Of a stretch of 64,000 bases of DNA, positions 1 to 64,000 are shown in pieces. Made by a program: the position numbers and the translations under genes. Numbering within the stretch: the stretch's first letter is position 1; each line of letters opens with the position of its first letter. Source of the stretch: Candidatus Zixiibacteriota bacterium (GTDB lineage: Bacteria; Zixibacteria; MSB-5A5; GN15; FEB-12); contig JAHOYZ010000023.1 in NCBI GenBank assembly GCA_019038695.1, forward strand, positions 62,001 through 126,000, in the 5' to 3' direction. The notes under the pieces were generated by a model. That model did no database searches and was not told where the DNA came from. It saw nothing but the letters and a program-made list of their open reading frames with translations.

Positions 1-729
1 CTTGTAGATATTCTTGTTCTCAATAAAGCCGACCAGATCAACAATATCGGCAATGTTAAGATCGGTCACCATCGACTGCAATTCCCCGGTCATTTCCCCA
101 CGGCCCGCCAGCGAAAGTTTGATATTCGGTATTCTTGATTTGGCCCGGGCGAGTGCTCTAAGAAGAATATCCAGACCGTAGATTGATTTGTGATTTTTTA
201 TAAAGCAAAGACGAAGATAATCCATCGATGGCAGTGGTTCAGTAGTGTTTGGAACGTTCACCCCAAAAGGAATGACGGAGATTCGCTGCTCTACTGCCGG
301 GAGAAGATTTCGGGTAGTCTTCCGAAGAAAGTCGCTGGTAGCTGTGATATGAGTAGCTTTTCCAAGTTGGTACCTAAGCCACGCGCGGCGTAATCTAGTG
401 GAAGGGAAATCTACAACATCGGATCCCCATACCGACATCACTAACGGAGAGAACCGTGACCATACCCCCCACAAACCGAAGCCGGAGACATAATGCAAAT
501 GGATGAGATCCGGTTTGAACGCCTGTGCTTCTCGCACTGCCGTAGAGGCATGAGCTAGGTACGACCATCGTCCACTTCGCGGGAAAACAACAGTCTCGCA
601 TCCGTCAACCTCCCAACCGTCGAGAGAGATTACCTTGACCTCGCAGCCCCGTTCACGCAGGCCAGCGGCCCAGCGATGAATGTGGACCGAATTGGCCCAA
701 CCGAAAATGACAATCCGCTTGTTGGTCAT
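1..729 (-). CDS. Glycosyltransferase family 4, C-terminus outside window
   Basis: This reading frame opens at an ATG at 727-729 and stays open to the window edge, giving 243 residues of the N-terminal half. It begins MTNKRIVIFGWANSVHIHRW, the usual start of a GT4 (GT-B fold) enzyme with its first beta strand and a His-Arg pair. Further on come HLHYVSGFGLWG and a VWGSDV segment typical of the acceptor domain, then the linker into the nucleotide-sugar domain (GELQSMV...VGFIENK). The C-terminal donor-binding E-x7-E region is cut off. The role is probably sugar transfer to a lipid-linked glycan at the inner membrane, with unknown substrate. The upstream neighbour is divergent. Confidence 0.8.
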   Translation of the reverse strand, partial: MTNKRIVIFGWANSVHIHRWAAGLRERGCEVKVISLDGWEVDGCETVVFPRSGRWSYLAHASTAVREAQAFKPDLIHLHYVSGFGLWGVWSRFSPLVMSVWGSDVVDFPSTRLRRAWLRYQLGKATHITATSDFLRKTTRNLLPAVEQRISVIPFGVNVPNTTEPLPSMDYLRLCFIKNHKSIYGLDILLRALARAKSRIPNIKLSLAGRGEMTGELQSMVTDLNIADIVDLVGFIENKNIYK

Positions 730-888
730 TCTAAATGATACGAAGATAATCATCCATCTGTCAACTCGTTGTCTCCTTTACAAGTGCTGTATGTCTTACC
801 TGATATGAGAGGATCGTCATTCAGGGTGCAATCGCGGTCACTGAAAAAAACTTGCCGGAGACAAGCTTTCTTGATTAGGATGAAAGTA

Positions 889-1701
889 ATGATACAGGAC
901 TTTACACATTCAGTATTAGGCCGCACCGGTATCGAAGTTCATCGACTCGGTCTGTCGGCCACTTACCGGCCGGGCAAAAAGACCCTTCACCGCGCCCTTG
1001 ACGCTGGCCTTAACTATGTTTTTATGTACGGTTTCGATACTCAGATGAAAAGTGTTCTTCGGGATGAGATTGTTAACAATCGCGACCGATTCGTTATCGC
1101 TACCGGCGCTTACAACTACATCTGGTGGCATTCGGACATTCGCAAGACCCTTGAGAAACGCCTGCGGCAGTTAAGGACTGATCACATTGATGTCTTTCTG
1201 TTCATGGGCGTAATGAAAGAGAAGGAATTCCCGGAGCACATAAGAGAGGAACTGTATCGGCTAAAGGAGGAAGGCAAAGTGCGCGCCATTGGTATCTCAA
1301 CGCACGACCGAAAGTTTGCCGGAAAGCTGGCGACGGATGGAGCACAGGATGTTCTGATGGTACGATACAATGCCGCTCATCGCGGGGCTGAAGAGGACGT
1401 GTTTCCTCATCTGCAGAAGCATAATCCCGGTATAATCAGTTTCACTGCCACGCGTTGGCGGTATCTAATCAAACGACCTTCAGGATATCCAAAAGGCGAT
1501 CGTCTTCCCACTCCCGGCGAATGCTATCGCTTTGTCCTCTCCAATCCCAATGTCGATGTCTGCATGATGGCTCCATCTAATCAAAAACAGCTCGAACATA
1601 ACCTCACCACTCTCGAAGAGGGACCGCTCAGCGACGAAGATATGGAGTTTATGAAGCAATTCGGTGATCGAGTGCATCACACGAGGAAGTGGTTCATGTA
1701 A
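889..1701 (+). CDS. Aldo/keto-reductase-fold protein lacking the catalytic tetrad
   Basis: The protein of about 270 residues follows the aldo/keto reductase barrel order: LGRTGIEVHRLGL at the N-terminus, LRQLRTDHIDVF, KEEGKVRAIGIS, and a C-terminal cofactor-side segment NPNVDVCMMAPSN. The four catalytic positions of the family look replaced. The Asp of the usual GINFFDTA is Phe in GLNYVFMY, the Tyr five residues later is not present, the Lys of IATK is Gly in IATGAYN, and the His of IDLYQxH is Met in IDVFLFM. The start is placed at the ATG at 889, nine bases after AGGA. An in-frame ATG at 880 and a much longer frame from 769 are less likely. Either a non-redox or a divergent activity is possible. 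Confidence 0.7.
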   Translation: MIQDFTHSVLGRTGIEVHRLGLSATYRPGKKTLHRALDAGLNYVFMYGFDTQMKSVLRDEIVNNRDRFVIATGAYNYIWWHSDIRKTLEKRLRQLRTDHIDVFLFMGVMKEKEFPEHIREELYRLKEEGKVRAIGISTHDRKFAGKLATDGAQDVLMVRYNAAHRGAEEDVFPHLQKHNPGIISFTATRWRYLIKRPSGYPKGDRLPTPGECYRFVLSNPNVDVCMMAPSNQKQLEHNLTTLEEGPLSDEDMEFMKQFGDRVHHTRKWFM

Positions 1702-1742
1702 GCCGGAACCTGATCGGAATCGAAGGGGCAGGACCAGACAGG

Positions 1743-3023
1743 TTAGGGCTGTTCCTTAGGCTGAGGTAATTTTGAAGAAGGGGCTTCGGGATGGCTACGG
1801 TTCTGGCGAATACTCAACACTATCGCTCCTGCTCCGGCAATCGCCGCCAACAGATACACGAAAAAGCCAATCACCGGCACCGCGAAAATAATGGTCAGGA
1901 TAATCAGCCCGACCAGTAATTGCCACTTGCCCAGCTCGATCGGTTTGGTCTTGAAAATCCTGACCAGCCAGTAACCGATCAGGAAGGCCATGACAATCTT
2001 GCCGGCATAGAAGATGATTCCTCCGGACACCGCCGTGAAGCTGGTAATAGGCAGCATCAGGATCGAGAACACCAGAGCCGCTACCCCAATGGCCGCGCTG
2101 TCAGTGGTTGATACTATCAGCCCCACAACCATCAGTACCAGAGAGACAGCCAACACCATCAGGCTGAAGGCAAAGCCCAGCAGGGCTAGAAAACCGGAAG
2201 CTAGAGAAACAGAAAACCGGTCCCGCAGCTGTCTAAAGGACTCTAGCGCATGTCGTCGAAATATGGCCACTATGATGATTCCAAACAGGAACGCGGCCAG
2301 GAGTTTGGAGGACGAGAGGAGAAAGTCAGAGGTAAAATCATCACCTTCGTCATCAGAACTCTCAGTCCCACAACATGGCACCCAAACTGTCTCCCCTTCG
2401 ATGATTGCGCCGTCACTGATCTCAATTCCCGAGGTGTCGATAGTCTCGTAGGTCAGATTGCCGGTGATTACAGTCGCAGCTTTAATCCGAATCTGCTTTG
2501 CCTTCAGGCTGACATCTCCCTCGAACGTGCCATCGATAATGATCGTGTCAGCTTCAAGGGTCGAGGCGTTGCCCCGGATAGTGCCGGACACGCTGATTGA
2601 TTGCCCCCAGAGGTTAACCCCCTGTTCGATAACAGCGGCGGGGCCAATCTCGATATGTAGGCCACCAGCTAAAAGTGCTCGACCGACAAAACCACCCACT
2701 TCAATATCCATCCCGAAAGCGCGCAGAGTTCTATCTACCCGGCCACTATGTCTCACATCTTGAGCAAAAATGTTGGCCGAGCCGAAGACATGTCCGTTGA
2801 TGACAATACTGCTGGCCGCTCCCAACAGATCCCCTTCAATCGCGCCATCAATAGTGATCTTCTCACATGCTGCATAAAGGTCGTCGTTGATCTGATGGAG
2901 ATTGGTTATGTGCAGACGTTTATCGGTTTCGAAAACTGAACCACCGACACTGCCAGCCAGCAGCACAGTACTCATCATTATGATTGAAACAACCCAAGAA
3001 CTTGTTGATGACCGCTTAACCAT
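1743..3023 (-). CDS. Membrane protein with bactofilin-like beta-helix domain
   Basis: The 426-residue protein starts with a likely signal peptide (SSWVVSIIMMSTVLLAGSVG). It is followed by about 200 residues of short hydrophobic repeats (ITIDGAIEGDLLGAASSIVI, VSGTIRGNASTLEADTIII, DGTFEGDVSLKAKQIRIK) typical of polymer-forming bactofilin-type beta helices. After an acidic linker with CC (VPCCGTESSDDEGDD) there are about five to six membrane segments and a proline-rich basic tail. Bactofilins are normally cytosolic polymers. Here the signal peptide and the C-terminal membrane domain suggest that the helix faces the periplasm. The gene is convergent with the aldo/keto reductase-like gene. The function is unknown; a scaffold or anchor role is inferred. 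Confidence 0.7.
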   Translation of the reverse strand: MVKRSSTSSWVVSIIMMSTVLLAGSVGGSVFETDKRLHITNLHQINDDLYAACEKITIDGAIEGDLLGAASSIVINGHVFGSANIFAQDVRHSGRVDRTLRAFGMDIEVGGFVGRALLAGGLHIEIGPAAVIEQGVNLWGQSISVSGTIRGNASTLEADTIIIDGTFEGDVSLKAKQIRIKAATVITGNLTYETIDTSGIEISDGAIIEGETVWVPCCGTESSDDEGDDFTSDFLLSSSKLLAAFLFGIIIVAIFRRHALESFRQLRDRFSVSLASGFLALLGFAFSLMVLAVSLVLMVVGLIVSTTDSAAIGVAALVFSILMLPITSFTAVSGGIIFYAGKIVMAFLIGYWLVRIFKTKPIELGKWQLLVGLIILTIIFAVPVIGFFVYLLAAIAGAGAIVLSIRQNRSHPEAPSSKLPQPKEQP

Positions 3024-3484
3024 AACTTCAGTCCGACTCCATTATCTCAGTTCGCTAATAACGGAACGTCTATCCGGCACTACTTCCATTCTGCCACCAC
3101 GAACTGCTTATCATTACCTTACCATCTGGTACGGGCTAATTCCCGGCAGGTTGCCAAATCAATAAGACATCACAAGCCACAGAGCCAGTAAAATATCTAC
3201 TCAGGCCGATTCCCGGATGGCCTGATCGCCCTTATTGACAAGCAGGATCCCTTATCGATCCTGACGGTACCATTGGGGCTTACTATTGACCGGAGCATAC
3301 CTACCACCACGGGCGACCCTATCATAAGAGACTGTAACTTATGGTTCTGGGAGTAATGGTTCTGAGGGTAATCTAACTCGCGGGTTTTTCCGGTTCTGAA
3401 GCGGCCATTTACTCCTAAAACGCTCTGCCGTATTAACCTTATCGCATTCCGGTCGATATACGGGCTATACGGGATGTTACAATT
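3024..3484. other. Divergent intergenic region, no gene seen
   Basis: This 461-base spacer separates the bactofilin-like gene (minus) from the diguanylate cyclase gene (plus), so it must hold promoters for both. I see a short direct repeat (ATGGTTCTG followed by GAGTAATGGTTCTGAG near 3342-3370) and a doubled TATACGGG just before the plus gene, but no convincing -35/-10 pair. I find no c-di-GMP riboswitch motif. The open frame reading from 3655 into this spacer is a shadow of the cyclase gene. Confidence 0.4.
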
Positions 3485-5041
3485 ATGAAACTGTTCCTCG
3501 ATAGAAATAAAACGCTGCTTCCGCGGCTCGACAGCATGTACCTGCTGATCAGACTGGGTATATTGGCTTTCTATGCCTGGTTTATGTTCGAGCATGATCT
3601 TCATATTCAAGAGCCACTCTTGATTTACGCTATTCTGGCCACATTTGTGGCTCACCTTGTAATCTTCTATACTGCTATCCTGGGTCGATTTGATATCAAG
3701 CTGGCCTATCTGGTAACCATTGTTCTCGATATCCTTGTTGTGCCAATGATGGTGACTCTGTCTGGTGGCTTTGATTCCTCATTCTATGTGATATTCCTGA
3801 TGACAATCTCGGTAGCGGCCTATGTGTTGCGGTTCTGGTTTGCAGTCTCGGCCACCTGTTTGATAATTGGTGTCTACCTGCTGTCGATCCAAACATCCCT
3901 GAGCCTTGCCACACTGTATGATGTCTCACTTCGGACAGGGCTATTCCTGGTCTCTTTCTTAGCCATTTCCTATATCTCAAAATACATGAGGCGATCTGAA
4001 AAGAGATTGCTTCACTTGTTCGACACGCTCAATATGCGTACTTCAGAGTTAGAGCGCTCTCAGGGACAGATGGAGATGGTGTACGCCAATATGCGGAACC
4101 TGTCAACTATTCTTGAACCAGATGATGTTGTTAGGGAAACCACAAGTATTCTTGGTTCCATTCTGGATTATCCGGACCATTCAATAATCTTTCGCGACAA
4201 GAGCGACCAATTCGTATACCGCGTGCGGTCGGTGAACGGAAACGCAAATTACCATATGAAAACCGTCGATACAGAGAAATTCTCCTTGGCCAAGATGGTC
4301 TCAAAACTTGATGAGCCGGTGCGAATCCTTGATACCCGAAGTCGTGACGACTTTGTGCCTCTGGTTGGGGAAACGCAATCCGCGATGATAGTTCCCATGA
4401 ATTCGCATGGTGTGATTAATGGAGTAGTAATCGTTGAATCCAACCATGCCAAGGCGTTCACCGAGCGAGACCTGCAAACTCTTTCAATGGTGGCCCGTTC
4501 GGCCGCTATGGCTCTGGAGAACGCCGAGCTGCACAAACAGACCGAAGCATTGACCATTATCGACGATCTCACCGGTGCCTACAACTACCGCTATTTCATC
4601 CGTAAGTTCGAGGAAGAAAAACGACGGGCCAGTCGCTATGGAGTGGCGCTGTCCCTGATAATGATAGACATTGACTGGTTCAAGAAATTCAACGATACTT
4701 ATGGTCATGAGATCGGCAATCAGATGCTCAGTCATCTGGCCAGAATCATCCAGGGCAGTATTCGTGATGTTGATATTTTCTCCCGTTACGGTGGTGAGGA
4801 ATTTGTCGTCATCCTGCCCCAGACCGGACAGGAGGAAGCAACTGTTATCGGTGAGCGTATCCGAAGCAATGTTATGGAATCGGTGATCAGTGCCGCCGAG
4901 GAACAGTTGCGAATTACGGTCTCGGTAGGCGTTAGTTCTTTTCCTGAGAACGGTCGTCCACAGGAAGAGTTGGTGTCGGCGGCAGATCGTGCTCTTTATC
5001 AGGCCAAGGATGAAGGAAGAAATCTCGTATGTGTATTGTAA
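3485..5041 (+). CDS. Membrane-bound GAF-GGDEF diguanylate cyclase
   Basis: The 518-residue protein has about five to six N-terminal membrane segments (residues 15-165), a short coiled linker (LNMRTSELERSQGQMEMV), a GAF-like sensory domain (about 200-345), and a C-terminal GGDEF domain. The active site is intact: RYGGEEF near residue 436, IDIDWFKKFNDTYGHEIGN before it, and an inhibitory-site RxxD (RDVD) five residues upstream of GGEEF. It should make cyclic di-GMP from two GTP at the inner membrane and be product-inhibited. The next gene, nagZ, starts 63 bases downstream, so co-transcription with the cell-wall genes is possible. Confidence 0.93.
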   Translation: MKLFLDRNKTLLPRLDSMYLLIRLGILAFYAWFMFEHDLHIQEPLLIYAILATFVAHLVIFYTAILGRFDIKLAYLVTIVLDILVVPMMVTLSGGFDSSFYVIFLMTISVAAYVLRFWFAVSATCLIIGVYLLSIQTSLSLATLYDVSLRTGLFLVSFLAISYISKYMRRSEKRLLHLFDTLNMRTSELERSQGQMEMVYANMRNLSTILEPDDVVRETTSILGSILDYPDHSIIFRDKSDQFVYRVRSVNGNANYHMKTVDTEKFSLAKMVSKLDEPVRILDTRSRDDFVPLVGETQSAMIVPMNSHGVINGVVIVESNHAKAFTERDLQTLSMVARSAAMALENAELHKQTEALTIIDDLTGAYNYRYFIRKFEEEKRRASRYGVALSLIMIDIDWFKKFNDTYGHEIGNQMLSHLARIIQGSIRDVDIFSRYGGEEFVVILPQTGQEEATVIGERIRSNVMESVISAAEEQLRITVSVGVSSFPENGRPQEELVSAADRALYQAKDEGRNLVCVL

Positions 5042-5104
5042 AAAGTGTTTTTGGTTCACGATATCTAATGTTTGCGACCGCAATCCGGTGCAGGGGATAA
5101 GAAT

Positions 5105-6103
5105 ATGTCAGATTATCTGAAACGTATTGGTCAATTGTTCATCGTGGGATTTCCCGGTAAGGAGCCGCCCTCTTCATTTCTTCGGTTTCTCGAAGAGAGA
5201 CGTATTGGTGGTGTGATCCTATTTGAGGAGAACTGTCCATCTTTGAAGAAAACGCGAGAGAACGTCAAGCTCATACGAGACGTCTGCGGAGATAACACAC
5301 CATTCATTGCGATCGATCAGGAAGGTGGGCGTGTTTGCCGTCTGAGAGGTGCCCCGGTTGAGATCCGATCCGCCTGGGAGTATGGGCAGGACGGCAATGT
5401 CGAGCGTTTCCGTGAAGAATATGAGCGTTCAGTGCTGGTTCTGGAGTCGTTGGGTATCAACCTGAATCTCGCTCCGGTCTGTGATGTTTTTCTCAATCCT
5501 GAGAATAACTGTTGCGACGGGCGCTGTTTTGGCACTACACCAGAAGTGGTTAAACCTTTTGTGGTGGCCGCAGTAGAGGCTTCACGAACGGCTGGTGTAC
5601 TCAGTTGTCTAAAGCATTTTCCAGGGTTAGGTGCCAGTAGTATCGATCCCCACCAGAAAACTGCCACCGCCGATTATGATGAACTAATCTGGACCAACCG
5701 GGAGCGGATTCCATTTGCGGCTGGTGTGTCCGCCGGGGCAGACCTCATTATGACCACCCATATCTTGCTGCCCGAGTTCGACGATGTTATTGCAACAGGA
5801 TCAAGAGGTATCATCGAGTCGCTCGTGCGCAAATCACTTGATTTCGATGGTCCCGTCATCACCGACGATCTTGCTATGGCTGGTGCCCAGGAACTGGGCG
5901 AGGTTGGTCGACGCACCATAGCGGCCTTCCAGGCCGGACACGACCTGCTGCTGTTTGGTAGTGACTTTATGCTGGCCTCACGCGCTTATGACTATTTCTG
6001 TGATTGTGTTCGTCTCGGTGAGATCAGCCAACAGCGTCTCCAGAGGGCGCTCGACCGGGTGTCAGGGATTAAGTTCAAACTCGACAGGTCAGTCCTGCGC
6101 TGA
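5105..6103 (+). CDS. nagZ: Beta-N-acetylhexosaminidase (NagZ, GH3)
   Basis: The 332-residue protein matches single-domain GH3 NagZ. It has FIAIDQEGGRVCRL (substrate site), NLAPVCDV, KHFPGLGASSIDPH (the Asp-x-His acid/base loop, with Pro in the usual Ser position), and VITDDLAM with the nucleophile Asp. NagZ removes GlcNAc from GlcNAc-1,6-anhydroMurNAc muropeptides during peptidoglycan recycling. No signal peptide is visible, so it is cytosolic. The start is the ATG at 5105 preceded by GGGGA; an upstream in-frame ATG at 5072 lacks a good ribosome site. The gene is 12 bases before anmK, which acts on a downstream recycling intermediate. Confidence 0.93.
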   Translation: MSDYLKRIGQLFIVGFPGKEPPSSFLRFLEERRIGGVILFEENCPSLKKTRENVKLIRDVCGDNTPFIAIDQEGGRVCRLRGAPVEIRSAWEYGQDGNVERFREEYERSVLVLESLGINLNLAPVCDVFLNPENNCCDGRCFGTTPEVVKPFVVAAVEASRTAGVLSCLKHFPGLGASSIDPHQKTATADYDELIWTNRERIPFAAGVSAGADLIMTTHILLPEFDDVIATGSRGIIESLVRKSLDFDGPVITDDLAMAGAQELGEVGRRTIAAFQAGHDLLLFGSDFMLASRAYDYFCDCVRLGEISQQRLQRALDRVSGIKFKLDRSVLR

Positions 6104-6115
6104 TTCTTTATAGCT

Positions 6116-7306
6116 ATGTTAATGCAACGGCTTCTTCAACGCCGACGTCTCGTAGTTCTGGGGCTGAACTCCGGGACCTCGGCCGACGGCCTTGATCTGG
6201 CAGTGGTCCGCATCTCTCGATCCCAAACGGGTCTCCGCACCACTTTCATACACGGCCATACTGTACCATATTCCAAGACACTTAGAGAGCGAGTTCTCAA
6301 GCTGGCTGATGCCAGAACTGTAACGCTCGAAGAAGTCGTCCTTCTGGATAACCTACTGGGGCAGTTCTATGGGCAGCAGGCTGCAAGTTGTTGTGACGAC
6401 ATGGCGGCTCGGAACACAAAGCTTCATCTGGTTGCTTCTCACGGCCAGACCGTGCGACATATTCCCCAGATAACTCGTATCGGCCCATACCATGTCAACG
6501 GCACTCTGCAGCTTGGCAGTCTGGATCAGATCGCCGCTGTGACAGGGTTGCCGGTGGTCGGTGATTTTCGACAGGCTGATATTGCCATTGGGGGCGAGGG
6601 TGCGCCTATTACTACTGGAGCCGTACAACGATTGTTCGGAACGCAGAAATCCCGACTGATTGTCAATATTGGGGGTATGGCGAATTATTTTTACCTTCCC
6701 GGCCGACAAACTCGATTTACATTGATGGCCTGTGATTGTGGACCGGGCAACAGTTTGTCTGATATCTTGACGGCACAGTTATTTCATCGTCCATTTGATC
6801 GCGATGGTCGCCTCGCTCGAAAGGGTCACGCAAGCCAACGTCTGATGTTATACCTGCAAAAAGAAGAGTTCTTCAAGGGCCAGGCACAATCGACCGGTCG
6901 GGAGACATTTGGTGTATACATGGCCGACAAGATGATAAAGCACGGACGGAAGCTGGGACTGGGTAACGTTGATCTGGTTGCTACCGCCGCCGAACTTACG
7001 GCGATAACCATAGCCGAAGCGGTGCAACCATTGCTTGAAGATGATACTTCGTTGTCGAAATTGTATTTGACCGGCGGTGGACGAAATAACATGTTCATTC
7101 GAGAGAGGTTAGATGCGCACTTGCCCGACCTTGAGGTGGGCTTGATTGATGATCTTGGCCTCGATGGCGATTATGTTGAAGCCGCTTCCTATGCCGTCAT
7201 CGGTGAGGCTTGTTTGCGTTCGGAACCAATAAACCGGACCACTAGAACCGGAGCGGCTCAAACTCTGAGGCCGGTGCTGGGTCATATTGCTCAGCCACCC
7301 GCGTAA
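6116..7306 (+). CDS. anmK: Anhydro-N-acetylmuramic acid kinase (AnmK)
   Basis: At 396 residues this is slightly longer than typical AnmK. It carries the N-terminal phosphate-binding loop GLNSGTSADGLDLAVV, VASHGQTVRH, VVGDFRQADIAIGGEGAPI with the catalytic Asp, NIGGMANYFYLP, and the C-terminal LYLTGGGRNNMFI. AnmK opens 1,6-anhydroMurNAc and phosphorylates it to MurNAc-6-phosphate. It sits between nagZ (12 bases) and the SpoIID gene (8 bases) in an apparent operon. No MurQ etherase is seen in the window, so the next recycling step must lie elsewhere. Confidence 0.95.
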   Translation: MLMQRLLQRRRLVVLGLNSGTSADGLDLAVVRISRSQTGLRTTFIHGHTVPYSKTLRERVLKLADARTVTLEEVVLLDNLLGQFYGQQAASCCDDMAARNTKLHLVASHGQTVRHIPQITRIGPYHVNGTLQLGSLDQIAAVTGLPVVGDFRQADIAIGGEGAPITTGAVQRLFGTQKSRLIVNIGGMANYFYLPGRQTRFTLMACDCGPGNSLSDILTAQLFHRPFDRDGRLARKGHASQRLMLYLQKEEFFKGQAQSTGRETFGVYMADKMIKHGRKLGLGNVDLVATAAELTAITIAEAVQPLLEDDTSLSKLYLTGGGRNNMFIRERLDAHLPDLEVGLIDDLGLDGDYVEAASYAVIGEACLRSEPINRTTRTGAAQTLRPVLGHIAQPPA

Positions 7307-7314
7307 GGATTTTT

Positions 7315-8604
7315 ATGGACGAGAACAACTGCAGTAGTAGCCGTATGCGATGGTTCGTGAAAATTGCCGCTCGGCTGGGCACCGGCCTGTGCATTATGCT
7401 TTTGGTCTGGAGTTGTGCTACCGTACCCGGACTCAAGGACGAAGAACCTGGCTCATTCATCCGTGTTCCATTTGTCAGGGTCCTTCTGGGGGAGAACGAG
7501 GAAGAAGCCGGCTTCTCGGCCCCGAAAGCTTTCGCCGTTGAATGCCTGACTGGTGGACAACAGGCTGTGTACTACTCCAGCCGTCCAGTGACAGTCCGGA
7601 GCCAGGGAAGTTTTCTGACGGTAGTGAGCAATACGGGGACAACGATCCAGGACAATGTCGATGAAGTGAACATCATCCCGCGCGGATCCGGCAACTACAT
7701 CAACCTCTACGGCAAACCATACCGGGGTATCACGCAAGTACTACCCTACGGACGAAATGTACAGCTTATCAATATCGTCTATATGGAAGATTATCTGCGA
7801 GGCGTTGTGCCACCCGAGATTGGCAAGCGAACGAAAAATGAGCTGGAGGCAGTTAAAGCCCAGGCGGTTGCCGCCCGTACTTACGCTCTTTCTCATTTGC
7901 AACAATATCCGTCCGAACGTTATGACATGAAAGCCTCTATCTATGATCAGGTATACGAAGGCACTAAGGTCGAGAACTCCGTCGCCAATCGAGCTATTGA
8001 TGAAACAGCAGGCAATGTGATTATGTATGAAGACAAGATGATTGAAGCCTACTACCACTCTACTTGTGGTGGTGCTACCGATGATATTGCTCATGTCTGG
8101 GATCGCAAGTCGATTCCGTATCTCAAAGCGGTTACCGATGATGGCGCTTGTTCATGGTCGAAGTACTACAACTGGAAAGAACACTTCACCGAAAAACAAC
8201 TACGCGGCAGGATAGAACAGTATATGGCCAGTGATCGAGGTCGGGATATGCGGATCGGAGAAATCAGAGATATCACAATTGGCGAGCGTACCCCCGGCAA
8301 TCGCATCGCAAAACTGACTATCCATACCGACAACGACAACTATCGTTTCTTCCGAGATCGCATTCGTTGGGTAATCGGACGTACTTCCAATCCGGACCTT
8401 ATCCTTCCCTCAGATCGATTCGATGTCATTATCACGCGTGACGGGGCGGGCAGTATCCAGAATATCACCTTCCAGGGACAGGGTTACGGCCACGGTGTTG
8501 GCATGTGTCAGTGTGGAGCGATTGGCAAAGCCCGACAGGGTGAATTGTTCGGTGATATCTTACGGCATTACTACCAGGGAACGGAAATCCGAAAACTGTA
8601 TTAG
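7315..8604 (+). CDS. SpoIID/LytB-domain lipoprotein, likely lytic transglycosylase
   Basis: This 429-residue protein has an N-terminal hydrophobic stretch ending LLVWSC, a plausible lipobox, so it is probably a lipoprotein. An N-terminal beta-rich region is followed by a SpoIID domain: YLRGVVPPEIG, ELEAVKAQAVAARTYAL, EAYYHSTCGGATDD and GQGYGHGVGMCQCGAIG. SpoIID proteins cleave denuded glycan strands and leave 1,6-anhydroMurNAc ends. The adjacent nagZ and anmK genes act on exactly this type of product. The start ATG has AAGGA six bases upstream. Assignment to the family is clear; the enzyme activity is inferred. Confidence 0.9.
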   Translation: MDENNCSSSRMRWFVKIAARLGTGLCIMLLVWSCATVPGLKDEEPGSFIRVPFVRVLLGENEEEAGFSAPKAFAVECLTGGQQAVYYSSRPVTVRSQGSFLTVVSNTGTTIQDNVDEVNIIPRGSGNYINLYGKPYRGITQVLPYGRNVQLINIVYMEDYLRGVVPPEIGKRTKNELEAVKAQAVAARTYALSHLQQYPSERYDMKASIYDQVYEGTKVENSVANRAIDETAGNVIMYEDKMIEAYYHSTCGGATDDIAHVWDRKSIPYLKAVTDDGACSWSKYYNWKEHFTEKQLRGRIEQYMASDRGRDMRIGEIRDITIGERTPGNRIAKLTIHTDNDNYRFFRDRIRWVIGRTSNPDLILPSDRFDVIITRDGAGSIQNITFQGQGYGHGVGMCQCGAIGKARQGELFGDILRHYYQGTEIRKLY

Positions 8605-8615
8605 AAGGCATACGG

Positions 8616-10085
8616 ATGCAGAAGTTTACGCTCAAATTAATCACGCCGGCTGTCCTTATGGTGTTTTGCGCCATGCTGGCCATGCCGACTGAGGCGGCGG
8701 ACTTCCGTTACACCCTGGGATTACACGGCGAAGTAGCTACTGTTACGGGTGGCGAAGGATACAAATTCCCTTTGCGACGTGCCTATGGCATGTCGCTTGG
8801 CTACGCTGTGTCAGAACATTGGGATCTTGATGTGAACCTGGGTTGGTATGATCTCTATGATGATTTGTCCGCCACCTCCAGTTTTTCTTTCAGAAATGAT
8901 AGCACCTTATCTTCACGTCGATTCCAGGCGACCCGCCTCGGGGCTGAAGTGAAACGGATTCTCTTACCACCCGGCGGGTTAGTCAATATCTCGCTTGGTC
9001 TGGGTGGAGGATTGCTGATTTGGAGGATGGCTGATCCTGGAGTTGACACCACTCTGGAAGTACCGGGATCACGAAATGAGACCGTGGATTATTCGTCAAC
9101 CGAAGTGTTTGTCACCGGTCTGGTGGGGACTGAGATTGCCCTGTCGAGTCATTTTGCGCTCAATCTCGATCTCCATGTGGATTATTTAACGGGAGCGGGA
9201 ACTGAATTTGCCGACGAAATCAGCTCGGCTCGTGACCGTTGGCTGGTCGGGTCATCTGTAGGATTGTCATTCTCATTTGGTCCCTCCGGTTTCCAACGTG
9301 GGTGGCCTTCGCAACGAGCCTGGTCCCTTGAGGCTCCCACAAATACTAAAAAGCCCAAAGCAGCTACTGATTCCGATGGCGACGGCATACCGGACTCCGA
9401 TGACCGTTGCCACGCTACGCCTACAGACGTTATTGTGGATCGCCACGGATGTCCGCTTGACAGTGATCGTGATGGGGTCTTCGACGGTCTGGATGATTGT
9501 GATGGTACCGATCCGAGAGCCCGTAATAAAGTCGATATTTTCGGCTGCCCACTGGACTCTGATTTTGATGGTGTACCGGATTACCGTGACGCATGTCCCC
9601 ACAACGCCGTCGGTGCTTTCGTTGATGAAGGTGGTTGTCCGCTCGACAGTGACGCCGATGGCATCCCCGACGGTCTGGATGACTGTCCCGGCACTCTTTA
9701 CGGGATCGATGTTGACCCGCATGGCTGTGTTGATCTGAGTGTTTTCGCCAAGCCGATGATCATGAACATCGACTATGCCCCCGGGTCCTTCGAGGTCGAT
9801 CCTAACAATATGGACCGGTTACGAGAGCTGGCCCGTATTCTGAATTTTGTACCAATAATAAAGCTGGAGATAAACGGCTACACCGACAACATTGGTCTGA
9901 CTTCGGCCAACCAGACTTTATCGGATAAAAGAGCCCGTCGGGTTCGGGATTACCTCGTCGCTATGGATGTAGCATCAGAACGAATCCGCGTCTTTGGTCG
10001 AGGAGAAACTAGTTTTGTGGCCTCAAATCAGACCGAGGCTGATCGCGCCAAGAACAGAAGAATTGAGATTATCTTCTACAGATGA
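8616..10085 (+). CDS. OmpA-family outer-membrane protein with TSP3 repeats
   Basis: The 489-residue protein has a signal peptide (cleavage expected after MPTEAA), an eight-strand-like beta barrel (about 27-235), and four thrombospondin type 3 calcium-binding repeats with DSDGDGIPDSDD-type units between about 250 and 370. The C-terminal OmpA peptidoglycan-binding domain contains INGYTDNIGL and LSDKRARRVRDYL. It should span the outer membrane and clamp peptidoglycan. It follows the SpoIID gene by 11 bases and so belongs to the cell-wall operon. Confidence 0.92.
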   Translation: MQKFTLKLITPAVLMVFCAMLAMPTEAADFRYTLGLHGEVATVTGGEGYKFPLRRAYGMSLGYAVSEHWDLDVNLGWYDLYDDLSATSSFSFRNDSTLSSRRFQATRLGAEVKRILLPPGGLVNISLGLGGGLLIWRMADPGVDTTLEVPGSRNETVDYSSTEVFVTGLVGTEIALSSHFALNLDLHVDYLTGAGTEFADEISSARDRWLVGSSVGLSFSFGPSGFQRGWPSQRAWSLEAPTNTKKPKAATDSDGDGIPDSDDRCHATPTDVIVDRHGCPLDSDRDGVFDGLDDCDGTDPRARNKVDIFGCPLDSDFDGVPDYRDACPHNAVGAFVDEGGCPLDSDADGIPDGLDDCPGTLYGIDVDPHGCVDLSVFAKPMIMNIDYAPGSFEVDPNNMDRLRELARILNFVPIIKLEINGYTDNIGLTSANQTLSDKRARRVRDYLVAMDVASERIRVFGRGETSFVASNQTEADRAKNRRIEIIFYR

Positions 10086-10100
10086 TCGGATACAAAGTCT

Positions 10101-10661
10101 ATGTACCGGAATTTCTACCAACGGCAAAATATTGAGAACCGCCGTCAGAATCTGTACGCTCTGGTAACGTACTTGCCTGAGGAATTGGATCGGATAATCA
10201 TCCCTCTGAGGGAGAAATTTGACCCACTTCACAATCAGATTGCCTCCCACATTACCATTGTATTTCCCTTTGAGTCCAGTTATCCGATTGAGGAACTGAC
10301 CGCGATTATCAAAAGAGAGCTCGAAAACGAACCGGAAATACCAATTGAACTTAACTCAATAATGGATTTCTATCCAAAATCACCTATCATATGCTGGAAA
10401 GTAGAGAGTAACGACCGTTTGATCTCACTCTACTACCGGCTGCACTCCCAGCTTGGTCTTGCGGTACCGTTCAAGGAGTTTCTTCCTCACGTTACTGTGG
10501 CTCAGGAAATCTCTCCCCATCGAGTAATGATGGTGAAAGAAAAAGTCATTCCTTACCTGCCATCCGAGAGTTTCCTGGCTGGGACAATGGACCTGATCAC
10601 CCCCCTGGATGATCAGAAATGGGTTTCAGTAAGGACTTTTCAGCTCCTCTCATCTGACTGA
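10101..10661 (+). CDS. 2H phosphoesterase / 2'-5' RNA ligase family protein
   Basis: The 186-residue protein has the two HxT motifs of the 2H phosphoesterase superfamily: SHITIVFPFES near residue 50 and PHVTVAQEIS near residue 133. These frame a bilobal fold of the LigT/2'-5' RNA ligase type. Members open or form 2',3'-cyclic or 2'-5' phosphodiester bonds in RNA and small nucleotides; the substrate here cannot be told. No signal peptide is visible. It starts 15 bases after the OmpA gene, probably as part of the same transcript. Confidence 0.8.
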   Translation: MYRNFYQRQNIENRRQNLYALVTYLPEELDRIIIPLREKFDPLHNQIASHITIVFPFESSYPIEELTAIIKRELENEPEIPIELNSIMDFYPKSPIICWKVESNDRLISLYYRLHSQLGLAVPFKEFLPHVTVAQEISPHRVMMVKEKVIPYLPSESFLAGTMDLITPLDDQKWVSVRTFQLLSSD

Positions 10662-10723
10662 TAGTTAACGAGAAAGTCCTTGCAATAAAAAGGTAAAACC
10701 TGTAGACTGATACGGGTAAGTAT

Positions 10724-11935
10724 ATGAGAATTTTGATTATTACACAGCATTTTCCGCCGGAACGAGGCGCTGTCAGACGGTTGGGCGAGTTTGCCCGCTA
10801 CTTTGCACATAAGGGGATGGATGTTTCGGTCCTGACTGCTATTCCCAACTATCCCGATGGTATTGTGCCTGAGAAATATCGTGGTTTCTTCTTCTACCGC
10901 GAAGAAATAGATGGCGTCAAGATATATCGCAGCTACGTCCTGCCGGCTTCAAACCGGTACCCGGGAAAGCGGATGATCGGCTTTATCATTTTTATGTTCA
11001 CAGCCCTCCTCAACAGTGTGCGTATCAAGGGCAAGTTCGACGTTGTCCTGGCTTCATCACCGCCCGTGACTACCCCAGTCGTCGGCTGGCTGGTGAGCAA
11101 GCTGCGGCGGGCACGCTTTATCCTTGAGATCCGCGATTTGCAACCAGAATCCAGCGAGGAGTTTGGCAACCTCAAATCATCGCTGTTTACCAGAGTGCTC
11201 AAGAAGTTTATGCACTGGATCTACCGTCGAGCCGATCACATTGTCGGTGTCACGGATGGTATCGCGCAGTATATGACAGATATCGGAATCCCAGCCAACC
11301 AGGTAACAACGATCAAATCCGGTGTCGGTCAGGAATTCCTGGCTGCTGATTCCAACGGAATTCGTAAGAAGTTCGGCTGGGATGACAAATTCCTGGTTCT
11401 GTACGCAGGTACCCTGGGCTGGGCACATAGTCTTGAGACAGTTATCGAGGCCGCCCGTCAGTTGGTTGACCAGCCGGATATATATTTCGTGTTTGCCGGT
11501 GATGGTCAGAAACGGCAGGCGCTGGAAGGCATGGTACGGGATTACGGTCTGAAGAATTGTTGTTTCATTGGACTTCAGTCATTGGAAACGATCCCGTATT
11601 TTCTCAAAGCCAGCGATGTTCTGGTGGAGAGTCTCAAAGAGGTTCCGATCACCAGAGGAACTTTCCCTGCCAAACTGTTTGAGTATATGGCTTCAGGTCG
11701 CCCGATTATTTTTGGGTCACGTGGTGGCGAAGCGGTCAGCGAATTGGAGAAGGCGGGTGGCGCGCTCTGGTTCCCGGCCGATCAGCCTGATAAGCTCTCC
11801 GAATTGATTCTGAAGCTCAAACAGGGTCGGATCGACGGCGCCCGATTGGGCCGGCAGTACCATGATCATGTCGCCAAGTATCACGTTCGCGAACGCTGGG
11901 CGCACCGCTACTATGAGTTGATTGATCAGGACTAA
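10724..11935 (+). CDS. Glycosyltransferase family 4 (WbuB-like)
   Basis: The 403-residue GT-B enzyme opens with ILIITQHFPPERGAVRRLGEF and continues with VLTAIPNYPDGIVPEKYRGF, a signature of WbuB-type GT4 enzymes. The donor half has VLYAGTLGWAHSLETVIEAA, FVFAGDGQKR, and the E-x7-E-like region KLFEYMASGRPIIFGSRGGE. WbuB-like enzymes transfer N-acetylated amino sugars in O-antigen or capsule assembly. The gene stands 62 bases after the 2H phosphoesterase and is convergent with coaX. The acceptor is unknown. Confidence 0.88.
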   Translation: MRILIITQHFPPERGAVRRLGEFARYFAHKGMDVSVLTAIPNYPDGIVPEKYRGFFFYREEIDGVKIYRSYVLPASNRYPGKRMIGFIIFMFTALLNSVRIKGKFDVVLASSPPVTTPVVGWLVSKLRRARFILEIRDLQPESSEEFGNLKSSLFTRVLKKFMHWIYRRADHIVGVTDGIAQYMTDIGIPANQVTTIKSGVGQEFLAADSNGIRKKFGWDDKFLVLYAGTLGWAHSLETVIEAARQLVDQPDIYFVFAGDGQKRQALEGMVRDYGLKNCCFIGLQSLETIPYFLKASDVLVESLKEVPITRGTFPAKLFEYMASGRPIIFGSRGGEAVSELEKAGGALWFPADQPDKLSELILKLKQGRIDGARLGRQYHDHVAKYHVRERWAHRYYELIDQD

Positions 11936-11961
11936 CGATTATTGTTTTTGGGGCATGCCCC

Positions 11962-12723
11962 TTACTCCCCTGCAATCACCCGTAATCCCTGCAATGTAAG
12001 GTCAGGTATGACCTGTTCGATATGGCGGGAGTGTTTCTCAATGCCCGGAGCAAGACCACCAGTCGCGATCACCTTGCAACCTTCGAATTTGCATTCATCG
12101 AGAATGCGCTCAATAATGAAATCCACTTGTCCGACCGTCCCGTAAAATAGGCCCGACTTCAAAGCCGCCGAAGTCGATTTGCCCACCACTTTATCCGGTC
12201 GCTCAATACGTACATCGAACAAACGAGCTGCTTTCCGTGCCAGTTCGGCCATCGAAGTCTCCGGTCCGGGAGAGATCACGCCGCCGATGTAGGCTCCTTC
12301 AGCGCTGACAATATCGAACGTCGTGGCAGTACCGAAATCGACAATGATCACCGGACCGCCAAACAGTTCATAGCCGGCTGCGGCGTTGGCGATACGATCC
12401 GCTCCGATTTGTTGGGGCAGGTCGATATCAATCCGAATTGGTAGCTTAATTTCATGTGATACAACCAGCGGTTCGCGTTGGAAATATCTGACACAGGCTT
12501 GCTCATAGGCGGTCGTCAGGGGTGGTACCACTGAACCTAGAATCACCCGTGTGATTCTGCTCACCTCGATCTGGTCTCGCTGGAGCAGATTAAGAAGCGT
12601 TGCGCCGATTTCGTCGGCCGTAGCATCTCTTCGGGTGGCCAGACGAAAACTGGCGGTCAATTTGTTGCCCTCAAGGATTCCCAGGACAACATTGGTATTG
12701 CCAATATCAATAGCTAACAACAT
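11962..12723 (-). CDS. coaX: Type III pantothenate kinase (CoaX)
   Basis: The 253-residue protein begins MLLAIDIGNTNVVLGILEG, the ASKHA phosphate-1 motif with the catalytic Asp. It continues with GADRIANAAAGYELF, VDFGTATTFDIVSAEGAYIG and GVISPGPETSM, which define CoaX. It phosphorylates pantothenate in the first step of CoA synthesis, is potassium-dependent and is not feedback-inhibited by CoA. Length and motifs are typical. It lies 68 bases downstream of rsmD on the same strand. Confidence 0.96.
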   Translation of the reverse strand: MLLAIDIGNTNVVLGILEGNKLTASFRLATRRDATADEIGATLLNLLQRDQIEVSRITRVILGSVVPPLTTAYEQACVRYFQREPLVVSHEIKLPIRIDIDLPQQIGADRIANAAAGYELFGGPVIIVDFGTATTFDIVSAEGAYIGGVISPGPETSMAELARKAARLFDVRIERPDKVVGKSTSAALKSGLFYGTVGQVDFIIERILDECKFEGCKVIATGGLAPGIEKHSRHIEQVIPDLTLQGLRVIAGE

Positions 12724-12791
12724 AACTTAATATAGAGAGAATAGTCGTTTTGTCCACTAACTTCGGGTTGCGTCAGACTGATCTACGCAGT

Positions 12792-13373
12792 CTATTTTAT
12801 GCCCAGCACAGAGAAAGTCGTATTGCCGTACTTGCGCAATTGCAGCATGGGGTAGTTTTGGAAATCAATATCCTTGGTCTCGGAAGTATCATGTTGACAA
12901 ATGATGATTCCCTGTTCTGCTGACAGAGGATGCTCGCTCAATATCGTCAGAGCTTGGTCGATCAACCCTTGGTATTGCGGCGGTGCCATCATAATTATGT
13001 CAAACGATGTCCCGTTCGAGGCAAAGCGTTCTATGGCATTAAAAACATCCTGGCAATAGCAGTGCAAACTGCTCTCGACACCGAGTTCTTTCGCTTGTGT
13101 ATTGATCGCTTCTGCCAGTTGTGGTTCAAGCTCGACTCCGACAGCACGCGACGCGCCTCTTGAAACCGCTTCAAAAAGATACGAGCCGGTGCCACTGAAC
13201 AGGTCAAGATAACTGGCATCGTCAAGATACGGCCCCAGGAAATCAAAGATAGCCCGTCGCAAACGCGTCAATGGTGGGCGAGTGACACCCAGATCGGGAG
13301 TGACAATCCGGGCGCCTTTGAGTGCTCCCGCAATAACCTTGAAATCAAGTGACTTCTGTTTTTTCCTGCTCAT
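12792..13373 (-). CDS. rsmD: RsmD-like 16S rRNA G966 N2-methyltransferase, atypical motif IV
   Basis: The 193-residue protein follows RsmD order: VIAGALKGARIVTPD, TRPPLTRLRRAIFDFL, and the SAM-binding motif I LDLFSGTGSYLFEAVSRGAS. The catalytic motif IV, normally (D/N)PP(Y/F), reads MAPPQY, with Ala in place of the acidic or amide residue and Gln inserted before Tyr. RsmD methylates G966 of 16S rRNA. The family assignment is good, but the motif change leaves the exact target or activity less certain. It is divergent from rnhB. Confidence 0.82.
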   Translation of the reverse strand: MSRKKQKSLDFKVIAGALKGARIVTPDLGVTRPPLTRLRRAIFDFLGPYLDDASYLDLFSGTGSYLFEAVSRGASRAVGVELEPQLAEAINTQAKELGVESSLHCYCQDVFNAIERFASNGTSFDIIMMAPPQYQGLIDQALTILSEHPLSAEQGIIICQHDTSETKDIDFQNYPMLQLRKYGNTTFSVLGIK

Positions 13374-13518
13374 ACTACCATGTGCATTCTGTGAACATTT
13401 CGCCCGACAATATAGATCAGCGATTGCCCTAATGAAAGACGTTTCCCGCTCCGATGAACTGAAAGAAGCGTTTTTTGTTGAAATGGCCGCTCTCTGGCGC
13501 TACAAATATGAGGTGCAA

Positions 13519-14175
13519 ATGACAATGAATCTCGACAAAATGGTGACTCTGCCCGATCTTGATCATCTCGAAGAGATGCTGGCTCGCAAGGGATATGGCG
13601 CTGTTTGTGGTGTTGATGAAGTCGGTCGGGGACCTTTGGCTGGTCCGGTTGTAGCGGCTGCCGTCATTTTTCCGTTTAATACCAACATAGACGGTCTGGA
13701 TGATTCCAAGAAACTTACCCCCCTTCAGAGAGAGCGTGTCTTTGACGAAATCGTGGATCTCGGGCTGATCTGCGCCGTAGGTGTACTGGATAATGAAGAT
13801 GTTGATCGAATGAATATTCATCGTGCGTCGCTTATGGCCATGCGTAAAGCCGTGTCGGACCTCAACCAATCCCCAGACTTCGTTCTGGTCGATGGCAAAT
13901 TCACTGTCCCGAATATCACTCTTCCGCAGTTTGCGGTTGTGGCTGGTGATGCTCGATGTCCGTGTATTTCAGCTGCTTCAATTGTTGCCAAAGTAACGCG
14001 AGACCGTATTATGGACCGGATGCAACCTCTATATCCGTCCTTCTCATTCTCTAAGCACAAAGGCTACCCGACCCCGGCTCATCTCAAAGAGTTGAAGATG
14101 TACGGCCCGACCGAGATTCACCGCAAATCCTTTAAGCCAGTGGCGGATCTCTTGAAAGAGTATGCTCTCGTCTAA
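13519..14175 (+). CDS. rnhB: Ribonuclease HII (RnhB)
   Basis: RNase HII removes RNA from RNA-DNA hybrids and single ribonucleotides from DNA. The protein has CGVDEVGRGPLAGPVVAAAV with the DE catalytic pair, GLDDSKKLTP, and CPCISAASIVAKVTRDR with the third Asp, then YPTPAH near the C-terminus. I chose the ATG at 13519, preceded by AGG at 13511, giving 218 residues, close to the family norm. Longer frames from 13432 or 13282 add residues without family similarity, and the longest overlaps rsmD. The end overlaps yraN by 14 bases, which indicates translational coupling. Confidence 0.94.
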   Translation: MTMNLDKMVTLPDLDHLEEMLARKGYGAVCGVDEVGRGPLAGPVVAAAVIFPFNTNIDGLDDSKKLTPLQRERVFDEIVDLGLICAVGVLDNEDVDRMNIHRASLMAMRKAVSDLNQSPDFVLVDGKFTVPNITLPQFAVVAGDARCPCISAASIVAKVTRDRIMDRMQPLYPSFSFSKHKGYPTPAHLKELKMYGPTEIHRKSFKPVADLLKEYALV

Positions 14176-14545
14176 AGATGATCCTTCCGATGGCACAAAT
14201 CGCGTGCAAACCGGCCGCTCATTTGAGAAGCTGGCCGCTCGGTTCTTTCAGGATCAGGGTTTTGAAATCCTGGAGCGTAACTGGCATGATGGCCCCCGCG
14301 AAATAGACTTGATTGTCAGCAAGGATAGCCTGATTGTCTTTGTCGAAGTGAAATCAACCTCATCAAGAAAATTCGGACACCCAGTCGAGCGCGTTGATAA
14401 GCGCAAGGTCTACAATATCGTTCGCGCCGCCCAACGGTACCTCGTAGACGAAGAAATCCATCAGCACGACTTTCGGTTCGATGTTGTCACATTCACCAAA
14501 GGCCAACTGGAACATTTCCCTGATGCCTTTACGGCTCCTGAGTGA
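14162..14545 (+). CDS. YraN/UPF0102 family predicted nuclease
   Basis: The 127-residue protein has the YraN signature: GRSFEKLAARFFQDQGFEILERNW, then REIDLIVSKDSLIVFVEVKS, a restriction-endonuclease-like Asp...Glu-x-Lys core, and KRKVYNIVRAAQRYL. UPF0102 proteins commonly neighbour rnhB, as here with a 14-base overlap. A role in DNA or RNA processing is inferred from the fold; no activity is established from the sequence. The 3' end overlaps the convergent gene on the minus strand by 17 bases. Confidence 0.88.
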   Translation: MLSSKDDPSDGTNRVQTGRSFEKLAARFFQDQGFEILERNWHDGPREIDLIVSKDSLIVFVEVKSTSSRKFGHPVERVDKRKVYNIVRAAQRYLVDEEIHQHDFRFDVVTFTKGQLEHFPDAFTAPE

Positions 14546-14930
14546 CAGGCTGTACAACTTCCAATGAGTCCGGCTGTTCGTCGCGGTTTCCCTGATACTT
14601 ATGTCCTAACTCGCACAACGAATCAACATAGTAGCTAACCAAGCGCGTGAACTGCTCGTATTTCTCAGGCCGATCATTGTACAATTCAAGATACTTGTGC
14701 ATCTGTTCCGTCGTAACCCCCGATTCGACAAGGAGAGAATCACGCAGGATTAGAAAAGTCTGAGGTTCCTCACGAAACCGGGCGCTGAGGTACCAGACCC
14801 GAGCCGTGATCAGTGCCTGTTCCCGAGATAGCCGATCATATTCGTCCGCTTGTTTGTTGCGGTAGTGATCAATACCAAACCACGCCGCGATCAGAATGAC
14901 AAGTGGCAGGAATCGCTTAACCCAGATCAA
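14529..14930 (-). CDS. Hypothetical single-pass membrane protein
   Basis: I do not recognise this family. From a TTG at 14930, with AGGAG five bases upstream, it encodes 133 residues. They start with one membrane helix (LPLVILIAAWFGI), followed by a hydrophilic, mostly helical domain rich in charged residues (ADEYDRLSREQAL, TTEQMHKYLELYNDRPEKYE). An in-frame TTG at 15017 would add 29 basic residues but has no ribosome site. The orientation is probably N-in with a periplasmic C-terminus. It is convergent with and overlaps yraN, and its upstream end is close to ispG, which reads the other way. Confidence 0.55.
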   Translation of the reverse strand: MIWVKRFLPLVILIAAWFGIDHYRNKQADEYDRLSREQALITARVWYLSARFREEPQTFLILRDSLLVESGVTTEQMHKYLELYNDRPEKYEQFTRLVSYYVDSLCELGHKYQGNRDEQPDSLEVVQPVTQEP

Positions 14931-15028
14931 ACCGGCTCCTTTCTTCTTCGGTGATAACTTCCGGTTGCCGCCATGTCTACTATTGCGTAAACTATTGATC
15001 CAATGTGTACTGGTCAAGGTGATATGCG

Positions 15029-16117
15029 ATGGAACTGAAATACCCCATACAGCGGCGTAAGAGCCGGACAGTCAAGATCGGTGATATTATCATCGGTGGT
15101 GGTTTCCCGATTGCAATCCAGTCCATGACAACCACCGACACGCGAGATGTTGAAGCGACGGTTCGGCAAACTCGGGAACTCTTCGAGGCTGGGTGCGACA
15201 TTGTACGGATGTCAGTTATCAATGATGATGCCGCCGATTGCCTCAAAGATATCAGAGAACAGATTGATGGACCTTTAGTTGCAGATATCCACTTCCAGCA
15301 CACGCTGGCGCTCAAAGCCATAGAAGCCGGATTCGACAAGGTTCGTATCAATCCCGGAAATATTGGTGCTGAGTGGAAGGTGCGCGAAGTGACCCAGGCC
15401 GCCAAAGACGCTGGCGTGCCGATTCGGATCGGCGTCAACTCCGGATCGCTTCCCAAAGACCTGCTGGAGCAGTTTGGTCACAATGATCCCGAAGCGTTCG
15501 CCGAGGCGGCTATGCGAGAAATTGCCGTACTTGAGAACATGGATTTCCAAGACATCGTCATCTCCGTCAAATCGACTGACACTACCACCGCTTTCTGGGC
15601 GTATCATCTGCTTGCACAGCGGTGCGACTATCCCCTGCATATCGGTATCACCGAAGCCGGGACGCTTGAGACTGGTACCGTCAAATCAGCCGTAGGTATT
15701 GGTGCCATTCTTCTGACTGGCATCGGCGACACCCTGCGGGTGTCATTGTCTGCCGATCCGATCCATGAGGTGAGAGTAGCTAAACAGATTCTCACATCCT
15801 GTGCCCTGAAAACTGATGGCGTCGAGGTCATCGCCTGTCCTACGTGTGGGCGTTGTCAGATAGATATGATCCCCATCGCTGAATCAATCGAGCGGAAGAC
15901 CAGGAACATCAAAGCCCACCTCAAAGTGGCTGTAATGGGTTGCGTGGTAAATGGTCCCGGCGAGGCAAAAACAGCTGATGTTGGCATCGCTGGTGGTGAT
16001 GGAAAAGGGATTGTGATCAAGCAGGGTGAGATCGTCCGCACTGTCAGCGAAACCGAACTCGAACGGGAACTGCTCAAAGAAATCGAAGCGATCACCGGCG
16101 AGAAACCCGAAGGGTGA
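15029..16117 (+). CDS. ispG: 4-hydroxy-3-methylbut-2-enyl-diphosphate synthase (IspG)
   Basis: The 362-residue protein starts KYPIQRRKSRTVKIGDIIIG and contains PIAIQSMTTTDTRDVEATV, KVRINPGNIG and VNSGSLPKDLLEQFG. It has the [4Fe-4S] ligands in CPTCGRCQID and VMGCVVNGPGEA. IspG converts methylerythritol cyclodiphosphate to HMBPP in the MEP isoprenoid pathway, with electrons from flavodoxin or ferredoxin. The start is very close to the upstream divergent gene, so its promoter probably lies inside that gene or within the short gap. Confidence 0.97.
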   Translation: MELKYPIQRRKSRTVKIGDIIIGGGFPIAIQSMTTTDTRDVEATVRQTRELFEAGCDIVRMSVINDDAADCLKDIREQIDGPLVADIHFQHTLALKAIEAGFDKVRINPGNIGAEWKVREVTQAAKDAGVPIRIGVNSGSLPKDLLEQFGHNDPEAFAEAAMREIAVLENMDFQDIVISVKSTDTTTAFWAYHLLAQRCDYPLHIGITEAGTLETGTVKSAVGIGAILLTGIGDTLRVSLSADPIHEVRVAKQILTSCALKTDGVEVIACPTCGRCQIDMIPIAESIERKTRNIKAHLKVAVMGCVVNGPGEAKTADVGIAGGDGKGIVIKQGEIVRTVSETELERELLKEIEAITGEKPEG

Positions 16118-16211
16118 CAAAACGGACATCATCCGATATTTTTTACTATGCTCTGTAGGTCGAGTTTTTTGATCCAGTCAAGACAAGACTTAGATATGAC
16201 TAGCCAGGCGT

Positions 16212-18125
16212 CTATGCGGAAGGTCTCAATTGCAAACCATTTTCGCTTTCGTCCAAACCGAGCAGCTTTTTGCTGGCCCGCCTTCGGTCATCGCCATCCA
16301 GAATCGCTTTCCTGATTCGAATAGACTTGGGAGTGACTTCGACCAGTTCGTCGTCCCTGATCCATTCCATCGCCTGCTCCAGTGTCATTTTCCGGGGAGC
16401 ATCAACTTTAACGCCCATATCTTTAGTAGATGATCTATGGTTGGTCAGATGTTTCCGTTTGGTTGGGTTACAGGTCATATCCATTGTTCTTGCGTTTTCG
16501 CCGACGATCTGGCCGGTATAGACCTTTTCGGTCGGTTCGACAAAGATGACAGACCGCTCCTGAAGCCCTTCCAGGGCATACGCGGTAGCGGAACCTGTTT
16601 CGATACTGATAACAGAACCTTTGGTTCTTGATACAATATTCCCACGCCACGAACCGTAGCCAACAAAACGGGAGGCCATGATTCCAAGACCACGCGTGTC
16701 GGTTAGAAACTCCGATCTGTATCCGATCAACCCGCGGGTGGGGATTTCAAACTCGATACGAATCGTACCTGTACTACCATTCTCAACCGAAACCAACTCG
16801 CCTCTACGTCGGGCAAGCTTCTCAATGATAATGCCCTGGTGCTGTTCAGGAACATCTATCATTAGCTGTTCTATCGGTTCCAGGACATGACCGTTTTCGT
16901 CAAGACGCGTGATTACTTCCGGACGAGAGATACAAAGCTCAAGTCCTTCACGTCGCATTTCTTCAATCAGGATAGCCAGATGAAGTTCGCCGCGCCCTGA
17001 AACTTTTACACCATCCGGCCGACCGATATCTTCCACTCGAAGAGCAACATTTACACGCAGTTCTCTTGCGAGTCGTTCTTTCAACTGCCGGAGCATAATC
17101 GCTGTGCCATCCTGTCCTGAGAACGGTCCGTTGTTGACTAAGAAAAACACAGATAGAGTAGGTTGTTCGATCTCAAGAGGCCTTAATGCTTCCTTCGTAT
17201 CTTCACTCTTGCAGAATGTATCGCCAATCCCAATCTCGGGAGGTCCGGCCAGCCAAACGATATCGCCAGCGGAGATTTTGTCGGTCTCGACCCGTGTCAG
17301 ACCGCGAGTAATCCACATGTGGATACCTTTTGCTCTTGAAGAAGAAACCAACTCCCAGCCTTCATCCTGACGAAGTGGATCTTTCAGCTTGGTTGCTATG
17401 CGTGTGAAATCCTCACCTTTCCTCAGAGTACCCCGAAGAACCCGACCACAACCGATTTGACCGATATAGTCACTCCAATCAAGAGAGCTGACCTGCATCA
17501 GGAAATCACCATCCTGATTGCCCCCGGGAGCAGGGACCTCGTCAATGATTGTCTGAAACAGGGAAGCCATTCCCTTTTGTTCTTCCTTACCCAGATCATT
17601 GACAAACCAGCCGTTAAGACCGGAACCATAGAGTACCGGAAAATTAGCCTGCTCATCGGTAGCGCCCAGTTCTATGAAGAGGTCAAAGGTCTTGTCCAGG
17701 GCATAATCCGGACGGGCGTTCGGGCGGTCTACTTTATTGATAATGACAATCGGGCGAAGACCCAATTTCAGGGCACGCATAAGCACATAACGGGTCTGCG
17801 GCATCGGCCCTTCGTTGGCATCAACCAACAACAAAACCGAGTCTACCATTGAGAGTACCCGTTCAACTTCGCCGGAGAAATCGGCGTGACCGGGAGTATC
17901 AATGATATTTATCAAGTAATCATTCCACGATACAGTGCAGTGCTTGGAACGAATAGTTATCCCACGTTCACGTTCTATTGCGTTGTTGTCCATTAGCCGT
18001 TCGGCCACTTCCTGATTTGCCCGGAAGGTCTGTGTTGCTTTGAACACAGAGTCTATGAGAGTCGTTTTGCCGTGGTCAATATGAGCCACAATAGCAAGAT
18101 TTCGGATATGAGCTATATCAGTCAT
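16212..18125 (-). CDS. typA: Ribosome-associated GTPase BipA/TypA
   Basis: The 637-residue translational GTPase has [21 protein letters not shown] (P-loop), [13 protein letters not shown] (switch I), [19 protein letters not shown] (G3), [13 protein letters not shown] (G4), and elongation-factor domains III and V. The BipA-specific C-terminal domain includes [25 protein letters not shown] and [17 protein letters not shown]. It is slightly longer than the usual 605-615 residues. BipA aids 50S assembly under stress and cold. Its ATG overlaps the upstream helicase stop by four bases (ATGA), so the two are translationally coupled. Confidence 0.96.
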
Positions 18126-19552
18126 TGTCGATCCTGTCCGTCCGAGTTGCGTGATGATGCATACTTTCGATTCGGATCTTTTCTCTTGAAGCTATTCTGT
18201 TTTAATTCAATCCGCTTAACAGCGGATTTCCTGGAAATACGCTTCTTGAAGTCCTGACGTTTTGATAAACGCTTTTTGGAAGCTTTTCGTTTTAAAGGCT
18301 TATCATCTCCTGCAGACTCGTTTCTCAAGTTCGATTGATCGGCTTTTCTCATAAGGAGCTTCTCGGAAGGCAGGGTCGGAAGAGCCGAGATAGCCAGTTT
18401 GGTATTCATGAATCTTTCGATACTTCCGATAGACCCCTTTTGATCGGTAGTAGCATAAGAAATGGCGTGGCCGGTTTTCCCGGCCCGACCGGTGCGGCCG
18501 ATACGATGAACGTAATCTTCTGAGTTAGCCGGCATATCGTAGTTGACCACCAGTTCGATCCCTGAGACGTCGATTCCACGGGCGGCAATATCAGTTGCTA
18601 TGAGTACCTGATATCTTCCCCGCTTGAATCCTTCTAAGGCCGTTTGCCTTTGTCCCTGACTTCGGTTGGAATGAATTTCAGCCGCGGCAAACCCCATATT
18701 ATTTACTTTAGTCGTCAATTTGCGAGCCATCCATTTGGTTTTCGTAAATACAAGTACCGGGCCGGAACACTGCTTGAGCTGGAAGGCCAAAAGCCGGCTC
18801 TTGTCTCGCTTATTTATGACAAACATTTCATGGCTAACCTCAACAGGGGTGGCGCCGGAACGACTGATCTCAATACGGGTCGGATCTTCCATGAACTTAT
18901 CAGCAATAGCTTCAATTGCTTTTGGCATAGTTGCTGAAAACAGCATTGTTTGACGTTTGCCAGGAATTGACTTCACTATTTTCTTGATATCAGGAGCAAA
19001 CCCCATATCGAGCATCCGGTCGGCCTCATCCAATATCAGAACCTTTGTATTAGAAAGGTCGACGCTTTTCCTTGCAATATGATCCATAAGTCTTCCAGGA
19101 GTCGCTATAATCAAGCGAGGTTTTTTTTGGAGAGCATTCAACTGCAAAGACATTGAGGCTCCCCCGATCAAAACTGCCGAACGCAAACGTACTAAGCGAC
19201 TAAGAGCTTGAAGTTGCTCATCCACCTGAATGGCCAGTTCACGAGTCGGGACTACCACAAGTCCGGTGCCTCTTTTCATTTGTGACAAACGCTGTAACAT
19301 TGGAATCCCAAATGCCAGAGTTTTGCCGGAACCAGTCTGTGCAACGGTGAGAATATCATTTCCTTGAATACCTGCCGGTATCGCTTCTTTCTGAACGGGA
19401 GTTGGGTTCTCAAAGTTAAGTTGTTTGATCCCCTTTATTAAGCTCGGGATAATATCCAAATTATCAAATCCGCTACTGGATCGTCTGGTCGTTTTGTTGC
19501 TTCTTCTATGTCTATCTAAAGCAGTGTCATGTAATAGTTGGTCTAAGTTCAA
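18122..19552 (-). CDS. DEAD-box RNA helicase (RhlE-like)
   Basis: The 476-residue protein carries the full DEAD-box set: a Q-motif region NFENPTPVQKEAIPAGIQG, AQTGSGKT (motif I), PTRELA (Ia), DEAD in LILDEADRMLDMGF (II), FSATMP (III), ATDIAARGID (V) and HRIGRTGRAGK (VI). A basic Lys/Arg-rich tail of about 80 residues follows, typical of RNA-binding RhlE-type helicases. Translation probably starts at a TTG at 19552, as no ATG is near. It overlaps bipA by four bases, a pairing that suggests a joint role in ribosome assembly. Confidence 0.93.
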   Translation of the reverse strand: MNLDQLLHDTALDRHRRSNKTTRRSSSGFDNLDIIPSLIKGIKQLNFENPTPVQKEAIPAGIQGNDILTVAQTGSGKTLAFGIPMLQRLSQMKRGTGLVVVPTRELAIQVDEQLQALSRLVRLRSAVLIGGASMSLQLNALQKKPRLIIATPGRLMDHIARKSVDLSNTKVLILDEADRMLDMGFAPDIKKIVKSIPGKRQTMLFSATMPKAIEAIADKFMEDPTRIEISRSGATPVEVSHEMFVINKRDKSRLLAFQLKQCSGPVLVFTKTKWMARKLTTKVNNMGFAAAEIHSNRSQGQRQTALEGFKRGRYQVLIATDIAARGIDVSGIELVVNYDMPANSEDYVHRIGRTGRAGKTGHAISYATTDQKGSIGSIERFMNTKLAISALPTLPSEKLLMRKADQSNLRNESAGDDKPLKRKASKKRLSKRQDFKKRISRKSAVKRIELKQNSFKRKDPNRKYASSRNSDGQDRQ

Positions 19553-19754
19553 GTAATTCTCTCTAATGTGTCAAGTTATGTGTGTGAAAGTATTTCTGCA
19601 GTCGAGACAATTAACTGTTAAATCAGTAATTGTCAAGGACAAAGAACAGACATTTGTAGATATTATCCATCTACCATAAACCTCTGATACATATACGGCT
19701 GAGGATACACGGAAAGCAGGTCTGCCCCGACGTTCTACCTCAAGAGCGAGATTC

Positions 19755-20579
19755 CTACAGACGCACCCCCATCCGGTTCCCTGACTCATATGATCGTAAT
19801 CCCAGACAGAACACGCCGTAGGCGATTCCGACAACCAGCAGATCGGCGCAGATTAGGATTGCAAGCTGGTTGGCATCAAAGGACTGAAATATCTCAAACG
19901 GAATCCAAGCCGCAAGTGCCGCCGGAACCAGGCTATATAACAAAAGAACCACCGGACCATCAAACAACGTCCCCGGATACAATGCGAAGCTGATTACCAT
20001 ATCGGAAGCCCTGGTGGCCAATTCCTCGGCATTTCCAAGAAAGAAAGTCATGCTGTGATACAATACCCTCAAAGATATCAATATCGCTGCGAACATGATG
20101 CTGAATAACATGAACAACAACAGACCACCTATGCTGATAGGTTGGGTGGCAAAAAAGAGGATAAGCCCATAGGCTAGATCTCCCCATCCGGAAACATGTG
20201 AACGCGAGATCAGGACATTGAGGAGAACAGGTTTGGGCTGCAATAGGTAAACGTCGAGTTCGCCATTGTAGATGATTTGAGATAGATGCGATGAATTACC
20301 GAAAAATACGGCTGCAATTCCAAAACCGGTTGCTGCCAGCGCCCAGAGAAACATGACAGCTGTGAAGTCATAGCCTTTGATCGTACCAACGCGGTCAAAT
20401 AGAATCAGCCAGAATATAATAAAGGCGGAGTTGTTGACAATCATTGCGAAGACCTGGGTCAGGAAGGCGGCGCGATACTCGATCCCTGCCGACAAGTTGG
20501 TCGCCTGATAGCGGCCAAACAACCTGACCGATCTGGCAAGCGATGAATCTCCCGAATGTGTATTATCCACCCTGGACAT
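19755..20579 (-). CDS. ABC-2 exporter permease subunit
   Basis: This protein of about 274 residues has six predicted membrane segments. It resembles the ABC2_membrane_6 (DUF990) permeases by its layout and the internal NGELDVYLLQPKPVLLNVLIS segment. I chose the ATG at 20579, which has AGGAGG four bases upstream; the longer frame from 20603 lacks this site. The start still overlaps the preceding permease gene by 17 bases. With the next two genes upstream it forms a three-gene exporter whose substrate is unknown. Confidence 0.85.
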   Translation of the reverse strand: MSRVDNTHSGDSSLARSVRLFGRYQATNLSAGIEYRAAFLTQVFAMIVNNSAFIIFWLILFDRVGTIKGYDFTAVMFLWALAATGFGIAAVFFGNSSHLSQIIYNGELDVYLLQPKPVLLNVLISRSHVSGWGDLAYGLILFFATQPISIGGLLLFMLFSIMFAAILISLRVLYHSMTFFLGNAEELATRASDMVISFALYPGTLFDGPVVLLLYSLVPAALAAWIPFEIFQSFDANQLAILICADLLVVGIAYGVFCLGLRSYESGNRMGVRL

Positions 20580-21342
20580 GTACCCTCCTGCGAGCAATCG
20601 CAAAGGTCATGGCGCAACACATAAACAGTATGGTGGCATAGATCGCAAATCCTGAAAGCCCAATCAGAAAGACATCCATATCAAACCGGACCATTGTCCG
20701 CGCTGGCCAGTAGGCGGAGAATGCGAAAGGCAAGTAGCGCACAATTCCGGCCAGCCATTCCGGATAGAGATCAATCGGGAAAAATACTCCGCCAACGATA
20801 AATGCCAGTTTGGTCAGAATCCAGAAGAAAGGACCGACCTCTTCAAACCAAAACGAAAGCAATCCGATGTTCACCTGCCACAGGACGTTCAGTAATATTC
20901 CCCCTGCAATCAGTGTCAGACCAAAAGGCAGCGCTGTCAGATAGCCGTCAAGAGGCCCGACAAACAGATAGGCAATGACGAATCCCAGTACGAGAATTGG
21001 CAGGCTTCTGATCAGACTTTCCCCCATGCCGCGTGAGACTTTAAACAATACATAGGAGTACGGACGAGCCAAACCATAGACAACAGTTCCGTCTTTAACT
21101 TCCCGCTGAATCTGGTTCATAATTCCTGATCGTGAAAGCTCGATAGCCTCAGCGAAAGTAAGATACCAAACCATCTGGATCATCGTATATCCCTCGAGTG
21201 AAGTGTGATCCTGGTAGATCGCTTTCCACAGGGAATAGAAAATGAACATGAGTACAACGAAGAACACGTTGCGCAATAAGAAAGCGGGAAGATACGCAAT
21301 CTGTTCACGGCCTGAAATAGTCAATATCCTGAGGTACTTCAC
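20563..21342 (-). CDS. ABC-2 exporter permease subunit
   Basis: The 259-residue membrane protein has six predicted helices and a conserved cytosolic segment, REVKDGTVVYGLARPYSYVLF, equivalent to the NGELDVYLLQPKP segment of the neighbouring permease. The two are therefore paralogous halves of one heteromeric channel. Its start overlaps the ATPase stop by four bases (ATGA). DUF990-type pairs are found next to an ABC-2 ATPase in many bacteria, and their substrates are mostly unassigned. Confidence 0.87.
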   Translation of the reverse strand: MKYLRILTISGREQIAYLPAFLLRNVFFVVLMFIFYSLWKAIYQDHTSLEGYTMIQMVWYLTFAEAIELSRSGIMNQIQREVKDGTVVYGLARPYSYVLFKVSRGMGESLIRSLPILVLGFVIAYLFVGPLDGYLTALPFGLTLIAGGILLNVLWQVNIGLLSFWFEEVGPFFWILTKLAFIVGGVFFPIDLYPEWLAGIVRYLPFAFSAYWPARTMVRFDMDVFLIGLSGFAIYATILFMCCAMTFAIARRRVHVQGG

Positions 21343-22322
21343 GGCGTTTCCTGCGAGTATATCATGGCAATGACATCATCAAGAGGTGGATTGGTAACGG
21401 TCATGTCTTTGATGCGATTATTTTGCATGATCGCCTCGATGACACACGATAGTTCCACCCGATCAAGATTGATCTCAAGTTTGGCCGAACGATCATTCTT
21501 CTTGAGGATCTCCACACCATCCATGACCAATTTCAAAGGGGACTCAAGCCTCAGGGCGATAGTCTTCTTCCGAAAAAACGAATATTTCATTCTGTTGACC
21601 GAATCATCCCAGACGATGCGACCGTGGTTAATTACTATGGCACGTTTGCAGATACTGCCTATATCTCCGGTGTCGTGCGAGGTAAGGAAGATAGTAGTCC
21701 GATCTTCGGCGTTGATGGTGCGAATCAATTGTCTGATACGTTGCTTAACGATCACGTCAAGTCCGATAGTCGGTTCATCAAGAAACAGGATCTCCGGTTT
21801 GTGAATGAGTGAGGCGGCGATCTCGCATCGGATACGTTCTCCGAGGGATAGCTTCCTCACCGGTACGCGCAGGTAATCGCCGATTTGAAAAACCTCGGTC
21901 AGGAAATCAATACGCTTTGCAGATTCTGTGCGATCAAGATCATAGATATCCGCAAGGAGATGAAAGGAATCTATCGGCGGCAGGTGATACCAGAGCTGTG
22001 ATTTCTGACCGAACACCGTCCCTATCCTGTATGATAGCTGTTTCCTTTCCCGGTGTGGATTCAAACCCAGCACGGTAACATCGCCGGAATCGGGAAACAT
22101 AATGCCGGTAACAATCTTGATAGTTGTGGATTTCCCAGCACCGTTGGGACCTACGAAGGCGAGAATTTCACCCCTGTCAACGGAGAATGAAATGTTGTCA
22201 ACGGCTGTTGTGTTCCGATAGGTTGGGCTGACCAGACTCTTCATAGCGGCCGCCAGCCCCGATGTCTTTACTTTTGTCCTGAATACTTTTCTAAGACCAC
22301 TTATTTGAAGAGCTTGTTCCAT
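21339..22322 (-). CDS. ABC-2 exporter ATP-binding protein
   Basis: The 327-residue ATPase has Walker A GPNGAGKSTT, a Q-loop in GTVFGQKSQLWYHL, signature LSLGERIRCEIA, Walker B ILFLDEPTIGLD and an H-loop in FLTSHD. The GQKSQLWYHLPPIDSF stretch is typical of the ATPases paired with DUF990 permeases. A C-terminal extension of about 80 residues follows the ATPase core. It is the first gene of the three-gene exporter operon. The sequence does not reveal what is exported; drugs, lipids or glycans are possible. Confidence 0.94.
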   Translation of the reverse strand: MEQALQISGLRKVFRTKVKTSGLAAAMKSLVSPTYRNTTAVDNISFSVDRGEILAFVGPNGAGKSTTIKIVTGIMFPDSGDVTVLGLNPHRERKQLSYRIGTVFGQKSQLWYHLPPIDSFHLLADIYDLDRTESAKRIDFLTEVFQIGDYLRVPVRKLSLGERIRCEIAASLIHKPEILFLDEPTIGLDVIVKQRIRQLIRTINAEDRTTIFLTSHDTGDIGSICKRAIVINHGRIVWDDSVNRMKYSFFRKKTIALRLESPLKLVMDGVEILKKNDRSAKLEINLDRVELSCVIEAIMQNNRIKDMTVTNPPLDDVIAMIYSQETP

Positions 22323-22684
22323 GGCATTACCCGATTACAAATTCCTGTTAGCCGGAACCCCATTCCTGTGACCCGACCGAACGCTGACTTGCGATTGGCA
22401 TCCAATATATGTGCAAGCGTTCATATATGCAAACTTCAGTTGACGTGGGTAGTGTATCTTAAGTTGTGTAAATTGTTGAAATGGAATAATAACGCGTTTG
22501 ACTATGAGTCTTTAGAGCCAAACCAAAGGAGCCAAAACCGTGGTAAACTTGTGGTTTGCAGAGAAAGATTTACGTTATCGCTGGAGCGAAGTCAAGATGG
22601 AATTTGCGCTTGAGATTTGAAATCTCTATCTTGTAGTCATAAGGTGATAGTGTGAAGTGACAGAGGATACGAGGCAATTTGTCC
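22323..22684. other. Divergent intergenic region between exporter and kinase genes
   Basis: This 362-base spacer should carry promoters for the exporter operon (minus) and the kinase gene (plus). A GAGG at 22671-22674 serves the kinase start. There are TTGACG (near 22439) and TTGAAA (near 22477) hexamers but no well-spaced -10 partner. An open frame of 102 codons crosses the region; its composition and lack of a ribosome site make it unlikely to be a gene. Confidence 0.4.
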
Positions 22685-24949
22685 ATGGCGGCAGATGAAT
22701 CACATGATGATCGGACCCAGTCCTTCGTTGCCCTGACCAAAGGCACCGACGTTTCGCACTACAAGATAATTGAGAAGATCGGTGCCGGTGGTATGGGGGA
22801 AGTGTACTTGGCTGAGGATACTGAGCTTGATCGTAAGGTAGCACTTAAGTTCCTGTCGTCGCACCTCTGTCAGGATGAAGATTGCCGTGCCCGTTTTAAG
22901 CGAGAAGCACAAGCGGTAGCCAAGTTGAATCATCCGAACATCGTCACCATTTTTGAAGTCGCCGAGCATAATGGACGACCTTTCTTTGCGATGGAGCATG
23001 TCGAGGGGCAGTCTGTAAGAGAGTTCTCGTCAGATGAAGACCTGCCTATAGAGCGGATACTCGATCTGGGCATTCAGATATGTGAAGGATTGCAGGATGC
23101 ACACGAAAAAGGTGTCACCCACAGGGACATCAAGCTCTCAAACATCCTCATTGATTCACATGGCAGGGCAAAAATCGTCGATTTCGGTCTGGCTTCTGTC
23201 GTGGGGTCTGATCAGCTGACTAAGACAGGGTCAACTCTCGGAACCATTGGCTATATGTCCCCGGAGCAAGTTCAGGGCAAAGAGATCGATCATCGTTCCG
23301 ATCTTTTCTCTCTTGGGGTTGTCCTATATGAGCTAATCACCAAACAGAATCCATTCAAGCGAGACATTGAAGCCGCGACTCTCAAGGCCGTCTGCGATGA
23401 TATGGTACACCCGCTCGCGCGGTACCGTTCTGACATTCCTGAGGGCTTGCAGGGAGTAATCGAGAGAGTTCTTGAGAAGCACGTTGAGACCCGTTACCAG
23501 TCTGCTGCTGATTTGGCCAGCGACATTAAGCGCGTCTCCATCAAGGGGAGTAGTTCTACATCAGCAACAAAGCAGCACCAATCGATAGCAGTGCTGCCGT
23601 TTGTCGATATGAGTCCCGAGAAAGACCAGGAATACTTCTGCGACGGTATCGCCGAAGAGCTGATCAACGGTCTGACGCAACTTAGTGGACTGAAGGTAGC
23701 CGCCAGGACGTCGGCGTTCCAGTTCAAGCAACCCGATCGCGATATTCCAACCATAGGACGAGAATTGGGTGTCACAACCGTACTAGAAGGTAGTGTACGG
23801 AAGGCAGGAAACCGTCTTCGCATAACCGCACAATTAGTCAGTGTTAAAGACGGCTTCCATCTCTGGTCCGAAAAATACGATCGCACCCTTGACGATGTTT
23901 TTGCGATCCAGGACGAAATCTCATTGGCGATTGTGGATAAACTCAAAGTCAGACTCCTCGGGGAGGAGAGAAGTGCGCTCATAAAACGGCACACCGATGA
24001 CCAGGAAGCCCATAATCTCTATCTCAAGGGCCTGTATTTCTGGAATCGGCGGCTCGAAGGCGGTATGAAGCTGGCCATGGAACATTTTCACCAGGCGATC
24101 GAGAAAGATCCCGATTATGCGCTAGCCCATGTAGGTGTTGCCGATACGTACAACATCTCCGGTTTTTTTGGCTTTTTCCCGCCCAAAGAGGCCTTCCCGA
24201 GGGCATTTACCGCGGCAAAAAAGGCGTTGGAGATTGATGACAAGTTGGGGGAGGCCCACGCGTCGCTGGCTTGGTTCTACACTTTTCATGAGTGGGACTG
24301 GTCCGCGGCAGAAAGTGAATTCAAGCGCGCTATCGAGCTTAATCCAAACTACGCAACGGCTCATGAGTGGTACGGGGTCTATCTCATCGCTATGGGCAGG
24401 TTCGACGAAGCGATCGCTGAGACGGAGCGCGCTCGGGTTCTGGATCCGCTGTCGCTCATCATAAACGCGGTCGTAGGGGTTGCATACTATTTTGCTCGCC
24501 GGTACGAGGAGAGCATCAAGAACCAGCAGAAAACACTGGATTTGGATCCTAACTTCCTGCTGGCAAACACGTGGATCGTTCTAGCTTATGTTGCTAACGG
24601 TATGTGTGAGAGCGTGGTCAAGACCATACGTAGGGTCGAAGCGTCTGCTGTAGAACACGCTTACTCGCTCGGGTATTTCGGGTTTGCCTGCGGTGTGTGT
24701 GGTCAAGAAGAAGATGCCTTGAGAACACTTGACATTCTGAACGAGCTGGCGAAAAAGCGGTACGTTTCCCCAGTTCACCAAGCCAACGTCCTCCTGGGCC
24801 TTGGCAGGATGGATGAGGCGTTTGATTTGCTCGAGAAAGCCTACGTGGAGAGGAATCCCATGCTGGTGTTTATAGGAACAGGTCCCTTCTTCGATCCTAT
24901 CTTGTCGAACACGCGGTATGTGGAGTTGCTGAGGAAGATTGGTCTTTAA
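22685..24949 (+). CDS. Ser/Thr protein kinase with TolB-N-like and TPR domains
   Basis: This protein of about 754 residues has an N-terminal Hanks-type kinase domain (26-285): the glycine loop IGAGGMGEV, Lys55 in VALK, HRDIKLSN with Asp148, and DFG at 166-168. Next comes a TolB-N/FlgO-like domain (about 300-430): SIAVLPFVDMSPEKDQEYFC, VEGSV-like VLEGSVRKAG and HLWSEKYDRTLDDVFAIQDE. The C-terminal 300 residues are TPR repeats. No membrane helix is seen, so it is probably cytosolic. The start is the ATG at 22685 after GAGG; a TTG at 22679 is an alternative. The domain order is common in signalling proteins of environmental bacteria. Confidence 0.9.
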   Translation: MAADESHDDRTQSFVALTKGTDVSHYKIIEKIGAGGMGEVYLAEDTELDRKVALKFLSSHLCQDEDCRARFKREAQAVAKLNHPNIVTIFEVAEHNGRPFFAMEHVEGQSVREFSSDEDLPIERILDLGIQICEGLQDAHEKGVTHRDIKLSNILIDSHGRAKIVDFGLASVVGSDQLTKTGSTLGTIGYMSPEQVQGKEIDHRSDLFSLGVVLYELITKQNPFKRDIEAATLKAVCDDMVHPLARYRSDIPEGLQGVIERVLEKHVETRYQSAADLASDIKRVSIKGSSSTSATKQHQSIAVLPFVDMSPEKDQEYFCDGIAEELINGLTQLSGLKVAARTSAFQFKQPDRDIPTIGRELGVTTVLEGSVRKAGNRLRITAQLVSVKDGFHLWSEKYDRTLDDVFAIQDEISLAIVDKLKVRLLGEERSALIKRHTDDQEAHNLYLKGLYFWNRRLEGGMKLAMEHFHQAIEKDPDYALAHVGVADTYNISGFFGFFPPKEAFPRAFTAAKKALEIDDKLGEAHASLAWFYTFHEWDWSAAESEFKRAIELNPNYATAHEWYGVYLIAMGRFDEAIAETERARVLDPLSLIINAVVGVAYYFARRYEESIKNQQKTLDLDPNFLLANTWIVLAYVANGMCESVVKTIRRVEASAVEHAYSLGYFGFACGVCGQEEDALRTLDILNELAKKRYVSPVHQANVLLGLGRMDEAFDLLEKAYVERNPMLVFIGTGPFFDPILSNTRYVELLRKIGL

Positions 24950-24972
24950 CAACTTGTTGGTAGTTGACGTAG

Positions 24973-24997
24973 GGCAGAACCCCTTTGCGGTTCTGCC
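24973..24997 (+). terminator. Hairpin after the kinase gene
   Basis: A perfect 9-bp stem (GGCAGAACC / GGTTCTGCC) with a 7-base loop lies 24 bases after the kinase stop codon. There is no strong T-run after it, so it may be a Rho-type end or an mRNA-stabilising hairpin. Confidence 0.55.
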
Positions 24998-25045
24998 ACT
25001 CTCATGTAATTGTCAGAAAACCCGGCATCTGAAGGAAGTCCCGCT

Positions 25046-25083
25046 CAAAAGGAAACTCCCGAAGTAATTGGACTTCAGGAGCT
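25046..25083 (-). terminator. Terminator hairpin of repeat copy A
   Basis: On the minus strand a 10-bp stem (CTCCTGAAGT / ACTTCGGGAG) is followed by TTTCCTTTT. It is the same terminator as that after the true tRNA-fMet gene. Confidence 0.75.
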
Positions 25084-25179
25084 TAAATTTGGTAGCGGGG
25101 AGGAGATTTGAACCTCTGACAACCACACTATGTGTGCTTCGGGTTATGGGCCTGTTCAATTGTCCGAACAACAGCAAGC

Positions 25180-25234
25180 ACCAGACACTAACCTGTAGTA
25201 ATAGCAATTATTTACGGGAAACACAGTGTCTGGT
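25180..25234. repeat. Long imperfect palindrome in repeat copy A
   Basis: Ten-base arms ACCAGACACT and AGTGTCTGGT enclose an inner stem (CCCGTA/TACAGG region, with one mismatch) and a TGCT tip flanked by TAAT/ATTA. The equivalent palindrome in copy B is better paired. Confidence 0.75.
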
Positions 25235-25311
25235 ATTCCCTCTTATTATCTACTGTTCTTGCTCGTTCTGTTAGAAAACTGTTAGGAAGAGGTGTATGTC
25301 AAATGTTTCTC

Positions 25312-25340
25312 TTGATTATATATTACAGTAGTGTTATATT
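25312..25340 (+). promoter_or_regulatory. Promoter for a leaderless padR-like gene
   Basis: TTGATT (25312-25317), a 17-base spacer and TATATT (25335-25340) form a good sigma-70-type promoter. Transcription would begin about 6-8 bases later, at the ATG of the padR-like gene (25347), which has no ribosome site. The mRNA is therefore predicted to be leaderless. Confidence 0.6.
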
Positions 25341-25341
25341 G

Positions 25342-25356
25342 TATATATGATATATA
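25342..25356. promoter_or_regulatory. Palindrome over the padR start, possible autoregulatory operator
   Basis: TATATAT-G-ATATATA is a perfect 7-bp inverted repeat with a one-base centre, overlapping the predicted start site and start codon. PadR proteins often bind AT-rich palindromes in their own promoters. The region is AT-rich, so chance cannot be excluded. Confidence 0.45.
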
Positions 25357-25919
25357 AAAATACGGATAGCCAAATTACAAATGTTGAATTAACATTACTT
25401 CAAATCATTGGTGAGAAAGAAGAAATCTCTGGTTATGAAATCAATCAAATTGTAATTGAAAGATGTTATAGAAATTGGGCAGATATTGGTACCACTTCAA
25501 TTTATAAAGGACTTGTAAAATTAGAAAATAAACATCTTGTTACTTCGATCCTGAAAAAAAATAAAACTGGAAAAGGACCGGTACCTCGATTATTTAAACT
25601 AAATAAAAGAGGAAACAAGACATTAAAAGATGAAATATTATTTGCATTATCAAATACAAATGAACGAGATTATCGCTTTGATCTTGGTCTTGCCGGATTA
25701 TGTTTTGTCGATTTTAAGGATGCTATATTCGCGCTTGGAAATCGTAAAACAGAGTTAATTAAGAGGCAGGTATTTATTAAAGAAAAATTAAAGAATGAGG
25801 GGACTATGAATCTGCCGTTCTCTGCTATTTTGGTGTTTAAGCACCCATTATCTCTTATTAAAAACGAAATACGATTCATCGATTCTATTATTACACAACT
25901 AGAACAAAAAATGAAATAA
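25347..25919 (+). CDS. PadR-family transcriptional regulator
   Basis: The 190-residue protein has the PadR winged-helix core near its N-terminus: ELTLLQIIGEKEEISGYEINQIV, then WADIGTTSIYKGLVKLENKHLV and a basic wing (KTGKGPVPRLFKLNKRG). A C-terminal helical dimerisation region follows (IKRQVFIKEKLKNEG, FIDSIITQLEQKM). PadR proteins repress genes for phenolic acids, quinones or drugs. Base composition is markedly AT-rich with A/T-ending codons, unlike the surrounding genes, which suggests transfer. It lies between repeat copies A and B and precedes a NAD(P)H oxidoreductase gene it may control. Confidence 0.82.
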   Translation: MIYKNTDSQITNVELTLLQIIGEKEEISGYEINQIVIERCYRNWADIGTTSIYKGLVKLENKHLVTSILKKNKTGKGPVPRLFKLNKRGNKTLKDEILFALSNTNERDYRFDLGLAGLCFVDFKDAIFALGNRKTELIKRQVFIKEKLKNEGTMNLPFSAILVFKHPLSLIKNEIRFIDSIITQLEQKMK

Positions 25920-26039
25920 ATCGTCCCTTAGGAATAATAGAAATCGTAATCAAAGTGTATTGTCTGATAGTGGAAACATTATTTTTTATCAATTTTTGGA
26001 AGATGCAAACTAAGCTTATTTTAAATAACTAACAAATCT

Positions 26040-26058
26040 TTGCAGGTGATTCCTGCAA
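26040..26058. promoter_or_regulatory. Inverted repeat upstream of the oxidoreductase gene
   Basis: TTGCAGG-TGATT-CCTGCAA is a perfect 7-bp inverted repeat with a 5-base centre, 46 bases before the oxidoreductase start. It may be a regulator-binding site or a small hairpin. There is no T-run to make it a terminator. Confidence 0.45.
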
Positions 26059-26104
26059 GTAGGCATCAGAGTAATCAATCGTTATGTAATTAAAGGAAAC
26101 ATAC

Positions 26105-26683
26105 ATGAAGAAAACACTCGTCATACTCGGGCATCCTTCAAGCGAGAGCTTTTCTGCATGTCTGGCAGATAAATATTGTGAGGGAGCCAAAGATTCCGGG
26201 AATGAAATAAAAAGAATTAATGTTGGCGAACTTGACTTTGCCCCATTTCTCAAAAATGGATATTCAAAAGAGCAATATATTGAGCCAGATATCTTAAAGT
26301 CTCAAGAGCAAATAAAATGGGCTAATCATTTGGTCTTCATTTATCCTACATGGTGGGCAACTCCAACTGCTTTGCTAAAAGCATTTATAGAAAGAACCAT
26401 GCTTCCCGGTTTTGCGTATAAATTTAAGAAAAGCAAACATGTTGTTGCCTGGGACAAATTACTTAAGGGGAAATCCGCTAGAATTATAAGTACAATGGAT
26501 ACTCCCCCTATTATCTATAAGTGGATTGTAGGCGATCCGGGGTATAAAATGATGAAAGACATGTTTCACTTTTGTGGAATAAAACCTGTATCGAAAACAT
26601 ATTTTGGCTCTGTAAAAATGTCATCTGAAGCAACAAGACGAAAATGGCTAAGTAAGTGTCTCAATATTGGGCGAAATGATTAG
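26105..26683 (+). CDS. NAD(P)H-dependent (quinone) oxidoreductase, flavodoxin fold
   Basis: The 192-residue protein belongs to the flavodoxin-2 / NQO-MdaB-KefF family. It has KTLVILGHPSSESFSACLAD for FMN or FAD phosphate binding, then LVFIYPTWWATPTALLKAFIERTMLPGFAY, the family's flavin-site signature, and RIISTMDTPP further on. It would reduce quinones or other electrophiles with NAD(P)H in the cytosol. It starts at an ATG with AAAGGA upstream. Codon use is AT-rich like the neighbouring padR-like gene, so the two probably arrived together. It ends shortly before repeat copy B. Confidence 0.88.
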   Translation: MKKTLVILGHPSSESFSACLADKYCEGAKDSGNEIKRINVGELDFAPFLKNGYSKEQYIEPDILKSQEQIKWANHLVFIYPTWWATPTALLKAFIERTMLPGFAYKFKKSKHVVAWDKLLKGKSARIISTMDTPPIIYKWIVGDPGYKMMKDMFHFCGIKPVSKTYFGSVKMSSEATRRKWLSKCLNIGRND

Positions 26684-26774
26684 TGTGTCACTTAATATGG
26701 CAAATAGACAAAGCCAGCAAAAAAGCCCGCTTCTCTTTGCGACTACTTGACAAACGGCATCCGAAGGAATCCCG

Positions 26775-26813
26775 AATCAAAAGAAAACCCTCGAAGCTGT
26801 TGGGCTTCAAGGG
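26775..26813 (-). terminator. Terminator hairpin of repeat copy B with compensatory changes
   Basis: The minus-strand stem CCCTTGAAGC / GCTTCGAGGG is followed by TTTTCTTTT. Against the tRNA-fMet terminator (29496-29532), three base pairs have changed on both sides so that pairing is kept. Confidence 0.75.
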
Positions 26814-26909
26814 GATAATTTGGTGGCGGGGAGAGGATTTGATCCTCTGATAACCACACTATGTGTGCTTCGGGTTATGAGCCTGTACAGAAATCCAAAC
26901 AGTAGAAAG

Positions 26910-26966
26910 CACCAGACACTATCCCGTAGTAATAGCAATTACGTACGGGAAACACAGTGTCTGGTG
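26910..26966. repeat. Long palindrome in repeat copy B
   Basis: Eleven-base arms CACCAGACACT / AGTGTCTGGTG enclose CCCGTA/TACGGG and GTAAT/ATTAC stems with a TGCT tip. This makes a nearly continuous hairpin of about 22 pairs with one small internal loop and a single bulge. Confidence 0.8.
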
Positions 26967-27116
26967 TTTCTTCTTATTGCCCGGTGTTCTTGCTCGTTTT
27001 GTTAGAAAGCTGTTAGAAAGAGGTGTATGTTAAATATCATATAATAGACTTGCGTTATCCATATTCAAGTCGTACTTTATATTTTGAGTGAGAGTTACAA
27101 TCTCAACCCGTTGATT

Positions 27117-29417
27117 ATGGACATAGAATTGACTGATCCCAAAGATAATCCAGACAAGAAACAATCAGATCAGGAATTGGATTCTCACATTGACGATGTG
27201 ACCAAAACCGTTGCTTCCTCTCTTATGAGTGACAAACTGGATCCGCATCATCCAAAGAAAATCGGTCAGTATATCATAAGACGCGTCATTGCTTCTGGTG
27301 GCATGGGTACTGTTTTTGAAGCATTACAGGAAAACCCTCGTCGGCCAGTGGCGATCAAAGTGATTAAGGGGGGCGATGCATCTGAGACAGCTGTCAGCCG
27401 TCTAGAGTATGAAGCTCAGATGCTGGCGAGACTGCGCCATCCGGGAATAGCTGAGATCTACGAAGCTGGCACCTACGATGATCACGGTACCGAGGTACCG
27501 TATTTTGCGATGGAGTACATTCCCAACGCCAGGACGATAACAGAATACGCTAAACTGAAGAAACTTTCGGTGGATGAGCGGCTCGAATTATTCCTGCAGG
27601 TGTGTGACGCAGTGAATTCTGGTCACCAGAAGGGAGTGGTGCATCGTGACCTGAAGCCAGATAACATCCTAGTAGATTCTCATAATAGAATCCGGGTCAT
27701 TGACTTTGGTCTGGCTCGAGCAACAGATTCAGACTTACGTCAGACAAATGTGCAGACTGAGGTGGGACAGATAATTGGATCACTTCAGTATATGAGTCCG
27801 GAACAATTTGAGGCTGATTCAAGTGATCTTGATACGAGGAGTGATGTTTATTCCCTCGGCGTTGTCCTTCATGAATTATTGTCGGGGACCCTGCCCTATG
27901 ATTTGAAGGCCAAAAAGGTGTATGAAATTGCCAGCATTGTTCGGGAAAAAGCGCCGAATGGCTTGAACAAGAGTGGCGTAAAGGTAGCCGCCGAAGTCGA
28001 CATCATCTTGCAAAAGTGCTTGAGAAAAGAACGGGAAATGCGTTACCAGACAGCCTACGGGTTACATCAAGACATTAGCAGGTATCTATCAGGAGATGCT
28101 ATCGTCGCTCGTTCGCCGAGTCTGGCCTACCAGATGAGAGTCTTCACGCGCAAAAACAAGTTGCTGGTAGGATCGTTTGCTTCGGCCTTGGTGTTGTTAA
28201 TCGCCGGTTCAATTGTGTCCACCACTCTTCTCGTTCGGGTATCTGAGGAATCGGAAAAAGCAAAGAGAGCCAATGGATTCTTAACCAATCTATTTGAAAC
28301 TGCAGTCCCATACGGATATGGTAAGCCGGTTCCTATAAGTCGTATGTTGGACGAGGCATCAAAGTCACTTGACGGTGCTTTCCCTGACAATCCTGAAGTC
28401 GAATCAGATATAAGTCACTCTCTTGGTACAGGCTACTCGTGGTGTGAAAAATACAGTGAGGCTCGTGAGCACCTGAATCTCGCTCTATCGTTAAGGAAAG
28501 AGACGCTGGGTGAAAGGCATCCCAAAACTAGAGAAACGCTCTTACAACTGAGATTGCTAAACAGTGTGACAGGGGGACATAAGAATGACCTTGCTGTCTG
28601 CAAAGAGATCTGCAGGATAGATATCGCTAATTATGGGGTTAAGAGTGTAAACACTCTCAATTCCAAGTTGAGTTTAGCTTATGGCATGGAGAGAGCTGGT
28701 AGGATTTCTGAAGCATTGAAAGTGGTGCAAGACACACGGGCGCTGTACCTCAGTGATCATTCAGATAATTTGGAATTAGGGAATGAAATCGATCGAGACC
28801 TGTCATGGTTCTTACTCCAAAGCGGGAGCTTTGCCGAGGCTGAAGAGGTAGCGCGAACGGCTTTGGAATTTGCAAGAACAAGAATTGAGGATGGTTGGCC
28901 CACCGAAAGCAGCAAAAGCCATCTGGCTGCGGCCTTAATAGCCCAGGGAAAACTTGCTGAAGCTACCGAGTTGTATGGAGATTTCCCCACCTATCCAACC
29001 TTGGATAAGGAATATGATATTCAAGGAAACCTGGACCCTGATAAGAGTGACGTTCTGCTGATAATGTTCTGGGAGGCGTGGTGTCCTTTCTGTGATGCAA
29101 GAGTAGGAAAGCTGGAGAACCTGTATAGACAGTATCACAATTATGGAATTGACATGGTTGGAGTAACACAGATCACACAGACAAGTACCAGAGAAAAATG
29201 CGAAGAGTTTATTAGAAGGAATAGTATTACTTTCCCAATGATTAAAGAGAGTGGAAAAGCCTACAAGCATTTCAATATTACCGGATGGCCTAATGTAAGA
29301 TTGATTTACAAAGGAAGACTAATCTGGGAACAAAAAGTCGAATCGTCCCAACTGATCTCCAGGCATATGCTTGAAGGGATAGTCAAGTCTCAGCAATCCT
29401 CTGTTATCCCCAATTAA
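27117..29417 (+). CDS. Receptor Ser/Thr kinase fused to TPR and thioredoxin-like domains
   Basis: This protein of about 766 residues has an acidic N-terminus and then a Hanks-type kinase (51-320): IASGGMGTV, Lys81 in VAIK, HRDLKPDN with Asp178, and DFG at 196-198. One membrane helix (about 349-373) follows, then a helical TPR-like region (about 380-630). The C-terminal TlpA/thioredoxin-like domain (from 640) has CPFC at 656-659 and a cis-Pro candidate at 725 (TGWPNVRL). With the kinase in the cytosol, the CPFC domain would lie outside the inner membrane. The start is the ATG at 27117; a TTG at 27084 is possible. It lies between repeat copy B and tRNA-fMet. Confidence 0.88.
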   Translation: MDIELTDPKDNPDKKQSDQELDSHIDDVTKTVASSLMSDKLDPHHPKKIGQYIIRRVIASGGMGTVFEALQENPRRPVAIKVIKGGDASETAVSRLEYEAQMLARLRHPGIAEIYEAGTYDDHGTEVPYFAMEYIPNARTITEYAKLKKLSVDERLELFLQVCDAVNSGHQKGVVHRDLKPDNILVDSHNRIRVIDFGLARATDSDLRQTNVQTEVGQIIGSLQYMSPEQFEADSSDLDTRSDVYSLGVVLHELLSGTLPYDLKAKKVYEIASIVREKAPNGLNKSGVKVAAEVDIILQKCLRKEREMRYQTAYGLHQDISRYLSGDAIVARSPSLAYQMRVFTRKNKLLVGSFASALVLLIAGSIVSTTLLVRVSEESEKAKRANGFLTNLFETAVPYGYGKPVPISRMLDEASKSLDGAFPDNPEVESDISHSLGTGYSWCEKYSEAREHLNLALSLRKETLGERHPKTRETLLQLRLLNSVTGGHKNDLAVCKEICRIDIANYGVKSVNTLNSKLSLAYGMERAGRISEALKVVQDTRALYLSDHSDNLELGNEIDRDLSWFLLQSGSFAEAEEVARTALEFARTRIEDGWPTESSKSHLAAALIAQGKLAEATELYGDFPTYPTLDKEYDIQGNLDPDKSDVLLIMFWEAWCPFCDARVGKLENLYRQYHNYGIDMVGVTQITQTSTREKCEEFIRRNSITFPMIKESGKAYKHFNITGWPNVRLIYKGRLIWEQKVESSQLISRHMLEGIVKSQQSSVIPN

Positions 29418-29495
29418 GTGATGCGAACCCTATCCATCTTCTTTTTCGAGAACCCAGTTATGATAAGTTTTGTTAGAAAGCTAATTATTCATGGA

Positions 29496-29532
29496 CAAAA
29501 AGAAACTCCCGAAGTCGTTGGACTTCAGGAGC
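29496..29532 (-). terminator. Rho-independent terminator of tRNA-fMet
   Basis: On the minus strand, directly after the tRNA CCA, an 11-bp stem (CTCCTGAAGTC / GACTTCGGGAG, with one T-G pair) and a 4-base loop are followed by TTTCTTTTT. Confidence 0.9.
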
Positions 29533-29539
29533 TTGGATT

Positions 29540-29616
<77 letters not shown>

Positions 29617-29720
29617 GCAAGTTCCTCTATAGAACATGCTTAACATCTCATTGTCAAGCACCATTCGTACTCTGCCTCAACTATTCTCGATAGCTGACAT
29701 CATCGCTTCGAATCGATCAA

Positions 29721-31112
29721 TCATCCTTCGGTCTGAGCGCCTTTGAGAGATCGCGCCGCTTTTCGGTCTCCTCGTAGCATCGAGAATATCAAAGCCGGAG
29801 GTGTCACCAAAGTCGTGATGATAACCATAATAACAACTGCCGAATATGTGCTACTGGAGATGACCGGATGTCCATCGAGCATCAGTTTGGCACCAATACC
29901 GGCAAAAATAAGTCCCACCTCGCCACGAGGGATCATGCCCAAACCGATCGCAATCCGATTAGTCGTTTTGTCAAGAATCGCCAGCGAACATACCTGTTTA
30001 CCAACTATTGCTGCGATGGTCAAAACCGCTGCGAAGCCAAGAATCGAGACCTCTCCAAAAGTTGTCAGATCGACCAGCATACCCATCCGCACAAAGAATA
30101 TCGGTACCAGGAAGGTGGCAATAGGCGCTATCAATTCCTCGATTGAGTGTTCACCCCGATCATGATAGTCCTTGAACCAGACCTCTTCCAAAATCAAACC
30201 GGCTGCGAAAGCGCCAACGATTGGAGCCAGACCTACTTTACCCGCCAGATAGGCCAGCAGGAAACAGACCAGCAGCGCAAAGGACAGCAGTACGCCTTTT
30301 CCTTTGAGCCGGAAGCCGAACTTGAAAAAGGCCGGCAACACCCAGGCACCAATCACAACCGCCCCGACTATGAATCCAACAGCCTTCCCGATAATGAAAA
30401 GAACGGTACCGGATGAGACTCCTTCGGACGATCCGGCTGATATGGCAGTAATAATACCGGTGATCACGGCCAGGATTATCAGTCCCATTATGTCGTCGAT
30501 CACAGCCGCACCGAGGATGATCTTCGCTTCTCGCGTGTGTATCTTATTTATATCCTTTAGAACTCGGGCAGTGATACCAACCGAAGTTGCGGTCAGTGTC
30601 GCTCCGATGAAAACATGGACATACACTGATTCCTCAGGCAAGAACCATACGCCCACGCCCCAGCCGAGGAAGAAGGGGACAATCACACCGAACATGGCGA
30701 CCATGAAGGAGACGAGACCAACCTTCAGCATACCTCGAACGGTCGATTCGAGACCCACCTCAAACAGCAGGATGATGACGCCGATTTCAGCGAGCGTTTC
30801 AAGGGTCATGTTGTGTTTGAAAGGTTCGAACACATCAACGCCGAGCAAATGTAGATTGCCAATGATCATCCCCATCACGAGTTCCCCGAGCACAGCCGGA
30901 GCCTTGATCCGTTCAAAGAGATCGCCACCAAGCTTGGCTGCCAGAAGGATCACAATCAGTTCCAGAAGAACATCCAGAACGGGGCCACCATGACCACCGC
31001 CACTGTCCGCGTGACCGTTACCTCCATTGGAGGCGAAAGCCAGGTCATAAAGAAGATAGACACCAGCGATGGTCAGAAACCAGACCAGCCGTCGGTTAGT
31101 AAGAAATCGCAC
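29721..31112 (-). CDS. CPA2-type cation:proton antiporter
   Basis: The 463-residue protein has 12-13 predicted membrane segments and the CPA2/KefB-type Na+/H+ exchanger layout: FERIKAPAVLGELVMGMIIG, IGVIILLFEVGLESTVRGM, GATLTATSVGITARVLKD, KIILGAAVIDDIMGLIIL with the Asp-Asp ion site, and MIPRGEVGLIFAGIG. A His/Gly-rich loop (NGGNGHADSGGGHGGP) follows the first helix. No TrkA-N domain is present. It should exchange Na+ or K+ for protons at the inner membrane. Translation starts at GTG at 31112 with AGGAGG just upstream. Confidence 0.93.
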   Translation of the reverse strand: MRFLTNRRLVWFLTIAGVYLLYDLAFASNGGNGHADSGGGHGGPVLDVLLELIVILLAAKLGGDLFERIKAPAVLGELVMGMIIGNLHLLGVDVFEPFKHNMTLETLAEIGVIILLFEVGLESTVRGMLKVGLVSFMVAMFGVIVPFFLGWGVGVWFLPEESVYVHVFIGATLTATSVGITARVLKDINKIHTREAKIILGAAVIDDIMGLIILAVITGIITAISAGSSEGVSSGTVLFIIGKAVGFIVGAVVIGAWVLPAFFKFGFRLKGKGVLLSFALLVCFLLAYLAGKVGLAPIVGAFAAGLILEEVWFKDYHDRGEHSIEELIAPIATFLVPIFFVRMGMLVDLTTFGEVSILGFAAVLTIAAIVGKQVCSLAILDKTTNRIAIGLGMIPRGEVGLIFAGIGAKLMLDGHPVISSSTYSAVVIMVIITTLVTPPALIFSMLRGDRKAARSLKGAQTEG

Positions 31113-31417
31113 ACTTCCTCCTGTCGGTCGAAGTACTAGGGACTATCATGCCAGTGTTGGGGAACATCTTCACAACAGACTGCTCTCCACACCCAAGAAT
31201 CACAAAAAAGTATCGTAACCGCATGAGACACACAAGTTTTTTTCGCGCCAGAGTTTGTGGGACCAGTTCTGGCTTGGTCCGAGAGTACTAGCCGAAAAAG
31301 CACAAAGTTGGCACGGAATAGTCCCTCATAGCTCAGCTTTATTGCCAAAGTGTCGAAATACTAAGAGAAACGTCGAATCAAAGTGAGTAAACAGACCTAA
31401 TGGTTGGATAAGCAAGC
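31113..31417. other. Divergent intergenic region before motA
   Basis: This 305-base spacer serves the antiporter gene (minus) and motA (plus). It holds TTGGCACG at 31308-31315, which fits the -24 half of a sigma-54 promoter but has a poor -12 half (TC in place of GC). It also has a GGACCA...TGGTCC hairpin near 31260-31280. A 70-codon open frame on the minus strand has no ribosome site or recognisable content and was not accepted. Confidence 0.4.
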
Positions 31418-32275
31418 ATGTTTATTTTCATCGGAATCATCATTGTTTTCGGCTCCGTTCTTGGTGGCTTCGTTCTGGAAGGCGGCCACATCCTCGCACT
31501 TCATCAACCTGTAGAGATTCTGATAATCGGTGGGGCGGCACTGGGAGCACTGCTTATTTCGACACCCCTTCAGGTTCTCAAGGCTATAATCTCTCAGTTG
31601 CTTGGGATTCTCAAAGGTGGTCTGGGTAAGAAGGACTATCTGGACCTTTTGGTTATGATGTTCGAGATGTTCAATATCGCGCGAAAGGACGGCTTAATTG
31701 GTCTTGAGAATCATGTTGAGCACCCGGAGGAGAGCGAGATATTCAAGAAATATCCCAAGTTCCTCGCCGACCACCACGCGGTAGCATTCTTTGCTGATAC
31801 GATGCGCGTTATCATTTCCGGCGCAGTGCAACCCCACGATCTTGAAGATCTAATGGACAATGATATTGAGACCCTCCATGAAGAGGAAGCGCGTCCAGCC
31901 GACGCTATGAATTCGGTGGCCGACGCTCTGCCCGGGTTGGGTATCGTCGCGGCGGTACTTGGAATTGTCATTACCATGGCAGCCATCGACGGCCCTCCAG
32001 AGATAATCGGACACAAGGTGGGTGCTGCGCTGGTGGGTACTTTTCTGGGTATTCTGGGTTCTTATGGATTTGTGGGTCCCATGTCAGGCGCTATGAAACA
32101 CCGTCTCAACGATGGCAAGCAGTACCTTACTTGTATGAAGCTGGCTCTGTTGTCATTCCATAAGGGTGTGGCCGGTGTAATTGCGGTTGAGTTTGCCCGA
32201 CGTTCTCTTTATGCGGAAGTTCGTCCCGGCTTCACCGAGTTGGAAGAAGCTTGTAACGAGACCAAGCGGAGCTAA
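31418..32275 (+). CDS. motA: Flagellar motor stator protein MotA
   Basis: The 285-residue protein starts FIFIGIIIVFGSVLGGFVLEGGH and continues with EILIIGGAALGALLIS, the usual start of MotA. It has four membrane segments, a large cytosolic domain (MNSVADALPGLGIVAAVLGI) and a final pair of helices (GHKVGAALVGTFLGILGSYG). With MotB it forms the proton-conducting stator of the flagellar motor. It is seven bases upstream of motB. No other flagellar genes lie in the window. Confidence 0.95.
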   Translation: MFIFIGIIIVFGSVLGGFVLEGGHILALHQPVEILIIGGAALGALLISTPLQVLKAIISQLLGILKGGLGKKDYLDLLVMMFEMFNIARKDGLIGLENHVEHPEESEIFKKYPKFLADHHAVAFFADTMRVIISGAVQPHDLEDLMDNDIETLHEEEARPADAMNSVADALPGLGIVAAVLGIVITMAAIDGPPEIIGHKVGAALVGTFLGILGSYGFVGPMSGAMKHRLNDGKQYLTCMKLALLSFHKGVAGVIAVEFARRSLYAEVRPGFTELEEACNETKRS

Positions 32276-32281
32276 AGGAAA

Positions 32282-33139
32282 ATGGTTGACGACAACCAAC
32301 AACCGATAATCATAAAACGCATCAAGAAGGGGCACGGTGGTCACCACGGTGGAGCCTGGAAAGTTGCTTTTGCCGATTTCATGACAGCCATGATGGCTTT
32401 CTTTCTTGTCATGTGGCTGGTTGGTCAAGCACCCGAGGTACGCGAAGCTGTGGCAGGACATTTTCGGGATCCGGGTAAGTTCAAGAGTCAAGGTAGTTCA
32501 GGGGTTTTGAAAGGCTCAAAAGGTGTGATCCCGGCCGCTGACATTTCCATCGGAGCGCGTCAGTCAACGCCAGAGCAGAAATCGCAGGGACCGTCTGATA
32601 TTGAGAAGAAAGAGATGAGTCAGACGGCCATGAATATCATCCGGGAGTTACGAAAACAAGAGGCTTTTGGGAAGCTCAAGGACAACATCAAAGTTCAGTT
32701 GACATCGGAAGGACTCCGAATAATTTTGAACGAGTCCGAGGATGCACCGGCCTTTTTCGAACCCGGCTCGGCCAAGCTTTTGCAGAAAAGCGCAGTTATC
32801 CTGATGACTATCGCCGGGGAACTGGGTACGCTGTCCAACCGCCTGGTCATTGAAGGGCACACCGATGCAGGTTTTACCGGTAACCGGGATTACACCAACT
32901 GGGAACTCTCCGCCGATCGGGCCAACGCCGCCCGACAGTTGCTGGAAGTATCCGGGCTTTATGCGGAGCAGGTGCAGGAAGTGCGCGGCTTCGCAGATCA
33001 TTATCCCATGATAGTCGACTCACCCAACGATCCTCGCAATCGTCGTGTCACGATCGTGGTCTTGTACCAGGAACGCGCCAACCATTACGATCAGATTGAA
33101 GTAGGAACTGACCTGATGCAGCAGGCATCGTCCGGTTAA
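32282..33139 (+). CDS. motB: Flagellar motor stator protein MotB
   Basis: The 285-residue protein has a short His/Gly-rich cytosolic leader (KKGHGGHHGGAWKVAF), then the single membrane helix with the proton-carrying Asp (ADFMTAMMAFFLVMWLVGQ). The C-terminal OmpA-type peptidoglycan anchor has VIEGHTDAGFTGNRDYTNWE and LSADRANAARQLLEVSG. AAAGGAAA serves its ATG. It pairs with motA, the gene just before it. Confidence 0.95.
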   Translation: MVDDNQQPIIIKRIKKGHGGHHGGAWKVAFADFMTAMMAFFLVMWLVGQAPEVREAVAGHFRDPGKFKSQGSSGVLKGSKGVIPAADISIGARQSTPEQKSQGPSDIEKKEMSQTAMNIIRELRKQEAFGKLKDNIKVQLTSEGLRIILNESEDAPAFFEPGSAKLLQKSAVILMTIAGELGTLSNRLVIEGHTDAGFTGNRDYTNWELSADRANAARQLLEVSGLYAEQVQEVRGFADHYPMIVDSPNDPRNRRVTIVVLYQERANHYDQIEVGTDLMQQASSG

Positions 33140-33248
33140 GCAGTCAGTCCCATAAGTCCCATAGCATCTGAAACTGGCAGGGACATCAAATATATGGCGC
33201 TAAATACAACTGTCTCATATATTGGCCACACAACTTAATGGTAACACA

Positions 33249-33289
33249 CCCCGGGCGGACGGCCGCCAACGGGGGTTTTTGCGTTTTTT
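33249..33289 (+). terminator. Rho-independent terminator after motB
   Basis: A GC-rich hairpin (CCCCGGGCGG / CCGCC-AA-CGGGG, 10 pairs with an AA bulge) is followed by GTTTTTGCGTTTTTT. It closes the motAB operon 109 bases after the motB stop. Confidence 0.88.
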
Positions 33290-33342
33290 CAGGGCTGTGG
33301 TGGAATGAGCCATGGCCAATGTGTGGGAGAAAGAGCTGAAAA

Positions 33343-36300
33343 ATGTCCATAGAAGTTCAGAAATCTTCAACATCGCGGGTAGCCCGTATTGCTCAACGTT
33401 GGCTAACCTATCCTCCGCTCACTGAACTCTGTGATCGATTAGCCAACGATGGACCAGCTTGTCAGACAATCACCGGTCTGGCCGGATCAAGCCTGTCTTT
33501 TGCCGTTGACGCTGTGAGTATGCGACTCGAACGTCCTATCCTGGTTGTAACCCAGCATTCCGAAGACGCTGCCGATCTGCACGATGACCTGGCTTTCCTG
33601 ATGGGGTCCGAACGCATTGGTCATTTCCCGGCCAGACAGATTCTACCTTACGATTTCCGCGCCCCCCAGGGGGAGATTATGGGCCGACGAATATCCACAC
33701 TGGCCGGTTTGCTTGACAAGCGACTGGCGGTAGTGGTCTGCCCGATCCGGGCTTTGATGGAACCGACCATCCCCCGTGAACAATTGGCCGGGAACTGCAT
33801 CCAGCTCAAGGTCGGTGGTGAAGCGGATATGGATGACCTCATGCATCGACTGATAACGCTTGGCTTCCGACGCGTACCGGTCGTTGAGGAAGTTGGCGAC
33901 TTTGCAGTTCGGGGTGGACTGCTGGATTTTTTCTCTCCCGGCTCTGAGGCACCGGTGCGGATTGAGTTTGTTGGTGATGAGATTGACACTATCCGCCTTT
34001 TCGATGTTGCCAACCAGCGAACTATCCGACGCATCGATGATGTTACGCTACTGCCGAAGCGTGAAGTGCCCGTTACTTTTGATAACCTGGAAGAGTACCT
34101 GGGTGTCCTGCCCGAATCGGATGCTGACTACATCCGCAGTCGGTACCTCAACGACCCGGAGCTACCCGGACTCGAGTGGCTCGTTTTCATGTTCGGAATC
34201 AGCCAGGGGAATTTGCTAGACTATTTCGGCAACGACACCGTTCCCTTTCTTAACGGCGAAGGCAGCTTGAAGGACGAGGCGGAGGCTGTTCTGGAAGAGG
34301 GACATGCGCTATATGACCGCCTTAAGGAGCGACTCATAAAACTGCCGACCCCGGAAACCTACTATCAATCTCCTGAGAACATTTTCTCAACCCTGGCCGG
34401 GTTCCCCCGGATTGATCAAGTGCCGTTTCGAGGTGGTCGCAAGGATATCATCGACTTTGGCTGCTCACCGCATCCAGCTTTTGGATCACGTCTCGATCTA
34501 CTGGCCGAAGCTACCAAGGAATATGACACGTTGGGCATGGCATACTTTGTGGCCGTAGAAACAACCGGGCAAGCTGATCGCCTGGGTGAACTTGTGGCTG
34601 AACGAATCGGTGAGGAGGCCCGACCCGCTGTCGAAGTCGCCGATCTCAAAGCAGGTTTTGTCTGTCAGAGCGGACGGTTCGCTGTTCTTACCGATCGCGA
34701 AATCTTCAGCCGTCATCATCGTCGTGTCCGCCGGAAGAAGTTTAAAGAGGGAGTAGCTATTTCTGACTACTCCAGCCTCAACCGCAGTGATTACGTCGTT
34801 CATACCGATCACGGTATCGCGCGGTACCTGGGGCTTGAGACCATACTCGTGGACAAGCGACAACGCGACTGCCTGCTGTTGGAATACGCCGAGAAGGACC
34901 GGCTCTATGTCCCTATCGAGGAATTCAACCGAGTTTCCAAGTATGCCGGCAAAGATACCGCTCCTGCTCTGACCCATCTGGGTGGTGCCGGGTGGGACAA
35001 ACTCAAGAAGAAGACCAGCAAAGCTATCGCCGACATGGCGGCCGATTTGATCAAGTTGTACGCCGTACGAAAGACGAAAACCGGCTACTCGTTCGGTGAG
35101 GATACAGTCTGGCTTCGGCAGTTGGAAGCGTCATTCCCGTTTGAGGAAACACCTGACCAGGCTAAGGCAATCATCGACGTCAAACGCGACATGGCTGATG
35201 AACGCCCGATGGATCGTCTTATTTGTGGTGATGTCGGCTACGGCAAAACCGAGGTCGCTGTCCGGGCTGCATTCAAAGCTATCGAGCGGGGGAAACAAGT
35301 TTCGGTATTGGTGCCAACAACGATTTTAGCTCAACAGCACTACCAGACCTTCACCGAGCGACTGGCCGAGTTTCCCGTGCGGGTGGAAGTGCTCTCGCGG
35401 TTTCGATCCCGCAAACAACAACTGGCTACCGTTGATAATCTGGCCGAAGGAAAAGTGGACCTTGTCGTCGGAACGCACCGTTTGTTTTCCAAAGACATTT
35501 GTTTCAAAGACCTCGGTCTGCTGATAATCGACGAGGAGCACCGCTTCGGCGTCCGTCACAAAGAGAAGTTGCGGCAGTTGATGACTTCGGTTGATACGCT
35601 GTCGATGTCGGCGACGCCTATTCCGAGAACGCTGCAGATGTCGATGATCGGTGTGCGCGATATGAGTCTTATTACTACTTCGCCAAAAGACAGACTACCG
35701 ATTATTACGGAGATAGTTGAGTTCGATCCGGCCATTATCGCCACCACGATCTTACGAGAGATTGATCGTGGTGGACAGGTTTTCTTTGTGCATAATCGGG
35801 TGATGACTATCGACGCCATGTATCGTTATCTCAAGAAGATCGTTCCCCAGGCACGCATCGCCGTGGCGCACGGACAGATGCACGAGAAGTCGCTGGAGGG
35901 AATCATGCTGGCTTTCATGGCTCAACAGCACGATGTACTGCTGTGTTCTTCAATCATCGAATCCGGTCTGGACATTCCCAATGCCAACACGATCATCATC
36001 AACCGCGCCGACCGCTTTGGACTGGCCCAGTTGTACCAGATGCGTGGTCGCGTCGGACGCAGTGCCGCACGAGCCTTTGCCTATTTGTTAAGTCCGCCAA
36101 TCCGTCGGCTCAAACCGGATGCAATCAAACGTCTACGTGCTCTCGAAGCGCACTCCGATCTTGGCAGCGGCTTTGCCCTGGCTATGCGCGATCTCGAAAT
36201 ACGCGGCGCGGGGACATTGCTCGGCGCGAAGCAGTCCGGGTTTATTGAAGAGATCGGTTACGATATGTACAACCGTTTGCTCGAAGAAGCGGTGGCCAAA

Positions 36301-36765
36301 CTCAAAGGCCAGGAGCTTGCGCGTCCGCCGGAAGTCAAGTTCGAACTCGATTTCGAAACGCATCTGAGTGGCGCCTATGTGCCCAACCGTCATCAGAGGG
36401 TGGATATCTATCGTCGTCTGGCCGACTGTTATGCGATTGACGAGGTGGAGAAAATCCGCGACGAAGTCACTGACCGGTTTGGAGCGATGCCAGCTTCGGC
36501 GGTGAATCTCTGCGACGCTATTGCCACCAAAGTTCTGGCGGGAGTATTGGGCATCGAAAAGCTAAGACTTAAGAAAGGCCAGGCTTGTCTGGTTTTCCGC
36601 GAGGATACGCAACTGACGCGCGAGATGGTGGAATCGTTGCGGAAAGCAACCGACTGCCCGATAGAGTTTTCATTGGTAGGCCGTTCGCAGATTATGCTCG
36701 ACCTGGGGCAGATCAAAGCCTCCGACCGCCTGGCGCATCTGAAGGGTGTGCTGGGGAAAATGTAG
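33343..36765 (+). CDS. mfd: Transcription-repair coupling factor (Mfd)
   Basis: The 1140-residue protein has the whole Mfd layout. An N-terminal UvrB-homology module includes VRGGLLDFFSPGSEAPVRIEF. An RNA-polymerase-interaction domain follows (DYVVHTDHGIARYLGLE, ERDRLYVPIEEF-like EKDRLYVPIEEFNRVSKYAG). The RecG-like translocase has LICGDVGYGKTEVAVRAAF, a DEEHRFGV box and MRGRVGRSAARAFAYL, and a TRCF C-terminal domain ends the protein. It removes RNA polymerase stalled at lesions and recruits UvrA. The ATG lies 53 bases after the motB terminator T-run. Confidence 0.97.
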   Translation: MSIEVQKSSTSRVARIAQRWLTYPPLTELCDRLANDGPACQTITGLAGSSLSFAVDAVSMRLERPILVVTQHSEDAADLHDDLAFLMGSERIGHFPARQILPYDFRAPQGEIMGRRISTLAGLLDKRLAVVVCPIRALMEPTIPREQLAGNCIQLKVGGEADMDDLMHRLITLGFRRVPVVEEVGDFAVRGGLLDFFSPGSEAPVRIEFVGDEIDTIRLFDVANQRTIRRIDDVTLLPKREVPVTFDNLEEYLGVLPESDADYIRSRYLNDPELPGLEWLVFMFGISQGNLLDYFGNDTVPFLNGEGSLKDEAEAVLEEGHALYDRLKERLIKLPTPETYYQSPENIFSTLAGFPRIDQVPFRGGRKDIIDFGCSPHPAFGSRLDLLAEATKEYDTLGMAYFVAVETTGQADRLGELVAERIGEEARPAVEVADLKAGFVCQSGRFAVLTDREIFSRHHRRVRRKKFKEGVAISDYSSLNRSDYVVHTDHGIARYLGLETILVDKRQRDCLLLEYAEKDRLYVPIEEFNRVSKYAGKDTAPALTHLGGAGWDKLKKKTSKAIADMAADLIKLYAVRKTKTGYSFGEDTVWLRQLEASFPFEETPDQAKAIIDVKRDMADERPMDRLICGDVGYGKTEVAVRAAFKAIERGKQVSVLVPTTILAQQHYQTFTERLAEFPVRVEVLSRFRSRKQQLATVDNLAEGKVDLVVGTHRLFSKDICFKDLGLLIIDEEHRFGVRHKEKLRQLMTSVDTLSMSATPIPRTLQMSMIGVRDMSLITTSPKDRLPIITEIVEFDPAIIATTILREIDRGGQVFFVHNRVMTIDAMYRYLKKIVPQARIAVAHGQMHEKSLEGIMLAFMAQQHDVLLCSSIIESGLDIPNANTIIINRADRFGLAQLYQMRGRVGRSAARAFAYLLSPPIRRLKPDAIKRLRALEAHSDLGSGFALAMRDLEIRGAGTLLGAKQSGFIEEIGYDMYNRLLEEAVAKLKGQELARPPEVKFELDFETHLSGAYVPNRHQRVDIYRRLADCYAIDEVEKIRDEVTDRFGAMPASAVNLCDAIATKVLAGVLGIEKLRLKKGQACLVFREDTQLTREMVESLRKATDCPIEFSLVGRSQIMLDLGQIKASDRLAHLKGVLGKM

Positions 36766-36838
36766 CAGGCATTGCCTGTTTCTCAATTGAGTGTGTTGTA
36801 GGGCAGCTGAGTAGGTTGAAACTGTCTTCAGTTTCGAC
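36766..36838. terminator. Two small hairpins after mfd
   Basis: CAGGCA-T-TGCCTG (36766-36778) follows the stop codon directly and is followed by TTTCTC. A second hairpin, GTTGAAACTG-TCTT-CAGTTTCGAC, lies at 36815-36838. Neither has a strong T-run, but together they probably mark the transcript end between convergent genes. Confidence 0.5.
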
Positions 36839-36884
36839 AATGCCAATATATCATGGTATCGGAGAGTGCTAACGAAAGCGCTAC

Positions 36885-36908
36885 ACTAACAGAACCCACA
36901 GCAAGCTG
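36885..36908. repeat. 24-bp direct repeat, left copy
   Basis: The 24 bases starting ACTAACAGAACCCACAGCAA are identical to 38282-38305. The two copies flank the ORFan at 36933-37901 and the tRNA-tail repeat copy D. Confidence 0.8.
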
Positions 36909-36932
36909 CGGGGCACCAGTGCAGGGTATAGG

Positions 36933-37901
36933 TCAATTCTCTGAATCGAGCTCCTTTTCATTAACAGGAATCATTAGCCCACGCGGCTTGGCCCATTCGC
37001 AAAATTCATGTGCGGAATACTTCATAATGATGGCTGCAACACCGCTCACGAGGAGAGGAATGCCTATTTGCCAGTTCCCGAACGTTGTCACAAGAGCAAC
37101 CGCAAAGTAACCCTCATTGAATACTTTCGGTAATCTCTTCGACCATGCCTTATAGATGGAGCTGTCTGGATCGCAAATGGCACGCCATGCTATGCGGCGA
37201 AGCACTGCGAGCGCACGCTTGCCTAGGTTCTTTGGAGTTTCCGCAACCTCTAGAGGAGGGAGCAGTTTGCGATCAGGTGGTGGTAGCTGAAGAATCGAGT
37301 AGGTACGCACGTCGCGGAGAAGAAGGACTCCAGAGAGTGGAACTAGGTTGCCAATCAGTTTTGTCAGTTCGTTCTGGTCGTTTTGCTGAAGAAGTAGGAC
37401 GGCTTTCTCATGGATCGCCTTTGGGTCCAGACTGGCCTCTCCCGTTCCGATCAGTTCTGACAAGACGCACTCTTCTTCAATCCGGGCAATAAAGCGCTTT
37501 TGAAACTGGCGTCTGCGGCGTTCTGACCGGATGTTATTAGCGCTCTGCACGACCTCACGAATGAGCGGCTTGGCCTTCTCCACCTGCTTTTGTCTCAACA
37601 GGCAGATAGCAAGGAAGCCAGTGGCTTCCAAATAAAGGCGAGTGTTCTGCGCAGCTATTTGGCGTATGCCGGTGAAACCGGATTCAGCATATCTGAGGCG
37701 GTTTTCGTCCAGACAAGCCTCAAAGGCCCACAGCTTTGCTTGTAATAGACGGTGGTGTTTCCGGTCGGGAGCAAAGAGCATCTGGATTTTTGTGGCGCAT
37801 TCGACTGCGATCTCTGTCTGGCCCTTGGCGACTGCAGCGCGAAGGTCCTTTTCAATATCTTTCAACTGCGGGAGGATATGAGGTGGTATCTTTGTTGCCA
37901 T
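36933..37901 (-). CDS. Hypothetical helical-repeat protein with C-terminal membrane segment
   Basis: I do not recognise this family. The 322-residue protein is mostly helical, with a TPR-like N-terminal two thirds (ECATKIQMLFAPDRKHHRLL, EATGFLAICLLRQKQVEKAK, FQKRFIARIEEECVLSELIG). Near the C-terminus is a hydrophobic helix (GIPLLVSGVAAIIM) and a short polar end. The start is the ATG at 37901 with AGGGGA upstream; a TTG at 37919 is less likely. It stands alone between mfd and gyrA, bounded by exact 24-bp direct repeats, so it may be an inserted accessory gene. A trypsin-like protease gene lies beyond gyrA. Confidence 0.6.
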   Translation of the reverse strand: MATKIPPHILPQLKDIEKDLRAAVAKGQTEIAVECATKIQMLFAPDRKHHRLLQAKLWAFEACLDENRLRYAESGFTGIRQIAAQNTRLYLEATGFLAICLLRQKQVEKAKPLIREVVQSANNIRSERRRRQFQKRFIARIEEECVLSELIGTGEASLDPKAIHEKAVLLLQQNDQNELTKLIGNLVPLSGVLLLRDVRTYSILQLPPPDRKLLPPLEVAETPKNLGKRALAVLRRIAWRAICDPDSSIYKAWSKRLPKVFNEGYFAVALVTTFGNWQIGIPLLVSGVAAIIMKYSAHEFCEWAKPRGLMIPVNEKELDSEN

Positions 37902-38058
37902 GAATAAGTCCCCTGTCAAAACGAACGATCAAGCTCAATTGCCGCCATGAAGTGCAACGGATTCACTATCAGGCTCAGCATAACGTAACCCTATGACCCT
38001 TTACAAAATAGGATAATCTACTAATCAGTCAATGTCAACTGCCAAGATATGATGTCAC

Positions 38059-38217
38059 TTGACATACACCTCTCTCCAACGCATTTTCAAAGTCATAATT
38101 AGAAACAACACAAATATGAGATAACGCCAGATAGATGGCATCGGGATGCTTCAAACCGACTCCCCGCTACCAAACTTGGTCCCCTGAAGCCAAACAGCTT
38201 CGTGGGTTTTGTTTTGG
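38059..38217 (+). repeat. tRNA-tail repeat, shortened copy D (plus strand)
   Basis: This begins TTGACATACACCTCT, identical to 15 bases at the start of copy A. It ends CTCCCCGCTACCAAA, identical to copy A's acceptor-CCA end, followed by the same family of terminator. The middle is only about 85 bases, lacks the long palindrome and the anticodon arm, and has a TTCAAAC T-loop-like segment without a paired T stem. It is the only copy on the plus strand and lies 4-5 kb or more from the tRNA-fMet cluster, so the family is dispersed rather than purely tandem. Confidence 0.65.
38181..38217 (+). terminator. Terminator hairpin of repeat copy D
   Basis: The stem CCCCTGAAGC / GCTTCGTGGG (one mismatch) is followed by TTTTGTTTTG. 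Two of its base pairs carry the same double substitutions as copy B relative to the tRNA-fMet terminator. Confidence 0.7.
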
Positions 38218-38281
38218 CCCATTCACGCCCAAACAAGTTTGAGCGTGCCACCCAATCGTAAAGTCACACGGCGACGTACGG

Positions 38282-38305
38282 ACTAACAGAACCCACAGCA
38301 AGCTG
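38282..38305. repeat. 24-bp direct repeat, right copy
   Basis: Identical to 36885-36908. Here the repeat also forms part of a perfect hairpin, CCACAGC-AA-GCTGTGG. The flanking bases differ between the copies. Confidence 0.8.
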
Positions 38306-38475
38306 TGGACCACCAACCCTACGAAATATTTCCATAACCCCTTGTACCGCACCACAATAAATCGCGTCCCTAGAGCCTGTTTTTGTTGCCTCAAGATAGC
38401 ATAATTCGTACCTTATTGAGTCAACATAGCTGAGTGTTTTTTGGTCTGTTTTAGCAAAGGAATTTGCCACTAATT

Positions 38476-40902
38476 ATGGATATCGAACGACAAAAAATAG
38501 AGACTGTTTTCCTCGAAGAGGAAATGAAAAACTCCTACATGGATTACTCCATGTCGGTCATAACCAACCGCGCTTTGCCCGATATTCGCGACGGTCTCAA
38601 ACCGTCCAACCGTCGCATTCTGGTGGCGATGAACGATCTTGGCCTTAACCCCGGCAAGGCTCATCGCAAATGCGCCAAGATCGCCGGTGATACTTCCGGT
38701 AACTATCACCCCCACGGCGAACAGGTTGTCTACCCGACGCTCGTGCGAATGGCGCAGGATTTCAATATGCGTTATCCTCTTGTCGATGGTCAGGGTAACT
38801 TCGGTTCGGTCGATGGTGACGGTGCGGCGGCGATGCGTTATACCGAGGCAAAGTTAACTGCGGTAGCGGTTGAGATGCTCGACGATCTCAAAAAAGAGAC
38901 TGTCGATTTTATTGACAACTACGACGGCACCCGCCAGGAGCCAACTGTCCTTCCCGGCCGATTCCCCAACTTGCTATGCAACGGCGTTACCGGTATCGCC
39001 GTCGGGATGGCTACCAATCTTCCCCCTCACAATCTCAACGAAATCAGCGAAGCAATAATCAAGGTGATTGATGATCCCGAAACCACCAATGAAGATTTGA
39101 TCGAACTGGTTCCGGGACCCGATTTTCCCACCGGCGGCATTATCAACGGTCGCGCCGGGATTCATCAGGCGTATACTACGGGCAAGGGACACATTTCCGT
39201 GCGTGCGAAGGCAGTCGTCGAACGCATGAAAAGTGGCAAGGAGATGATTATCGTCGCCGAAATTCCTTATCAGGTGAATAAATCGAACCTGCTGGAGAAG
39301 ATCGCCGAGTTGGCTCGTGATAAGAAAATCGAAGGAATTACCGATCTGCGCGACGAATCGGATCGTGACGGTATGCGGATAGTCATCGAACTGAGGCGTG
39401 ATGCCCAGGCGGAAGTGATACTCAATCAGCTCTATTCGCACACGACGATGCAGACAACATTTTCGGTCAATATGCTGGGGCTTGATCATGGCGTACCGAA
39501 GTCGATGACGTTACGACAGCTCATTGATTCATTCGTGGAGCACCGTCACGAAGTTGTTGTTCGACGCACCAAATACGATCTTCGCAAGGCGGAAGAACGC
39601 GCGCATATTCTCGAAGGGTATCGCATTGCTCTGGACAACATCGATGCCATCATTCAACTGATCAAGAAATCCAAAGATACGCCGACGGCTCATGCCGGGT
39701 TGATGAAGAAGTTCAAGCTCTCAGCAATCCAGGCGACTGCTATTCTGGAGATGCGGTTACAACGCCTGACCGGACTTGAGCGAGAGAAGATCGAGGAAGA
39801 GTACCGCGAACTAATCAAGAAGATCAGCGCGCTGAAAGCTATACTCGATTCCAAGGCGTTGCGGATGCAGATTATCAAAGATGAAACTATGGCTATCGCC
39901 AGGAAGTTTGGCGACGACCGCCGGACCGAGATTCAGGAAGCGGCCGATGACCTGACGGTTGAGGACCTCATTGCCGAGGAAGAGATGGTCATAACGATCT
40001 CTCACCTGGGTTATGTCAAGCGTCTTTCGGTGAGTGCCTATCGTCGTCAGCAACGCGGCGGTATGGGTGTTAAAGGGATCAAGACCAAGGAAGATGATTT
40101 CGCCGAGCATTTGTTTATTGCCTCGACGCATGATTACATTTTGTTCTTCTCGACCAAGGGGAAATGCTACTGGGTAAAAGTGTACGCGATCCCCACCGGC
40201 GGCAAACTGGCTAAGGGGAAGCCGATTGTGAATCTGTGCAAGATGGAACGCGGCGAAACTGTTACGGCGTTCTGTAAGGTGCGCGAGTTCTCATCGGAGC
40301 AGTATGTGGTGATGGCGACTCGCAATGGTATTATCAAGAAAGTTCAGTTGGACGCCTTTTCGCATCCGCGCCAGATTGGTGTCATTGCGATGAATGTGCC
40401 ACAGGATGACGAATTGATCGAGGCTTCGCTCACCGACGGTTCCTACGAGATTGTTCTGGCAACGCGGTTGGGAATGGCGATTCGATTCTCCGAGGAGAAA
40501 GTTCGCTCAATGGGTCGCACGGCTTATGGCGTCAAAGGGATCAATCTGGCTAAGAAAGATTATGTCATCGGCATGGTGGTGGTCAAACGCGACAGCAGTC
40601 TGCTGGTAGTGACGGAGAACGGTTACGGCAAACGGACTTCGATTGATGATTACCGTATTACCAATCGTGGCGGCAAAGGCGTTATCAATGTCAAGACCTC
40701 AGAACGCAACGGCGAAGTAGTAGCGATCAAGGAAGTGCTGGATGAGGACGAGTTGATCCTGATCACGAAACACGGAATTGCGAATCGTCAGGCGGTAAAA
40801 CAAATCAGTGTCATTGGTCGCAACACTCAAGGTGTGCGATTGATTACCCTCAAAGACGATGACCTCGTGACAGACGTCGCACGAGTGGCAAGGGAGGAGT
40901 AG
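38476..40902 (+). CDS. gyrA: DNA gyrase subunit A, atypical quinolone-binding segment
   Basis: This type IIA topoisomerase A subunit of about 808 residues has [18 protein letters not shown], the breakage-reunion domain with the catalytic Tyr in [11 protein letters not shown], and a C-terminal beta-pinwheel. The segment that reads HPHGDSAVYDT in E. coli reads [11 protein letters not shown] here, so the Ser83 and Asp87 equivalents are Gln and Pro. The GyrA box is QQRGGMG rather than the usual Q(R/K)RGG(R/K)G. It therefore lies between gyrase and topoisomerase IV in character; gyrase is preferred. The start is the ATG at 38476 (AAAGGA 14 bases upstream); a TTG at 38464 is possible. Confidence 0.9.
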
Positions 40903-40911
40903 GGGGGAAAG

Positions 40912-41793
40912 GTGGCAAGAATACTACTGCTTTTAGTTGGGTTCGTACTACTCTCAATCATGGGAGCGAAGGCTAGTGCAGATGATGCTTTCGATTCGCC
41001 TGCTTTCTACACTGAGCATGTGGTAAGATGCACATATCGGATTCAAGGATTCGATGGGCATTATGGTACAGGCTTGTTTATTGGTTGCCCAGTGGATTCA
41101 CTAAGGAGGATTCCGGCAATTGTTACTGCACGGCACGTATTTGATTCAATAAGATCTGACAGCGTGCAAATATTCCTGCGGAGATACACTGGTACGGGCC
41201 TCGTGGAAGTCCATCCATGGACGATCCAGATTAGGAAGGATAGCATACCGCTATACCACGTTCATCCTGATTCCAATATTGATCTTGCCGGTATGCGATT
41301 TCCATTGCCCAAAGACCCAAGACTTGACCCCAAAATCATGAGCAAAAGTATGTTTGTAAGTGATTCAGCATTGGCCGATGCTGAGTTGCACACAGGTGAC
41401 GAAGTGTATTTCATTGGCTATCCGTGGGGATTTGCATCTACGCAAGGTGACTTCCCTTTGGTGAGGAGTGGCATAATAGCGTCTTATCCAATACTACCAT
41501 TTCGCAGCAATCCGGTATACTACATTGATGGCCCAGTCAAGAAAGGGAACAGCGGTGGGCCAGTGTTACTTGCTCAGAGGTCAGAAGGCAAGACACTCCC
41601 CGGTTTTATTGTCGGAATTGTCTCGAACTCGCAAGGACAGAAAGAAATCGTTCAATCAAGAGACGAGGTTGTCATCAAAACTCACGATCTTGGTATAGCC
41701 GGAGTTGTGAACTCGGGGTACATCCTCGATTTCTTTGATATCCTTGATTGCACTTATTATTCAGATCAAGATACGACCAAGTCCGTAGACTAA
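40912..41793 (+). CDS. Secreted trypsin-like serine protease
   Basis: The 293-residue protein starts at GTG with GGGGGG upstream, 9 bases after gyrA. A signal peptide (ILLLLVGFVLLSIMGAKASA) precedes a trypsin-like domain. The catalytic triad is visible as VTARHVF (His), NIDLAGM (Asp) and KKGNSGGPVL (Ser). There is no PDZ domain, so it is not a typical DegP/HtrA. It probably acts in the periplasm or outside the cell. Tight spacing suggests read-through from gyrA. Confidence 0.82.
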   Translation: MARILLLLVGFVLLSIMGAKASADDAFDSPAFYTEHVVRCTYRIQGFDGHYGTGLFIGCPVDSLRRIPAIVTARHVFDSIRSDSVQIFLRRYTGTGLVEVHPWTIQIRKDSIPLYHVHPDSNIDLAGMRFPLPKDPRLDPKIMSKSMFVSDSALADAELHTGDEVYFIGYPWGFASTQGDFPLVRSGIIASYPILPFRSNPVYYIDGPVKKGNSGGPVLLAQRSEGKTLPGFIVGIVSNSQGQKEIVQSRDEVVIKTHDLGIAGVVNSGYILDFFDILDCTYYSDQDTTKSVD

Positions 41794-41889
41794 TCGTAGC
41801 ATGGTGGGTGGATTTGCGCAGTACGCCGCCCCTGCCCGTTATAACCTCATGACGATTGCAAAGCCCTTGATGAGGGTCTATATTCCCTC

Positions 41890-42819
41890 ATGCCATATGT
41901 AGGTGAAATAGCCGGACTGAGTACCGCCCTGTTTTGGGCCATGACCTTTATTCTATTCTCCGAGGCGGGCAAGCGGATTGGATCGTTTGCAGTCAACTGT
42001 ATCCGGTTGCTGTTGGCGGTTATTATCTATTCGATAGTCCTGACAATTCTTGATGGTACCCCCTGGCCGGAAGATCTCAACACCGAGCAATTAACATGGC
42101 TGGGATTATCGGGCTTGATCGGACTGTCCATTGGAGATGGGCTTGGGTTCAAAGCGCTCGTGATGATTGGCCCCCGGCTGACAACACTTCTGTATTCTAC
42201 GGCTCCAATAATGGCGACAATCATTGCCTGGGTTTTCCTCGGGGAGAAATTGGGAAGCTGGGACCTGTTGGGGATTGCTGTAGCTATTGGAGGTGTGAGC
42301 TGGGTAGTGATGGAGCGGCAGTATTCTACCGGGCAGACCAGCGCGGTTACAGATGACCACCCGGACAAAGGTTCACTGACCAAAGGAATCCTGCTTGGAC
42401 TCGGTGCGGCGCTTGGGCAGGCGGTCGGGTTGGTACTGGCTAAACAGGGCATGGTTCACTCCGGCGGCGATCTATCCCCGATGTCGGCGTCGTTTATAAG
42501 GATGCTTGTCGGTCTGGGCGGAATCTGGTTGCTGGCGATTATTCGTGGCCAGTTACCCCTGGTGATACGTGCTCTGAAAAATCGCCCCGCCATGACTTTC
42601 TGCACCGGAGGAGCAATAGTCGGACCGTTTCTTGGAGTCTGGTTGTCATTAGTGGCAGTCAAGTATATTGCGACCGGTGTGGCCGCAACGCTCAACTCGA
42701 TGACACCCATAGCTGTGCTACCATTGCTGATCTGGTATTATCGCGAAGAAGTCTCACTTCGAGCCTGGCTAGGGGCAATATTGGCAGTTGCTGGCGTGAC
42801 GCTTATTTTCCTGGGATGA
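41890..42819 (+). CDS. DMT-superfamily (EamA) transporter
   Basis: The 309-residue protein has ten predicted membrane helices in two EamA repeats (GEIAGLSTALFWAMTFILFS; LLGLGAALGQAVGLVLAKQG). Conserved ends are LYSTAPIMATIIAWVFLGEKL and MTPIAVLPLLIWYYREE. These proteins export amino acids or other metabolites; the substrate is unknown. Its stop is four bases before the next gene, a likely two-gene operon with the Nudix-like protein. Confidence 0.9.
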   Translation: MPYVGEIAGLSTALFWAMTFILFSEAGKRIGSFAVNCIRLLLAVIIYSIVLTILDGTPWPEDLNTEQLTWLGLSGLIGLSIGDGLGFKALVMIGPRLTTLLYSTAPIMATIIAWVFLGEKLGSWDLLGIAVAIGGVSWVVMERQYSTGQTSAVTDDHPDKGSLTKGILLGLGAALGQAVGLVLAKQGMVHSGGDLSPMSASFIRMLVGLGGIWLLAIIRGQLPLVIRALKNRPAMTFCTGGAIVGPFLGVWLSLVAVKYIATGVAATLNSMTPIAVLPLLIWYYREEVSLRAWLGAILAVAGVTLIFLG

Positions 42820-42823
42820 TGAC

Positions 42824-43783
42824 ATGCTTTTGGACTATGATAAACTAACCGATTTCATCGACAGATACTTTGGTTCCTCCGAGGATCAAGAGGTCAGGCG
42901 AGTAGGGCGCAACCGCTCCTATGACTCCGGATATTTCGACGTGATACGTTTTTTCGGTAGCGAGAGGATCGACCCTGAAGCGGTTGAGATCAAGTATGAA
43001 CCGGGGGAATACTGTCTCATAAATCCGACAATAAGGAAATTCGCCGAGAAAATAGAGACTTGTCTCCGGCAACAGGGACGTATCTACGATGGACCATTGG
43101 TTATGCAAGTTGCGGCCGCCAATATGTCTGAATCCCCCTTTTCCATAACCGTCAAGGCCTGTACCTACGGTGTCTTTGCGGGAAGTTGTTTTGCTCTCGA
43201 TGAACCTGATCCGTTGTTTGATGGATTCGGAGGAACCCTTCGTGAATACTACAAGCGAATGACCCCGAACTCAGTGTTGGAGAGCCACCCCCTGGCGCTT
43301 TGTATAGGTGTCTGTGGTATCTTAATTGCCGAGACGCCCGCACGTTCCCGCCTGTTGCTTGTGCATCGATCCGGAAATCTCGCGTCACTGGAAAACAGCG
43401 TGGGGCCATCAGCAGCCGGATCGATTGATTTCACAACTTCCTGTCGAACTCTGGCGGAGTTGAGCCGGTGGAGCCTTTCACAGGAGATTCGAGAGGAATT
43501 GGGATTGGCAGATCACGAGTTCAGTATCGAGCCGTTGGCCTGGGCGCGCGAGATAGTCCGGGGGGAGAAGCCGCAACTGTTCTGCCTTATTCGTACGTCA
43601 CTGACAGAGGACGAACTCTCCATCAGATTGCGTTCCTCGTTGCCTGCGGAAGAATTCGATTCGTTTGAGTTTGTTGAGTTGTCCGATGGCCTACCAGAAG
43701 CGTTGTATAACACCAGAGCTAACCATGAAGCCATGATGAACTGTCTGTTGGTAGAGGAGTATCTGGAAAAGGAAGATTGCTAG
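42824..43783 (+). CDS. Nudix-like protein with long N-terminal domain
   Basis: The 319-residue protein has an N-terminal half I do not recognise (residues 1-150, containing YDSGYFDVIRFFGSERIDPE). A C-terminal half carries QEIREELGL, close to the Nudix REUxEExGU core with Gln for the first Arg. The usual GxxxxxE start of the box is displaced: VGPSAAGSIDF lies about 24 residues ahead. ILIAETPARSRLLLVHRSG precedes it as in Nudix strands. Hydrolysis of a nucleoside-diphosphate compound is a tentative guess. It ends overlapping the convergent membrane protein by four bases. Confidence 0.6.
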   Translation: MLLDYDKLTDFIDRYFGSSEDQEVRRVGRNRSYDSGYFDVIRFFGSERIDPEAVEIKYEPGEYCLINPTIRKFAEKIETCLRQQGRIYDGPLVMQVAAANMSESPFSITVKACTYGVFAGSCFALDEPDPLFDGFGGTLREYYKRMTPNSVLESHPLALCIGVCGILIAETPARSRLLLVHRSGNLASLENSVGPSAAGSIDFTTSCRTLAELSRWSLSQEIREELGLADHEFSIEPLAWAREIVRGEKPQLFCLIRTSLTEDELSIRLRSSLPAEEFDSFEFVELSDGLPEALYNTRANHEAMMNCLLVEEYLEKEDC

Positions 43784-44247
43784 GCCGTTCGCAGTTCGAG
43801 ATTGAACCACACACCGCCATAGATCATAGCCAGAATACCTTTGCAATCGGCTGGCCAGTGACCACCTACCATCCACAGGTAGCACATGAGCGTCAATCCA
43901 AAGAAGAGTTTCACAACTCCGACCCGATGTTGCCTGGTGAAGAAATTCATGGCACTCATCACAATGAACAGGAAAACCAGCGAAGGTGCATACATGAGCG
44001 CCAGCCATTGCCAAATATTAAGATCAGCAGCCAGACTGCCCAGAGAACTTTGGATAGACATGTCAAGCAACAGGTAGAGATGAGCACAGAAAAAGAAGAC
44101 CGCCAGAGCCAGAAAAAGAAAGCCCTCCAGGAATTGGCTGGTTATGTCGCGCAGACCCGCCCTGGCGAAAAACATCGACATGCAAAGTAAGCCGGCAAGC
44201 ATGGGGTACCAACCACCACTGAATATGTTACTAAAGGTTGCTTCCAT
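43780..44247 (-). CDS. Hypothetical multi-pass membrane protein
   Basis: The 155-residue protein has four to five predicted membrane helices (MLAGLLCMSMFFARAG, GFLFLALAVFFFCAHLYLLL, WLALMYAPSLVFLFIVMSAM, VVKLFFGLTLMCYLWMVGGH). I recognise no family. It stands alone on the minus strand. A sigma-54-like site lies about 29-45 bases before its ATG. Topology and the absence of catalytic motifs suggest a structural or transport accessory role, with low certainty. Confidence 0.6.
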   Translation of the reverse strand: MEATFSNIFSGGWYPMLAGLLCMSMFFARAGLRDITSQFLEGFLFLALAVFFFCAHLYLLLDMSIQSSLGSLAADLNIWQWLALMYAPSLVFLFIVMSAMNFFTRQHRVGVVKLFFGLTLMCYLWMVGGHWPADCKGILAMIYGGVWFNLELRTA

Positions 44248-44275
44248 TTTTTACATGTCCTCACCCGAAGGGTAA

Positions 44276-44292
44276 AGAAATATCTGTGCCAA
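44276..44292 (-). promoter_or_regulatory. Possible sigma-54 promoter
   Basis: On the minus strand TTGGCACAGATATTTCT matches the -24 element (TTGGCAC) and has TTTC at the -12 place where TTGC is expected. It lies just upstream of the 155-residue membrane protein gene. No enhancer-binding activator gene is nearby. Confidence 0.35.
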
Positions 44293-44508
44293 GAGGCATT
44301 TATCCCTCAAAAGGACGAATAACTACTTGTGGGAGTGATACTTCCTGTATTGGGCAGGAGTTCGTGCGGCTCTAAAATGTGGCTCACCACCTACCAGAAG
44401 GTGCATATGTCTGCAAGAAAAAGTCCACCGGATTATTGGCAGCACCTGTTTCTCCTCAAATGCTACCAATCTCGTTTTTTAAGCAACTAACTATTGTGGT
44501 GGTGTCAA

Positions 44509-46851
44509 TCAGCTCCTGTCAGCCCTGACACTATCATAGACAGCAAATATCCTGTCTGACCAAGTGTGGAGGTCATAATCCTTGCGCAACTTATTTCGCA
44601 GAAGAGCTCCGAGCTGAACCAATTTGTGGCTGGAACCAGCAAGCAGGCTGAGGCAGGCAGCGAGATGATAGCTGTCCTTTGGCTCGATCAGGAAACCATC
44701 TGTTCCGTCGATGATTAATTCTCCAATCGAACCTACATTGGAAGCAATAACCGGACATCCGGTGGCAGCCGCCTCAAGTACTGTCAATGGTGAGGCTTCT
44801 ACTATTGATGGCAAGCAGAATAGATCGAGAGCTTTGTAGAATGAACGCATATCATGGACAAACCCCGGAAAGATAACTCTATCTGTTAGATCGCTGTCCC
44901 TAGTTGCCTGTACAAGCTGATCAGCCAATTCTCCCTCGCCCGCAATAACCAGCTTGCATTTACGCATAAGTTCTGGAGCCAGTTTTGAAAAAGCACGAAT
45001 GAGATCAAGCTGGTTCTTCTCGTATGATAGTCTGCCAGCCGTCCCAATCAGTATCTCGCCTTCGGCAACCTGCCATTCGGAACGGAAGTCAAGTTCGGCC
45101 TCACCTGCAAAGTATTCAAAATCCACGGCATTGGGTATTGTAAGTATTTTGTTTTCATTGATACCGGTCTGGACCAATACAGTTTGGACGTTTTTCGATA
45201 CGGCAATGATTTTTCGAACTCGTTTCAGAAACATCCGGCCGATCTTCTCATTCAGTCCCAGCCGTCCGTCGCTGGAAGTAAATCCATGAGCAGTAGCGAC
45301 GACCGGTATGCCTGCCCATCTGCCGGCTATAGATCCAACAATATCCGACTTATATCCATGAGTATGTACTATCTCTGCCCCATGTCTCCTTATCAGTCGA
45401 CGCATAGCAAGAAGGTTGGAGATATCCCAGCCTTTCTTGATCGAAATAGGGATTCTGTCCACAACCGCACCCAATTTCGCCGACGCTCTCAGCAGTTCCA
45501 CTCCAGCGCCATCTTCTTTGCGAACGAAAGATGCGACTCTCAAATCGTAACTCGACCTTGATGACTGAGACAGGAGATTGAGCAATACTTTCTCAGCTCC
45601 CGCAATTCCCATCCCAGCTATCAGGTGTAGAACAACCGGTCTTGCTTGATGACTGTCCGGATAGATTAGTGGATAGACATCCCTTTCCATTGCTTGCTCC
45701 ACTTTTTCAATCCGTGACTGCCAGGAGTTAGTGCGGGCTATCTCCATACCGACTTCTTTCGGGGGTATGTTTTTTCCGTCAATAGTGTCAGCCAACACCT
45801 GTTCCATCTCTGCCTCAGAATCTGCCAGCTGCAGACCCTCGCGGTAGGGATGCACCGAAGGCAGGTCTGTACTCACCACCGGTTTCCCGGAACTCAAGTA
45901 CTCCAGCAATTTTAGTGGATTGGCCGCCACTGTTATTTCTGTCTTACGGTAAGGAATCAGACAGATATCAAATCCGCGAATATAGAAAGGTAGCTGTTCA
46001 TAAGGTTTGGGACCGAGCAGGTGAACATTGGGCAGATTGTTGATCAGAGAGAGGTCCGTATCATGGGGGCCAATCAGAACCAGCGACCAATCCTTCCGTC
46101 GGCTGAATATGTTCTTTAGCATTTCAAAATCAAACCAGTCGCGGATCAATCCGTAGTAGCCTATCACCGGTCCATTGATCCGTCGCAGCTCCTGTGGAAT
46201 GTCATGTTTCGTCAGCTTCTGTACAGATGAAAAATGCTCAAAGTCGCATCCGTGCGGAATCTTGTTGATGTGCGGATTGAATCTGGACTTCGTTTCCATT
46301 AGCCGATCACTTACCACGAACATCAAGTCCGATGACACCATTTGTTCATTTTCAAGGCGATGTACGAGAGAGGCATCAAACTGGGTGAACTCGGAAAACT
46401 CATCTCCGATGTAATAAACGTTGGCCGCCTCCTTCAGAGCGCCGATCATTATTGCTGATGTAGGGCAGGACGACCACTGTATGAACGTGTGTACTTGGTG
46501 ATTTCTAAGGAATCGACCGATGTACAGCTTCAGCAGTAGTCGGTTGACCCAGCGAACGATAGCCAGGTGAAACATCGGCACAACTATCGGAGCCATCGTA
46601 AAGATATTTGGTTCGACCTCTTTCGCCCCGGCAAAATTCTTCATAATTTTGGCAATAATCCGTTTCATGTCCCCCGGAGTGGCTGACGGGGTCCTGAGCC
46701 CGAGTGAGTCTATCCACAGAATCTTGTGAGTTTTAGACAATCCACGCATGAGATGCTGGGTTGACGAAGGAAGCCTTGCCCAGTCTTCGGCATAACAGAC
46801 AATTGGAGTGGCGAGTTGGTCGTATCTCTTTTTGGCTTCCTTTGTATTCAT
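44509..46851 (-). CDS. Two fused glycosyltransferases (GT4-type)
   Basis: This protein of 780 residues is about twice the length of a GT-B enzyme. The N-terminal unit (about 1-390) has ILWIDSLGLRTPS, NVYYIGDEFSEFTQFDASLV and PLKLLEYLSSGKPVVSTDLP. The C-terminal unit (about 405-780) begins VVLHLIAGMGIAGAEKVLLNL and has AEIVHTHGYKSDIVG, KILTIPNAVDFEYF, GTAGRLSYEKNQLDLIRAF, and PLTVLEAAATGCPVIASNVG with the donor-site Glu. Both halves look complete, so it may add two sugars in succession. It is the last gene of the exopolysaccharide operon. Confidence 0.9.
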   Translation of the reverse strand: MNTKEAKKRYDQLATPIVCYAEDWARLPSSTQHLMRGLSKTHKILWIDSLGLRTPSATPGDMKRIIAKIMKNFAGAKEVEPNIFTMAPIVVPMFHLAIVRWVNRLLLKLYIGRFLRNHQVHTFIQWSSCPTSAIMIGALKEAANVYYIGDEFSEFTQFDASLVHRLENEQMVSSDLMFVVSDRLMETKSRFNPHINKIPHGCDFEHFSSVQKLTKHDIPQELRRINGPVIGYYGLIRDWFDFEMLKNIFSRRKDWSLVLIGPHDTDLSLINNLPNVHLLGPKPYEQLPFYIRGFDICLIPYRKTEITVAANPLKLLEYLSSGKPVVSTDLPSVHPYREGLQLADSEAEMEQVLADTIDGKNIPPKEVGMEIARTNSWQSRIEKVEQAMERDVYPLIYPDSHQARPVVLHLIAGMGIAGAEKVLLNLLSQSSRSSYDLRVASFVRKEDGAGVELLRASAKLGAVVDRIPISIKKGWDISNLLAMRRLIRRHGAEIVHTHGYKSDIVGSIAGRWAGIPVVATAHGFTSSDGRLGLNEKIGRMFLKRVRKIIAVSKNVQTVLVQTGINENKILTIPNAVDFEYFAGEAELDFRSEWQVAEGEILIGTAGRLSYEKNQLDLIRAFSKLAPELMRKCKLVIAGEGELADQLVQATRDSDLTDRVIFPGFVHDMRSFYKALDLFCLPSIVEASPLTVLEAAATGCPVIASNVGSIGELIIDGTDGFLIEPKDSYHLAACLSLLAGSSHKLVQLGALLRNKLRKDYDLHTWSDRIFAVYDSVRADRS

Positions 46852-46858
46852 AATGCAG

Positions 46859-48067
46859 TTATTTCTCTGTCACTCGGCTGGAGCGATTGTTAGCGATAAT
46901 CATATTCAACAGATCGGCAATTCTTTCCATATCGTTTGAATCCACTCCATGATGCGTTGGCAGAGTAATCAAACGTTCAGCAACCATAGTTGCGTTGACA
47001 TTGCCGGGTGAACCATCGGCCAGGTTTGCGCATAATGCTGGAATGGTGCTGACAGTTCCGGGATACATCCGGGAGATTCCCAGATGATGTCCCAACTCGC
47101 CTGCTTTTGTGGCCGCTTCCCTGTCCGGCATCAGTAGTGGAAAGCGAAGACAGGCGGCGGATGTAAAATCGGCCTTGGCCGGAAGTGTCAAATCCTGATT
47201 GTCGCCAAGCAGTTCCATGTATGTTTGTGCTTTGCTGTTGCGAATATCGTTAATCGATTTTAGGTTGGTAATTATTTCCGTTCCTCGACCTGCGCGAGCC
47301 TCTGTCATGCGCGACAGGAGAAATGATGTATCATATACAGTCTCTCCCAATCCGAGAAACGGAAGGTTGTCCGGGAGCCAGAAAAGATGCCGTGAGAAAA
47401 AGGCTTTGTAGACACCCAGTTCTAACATGTCGCGAAGCGGAGAGGAATCCGCCGGTTGAAACTCTCTCTCAAGAACATCCTCAACTTGCGATTGAACGCT
47501 TTCATTATGGATGACGGCGGCACCACCGTGTACAGTTGTAATGCATTTGCCTCTTCCAAAACTTAGTAATGCAGCATCCCCATAGCTCCCCATCAATCGT
47601 CCGTTCAAACTGGCTCCCAGCGCCTGGGCAGAATCATCGATTAAAAACAGTCCTTGATCTCTACATGTGTCCTCTATCGAGTCTATGTTCGAGGGTATTC
47701 CAAACAAATGGGTGGCAACCACAGCCAGAGTTTTATCAGAGACCACTCGCGCGACCGCCTTCGGTGACAACCCATAATTGACCAGACTGATATCGGCAGC
47801 TTTCACACGGAGGTCAGCCCGTACCACTACTGCAGGAACTGTCCAGCAGGTGTAGTCAGGTATTATTACTTCGTTTCTCTCAGGTCGTAGTCGATGCATG
47901 GCGCGCAAAATGAGATAGAGGGCTGCCTTACCGCTCATGGTGAGAGAAGTTTTCCCTCCCAGCATGTCTTCAATTGCTCTCGAGAACTCGCCATGCTTAT
48001 CGGCCGCGGCCGAAAAAACAAAGCGCCATCCAAATGGTATACCTGCTGGAGGAAGTGTATTAAACAT
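46859..48067 (-). CDS. DegT/DnrJ/EryC1-type PLP aminotransferase-like protein
   Basis: The 402-residue protein has the DegT fold-type I core: LTMSGKAALYLILRAM, EVIIPDYTCWTVPAVVV, VVATHLFGIPSNIDSIEDTC, LIDDSAQALGASLNGRLMGSYGD and LSFGRGKCITTVHGGAAVI, with the PLP Lys in GRGKC. Members transaminate nucleotide-activated keto sugars. Unlike most, this one has Cys after the Lys and a short C-terminal domain. It sits eight bases from the double glycosyltransferase in the exopolysaccharide operon. Confidence 0.86.
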   Translation of the reverse strand: MFNTLPPAGIPFGWRFVFSAAADKHGEFSRAIEDMLGGKTSLTMSGKAALYLILRAMHRLRPERNEVIIPDYTCWTVPAVVVRADLRVKAADISLVNYGLSPKAVARVVSDKTLAVVATHLFGIPSNIDSIEDTCRDQGLFLIDDSAQALGASLNGRLMGSYGDAALLSFGRGKCITTVHGGAAVIHNESVQSQVEDVLEREFQPADSSPLRDMLELGVYKAFFSRHLFWLPDNLPFLGLGETVYDTSFLLSRMTEARAGRGTEIITNLKSINDIRNSKAQTYMELLGDNQDLTLPAKADFTSAACLRFPLLMPDREAATKAGELGHHLGISRMYPGTVSTIPALCANLADGSPGNVNATMVAERLITLPTHHGVDSNDMERIADLLNMIIANNRSSRVTEK

Positions 48068-48071
48068 CTAA

Positions 48072-49130
48072 CTACGGTAGTTTCGTCACTATTTTGGGAC
48101 CGATAATATTTGCAAGCCATATTGGCATTCTGCGCCAAATTGATATGGCCATTCTGAACCTTGGATTACTTGGATTCAACTCCGGAAGAGAGTCAATTGA
48201 CAGGAGGCGATATTGCCAGGTCTGTATCTTCGGTTCCTTCAACCACTGCTTCTTGAAGCGATAAGTTCCGGCACCCTCGGAACTTCTGCCAAAATCAAAG
48301 ACTCTGGAGCCACGTTCAATGCAACGTTTGATTACTTCCCAGTACAGCAGGTTATTAGGGCAAAGGCTAAGGTAGTCACGAATCGCCGATGCCGAAGGGA
48401 CTCCGGAATAATCCCCATAGTGAACCAGCAGGCCAGCCGCAATTACTTTGTTACCCTTATGAACCAAAGCCAGTTCCGTATCCTCACCAAACTGCTCAAA
48501 GATTTTTCGAAATAGACTCCTTGGCCAAACCGGAGTGCCGAGGTCTCTCATGTTGCGGGAAAATATCCGATAGAACTCGCCTAATAACTCAGGGCCACCA
48601 AACTCTACTTTCAGCCCGTTTTTTTCTGCTTTGCGCACCTGATTGCGGGCTTTGGCGTCGAATGATTTCCAGACGGATTCTTCTCCATCACTAAGTCCAA
48701 GATGGAACTGTCGCTTATCGGTTTTCTCTACAACATTTGGAAGCTGATTAGAGATCGCTCGTAGCTCCACAAATTTACACTGAAACTCCCTGGCCTTTTC
48801 TTCCGCCCGGTCGACCAGGGCAATATCAATTTCAATAGCATCAGACAGAGGCCCGCCATAGTCAAGCCATGGCATAGAGATTAAAAACCGACCAAATATG
48901 GAACTGCTTAACAACACTGACGGCAGAATACCTACAACTTGATTATCCTGCCGCGCAATCCAATAGAATGGTCTGGCGGAAAAAGCGGATTCGAATATTC
49001 CGGACCAGGCAAACCTGTGGGCATACGTGCGAGATGAATGATTTGCCAGGTAAGTGTCCCACTGACCGGCATCGCTTGTTTCGGCCAGGCTTATCCTGAT
49101 TGAGTCATATGATGTGGAAGCACTACTCAT
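48072..49130 (-). CDS. FemAB-like GNAT acyltransferase, exopolysaccharide-associated
   Basis: The 352-residue protein resembles FemAB/XrtA-associated acyltransferases: RTYAHRFAWSGIFESAF, ISMPWLDYGGPLSD, SFDAKARNQVRKAEKNGLKVEF and RVFDFGRSSEGAGTYRFKKQW at the acyl-CoA or aminoacyl site. These enzymes transfer amino acids or acyl groups to glycans and are common in exosortase/PEP-CTERM exopolysaccharide clusters. No exosortase is seen here. It overlaps the Wzy-like gene by eight bases. Confidence 0.85.
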   Translation of the reverse strand: MSSASTSYDSIRISLAETSDAGQWDTYLANHSSRTYAHRFAWSGIFESAFSARPFYWIARQDNQVVGILPSVLLSSSIFGRFLISMPWLDYGGPLSDAIEIDIALVDRAEEKAREFQCKFVELRAISNQLPNVVEKTDKRQFHLGLSDGEESVWKSFDAKARNQVRKAEKNGLKVEFGGPELLGEFYRIFSRNMRDLGTPVWPRSLFRKIFEQFGEDTELALVHKGNKVIAAGLLVHYGDYSGVPSASAIRDYLSLCPNNLLYWEVIKRCIERGSRVFDFGRSSEGAGTYRFKKQWLKEPKIQTWQYRLLSIDSLPELNPSNPRFRMAISIWRRMPIWLANIIGPKIVTKLP

Positions 49131-50604
49131 CAGTTTTCACCGAAAGATAGGATGCCTCTGTTCTTTCACGATCCTTGTCCTGGTATAAATCGACCAGAAC
49201 TATAGTGGCCGCAACTAGATAGTAGAGCAAATAATTGTGTGCCTGAGTAAGGAAGAAGGCACAAACTCCATAGCCTATCATGCTACCATAAATTATGTCC
49301 CTAATTTCTCTCATGTCAATCTCATCGGCGTCCAGTTCATTCCTCTCAAACGTCATCCTTCTCAACTGGAGAATTGTAAAGAAGAAAAGAAACAGAAAAC
49401 AACCCAGACCAATCAGGCCTGTTTCCGCACCCACCTGTATCAGAGTGTTATGAGGAGCATTCCACTTGGATGGAAGATAGCCTGCTGGCCGAAAATCAGT
49501 ACCGAAGGCTGTTTCAAATGCCCCCGCACCTACACCATTTAGAGGTCTGTGGAGCATCATATTCAACCCTGCTCCCAGAGTATGTAACCGGGCGGAAGCT
49601 GATGCCTCCTGATTGGGCTCGGCTATAGTCTCGTACCGATCAGTAATTTCAGTTGGCAGGGCAACAAAACCAATGATTCCCATTAGTACGATCGCTATCG
49701 CTGCTACTATTTTGTTACGGCGACGAAGGAAGTAGAAAAAGAAGACTGCTATCAATCCGAGGAATCCGCCCCTGGACTGAGTGACGATTGTTCCAGAAAA
49801 AAGTACTGCCACTGAAAGCCAGTACATTATGCGACCAATGTATGCGTGCGAACGTATTCTCAGCCAGAAGGCTGAAAGCGGTAATGCCGCTACAAAAAAC
49901 AGGGCGGCATCATTGGCATCGCCAAACATCTTCGCACCAATTGCAGATGCGGCTCTTCCTCCATCCAAGAAATAGCCCTCCAGCGTTGATATGGCTAACA
50001 CGAGCACGCAGACAAGTGTAATCAATGACATGACTTTCAGCCTTTGAAGATTCCTTACAAGATTAATGATGAGGATGTAGAAAAGGATGATCTTGGTATA
50101 GTCAACGGCTACTTGCAAAGAAGCGCTCGGCCAATAGGACATGGGTATCGAAAGAAATAGAGTAATGAGAATGCCGGTAATTGCCCAGGTTTGTCGATAC
50201 CTGAAAAACAGTTTTCTTCGGATGATTGCCTGCGCGACCATGATGAGCAATGTACCGCCACCCACCAACTTGGCAAGCGGAACAGCCTCCAGCGCCGGAA
50301 CAAGATCAGCCGGGCGAATGAAATTGACAATCGTGAAGGCTATCAAGCCCACGATGGGGTGAATAATCGTCAGGGCAACCGCCAACACAATAATGACGAG
50401 CAATACCAGTACCATACCATCAACGTATGGGACTGCGATACCAAGTCCGACCGCCACAATTATCAAGATAGCAATCCACAGATGCCGAGCCTTCATGTAT
50501 ATACGAGAAGATTCATCCACGAGATCGGGTGCTCTGTTCAAGTTGACTTTCGAACCCGGTGAGTCCGAAGGCCCACTATTCTCACTTACTGGATATTCAC
50601 TCAT
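49123..50604 (-). CDS. O-antigen ligase / Wzy-like polymerase
   Basis: The 493-residue membrane protein has about 12-13 helices and a large periplasmic loop carrying MMLHRPLNGVGAGAFETAFGT and KWNAPHNTLIQVGAETGLIGLG, the Wzy_C (O-antigen ligase) signature. It polymerises or ligates undecaprenyl-linked repeat units at the outer face of the inner membrane. Its start overlaps the Wzx-like stop by four bases, so the two are coupled. Confidence 0.9.
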   Translation of the reverse strand: MSEYPVSENSGPSDSPGSKVNLNRAPDLVDESSRIYMKARHLWIAILIIVAVGLGIAVPYVDGMVLVLLVIIVLAVALTIIHPIVGLIAFTIVNFIRPADLVPALEAVPLAKLVGGGTLLIMVAQAIIRRKLFFRYRQTWAITGILITLFLSIPMSYWPSASLQVAVDYTKIILFYILIINLVRNLQRLKVMSLITLVCVLVLAISTLEGYFLDGGRAASAIGAKMFGDANDAALFFVAALPLSAFWLRIRSHAYIGRIMYWLSVAVLFSGTIVTQSRGGFLGLIAVFFFYFLRRRNKIVAAIAIVLMGIIGFVALPTEITDRYETIAEPNQEASASARLHTLGAGLNMMLHRPLNGVGAGAFETAFGTDFRPAGYLPSKWNAPHNTLIQVGAETGLIGLGCFLFLFFFTILQLRRMTFERNELDADEIDMREIRDIIYGSMIGYGVCAFFLTQAHNYLLYYLVAATIVLVDLYQDKDRERTEASYLSVKTDE

Positions 50605-52112
50605 TGTCCCACCGTGCGAAAAGAATTTAGCACAGCCCTGGGATTACGAACTGCTTTGATGATTATTTCTCTTTCGCGCGGTCGGATCCACCCGCTCCAG
50701 AAGAGCACGAACAAGAAGAACAGATACATCGCCGACTTTATCGCAAGAACAGCAACCAGGTCGCCTTTCACCCAATATGACGCGACTACCAGCGTTGCCG
50801 CCAATCCAATCGCCGTCAGGATTCTTCCCCAATCATAATTTACTCTGAAGAGTCTTTGCGAGTACCAATGGAGAAGTTGGAACCGGACCCAACCGGCTAC
50901 CAGAGTCGCGACCGCCGCTCCCATCGCTCCGTACCGGGGTATCAATTGGAAACACAGTACAATCATGACGACAACACCTATGCCCGCAGCATAGGCACCG
51001 TACTTGGTTTGTTTGGTTATGAGAATACCGCAATTGGTGTGCTCTCTCATGCCAGCCACCACATACGCCGCACAAATGACCGGGACAAATTCCCAGGCAC
51101 GCCAGTAGGCTTCATCGGCAATGAACTCAATCACTTCCTTGATAAAGAGTGACATCCCAAGACAGAAGAGAACAGAAATCAGAATCTTGTATGTCAGGAC
51201 AGTTGAAATCGTCTCAGGGCCATCCTTGCGCTTGGCGACCACAAACATCTCTGCTCCCCAGAACTGTCCAAAGGGCAGATTAACCAGAAACGAAACCATA
51301 ATGCCAAATGAGAAACCGAGAGCAAATATGCCAACCTCGTCAAGACTGGAATAGTAGTTCAAGAAATAGCGACTGGAAAATGTCAGGATAAATGCGCCGA
51401 TTGAAGAAAACACCATAGGATAACCATACCGCGCCATAACCTTGAGTTTTGGCAAAGAAATTGAAATCCCTGTTTTGGCAAAAGTGGTCACCACGAGGTA
51501 CCCGCCAACAACAATAGAACTAATCAGTGAGCTGTACAATATCCCCAGTACGCCCAATCCCAAGGCAACAACAGCTATTATGTTTAACGACAGTTGAATA
51601 ACCAACCTTACCATCGAGATAGTGACAAAAGACCCAGCCCTCTGCATCGCACGGAGATAAATCATTGGAATTTCTATGCCCGCAGATAACATCATGGTAA
51701 CAAAGATCACCCGAAAGTGATGTGTGTATTCATCGGTCGAAAAAACTAGTTGAGAGGCATGAGAACTATTCAAAGCCAAAAGTCCAAAGACCGTACCAAA
51801 CAACACCAAAGAAACAGACAAGGCTGTGGAGACAACTTCGTTCTGATCCTTCTCGCTATCGTAGTCGTAGTAAAACCTTAATACCGCGGCAGCGAGCCCG
51901 ATGCCTATCAGCATAGAAACAACGTTCGTTGTCATGGCAAGAAGCTCCATCACCCCGTAGTCAGCCGGGATCAGATACCGGGTATAGATCGGTATCATAA
52001 CGAATCCGACCGCCTTGGAGATAAGCACACCAAGCATATATATCGAGGATTTTGTTATCAGCTTTCGATAGTTGATACTCTCTGCCACGGCTTCTACCTT
52101 GGTCTCGTTCAT
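50601..52112 (-). CDS. Polysaccharide flippase (Wzx-like, MOP superfamily)
   Basis: The 503-residue protein has 12-14 membrane helices. Its first segment, LITKSSIYMLGVLISKAVGFVMIPIYTRYLIPADYGVMEL, is the classic start of Wzx/RfbX flippases. It should move undecaprenyl-linked sugar units across the inner membrane. It is the first gene of the five-gene minus-strand operon that continues with a Wzy-like polymerase, a FemAB-like acyltransferase, a DegT-like protein and a double glycosyltransferase. Confidence 0.92.
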   Translation of the reverse strand: MNETKVEAVAESINYRKLITKSSIYMLGVLISKAVGFVMIPIYTRYLIPADYGVMELLAMTTNVVSMLIGIGLAAAVLRFYYDYDSEKDQNEVVSTALSVSLVLFGTVFGLLALNSSHASQLVFSTDEYTHHFRVIFVTMMLSAGIEIPMIYLRAMQRAGSFVTISMVRLVIQLSLNIIAVVALGLGVLGILYSSLISSIVVGGYLVVTTFAKTGISISLPKLKVMARYGYPMVFSSIGAFILTFSSRYFLNYYSSLDEVGIFALGFSFGIMVSFLVNLPFGQFWGAEMFVVAKRKDGPETISTVLTYKILISVLFCLGMSLFIKEVIEFIADEAYWRAWEFVPVICAAYVVAGMREHTNCGILITKQTKYGAYAAGIGVVVMIVLCFQLIPRYGAMGAAVATLVAGWVRFQLLHWYSQRLFRVNYDWGRILTAIGLAATLVVASYWVKGDLVAVLAIKSAMYLFFLFVLFWSGWIRPREREIIIKAVRNPRAVLNSFRTVGQ

Positions 52113-52476
52113 TAACTTAATGACAATCTGGTCTTTTAAACTAATATCGACCGGACCCTAACGGCTAACAACAAAATATTTCGATTATCGCCTTGTACAC
52201 TTAAGTACGGTAACCGACAGTGTAACCGGATTGCTGCCTTTTCGCAGACCATAGAGAGATATACGATATTCCATTTGCCTCGGACTTGAGGATATTGGAT
52301 TGGACATCGACATATTTGCTCATCAAGGATTCTGAATCAGACAATGAAGGTTGCCGTCGAGGGAAAGGATTGTAAATCCATCGAGATAATGAAAATCATT
52401 CAAATTGATGCCTACCGATTGTCGGTTGAAGATAGGCAGAGCTGATGGTTAAATGGTAAACAAGTGACCCAACTCG
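52113..52476. other. Upstream region of exopolysaccharide operon, no gene seen
   Basis: This 364-base spacer precedes the Wzx-like gene (minus). I see an imperfect palindrome GTACACTTAAGTAC around 52196-52210 but no well-formed promoter, terminator or RNA. It may carry the operon promoter. Confidence 0.4.
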
Positions 52477-52701
52477 CTATAGGCCTTTGATCCCAAGGAT
52501 CAGAACCACTATTGCAATCACACCCATGATAGCTCTCACGGCGATGACCAAGCCACCAAAATGCCGTGCGTGCCAATCGGCCAGTGATTTCCAACGCAGG
52601 AAGCGGAGTATCTTGATCCTCAGGCAAAGAAATTTCGGTACTATGGGAATCAAAGCTACCAGGATCGCCGCAATGATGAAGTAGTAGATTGTCTCTGACA
52701 T
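52477..52701 (-). CDS. Small two-helix membrane protein
   Basis: A 74-residue protein with two membrane helices (IYYFIIAAILVALIPIVPKFL; GLVIAVRAIMGVIAIVVLIL) joined by a basic loop (RIKILRFLRWKSLADWHARHF). AGGAGA lies eight bases before the ATG. I recognise no family. An overlapping 121-codon frame in another register is not credible. Confidence 0.6.
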   Translation of the reverse strand: MSETIYYFIIAAILVALIPIVPKFLCLRIKILRFLRWKSLADWHARHFGGLVIAVRAIMGVIAIVVLILGIKGL

Positions 52702-52959
52702 GATAATCTCCTGTCTTACTCTCTAACATAAGATACAACAAATAGACCGGAATATTCAATTTTATTGATAGTGACACATATCATGTTGTCTGTTATAGAC
52801 TGACCACATTATTACTCTGCTAATATAATATCCATGAATATTTTACGGAGTGTATTGCCGCGTTGCTAACCAAGAAAGACCTTGCGACCGGACTGACTGT
52901 CTCGTAGGTTATTTACCATAGTGCCCAATGGAGGAATCCGGTACCAAGGAAGGGAACCC

Positions 52960-55900
52960 ATGCCCAACAAATATCGATCAAGCTGGCTCATCTGGCTGTC
53001 ACTGCTGACAGCGATTACATTTCTGATGGTAATTTTGCCACGATGTACCAATCGAAGTGTCAACACGACCAATGCACCCTCGGTTGATCTCAGCTTCAAA
53101 CTGGCGTCATCTGAGCTGAGCCAAATGATCAACCGGTTACACATAATTGTCACCGGCGACAACATGGATTCCATCGATGTGATGATTCCGGTCTATGAAG
53201 ATCAGGGACTGGTGTTTGGCGATACGCTGGAAATTCCAGTCGGAGAAAATCGACACTTTATTGTCGAAGCCCTGGACGCTGAAGGGAATGTGCTGTACCG
53301 GGGAGAGCAGTTTACGGCAGTGACTCCTGATATCACAATCACTGTGCAGGTTATGCTGGAACCGGAAGTCTCCCTTCTCAAGTTGCAGCCACGTTATGTA
53401 GAGATTGATGAAGGGAAGGCGTTTAGCGTCGATGCTCGCATTTTCAATGTGTTGGATTTGTACGATCTGACGTTCCGCGTATACTATGATTCGACTGTAC
53501 TAAAATCGGTAAGTGTTGAGCCGGATACCCACTTCAATGCAAGCCATCTTGATTTCTCCTATTCCCTCGTTGAAGCAGATCCATCCTATGCAGAGATCAA
53601 CATTTCGTACATTGATGGCAGTGTGTTGCTGGTAGACTCAAGCGGAAGTGCTACTCTGGCCGGGCTTTCGTTTGTGGCTCGTGATATTGTCGGTGTTGTG
53701 GACTCGACTTATCTAAGAATTGATACCGTGAATATGTATGCCCTTGATGGGGGAGTGCCGGTTATCGAGGAGCCGTTTATCTTTGACAGTTGTCTGGCAC
53801 GGATAACGGAAGACACAACCTGGGTTGCGGACACTTTACCAGCAGTGGTGGCTCTTCTTACGCCTTCGGACATGACTACTGAGACCGACCTGAGCGTACT
53901 CCTGACCTGGCAGGCCAGCGAGCGCGCAGATTTGTATGATCTCGCAGTATCGACCAATGTCTCATTCAGCCCGACGTGGATCATCGCCACCAACCTGACG
54001 ACAACATCGTACCAGCTGACCAATCTTACCCACGCTACGACATACTATTGGCAAGTACAGGCTCACAATGATTATGGACCTGCGGATTGGTCGGACAACT
54101 GGCGTTTCACTACTACGGGAGACGTCATGTCACCGACTGCTATCGAAGATCTACTGATCGCGGATTCCACAACCGGTACCGTGCTATTGACGTGGACGGC
54201 ACCGGGGGATGATGGTGATATCGGTACGGTAGATCAGTACGATATACGGTACTCCCACGAGTACAGTATTCTTGTTGATTGGACTTCGGCTTTGCAGGTG
54301 GCTGGCGAACCAACTCCACATGTGGCGGGCACATCGGAATCTCTCTGGGTGTACGATCTGCCGGATGGCTGGAACTACTTTGCCGTTCGAAGCAGTGACA
54401 CGGTCGGCAACATGTCGCCAATATCAAATATCGATTCGGTCTATTTCTTCCCTCAGATCGGAATAGCTGAGTTCGATATTGATTATGACAGCATGGGGAT
54501 TGGCTGGAAAGCCGACTGGGATGATACTCAGATAGCATTCCGATGGTCAAACCTGGACGGGGCAACTGGTTATTATATCTACGCACGAGACAACGGACTC
54601 AATACTGACTTTGTCCAGGTCGCTGATGTAGTCCATGCCGACTATCTTCAGTTTCAACAGGCATGGGTAACACTGCCGACTCAGTTCGACAGTGATCTAT
54701 CCGACGCCATTCAGACACCGTTTTGTAATTCAACTGCTATAGAGTTTAGCATTCGAGCATACAACAATTTTGGAATGGGACCATTCTTCACGCCGTATGT
54801 TTCCCTCAGCGATTCCACTCCACCCGTATTCGAAATGGTCCACACATATGGCGATGCCGACAACATCCCTGGAACTGAGTTCATTGATGATTCCATAAGC
54901 CTTGATCGTACGCTCGAATACTGCCAGACAACCAGCAACCCTGTCTTCTCTTTCATTGAAGCGGGCGGTGATGAAAACTACGTGTTGCCGGCGTCATCGG
55001 TGAACTGGACCTGGAACAGCGATTACCGCAATGACAACGGCGCTTTCATCAGAGTCCCTGCTGGTGTCTGCGGCGCGGGTGATCTCCTGGTTGTAACGAT
55101 TCGTGACAATTCCGGCAACGCCGCCTACGACACACTTCGTCTCCTGCCGTATATTGATGTCATAACTCCCAATGAATCTACGAGTGGATTTGAAGGCCCC
55201 CTTGGGACAGTCATATGGACTTACGCTCACCCAGCTAATACCAATTACGGCAGCACTCTCAACTACTACCTTTCGCTGGACAACGGCGCTACTTTTGTGG
55301 ACACGGCTTACGAATTCGCAAGTGTTACTGCTGGTTCGCAGGCAGCTTCACTCTACGATACGCTGTTCTCCACCCAAGCCCGGATTGGTCTGCAAAACAT
55401 AAGCGGCGGGTGCATCTGGCTCAGTGAACCGTTCACGTTGGGTGGTATCGAACTAACCGGACCGGACACGATGGTTTGGGCCTACGAGATCGCATACGAT
55501 CTGGACGGCACCGATTCGACGGCAATTCCAATTACCTGGGAATCGGAGGGAATTGATGAGGTCAAGATCTGGTGGCGTGAGCATACAGCCTCGTCTGCCA
55601 TATCTTACACCTCGGTCCCAGTCCCCAATACCGGATCATATGATTTCTACCCGAGGGACCTGGGGTTCAATTACAGTGTGAAAGTCGGAGTGATGGATGC
55701 TGATGCCGATGGCCGTCCGATGGACACGCTTGGCTGGCAGATTTCGGTAGTGCATGAATCATTGACCCCTGTATTCCCGGGCGTTGAGAATGAGCTTATC
55801 GGCGGCGCGGATACTACTATATCGTGGACTGTTGGCGGCAGTAATTCCGGCAGTGTGCTACTCCAGTATAGCCAGGATGGCGGCTCCAACTGGCACGATA

Positions 55901-56877
55901 TTGCTATCGTTCCCAACACTGGTTCCTACCGCTGGGCAGTACCGCAGAATATCCCCTCGGGTATTTTCAAACTGCGCTTCCGCGATGCCGATGATGAGCA
56001 GACACTCGCTGAAATTAGTGGCTTGACCATGACAGGCGTTCAGATACTGTCTCCCAATGGTGGAGAAGAATGGCTGGTTGGCAGCATGCAGACAATCCAA
56101 TTTGCTGTATTCGATGCCTATGGCGCCCCCTATGTCGATCTCTACTTCTCAAGCACTGATTGGGCGGACTCGACGCTGATCTCCTCATCCAATTATGGCA
56201 GTTCTTACACCTGGACCGTTCCCAATATCCCTACCAACAATGGAGCCATCCGGGCCTACGGGACCGAACTGGGGCTACTCGATGAGAGTGATGCACCCTT
56301 TACAATTGCCGGGTTCAAGGTGACTTATCCAAACGGTGGGGAGACTCTTGAAGTCGGCAGCAGTGTAGATATCAAGTGGGAGACTATTGGGTCAATTGAG
56401 GCGGTCGATATCTACATCGAACCTGAAGGTTGGCAGTCGATTGCAGTTGGTGTTCCCAATACCGGTTCTTATACATGGGCAGTGCCGGATTATGCCGGAT
56501 TGGAAACCCGGCTCAGAGTCACTCAAGCCTCGAACACAGCCTGTAATGATGTTTCGGATAGTTGGTTCTCGATTGCAGAACTTACTGTTACCAGTCCTAA
56601 CGGTGGTGAGATTTGGTACTGGGGCGAAACCCGGCTGATTGACTGGACTGTTTATGGATGGGAGGGAAGCTTTGACATCTTCCTCTCCAGTAATGATGGA
56701 TTACAGTGGGTACCGCTTGTCTCCGGGGTCAGCAGTACATCCTATAGTTGGTATCTAAATCCCGAGGGAGCTATTTCTGGGACTTTTCTACTGAAGGTCA
56801 TTACTCAGGATGGTCTGTTGTTTGATCAGAGCGATGCGACCTTCGAAATCCGGACATCCCCAGGAGGCAATCATTAG
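52960..56877 (+). CDS. Giant secreted protein with cohesin-like, FN3 and Ig-like repeats
   Basis: The protein has about 1305 residues. A signal anchor (SWLIWLSLLTAITFLMVIL) leads into a beta domain, then a cohesin-like domain (about 155-300; SVDARIFNVLDLYDLTFRVYYDSTVL, ATLAGLSFVARDIVG). Two FN3-like domains follow (SVLLTWQASERADLYDLAVS, TTYYWQVQAHNDYG; GTVLLTWTAPGDDGDIGTVD). The C-terminal half has at least four tandem Ig-like repeats opening with SPNGGEEW-type motifs and closing with NTGSYTWAVP. The start is the ATG at 52960 with GGAAGGGA upstream. It is convergent with the dockerin-bearing protease gene, with which it may pair. Confidence 0.8.
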   Translation: MPNKYRSSWLIWLSLLTAITFLMVILPRCTNRSVNTTNAPSVDLSFKLASSELSQMINRLHIIVTGDNMDSIDVMIPVYEDQGLVFGDTLEIPVGENRHFIVEALDAEGNVLYRGEQFTAVTPDITITVQVMLEPEVSLLKLQPRYVEIDEGKAFSVDARIFNVLDLYDLTFRVYYDSTVLKSVSVEPDTHFNASHLDFSYSLVEADPSYAEINISYIDGSVLLVDSSGSATLAGLSFVARDIVGVVDSTYLRIDTVNMYALDGGVPVIEEPFIFDSCLARITEDTTWVADTLPAVVALLTPSDMTTETDLSVLLTWQASERADLYDLAVSTNVSFSPTWIIATNLTTTSYQLTNLTHATTYYWQVQAHNDYGPADWSDNWRFTTTGDVMSPTAIEDLLIADSTTGTVLLTWTAPGDDGDIGTVDQYDIRYSHEYSILVDWTSALQVAGEPTPHVAGTSESLWVYDLPDGWNYFAVRSSDTVGNMSPISNIDSVYFFPQIGIAEFDIDYDSMGIGWKADWDDTQIAFRWSNLDGATGYYIYARDNGLNTDFVQVADVVHADYLQFQQAWVTLPTQFDSDLSDAIQTPFCNSTAIEFSIRAYNNFGMGPFFTPYVSLSDSTPPVFEMVHTYGDADNIPGTEFIDDSISLDRTLEYCQTTSNPVFSFIEAGGDENYVLPASSVNWTWNSDYRNDNGAFIRVPAGVCGAGDLLVVTIRDNSGNAAYDTLRLLPYIDVITPNESTSGFEGPLGTVIWTYAHPANTNYGSTLNYYLSLDNGATFVDTAYEFASVTAGSQAASLYDTLFSTQARIGLQNISGGCIWLSEPFTLGGIELTGPDTMVWAYEIAYDLDGTDSTAIPITWESEGIDEVKIWWREHTASSAISYTSVPVPNTGSYDFYPRDLGFNYSVKVGVMDADADGRPMDTLGWQISVVHESLTPVFPGVENELIGGADTTISWTVGGSNSGSVLLQYSQDGGSNWHDIAIVPNTGSYRWAVPQNIPSGIFKLRFRDADDEQTLAEISGLTMTGVQILSPNGGEEWLVGSMQTIQFAVFDAYGAPYVDLYFSSTDWADSTLISSSNYGSSYTWTVPNIPTNNGAIRAYGTELGLLDESDAPFTIAGFKVTYPNGGETLEVGSSVDIKWETIGSIEAVDIYIEPEGWQSIAVGVPNTGSYTWAVPDYAGLETRLRVTQASNTACNDVSDSWFSIAELTVTSPNGGEIWYWGETRLIDWTVYGWEGSFDIFLSSNDGLQWVPLVSGVSSTSYSWYLNPEGAISGTFLLKVITQDGLLFDQSDATFEIRTSPGGNH

Positions 56878-56902
56878 ACTAACCAGGCATCCAGGTATAA
56901 AA

Positions 56903-56938
56903 TAAAAAAGGCCGGTCCCCAAAGGGATCGGCCTTTTT
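56903..56938. terminator. Bidirectional terminator
   Basis: AAAAAGGCCGGTCCCC-AAAG-GGGATCGGCCTTTTT forms a long hairpin with a T-run on both strands. It serves both the giant secreted protein gene and the convergent protease gene. Confidence 0.93.
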
Positions 56939-56951
56939 CGTAGGCTTATCG

Positions 56952-59171
56952 CTAACAATCAGGCGGTGGTGGTCCACCGGTGAAGAGATAGGCTACCAGA
57001 TAGGTCAAATCGGCTACATCGATAGGACCACCGGAATCACTAAGCGCATCAACATTGGCGGCATCCTCGCACGGAGGAGGAGGACCGCCAGTAAATAGAT
57101 AGCCCACAAGATACGTGAGGTCGCCAATATTAATTGGACCTTCGCCTTCCATGAGATCGTCCACATTTCCACGAACTTCACAGCAACTGCCAATTATTAC
57201 CAGTCCGGGTTTTCCCGGGATATCGTATTCGGCCATTGTTCCTAAATAACTTGGTATGTATGAACTGTAGCCGCCTACGTTAATTGTCGTAGACTCACCC
57301 CAGGCAGCGCCAGGATCCACTGTGAAGTAGGCCTTGAGAATTGGCCCTTCGCCGCTAGGCAACTCCGGTTGAGAACCATCCTCGGAACTGATCAGTGAGA
57401 ATGTTTCGTGCTTCCCCCATGGGTCACTGTGGTTTACTACAATTGTGTCAAAATAGTCAGTCCTGCATCCAACCGTAGAGACAGAGTCCAGGGTAAGGTC
57501 GAGATCGCCGAAGTAATCGATCGGTACCTTTGTAATCCGAGTCGGTATAGAATTGTAGGTCGAGATGGTCACTACAACTTGCTGTCCTGGCGAACAGTTG
57601 ACGGTATCAGCTTCCATCGTATCGGCTACAGCCGCAATATAACCGTGCCTGGTCAGAGAGCGAATGTCACCTGCCGCGTTAATCTCCAGCGTGACATCAT
57701 AGAGACCACGTTCGGTATAAGTGTGACTGGGATTCTGGGTGGTAGACGAATCGCCATCTCCAAAAGCCCAGGTCCAGGTATCAGGATTGAGTTTGGAAGT
57801 AGATGTAAAATCGACATTATGCGGTAACCATCCAACCTGCGTATCTGTCTGGAATCCAAGCCCAACTTCGGCCAATGCTTTGATGCAGAAATTGGCGGAA
57901 TTATTGAAGTCATATAAATCCAGCCAGTCGCCGCCGGATCGGTAAAAGCTCTCGCCCGGATTAGCCGAAGAAACGACAATTGTTCGATAGTTCGCACCCA
58001 GCAGAACCGGAATATCGGAAGTACAATCATAGGCTTGCCCGCCATGGGACAGATGCAGGTAGACATAGAAAGTATCACTCTGCTTGAGAATGAATTGATC
58101 GTCAAGATCAATCGTATGGAAACCGGTTAATCCGGCTCTGCCAGACATGGTTGACAGGGGATTCGCCAATTCGCCATCCTCATGGCTACTATAGATCGTA
58201 GCAACATAATCGACACTGTCGTCGGCCGTATAGAAACTTACGGCTTGTAGCTTCTGTCCTCCCCCGGCAACAAATACATTGAACGCCTCGACAGCATCGG
58301 TCTTGGTTTCGCGCCAACCGTGATAGTCGTGGTAGTAAACGTAGTCGTACGGCATGGGGCCGACACCCTGATAGGAAATTGCCCCCATCTGAGGGTGTTG
58401 GCAGCAATGTTTGTCATAATATGATATCCAGAAATAACCACTCTCGCCCCAGCCCGATCCCCAACTGTTCTTGATTAACCATGCGCCTGGGTTCGGAGCC
58501 TGAGTGGGCTTGTTGTCGTCCCACCCTACTATTGCAACAGCGTGGTTGGGATCAAGACTATTACTGGGCGGCTGATAATGAACAGTGCCATCCATGAAAT
58601 AACCGTCGTAACAGAGGCAGGTACCTATCACGCCATCGGACATAATCTTTTCCTTGATGGCATCCGCATTCTCCAGATTGGGTCCGGCCACCAGCCATTC
58701 CACATCGTTGGCATAGAAGTAGTGATAGCTTGTGTCGAATCGCAACGGGGGTTCATTATACGACTGTCCGTCGATCTCCCGGACTGCTCCCTCGCGCCGG
58801 CTCAGATAGGCTTGAGTAACCATGTAGTCACCACCTTCGTGAACCACCAGGCCGCCTCCAGTAGGCGGAGACGCATCGTCATTGTTGTGTACATTGAACC
58901 CGTTCCACCAATCCATGTGATATTCGGCCAGAGCCGGCTCGCCTGCTTCGCCAGCCGCCGCCCAGGCTCCAGTCATTAGCATATTGCCTTCCATAGCGGC
59001 AAAGGCGCCGTGAGCCCAGCAAGTACCGCCCTGCTGATTTTTCACCGTTGTTACGTAGTTGATACCGCCAACATCCCGCAGATCATAACTGCTGGGTGGT
59101 TGGGCTACCAGAATCCCTGACAGCATCAGCACCAAGCTGAATACCATTACATTCAGAACGGTCCGTTTCAT
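56952..59171 (-). CDS. Secreted papain-like (C1) protease with PKD and dockerin-like tail
   Basis: The protein of about 739 residues has a signal peptide (VMVFSLVLMLSGILVAQ). The C1A peptidase domain has its triad in VKNQQGGTCWAHGAF (Cys), PNHAVAIVGWDD (His) and WLIKNSWGSGWGESGYFWIS (Asn). A PKD domain (WTWAFGDGDSSTTQNPSHTY) and a cohesin-like beta domain follow. The tail has two dockerin-like repeats, each with GDLTYLV-type helices and a GGPPPP end. The papain-typical GxCGSCWAF is altered to GGTCWAHGAF. The start is the ATG at 59171 with GGAGGAGA upstream. Confidence 0.88.
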   Translation of the reverse strand: MKRTVLNVMVFSLVLMLSGILVAQPPSSYDLRDVGGINYVTTVKNQQGGTCWAHGAFAAMEGNMLMTGAWAAAGEAGEPALAEYHMDWWNGFNVHNNDDASPPTGGGLVVHEGGDYMVTQAYLSRREGAVREIDGQSYNEPPLRFDTSYHYFYANDVEWLVAGPNLENADAIKEKIMSDGVIGTCLCYDGYFMDGTVHYQPPSNSLDPNHAVAIVGWDDNKPTQAPNPGAWLIKNSWGSGWGESGYFWISYYDKHCCQHPQMGAISYQGVGPMPYDYVYYHDYHGWRETKTDAVEAFNVFVAGGGQKLQAVSFYTADDSVDYVATIYSSHEDGELANPLSTMSGRAGLTGFHTIDLDDQFILKQSDTFYVYLHLSHGGQAYDCTSDIPVLLGANYRTIVVSSANPGESFYRSGGDWLDLYDFNNSANFCIKALAEVGLGFQTDTQVGWLPHNVDFTSTSKLNPDTWTWAFGDGDSSTTQNPSHTYTERGLYDVTLEINAAGDIRSLTRHGYIAAVADTMEADTVNCSPGQQVVVTISTYNSIPTRITKVPIDYFGDLDLTLDSVSTVGCRTDYFDTIVVNHSDPWGKHETFSLISSEDGSQPELPSGEGPILKAYFTVDPGAAWGESTTINVGGYSSYIPSYLGTMAEYDIPGKPGLVIIGSCCEVRGNVDDLMEGEGPINIGDLTYLVGYLFTGGPPPPCEDAANVDALSDSGGPIDVADLTYLVAYLFTGGPPPPDC

Positions 59172-59437
59172 GTCTCCTCCGATGTTCATTTTGTCGCTCC
59201 ATCAGGCGGCTGGATTTCTAAGCGAGGTACAGTCGGTATGAATACTTTTCTCCACTAAAACCTATGTCACAATATATATAGAAAAACTAGACCGTCAAGC
59301 TCCTCGACCAGAAAAGCTCATATCAATGTTCTGTCCATAAACTCACAGATGTCAAATGTTGTCCGTTGCAACTGACTAGAGTTCTCCGTATACTTGCTTT
59401 CAGATCGAGATCCCCAGCCTCAAGCTTGGAGAATATC

Positions 59438-60757
59438 ATGTCAAAATTCGCCCTCCTGACTCTAATACTGCTATCGGTAACATTGATCTCAAGGACAGTG
59501 GCTGCAGAGGATATGTCAATCAATACAGTAGAGGACAGTGTGACCAATCCGGCTAATGACTCACTTGCGTCTGAGGTGATAGCTGTCACTGCAACAGAGA
59601 TGGAGTCCGAGACTCCTCTTTATCCTATGTCCCAGGAACGCAAACAGAGACTGATTGAATATTCGCGGTTCAAGAACATCTGGCGTTTTGTTAATTTCTT
59701 TATCGGTATTGGAATCTTGGCTGTTATTTTGTTCTCGGGGCTATCTGCCCGGCTTCGCAACTTGGCGCAGATTGCTCGCGCCCGTTTCTTTATCATGTGG
59801 CTGTATGTAATTCTAGTTCTGGTTATTGACTACCTGCTGAATTTGCCGTTTTCTATCTACCGTAGTTTTGTTGTTGAATCAAATTACGGCTTCATGAACC
59901 AGACCTTTATGGAGTGGTGGGGGGAAGATCTGCTCGGCCTCCTGATTCTGGCCGTCATTACCATTATCCCCATGTGGTTTTTCTATCGGCTCGTGGGTTG
60001 TATGAAGAGATGGTGGTTGGCATTTTCCATCGGGTCCATTCCATTCCTGATTCTATTGGTTGTTCTCGTACCGGTTGTAATCGCCCCCATGTTCAATGAG
60101 TTCGAACCGGTGAAAGACAAGGAGCTCGAAATCAAGCTGCAAACGCTGGCTTCTAAGGCTGGAATCGATGGAGCGGATGTCTTTCAGGTCAACGGCTCAA
60201 AGCAATCAACCAAGATCAATGCCTATGTCACCGGTATGTTCGGGTCGAAACGGATTGTTCTCTACGACACAATGATCGACAATTTCACTCATGATGAGAT
60301 AATGTTCGTTATGGGTCACGAAATGGGCCACTATGTGAAACAGCATATATGGTGGGGATTGGCATTGTCTGTGGTGTTCATAATGTTCGCGCTCTGGTTG
60401 ACTGATCGGGTTATTCACATAGTAATAGGGCGCTTCAAGCAGCGTTTCAAATTCGACCGTCTGGCTGATATTGCCTCATTGCCGCTTGTATTGATATTCA
60501 TGTCAATTATCACCTTCGTATTTCAACCGATTACAAACGGGGCCAGCCGCTACATGGAGCATACCTGCGATACTTATGGTATTGACATCACGGATATCGA
60601 TGGTGAATCGGCGGCTCTCGCCTTTGACAAGCTATCAGTATTTAATCTGTCCGATCCTTCCCCGCACCCCATCATTGAGTTCTGGTTCTACGATCACCCT
60701 GCGCTGGACGGTCGCATGGCCTTTGTTCGGGAATATGCCAACAAGGTCCGGAAATAG
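59438..60757 (+). CDS. M48 (Ste24/CAAX-type) membrane metalloprotease
   Basis: The protein of about 439 residues has an N-terminal signal-like helix (FALLTLILLSVTLISRTVAA), several membrane helices, and the zinc site VMGHEMGHYVKQH (HExxH). The third ligand region is YMEHTCDTYGIDI, and PHPIIEFWFYDHPALDGRM sits near the C-terminus, as in Ste24-type M48 proteases. It should act on membrane or prenylated-type proteins, although bacterial substrates are unknown. The start is the ATG at 59438 with GGAG seven bases upstream; a longer frame from 59366 is less likely. Confidence 0.92.
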   Translation: MSKFALLTLILLSVTLISRTVAAEDMSINTVEDSVTNPANDSLASEVIAVTATEMESETPLYPMSQERKQRLIEYSRFKNIWRFVNFFIGIGILAVILFSGLSARLRNLAQIARARFFIMWLYVILVLVIDYLLNLPFSIYRSFVVESNYGFMNQTFMEWWGEDLLGLLILAVITIIPMWFFYRLVGCMKRWWLAFSIGSIPFLILLVVLVPVVIAPMFNEFEPVKDKELEIKLQTLASKAGIDGADVFQVNGSKQSTKINAYVTGMFGSKRIVLYDTMIDNFTHDEIMFVMGHEMGHYVKQHIWWGLALSVVFIMFALWLTDRVIHIVIGRFKQRFKFDRLADIASLPLVLIFMSIITFVFQPITNGASRYMEHTCDTYGIDITDIDGESAALAFDKLSVFNLSDPSPHPIIEFWFYDHPALDGRMAFVREYANKVRK

Positions 60758-60796
60758 CGCCGCCGATAATTCTGAAACACGACACAATCGTGTTTA

Positions 60797-60830
60797 ATAA
60801 AAAAAGGCAGGGACATCATCCCTGCCAAAA
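60797..60830 (-). terminator. Terminator for the downstream lipoprotein gene
   Basis: GGCAGGGA-CATCA-TCCCTGCC is flanked by A-runs and on the minus strand is followed by TTTTTTTATT. It ends the lipoprotein transcript reading leftward. Confidence 0.85.
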
Positions 60831-60876
60831 ACTCTTGCATAATCAAGAATGACTATGCTAAGGTGTGGGCACCTTC

Positions 60877-61344
60877 TTACTCGGTACTCGCTACAGGTAG
60901 AAGCTTGATTTCTACAAGGATCGACGAACCGGCGCCTTCGTCGAGCAACTGTCTCAGCTTGAGCGTGTCGGTAGAACGATCCAATTCAAACAGACCGACC
61001 GGATTTTGACTCTCAATACACGCTACACACAACGCTCCCAACGGATCAGAGGCATCAACTGTCAGCCGTACTCTATCTTCGAGTGCGTACCGACCCGAAG
61101 ATTCGCAGATACAGAAATCCGTCATGTTATCGGTATCAACATCCAGAATCCACTTCTGATCCGTGAATATCCAGAGAATCCGCTGTTCCTGAGTTACGCC
61201 ACTGCCACCTTCGTCTGTTCTCGAATACCAGCCGTAGTAGCTACCAGCCAGTGATGGTGGCTTCGGCAACACTATGTCCGATGCACAACTGGCAATCAAC
61301 GCACCAACAACAACTACTACAACACATACAGCAATCTTCGTCAT
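60877..61344 (-). CDS. Hypothetical lipoprotein
   Basis: This 155-residue protein starts at the ATG at 61344 with GAGGAG 11 bases upstream. The lipobox is VGALIASC, so it is a lipoprotein. The mature part is beta-rich with a six-Cys content (FCICESSGRY, LCVACIESQ) and no family I recognise. A longer frame from 61380 adds 12 residues ahead of the lipoprotein signal and is unlikely. It is followed by a strong terminator. Confidence 0.7.
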   Translation of the reverse strand: MTKIAVCVVVVVVGALIASCASDIVLPKPPSLAGSYYGWYSRTDEGGSGVTQEQRILWIFTDQKWILDVDTDNMTDFCICESSGRYALEDRVRLTVDASDPLGALCVACIESQNPVGLFELDRSTDTLKLRQLLDEGAGSSILVEIKLLPVASTE

Positions 61345-61913
61345 ATTCAATCTGCTCCTCACATTCTCAGTTTCAGTCAAAGAATATATATGGGGGAAGT
61401 GTTATGCACAACCCCAAAAGAAGTCCTTTTCTGTTTTTTTAACGCTTATGCCAAAACGTCTGTTCAATTCTGTTTTTCGTTTTTTTCCGACGATCTAGCC
61501 GGAAATTGGTGTCGTTTAGCCGGAGCAATGCCACAGGCGCTGATCAGAGGATAACTTCACAATATCTTATCAAGACCATGTCGAGACTGAACGCTGTTTA
61601 TAACATTTTGTGATACAGTGCATTACAAGCGTGCGTTAGTTCCTCAAGACGCCATGCTCTCGAAACTTGTCCTGTCCACCCTCGCCCTTTCCTGATAACA
61701 ACCAAAGAGATTGACAAACGGGAAATCGGTTCTTATAATGTGGTGACATTTCGAAGTCTGTTATTGGATCCACATGGTCTGGGACTTCCCCCTCTGCCCC
61801 CGATTATGCCCACTAGCAGGCTTCTTTTTTTTGTGAGCAAGGCTTCCATCTCTTTTGTCACTCTAATGGTAGCGTCAGACCGGGTCGATAAAACCGAAAA
61901 CGGAGTCTGATGC
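61345..61913. other. Divergent intergenic region, no gene seen
   Basis: This 569-base spacer lies between two divergent lipoprotein genes. It is AT-rich with a T-run near 61427-61440. I see no tRNA, riboswitch or convincing promoter pair. Open frames here are short and lack ribosome sites. Confidence 0.4.
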
Positions 61914-62441
61914 GTGAAAATAAGAACACTTATCTTTCTTGGGTTGCTATTAATAACCAGCGGGTGCAAGCAGAAGCAGGATTTACCTGCTGTTCCAATG
62001 GTAGTCGATAGCCTCAAGGCAACGTTTTCAGAGTTGAAACAAGCTGCGATGGAGCACAATGAGGAGCGATTTTTCGCATTACTCGATCCAACTGAAGCGG
62101 CTGACCTGCAAATTCTTGCCCGCCAACACGGGTACGTTTCGATCTCCTCGTACATCAGGCAGCACTATCATAACTGGCCCGATCTTGACACTCTCAATTA
62201 CCGAGAGTTGAAAGCCTCCGGTGACTATATTCGCCTGTCCCTGTCAGGCCCGGGGACTAATCTGGGGCGGCAGCAGTCACAGGTCAGGCATACTTTCCTT
62301 CTTTTTCGGAACCATCCCGGTGGTTGGACATTGGCTGGTATGAGTAACCTGGAAACTCCAGACCGTGATCGGTACGGGAATGAGATCACAGTGCATGAGA
62401 CCGATCTTCCGCCAAACCTCCGTTTCCCTCGTTGTTTCTAA
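61914..62441 (+). CDS. Hypothetical lipoprotein
   Basis: This 175-residue protein starts at GTG and has the lipobox LLLITSGC with a typical KIRT basic start. The mature part is alpha/beta with LKQAAMEHNEERFFALLDPTEA, resembling small ligand-binding or NTF2-like modules, but I cannot assign a family. It lies 119 bases before purL. Confidence 0.7.
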   Translation: MKIRTLIFLGLLLITSGCKQKQDLPAVPMVVDSLKATFSELKQAAMEHNEERFFALLDPTEAADLQILARQHGYVSISSYIRQHYHNWPDLDTLNYRELKASGDYIRLSLSGPGTNLGRQQSQVRHTFLLFRNHPGGWTLAGMSNLETPDRDRYGNEITVHETDLPPNLRFPRCF

Positions 62442-62560
62442 GTACATTCGATATTCTTCTGGAAGACAAACAACCGGCTCATTTCCTTTTAGCTACTTCT
62501 CAACGTTGACCGCAGGTGTCTTCCCCACTATATTCATCTCCTTAAACTGAAGGAGGTGCT

Positions 62561-64000
62561 TTGGAAACGGCCTACAAGCAACCGCCGGTCACACCGGAGA
62601 TGGTGACGGAACACGGACTGAACGAGGAAGAATACGCTCGGATTAAGAAAATCCTTGGGCGTGAACCCAACTACACTGAACTGGGTATATTCTCAGTGAT
62701 GTGGTCGGAACACTGTTCCTACAAGAACTCGATTGCCTTGCTGAAGACTTTCCCACGCGAAGGGAAGAACCTGCTCACCGAAGCGGGTGAGGAAAACGCA
62801 GGAGCAGTCGATATCGGTGATGGGTTAGCGGTCGTGTTCAAGATAGAATCACACAACCATCCCTCTGCCGTGGAACCCTACCAGGGAGCGGCAACCGGTG
62901 TCGGTGGCATTCTGCGTGACATCTTCACTATGGGCGCTCGTCCGATAGCATCGATTAACTCCCTGCGCTTTGGCTCACCGGATAATCCTCGCGTTCGATA
63001 TCTTGTGGACGGCGTCGTACGCGGCATTGGTGACTACGGCAACTCGTTTGGCGTTCCGACGGTGGCCGGAGAAGTCTACTTCGATGAAGCCTACACCGGC
63101 AATCCCTTAATCAACGCTATGGCGGTTGGACTTGTGAAATCCGATGGCATAATTTCCGCCGTGGCCAAGGGTGAGGGCAATCCGGTCATGATCGTTGGTT
63201 CCACCACTGGACGCGATGGAATCCACGGGGCGACGTTTGCCTCCGAAGAACTCACCGAGGAATCCGAAGAAAAACGCTCGTCGGTGCAGGTGGGCGACCC
63301 GTTTACCGAGAAGTTGCTGGTCGAGGCAACACTGGAGATTATTCAGAAAGATTTTGCTGTTGGTATTCAGGATATGGGCGCGGCTGGGATCACATGCTCC
63401 TGCACTGAAATGTCCGCCAAGGGGGAGTCCGGTATTGAGATCGATATCGACAAAGTTCCCGTGCGTGAACCGGGCATGATCCCTTATGAGACGCTTCTCT
63501 CCGAATCGCAGGAGCGTATGCTGGTCTGTGTGAAAAAGGGTAAAGAAGCGGCAGTGACCGAGGTGTTTGACAAATGGGGATTGGATTCGACGATTATCGG
63601 CAAAGTAACTTCGGACGGTCTTTTTACCGTGAAGCTGCATGGCGAAGTCGTATCACAGATTCCATCGGAAGTGCTTGTGCTGGGTGGCGGAGCACCGATC
63701 TATCATCGCGAAACCAAACGACCGGCTTATATGGATCAGATCGTCAAGCTCAACATGACCGACTATGCCACCGACCGTGACTGGAATGCCGATTTGTTGA
63801 CTATGCTGGCGGCTCCGAATATATGTAACAAGGCCTGGGTATATGATCAGTATGATTCGATGGTCCGTACCAATACAGCCGTAGGACCGGGATCCGATGC
63901 TGCCATTCTCCGCATCCGAAAAACACGCAAAGCACTGGCTATGGTCACCGACTGCAATGGTCGCTATTGTTACATCAACCCGCGGCTTGGGGCACAAAGT
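62561..64000 (+). CDS. purL: Phosphoribosylformylglycinamidine synthase II (PurL), C-terminus outside window
   Basis: The frame starts at a TTG with AGGAGG four bases upstream and remains open through 480 residues to the window edge. It has [11 protein letters not shown] (catalytic His), [35 protein letters not shown] (ATP and substrate site), [18 protein letters not shown] and [17 protein letters not shown]. PurL is the synthetase half of FGAM synthase in purine synthesis and needs PurQ and PurS. The start codon is unusual, but the ribosome site decides it. Confidence 0.95.

Follow-up and report, generated by a model that had tools for sequence, protein, structure and literature searches.

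The long palindrome at positions 26910-26966 of the window (the whole stretch of 64,000 nucleotides that was analysed) is almost certainly part of the attachment (att) site of a group of integrative elements. These elements would insert in the anticodon arm of the initiator tRNA gene of uncultured Zixibacteria, and the palindrome would be a fixed piece of the P arm of their attP. Its position and fixed spacing, the tandem arrays, the integrase and Xis-like gene of intact relatives and the lack of an integrase in the units of the window can be read from the DNA itself. The two arms of the palindrome probably act as duplex DNA sites for accessory proteins that fold the att arm, where both the binding proteins and the activity of the site are what we infer. 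An odd palindrome can in this way be accounted for as a piece of the attachment site of mobile islands.

The palindrome and the tRNA-derived repeats

The initial annotation described a palindrome of about 22 pairs common to two repeat copies, A and B. In copy B (26910-26966) the pairing is present as described, with 22 pairs formed by the outer arms CACCAGACACT/AGTGTCTGGTG and by CCCGTA/TACGGG and GTAAT/ATTAC. The tip, given as TGCT, reads so on the minus strand, and AGCA on the plus strand. Folded as single-stranded DNA, positions 26895-26983 reach -22.1 kcal/mol on the plus strand and -24.7 kcal/mol on the minus strand (z = -8.05 and -8.29), and none of 200 shuffles was equally stable. The palindrome of copy A (25179-25235) is weaker, since the outermost arm pair is gone (CACC.../...GGTA) and the inner stem is poorer; its fold has a z of -2.53, with four of 200 shuffles equally stable. 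The description therefore holds in full for copy B and in reduced form for copy A. Both belong to a 219-nt direct repeat (A, 25086-25304; B, 26817-27035) with 86% identity, and three more copies of this repeat are found on contig C12 of the same genome.

The segment adjoining the palindrome, noted earlier as tRNA-like, is indeed the 3' half of a tRNA-Met(CAT) gene, whose intact copy on the minus strand (29540-29616) is the sole tRNA found by ARAGORN in the window. We take it to be of the initiator type from its GGGCTCATAACCC anticodon arm. Each repeat copy starts with the tRNA 3' half, from the anticodon arm to CCA, followed by a conserved stretch of about 150 nt which contains the palindrome and two direct repeats (on the plus strand, TGTTAGAAA twice). 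Both copies are placed downstream of the tRNA 3' end in identical orientation. The tRNA is split as by an insertion, with a regenerated gene at one end and a displaced 3' fragment at the other, and tandem copies of a tRNA 3' half are the usual mark of site-specific integration in a tRNA gene with tandem accretion. The features of the array, read in this way, are the following.

24968-25108, plus strand: integrase relic, last ~47 codons, in overlap with the tRNA 3' half displaced at copy A (residues 390-436 matched at 55% identity; 49% and one stop in a second search)
25090-25152, minus strand: displaced tRNA 3' half of copy A, with the same 16-nt insertion as copy B
25137-25152, minus strand: core of copy A, one mismatch (sequence)
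25179-25235, no strand: palindrome of copy A, weaker pairing (pairing, fold)
25269-25288, minus strand: two arm-type repeats in direct orientation in the P arm of copy A, with one mismatch, spaced as in copy B
25347-25919, plus strand: cargo of unit A, PadR-like regulator (domain scan of the ORF)
26105-26683, plus strand: cargo of unit A, flavodoxin-fold oxidoreductase (domain scan of the ORF)
26821-26883, minus strand: displaced tRNA 3' half, copy B; variable loop with 16 nt inserted (sequence)
26868-26883, minus strand: core of copy B, GGCTCATAACCCGAAG, lying in the anticodon arm of the tRNA (sequence)
26910-26966, no strand: palindrome of copy B, presumably belonging to the P arm of the att site; outer arms 26910-26920 and 26956-26966, inner stem between them (pairing, fold, alignment)
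27000-27019, minus strand: TTTCTAACA twice in direct orientation, the arm-type repeats in the P arm of copy B; on the tRNA strand they start 136 nt ahead of the core start
27084-29417, plus strand: cargo of unit B, Ser/Thr kinase-TPR-thioredoxin-like protein (domain scan of the ORF)
29471-29479, minus strand: single arm-type repeat, P' side of unit B (a pair in intact relatives, beginning 117 nt from the core start)
29540-29616, minus strand: intact tRNA-Met(CAT) gene, presumably of initiator type, target and anchor of the array (ARAGORN, Rfam)
29571-29586, minus strand: core within the intact tRNA-Met gene (sequence)

Measured from core to core, unit A has 1731 bp and unit B 2703 bp. No integrase-like stretch was found in either unit, and the genome of the window (~96% complete) contained no close relative of the integrase, the best match having 31% identity. 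The att sites are kept and the integrase and transfer genes are lost; the three ORFs scanned in the units are cargo, to which the relic of the integrase tail is added. The units (1.7 and 2.7 kb) thus look like CIMEs (cis-mobilizable elements), and the junctions A and B would be of the attR type, now holding the P arm.

The 16-nt variable-loop insertion of both displaced tRNA halves is itself partly palindromic (AACCACACTATGTGTG). Similar inserts occur at loci L043, L027 and L031, and other short palindromes at L024 and L046.

Attachment sites and integrases of the relatives

Copies of the repeat were collected by blastn (101 rows); 20 partial rows were left out and the remaining 81 were reduced to 53 distinct aligned copies. 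Using a 195-nt query, matches were obtained in 84 of 98 genomes at E<=0.001, many of them to the tRNA half alone, and those spanning the palindrome (query 90-135) occurred in at least 35 of the 98, the genome of the window included. The arm-repeat pattern was found at 19 loci on genome contigs, 16 of them from Candidatus Zixiibacteriota, two from FCB group bacterium and one from an entry named only bacterium. A first exact pattern gave no match on genome contigs, the exact arm-repeat pattern gave none on viral contigs, and the 219-nt repeat had no match among plasmids.

On the tRNA strand, the order of sites in the window copies is the TTTCTAACA pair, 33 nt, the palindrome, 26 nt, the core and the displaced tRNA 3' half. 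The P side is of nearly constant length, with 136 nt from the start of the arm repeats to the start of the core in 24 of 27 pairs, 137 nt in one and 115 nt in two. Both 115-nt cases belong to L077 and are a net 21 bp shorter, which corresponds to two helical turns, 19 of these being lost in one block after a replaced right arm. On the P' side of intact elements the 3' end of the integrase gene contains a pair TTTCTAACA-NN-TTTCTAACA. Its distance from the core, start to start, is 117 nt for 6 of 11 pairs (116, 118, 142 and, twice, 133 nt for the others) and at six of seven further loci (127 nt at the seventh). These repeats beside the tRNA are the same as those at the palindrome end, and in intact relatives arm-type repeats flank the core on both sides. 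Eight tRNA-Met loci were compared for this side: the exact pair is present in L068, L072, L076 and L080, a variant in L081, one repeat in the window (unit B; none was matched for unit A) and none in L071 and L074. In the stretches of intact elements a search for a second copy of the palindrome found single arms only, with no arm pair.

Of 95 genomes, 11 have a relative of the integrase at E<=1e-60, partial in three; the genome of the window is not one of them. All 11 genes abut the tRNA, ten at tRNA 3' halves found with the 195-nt query and the eleventh in genome G059. Palindrome-bearing sites are commoner than the integrase, and among the at least 35 genomes that have them, six (G004, G010, G030, G035, G047 and G059) belong to this set of 11. 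The tRNA-side integrases of L072, L076 and L082 have 428-436 aa, and that of L072 contains the domains Phage_integrase and Phage_int_SAM_3. Its related solved structures are integrase and Xer chains, presumably with chains of lambda Int among them (E 5e-4). No arm-binding domain of Pfam was called in the integrase; two N-terminal fragments of 91 aa had none with the threshold relaxed to E 10. Among phage records, 2547 had a match to the integrase; eight of these had 27-32% identity, and 21 had places of 60-80% identity. A gene for an HTH_17 protein of 61-72 aa is found directly upstream of int in all three complete integrases examined, and a small HTH_17 protein is the usual look of an excisionase. 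L072 and L076 contain genes for a TrwB/TraG-like coupling protein and for a Replic_Relax protein, as in an IME, and the intact relatives look like mobilizable elements (IMEs).

More distant integrases (60-64% identity) are found at the same tRNA in L090, L091, L094 and L095 (genomes G089, G083, G061 and G015). In the stretches taken from G083 and G089, no displaced tRNA half with a core was found at the far end of these divergent elements.

This organisation suggests how the palindrome may be used. The catalytic part of the tyrosine integrase would probably sit on the core and its N-terminal part on the TTTCTAACA repeats, and the DNA between them would have to fold back to bridge both. The palindrome lies in this gap and offers two inverted sites of ~11 bp around a middle of 35 bp, which are most likely sites for Xis and/or HU/IHF-type proteins. 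The genome of the window encodes two proteins of the HU/IHF family. In phage lambda, IHF and Xis sites are likewise described between the core and the arm sites (PMC4880445), and use of the anticodon loop as the overlap is described as standard (PMC8371274).

The middle contains a bend-type motif (GCAANNNNTTA; TAGCAANNACTTA). It is within one mismatch of the IHF consensus WATCAANNNNTTR in 38 of the 53 copies, which are related and so do not count as independent matches; at least one mismatch is present in 52 of the 53, and the first two N positions are the most variable.

The earlier proposal of a recognition hairpin for a recombinase or transposase stands in so far as the palindrome lies in a recombinase site. 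An integron attC-like or IS200/IS605-type hairpin, itself the substrate of recombination or transposition, would agree with an array in which repeated hairpins separate small units of cargo, as in integrons. The common core, however, belongs to the tRNA and is 26 nt away from the palindrome, and the nearby GTT-type boxes are direct and not inverted repeats. In intact relatives the enzyme is a phage-type tyrosine integrase, with sites made of a core and arm repeats; it carries Phage_int_SAM_3, and three integrases scored 66-70 bits against the integron-integrase model, far below the cut-off of 265. Genes for Y1 transposases are present in all nine genomes checked and none is inside an array stretch. 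A hairpin of either kind is thus extremely improbable: neither inverted core boxes with the crossover and an integron integrase, nor, in the array stretches of the nine genomes, a Y1 match was found.

Twenty-two core-to-core intervals were derived by hand. A complete integrase of the family is present in two of them (G030 and G004; ~26.7 kb) and a truncated one in G035 (residues 236-436), and in the remaining intervals only integrase tails or pieces, or nothing, were detected. The G004 interval has in addition a second, distant integrase gene. At the other extreme, L078 (3123-3376) holds a unit of 253 bp made of two att arms only, with one repeat pair serving both, a MITE-like miniature.

On the near side of the C12 array (L048, 14271-14317; also in L010) the core and the tRNA-Met 3' half occur without the tRNA 5' half and near a tRNA-Ser gene, which looks like integration at a secondary site. 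In L062, L033, L032 and L034 the core has no recognisable tRNA 3' half alongside; these may be secondary-site insertions or products of decay. For orthologous empty sites, the tRNA neighbour NhaP was matched in 7 of the 13 sequences searched, the window included; L071, L074 and L082 have the tRNA and gave no NhaP match at 1e-15, and the far-side neighbours of the tRNA in G008 had no match elsewhere among the sequences searched.

Conservation of the palindrome

Random decay of the palindrome in further copies had been named as the outcome that would speak against it. Overall this is not what the alignment contains, since both 10-nt arms are kept with no more than one mismatch each in 43 of the 53 copies, the left alone in four, the right alone in four and neither in two. 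It had also been suggested to look for substitutions that keep the pairing, and in the outer stem they mostly do not: the outer ten pairs have 62 one-sided changes (19 left, 43 right) and two compensated ones. If a single strand were folded, whether of RNA or DNA, G-T on that strand would be expected to prevail. The one-sided changes comprise 14 G-T, 19 A-C and 29 others, with no strand bias. Because substitutions are mostly unpaired and have no G-T preference, a folded single strand or an RNA, both raised by the initial annotation, is not favoured for the outer stem.

The best conserved parts are the left arm with 1.75 bits, the arm repeats with 1.59 and the right arm with 1.57. In five copies the left arm is kept although a compact hairpin rich in GC (for example CCGGCCCCTGCCGG) has taken the place of the right one. 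The converse also occurs: four of the 53 copies retain the right arm while the left has two or three mismatches, and in L042 and L081:6872 the right arm is kept and the left is gone. The right arm is thus also kept without the left, so the left arm is not special there. One-sided changes dominate without strand bias and the left arm survives replacement of the right; it thus seems to be the DNA sequence of the arms that is conserved.

Paired replacement is more frequent in the inner stem, where the stems vary by sequence class and in many cases pair, and this hints at selection on pairing. The named structure as a whole has 66 two-sided cells versus 31.6 in shuffles and a covariation score of 0.167 versus 0.122 (none of 500 as high), an excess inflated by relatedness and by the sequence classes, and it beats all slid versions of itself. 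A z below -2 was obtained for 40 of the 53 copies. RNAalifold on all 53 rows returned no pairs because the sequence classes are out of register.

These data bear on three further readings. The palindrome could be a folded single-strand oriT or rolling-circle origin for a relaxase-like protein, with the integrase-less units moving in trans. The Replic_Relax and TrwB/TraG-like proteins of two intact elements, the conserved tip, the inner stems that vary by class yet often pair and the excess of the whole structure above its controls are all in agreement with such an origin. Nevertheless the outer-stem mismatches are without strand preference and only two changes are compensated, 13 of the 53 copies fold no better than z = -2, and the palindrome is located in the P arm of the integrase and not beside the relaxase gene, so that we consider this distinctly unlikely. 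A more speculative variant, to which we give little credence, is that the ~150-nt end serves the integrase and also folds as a single strand for the relaxase, the cargo-only units being a library of mobilizable cassettes. If this were true, an integron-like gene store would exist behind the initiator tRNA, built on a lambda-type site.

A structural domain of a non-coding RNA ending in a tRNA-like part is very improbable. On the minus strand the tRNA 3' half does follow the hairpin; however, this half is accounted for by integration in the tRNA gene, Rfam at the gathering score matches the intact tRNA only, the outer stem has no excess of G-T over A-C, and, relative to the hairpin, cargo genes occur in both orientations. 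A leader or riboswitch was dropped on the same ground of cargo orientation.

The main rival, which we regard as rather unlikely, is a bi-directional intrinsic terminator that insulates stacked elements or shields the att site against transcription. Flanking the stem are A-rich and T-rich ends, and at least five T in the eight bases after the stem are present on the plus strand in 45 of the 53 copies and on the minus strand in 29 (at least six T: 31 versus 10). Moreover, the GC-rich replacement hairpin runs into the same T-rich tail in three divergent copies, whereas the two of L077 have only TTTT. Yet the T-tract positions drift to C, the left arm sequence is kept when its partner is lost, and the fixed spacing to the core would not be needed by a terminator. 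The stem, with its 35-nt middle, is also much longer than that of an ordinary terminator, and a terminator scanner, whose loop limit is 8, gave no call on the palindrome. Conservation of the arms as duplex sites in the att arm remains the reading that we prefer.

Related systems and cargo

The CIMEs and tandem accretion described at tRNA genes for ICESt1-related elements (PMC5704250) are like the window in having att-flanked units that lack genes for integrase and transfer, form a stack at one end of the target gene and apparently derive from integrase-bearing elements. In the array described here the units are many and small, share one conserved end of ~150 nt with a long palindrome, belong to another phylum and are known from sequence. 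The ssrA islands of Dehalococcoides (PMC3146451) are likewise tandem, with repeats of an RNA-gene 3' end and an integration module in some only, but they use a serine recombinase and a tmRNA target in place of a tyrosine integrase and an initiator tRNA. The words hairpin and inverted repeat are absent from the main text of that report. The strand-biased elements of PMC9345347 are described with 19-bp inverted core motifs at their ends, by which they differ from the Zixibacteria elements.

The closest model for the site itself is the attP of phage lambda (PMC4880445), described as a core with integrase arm-type sites, accessory bending sites between them, and Xis. In the elements analysed here both arms have the same pair of direct repeats and the gap of one arm is a long palindrome, which separates them from the lambda site as described there (PMC4880445). 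If the palindrome organises the integrase complex, the arm of an att site would here be filled otherwise than in lambda. A palindrome of such length is not known as a feature of lambda attP, which counts against our reading.

In titles and abstract openings of the literature on integrative elements or genomic islands of Zixibacteria and on initiator-tRNA islands, no description of these elements was found. Tycheposons are tRNA-associated elements with tyrosine recombinases and cargo, and their likeness to the Zixibacteria elements is one of description. The map of core, arm repeats and palindrome allows such islands to be found in assemblies, and it brings to light stacks of small integrase-less cargo units at an essential tRNA gene.

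Large kinase-TPR proteins are recurrent beside att copies, being found in the window at 22679-24949 and 27084-29417 and in L080 at 7856-10120. A relative of the unit B protein, with 56% identity, is encoded close to an att copy in a genome from another family of the order.
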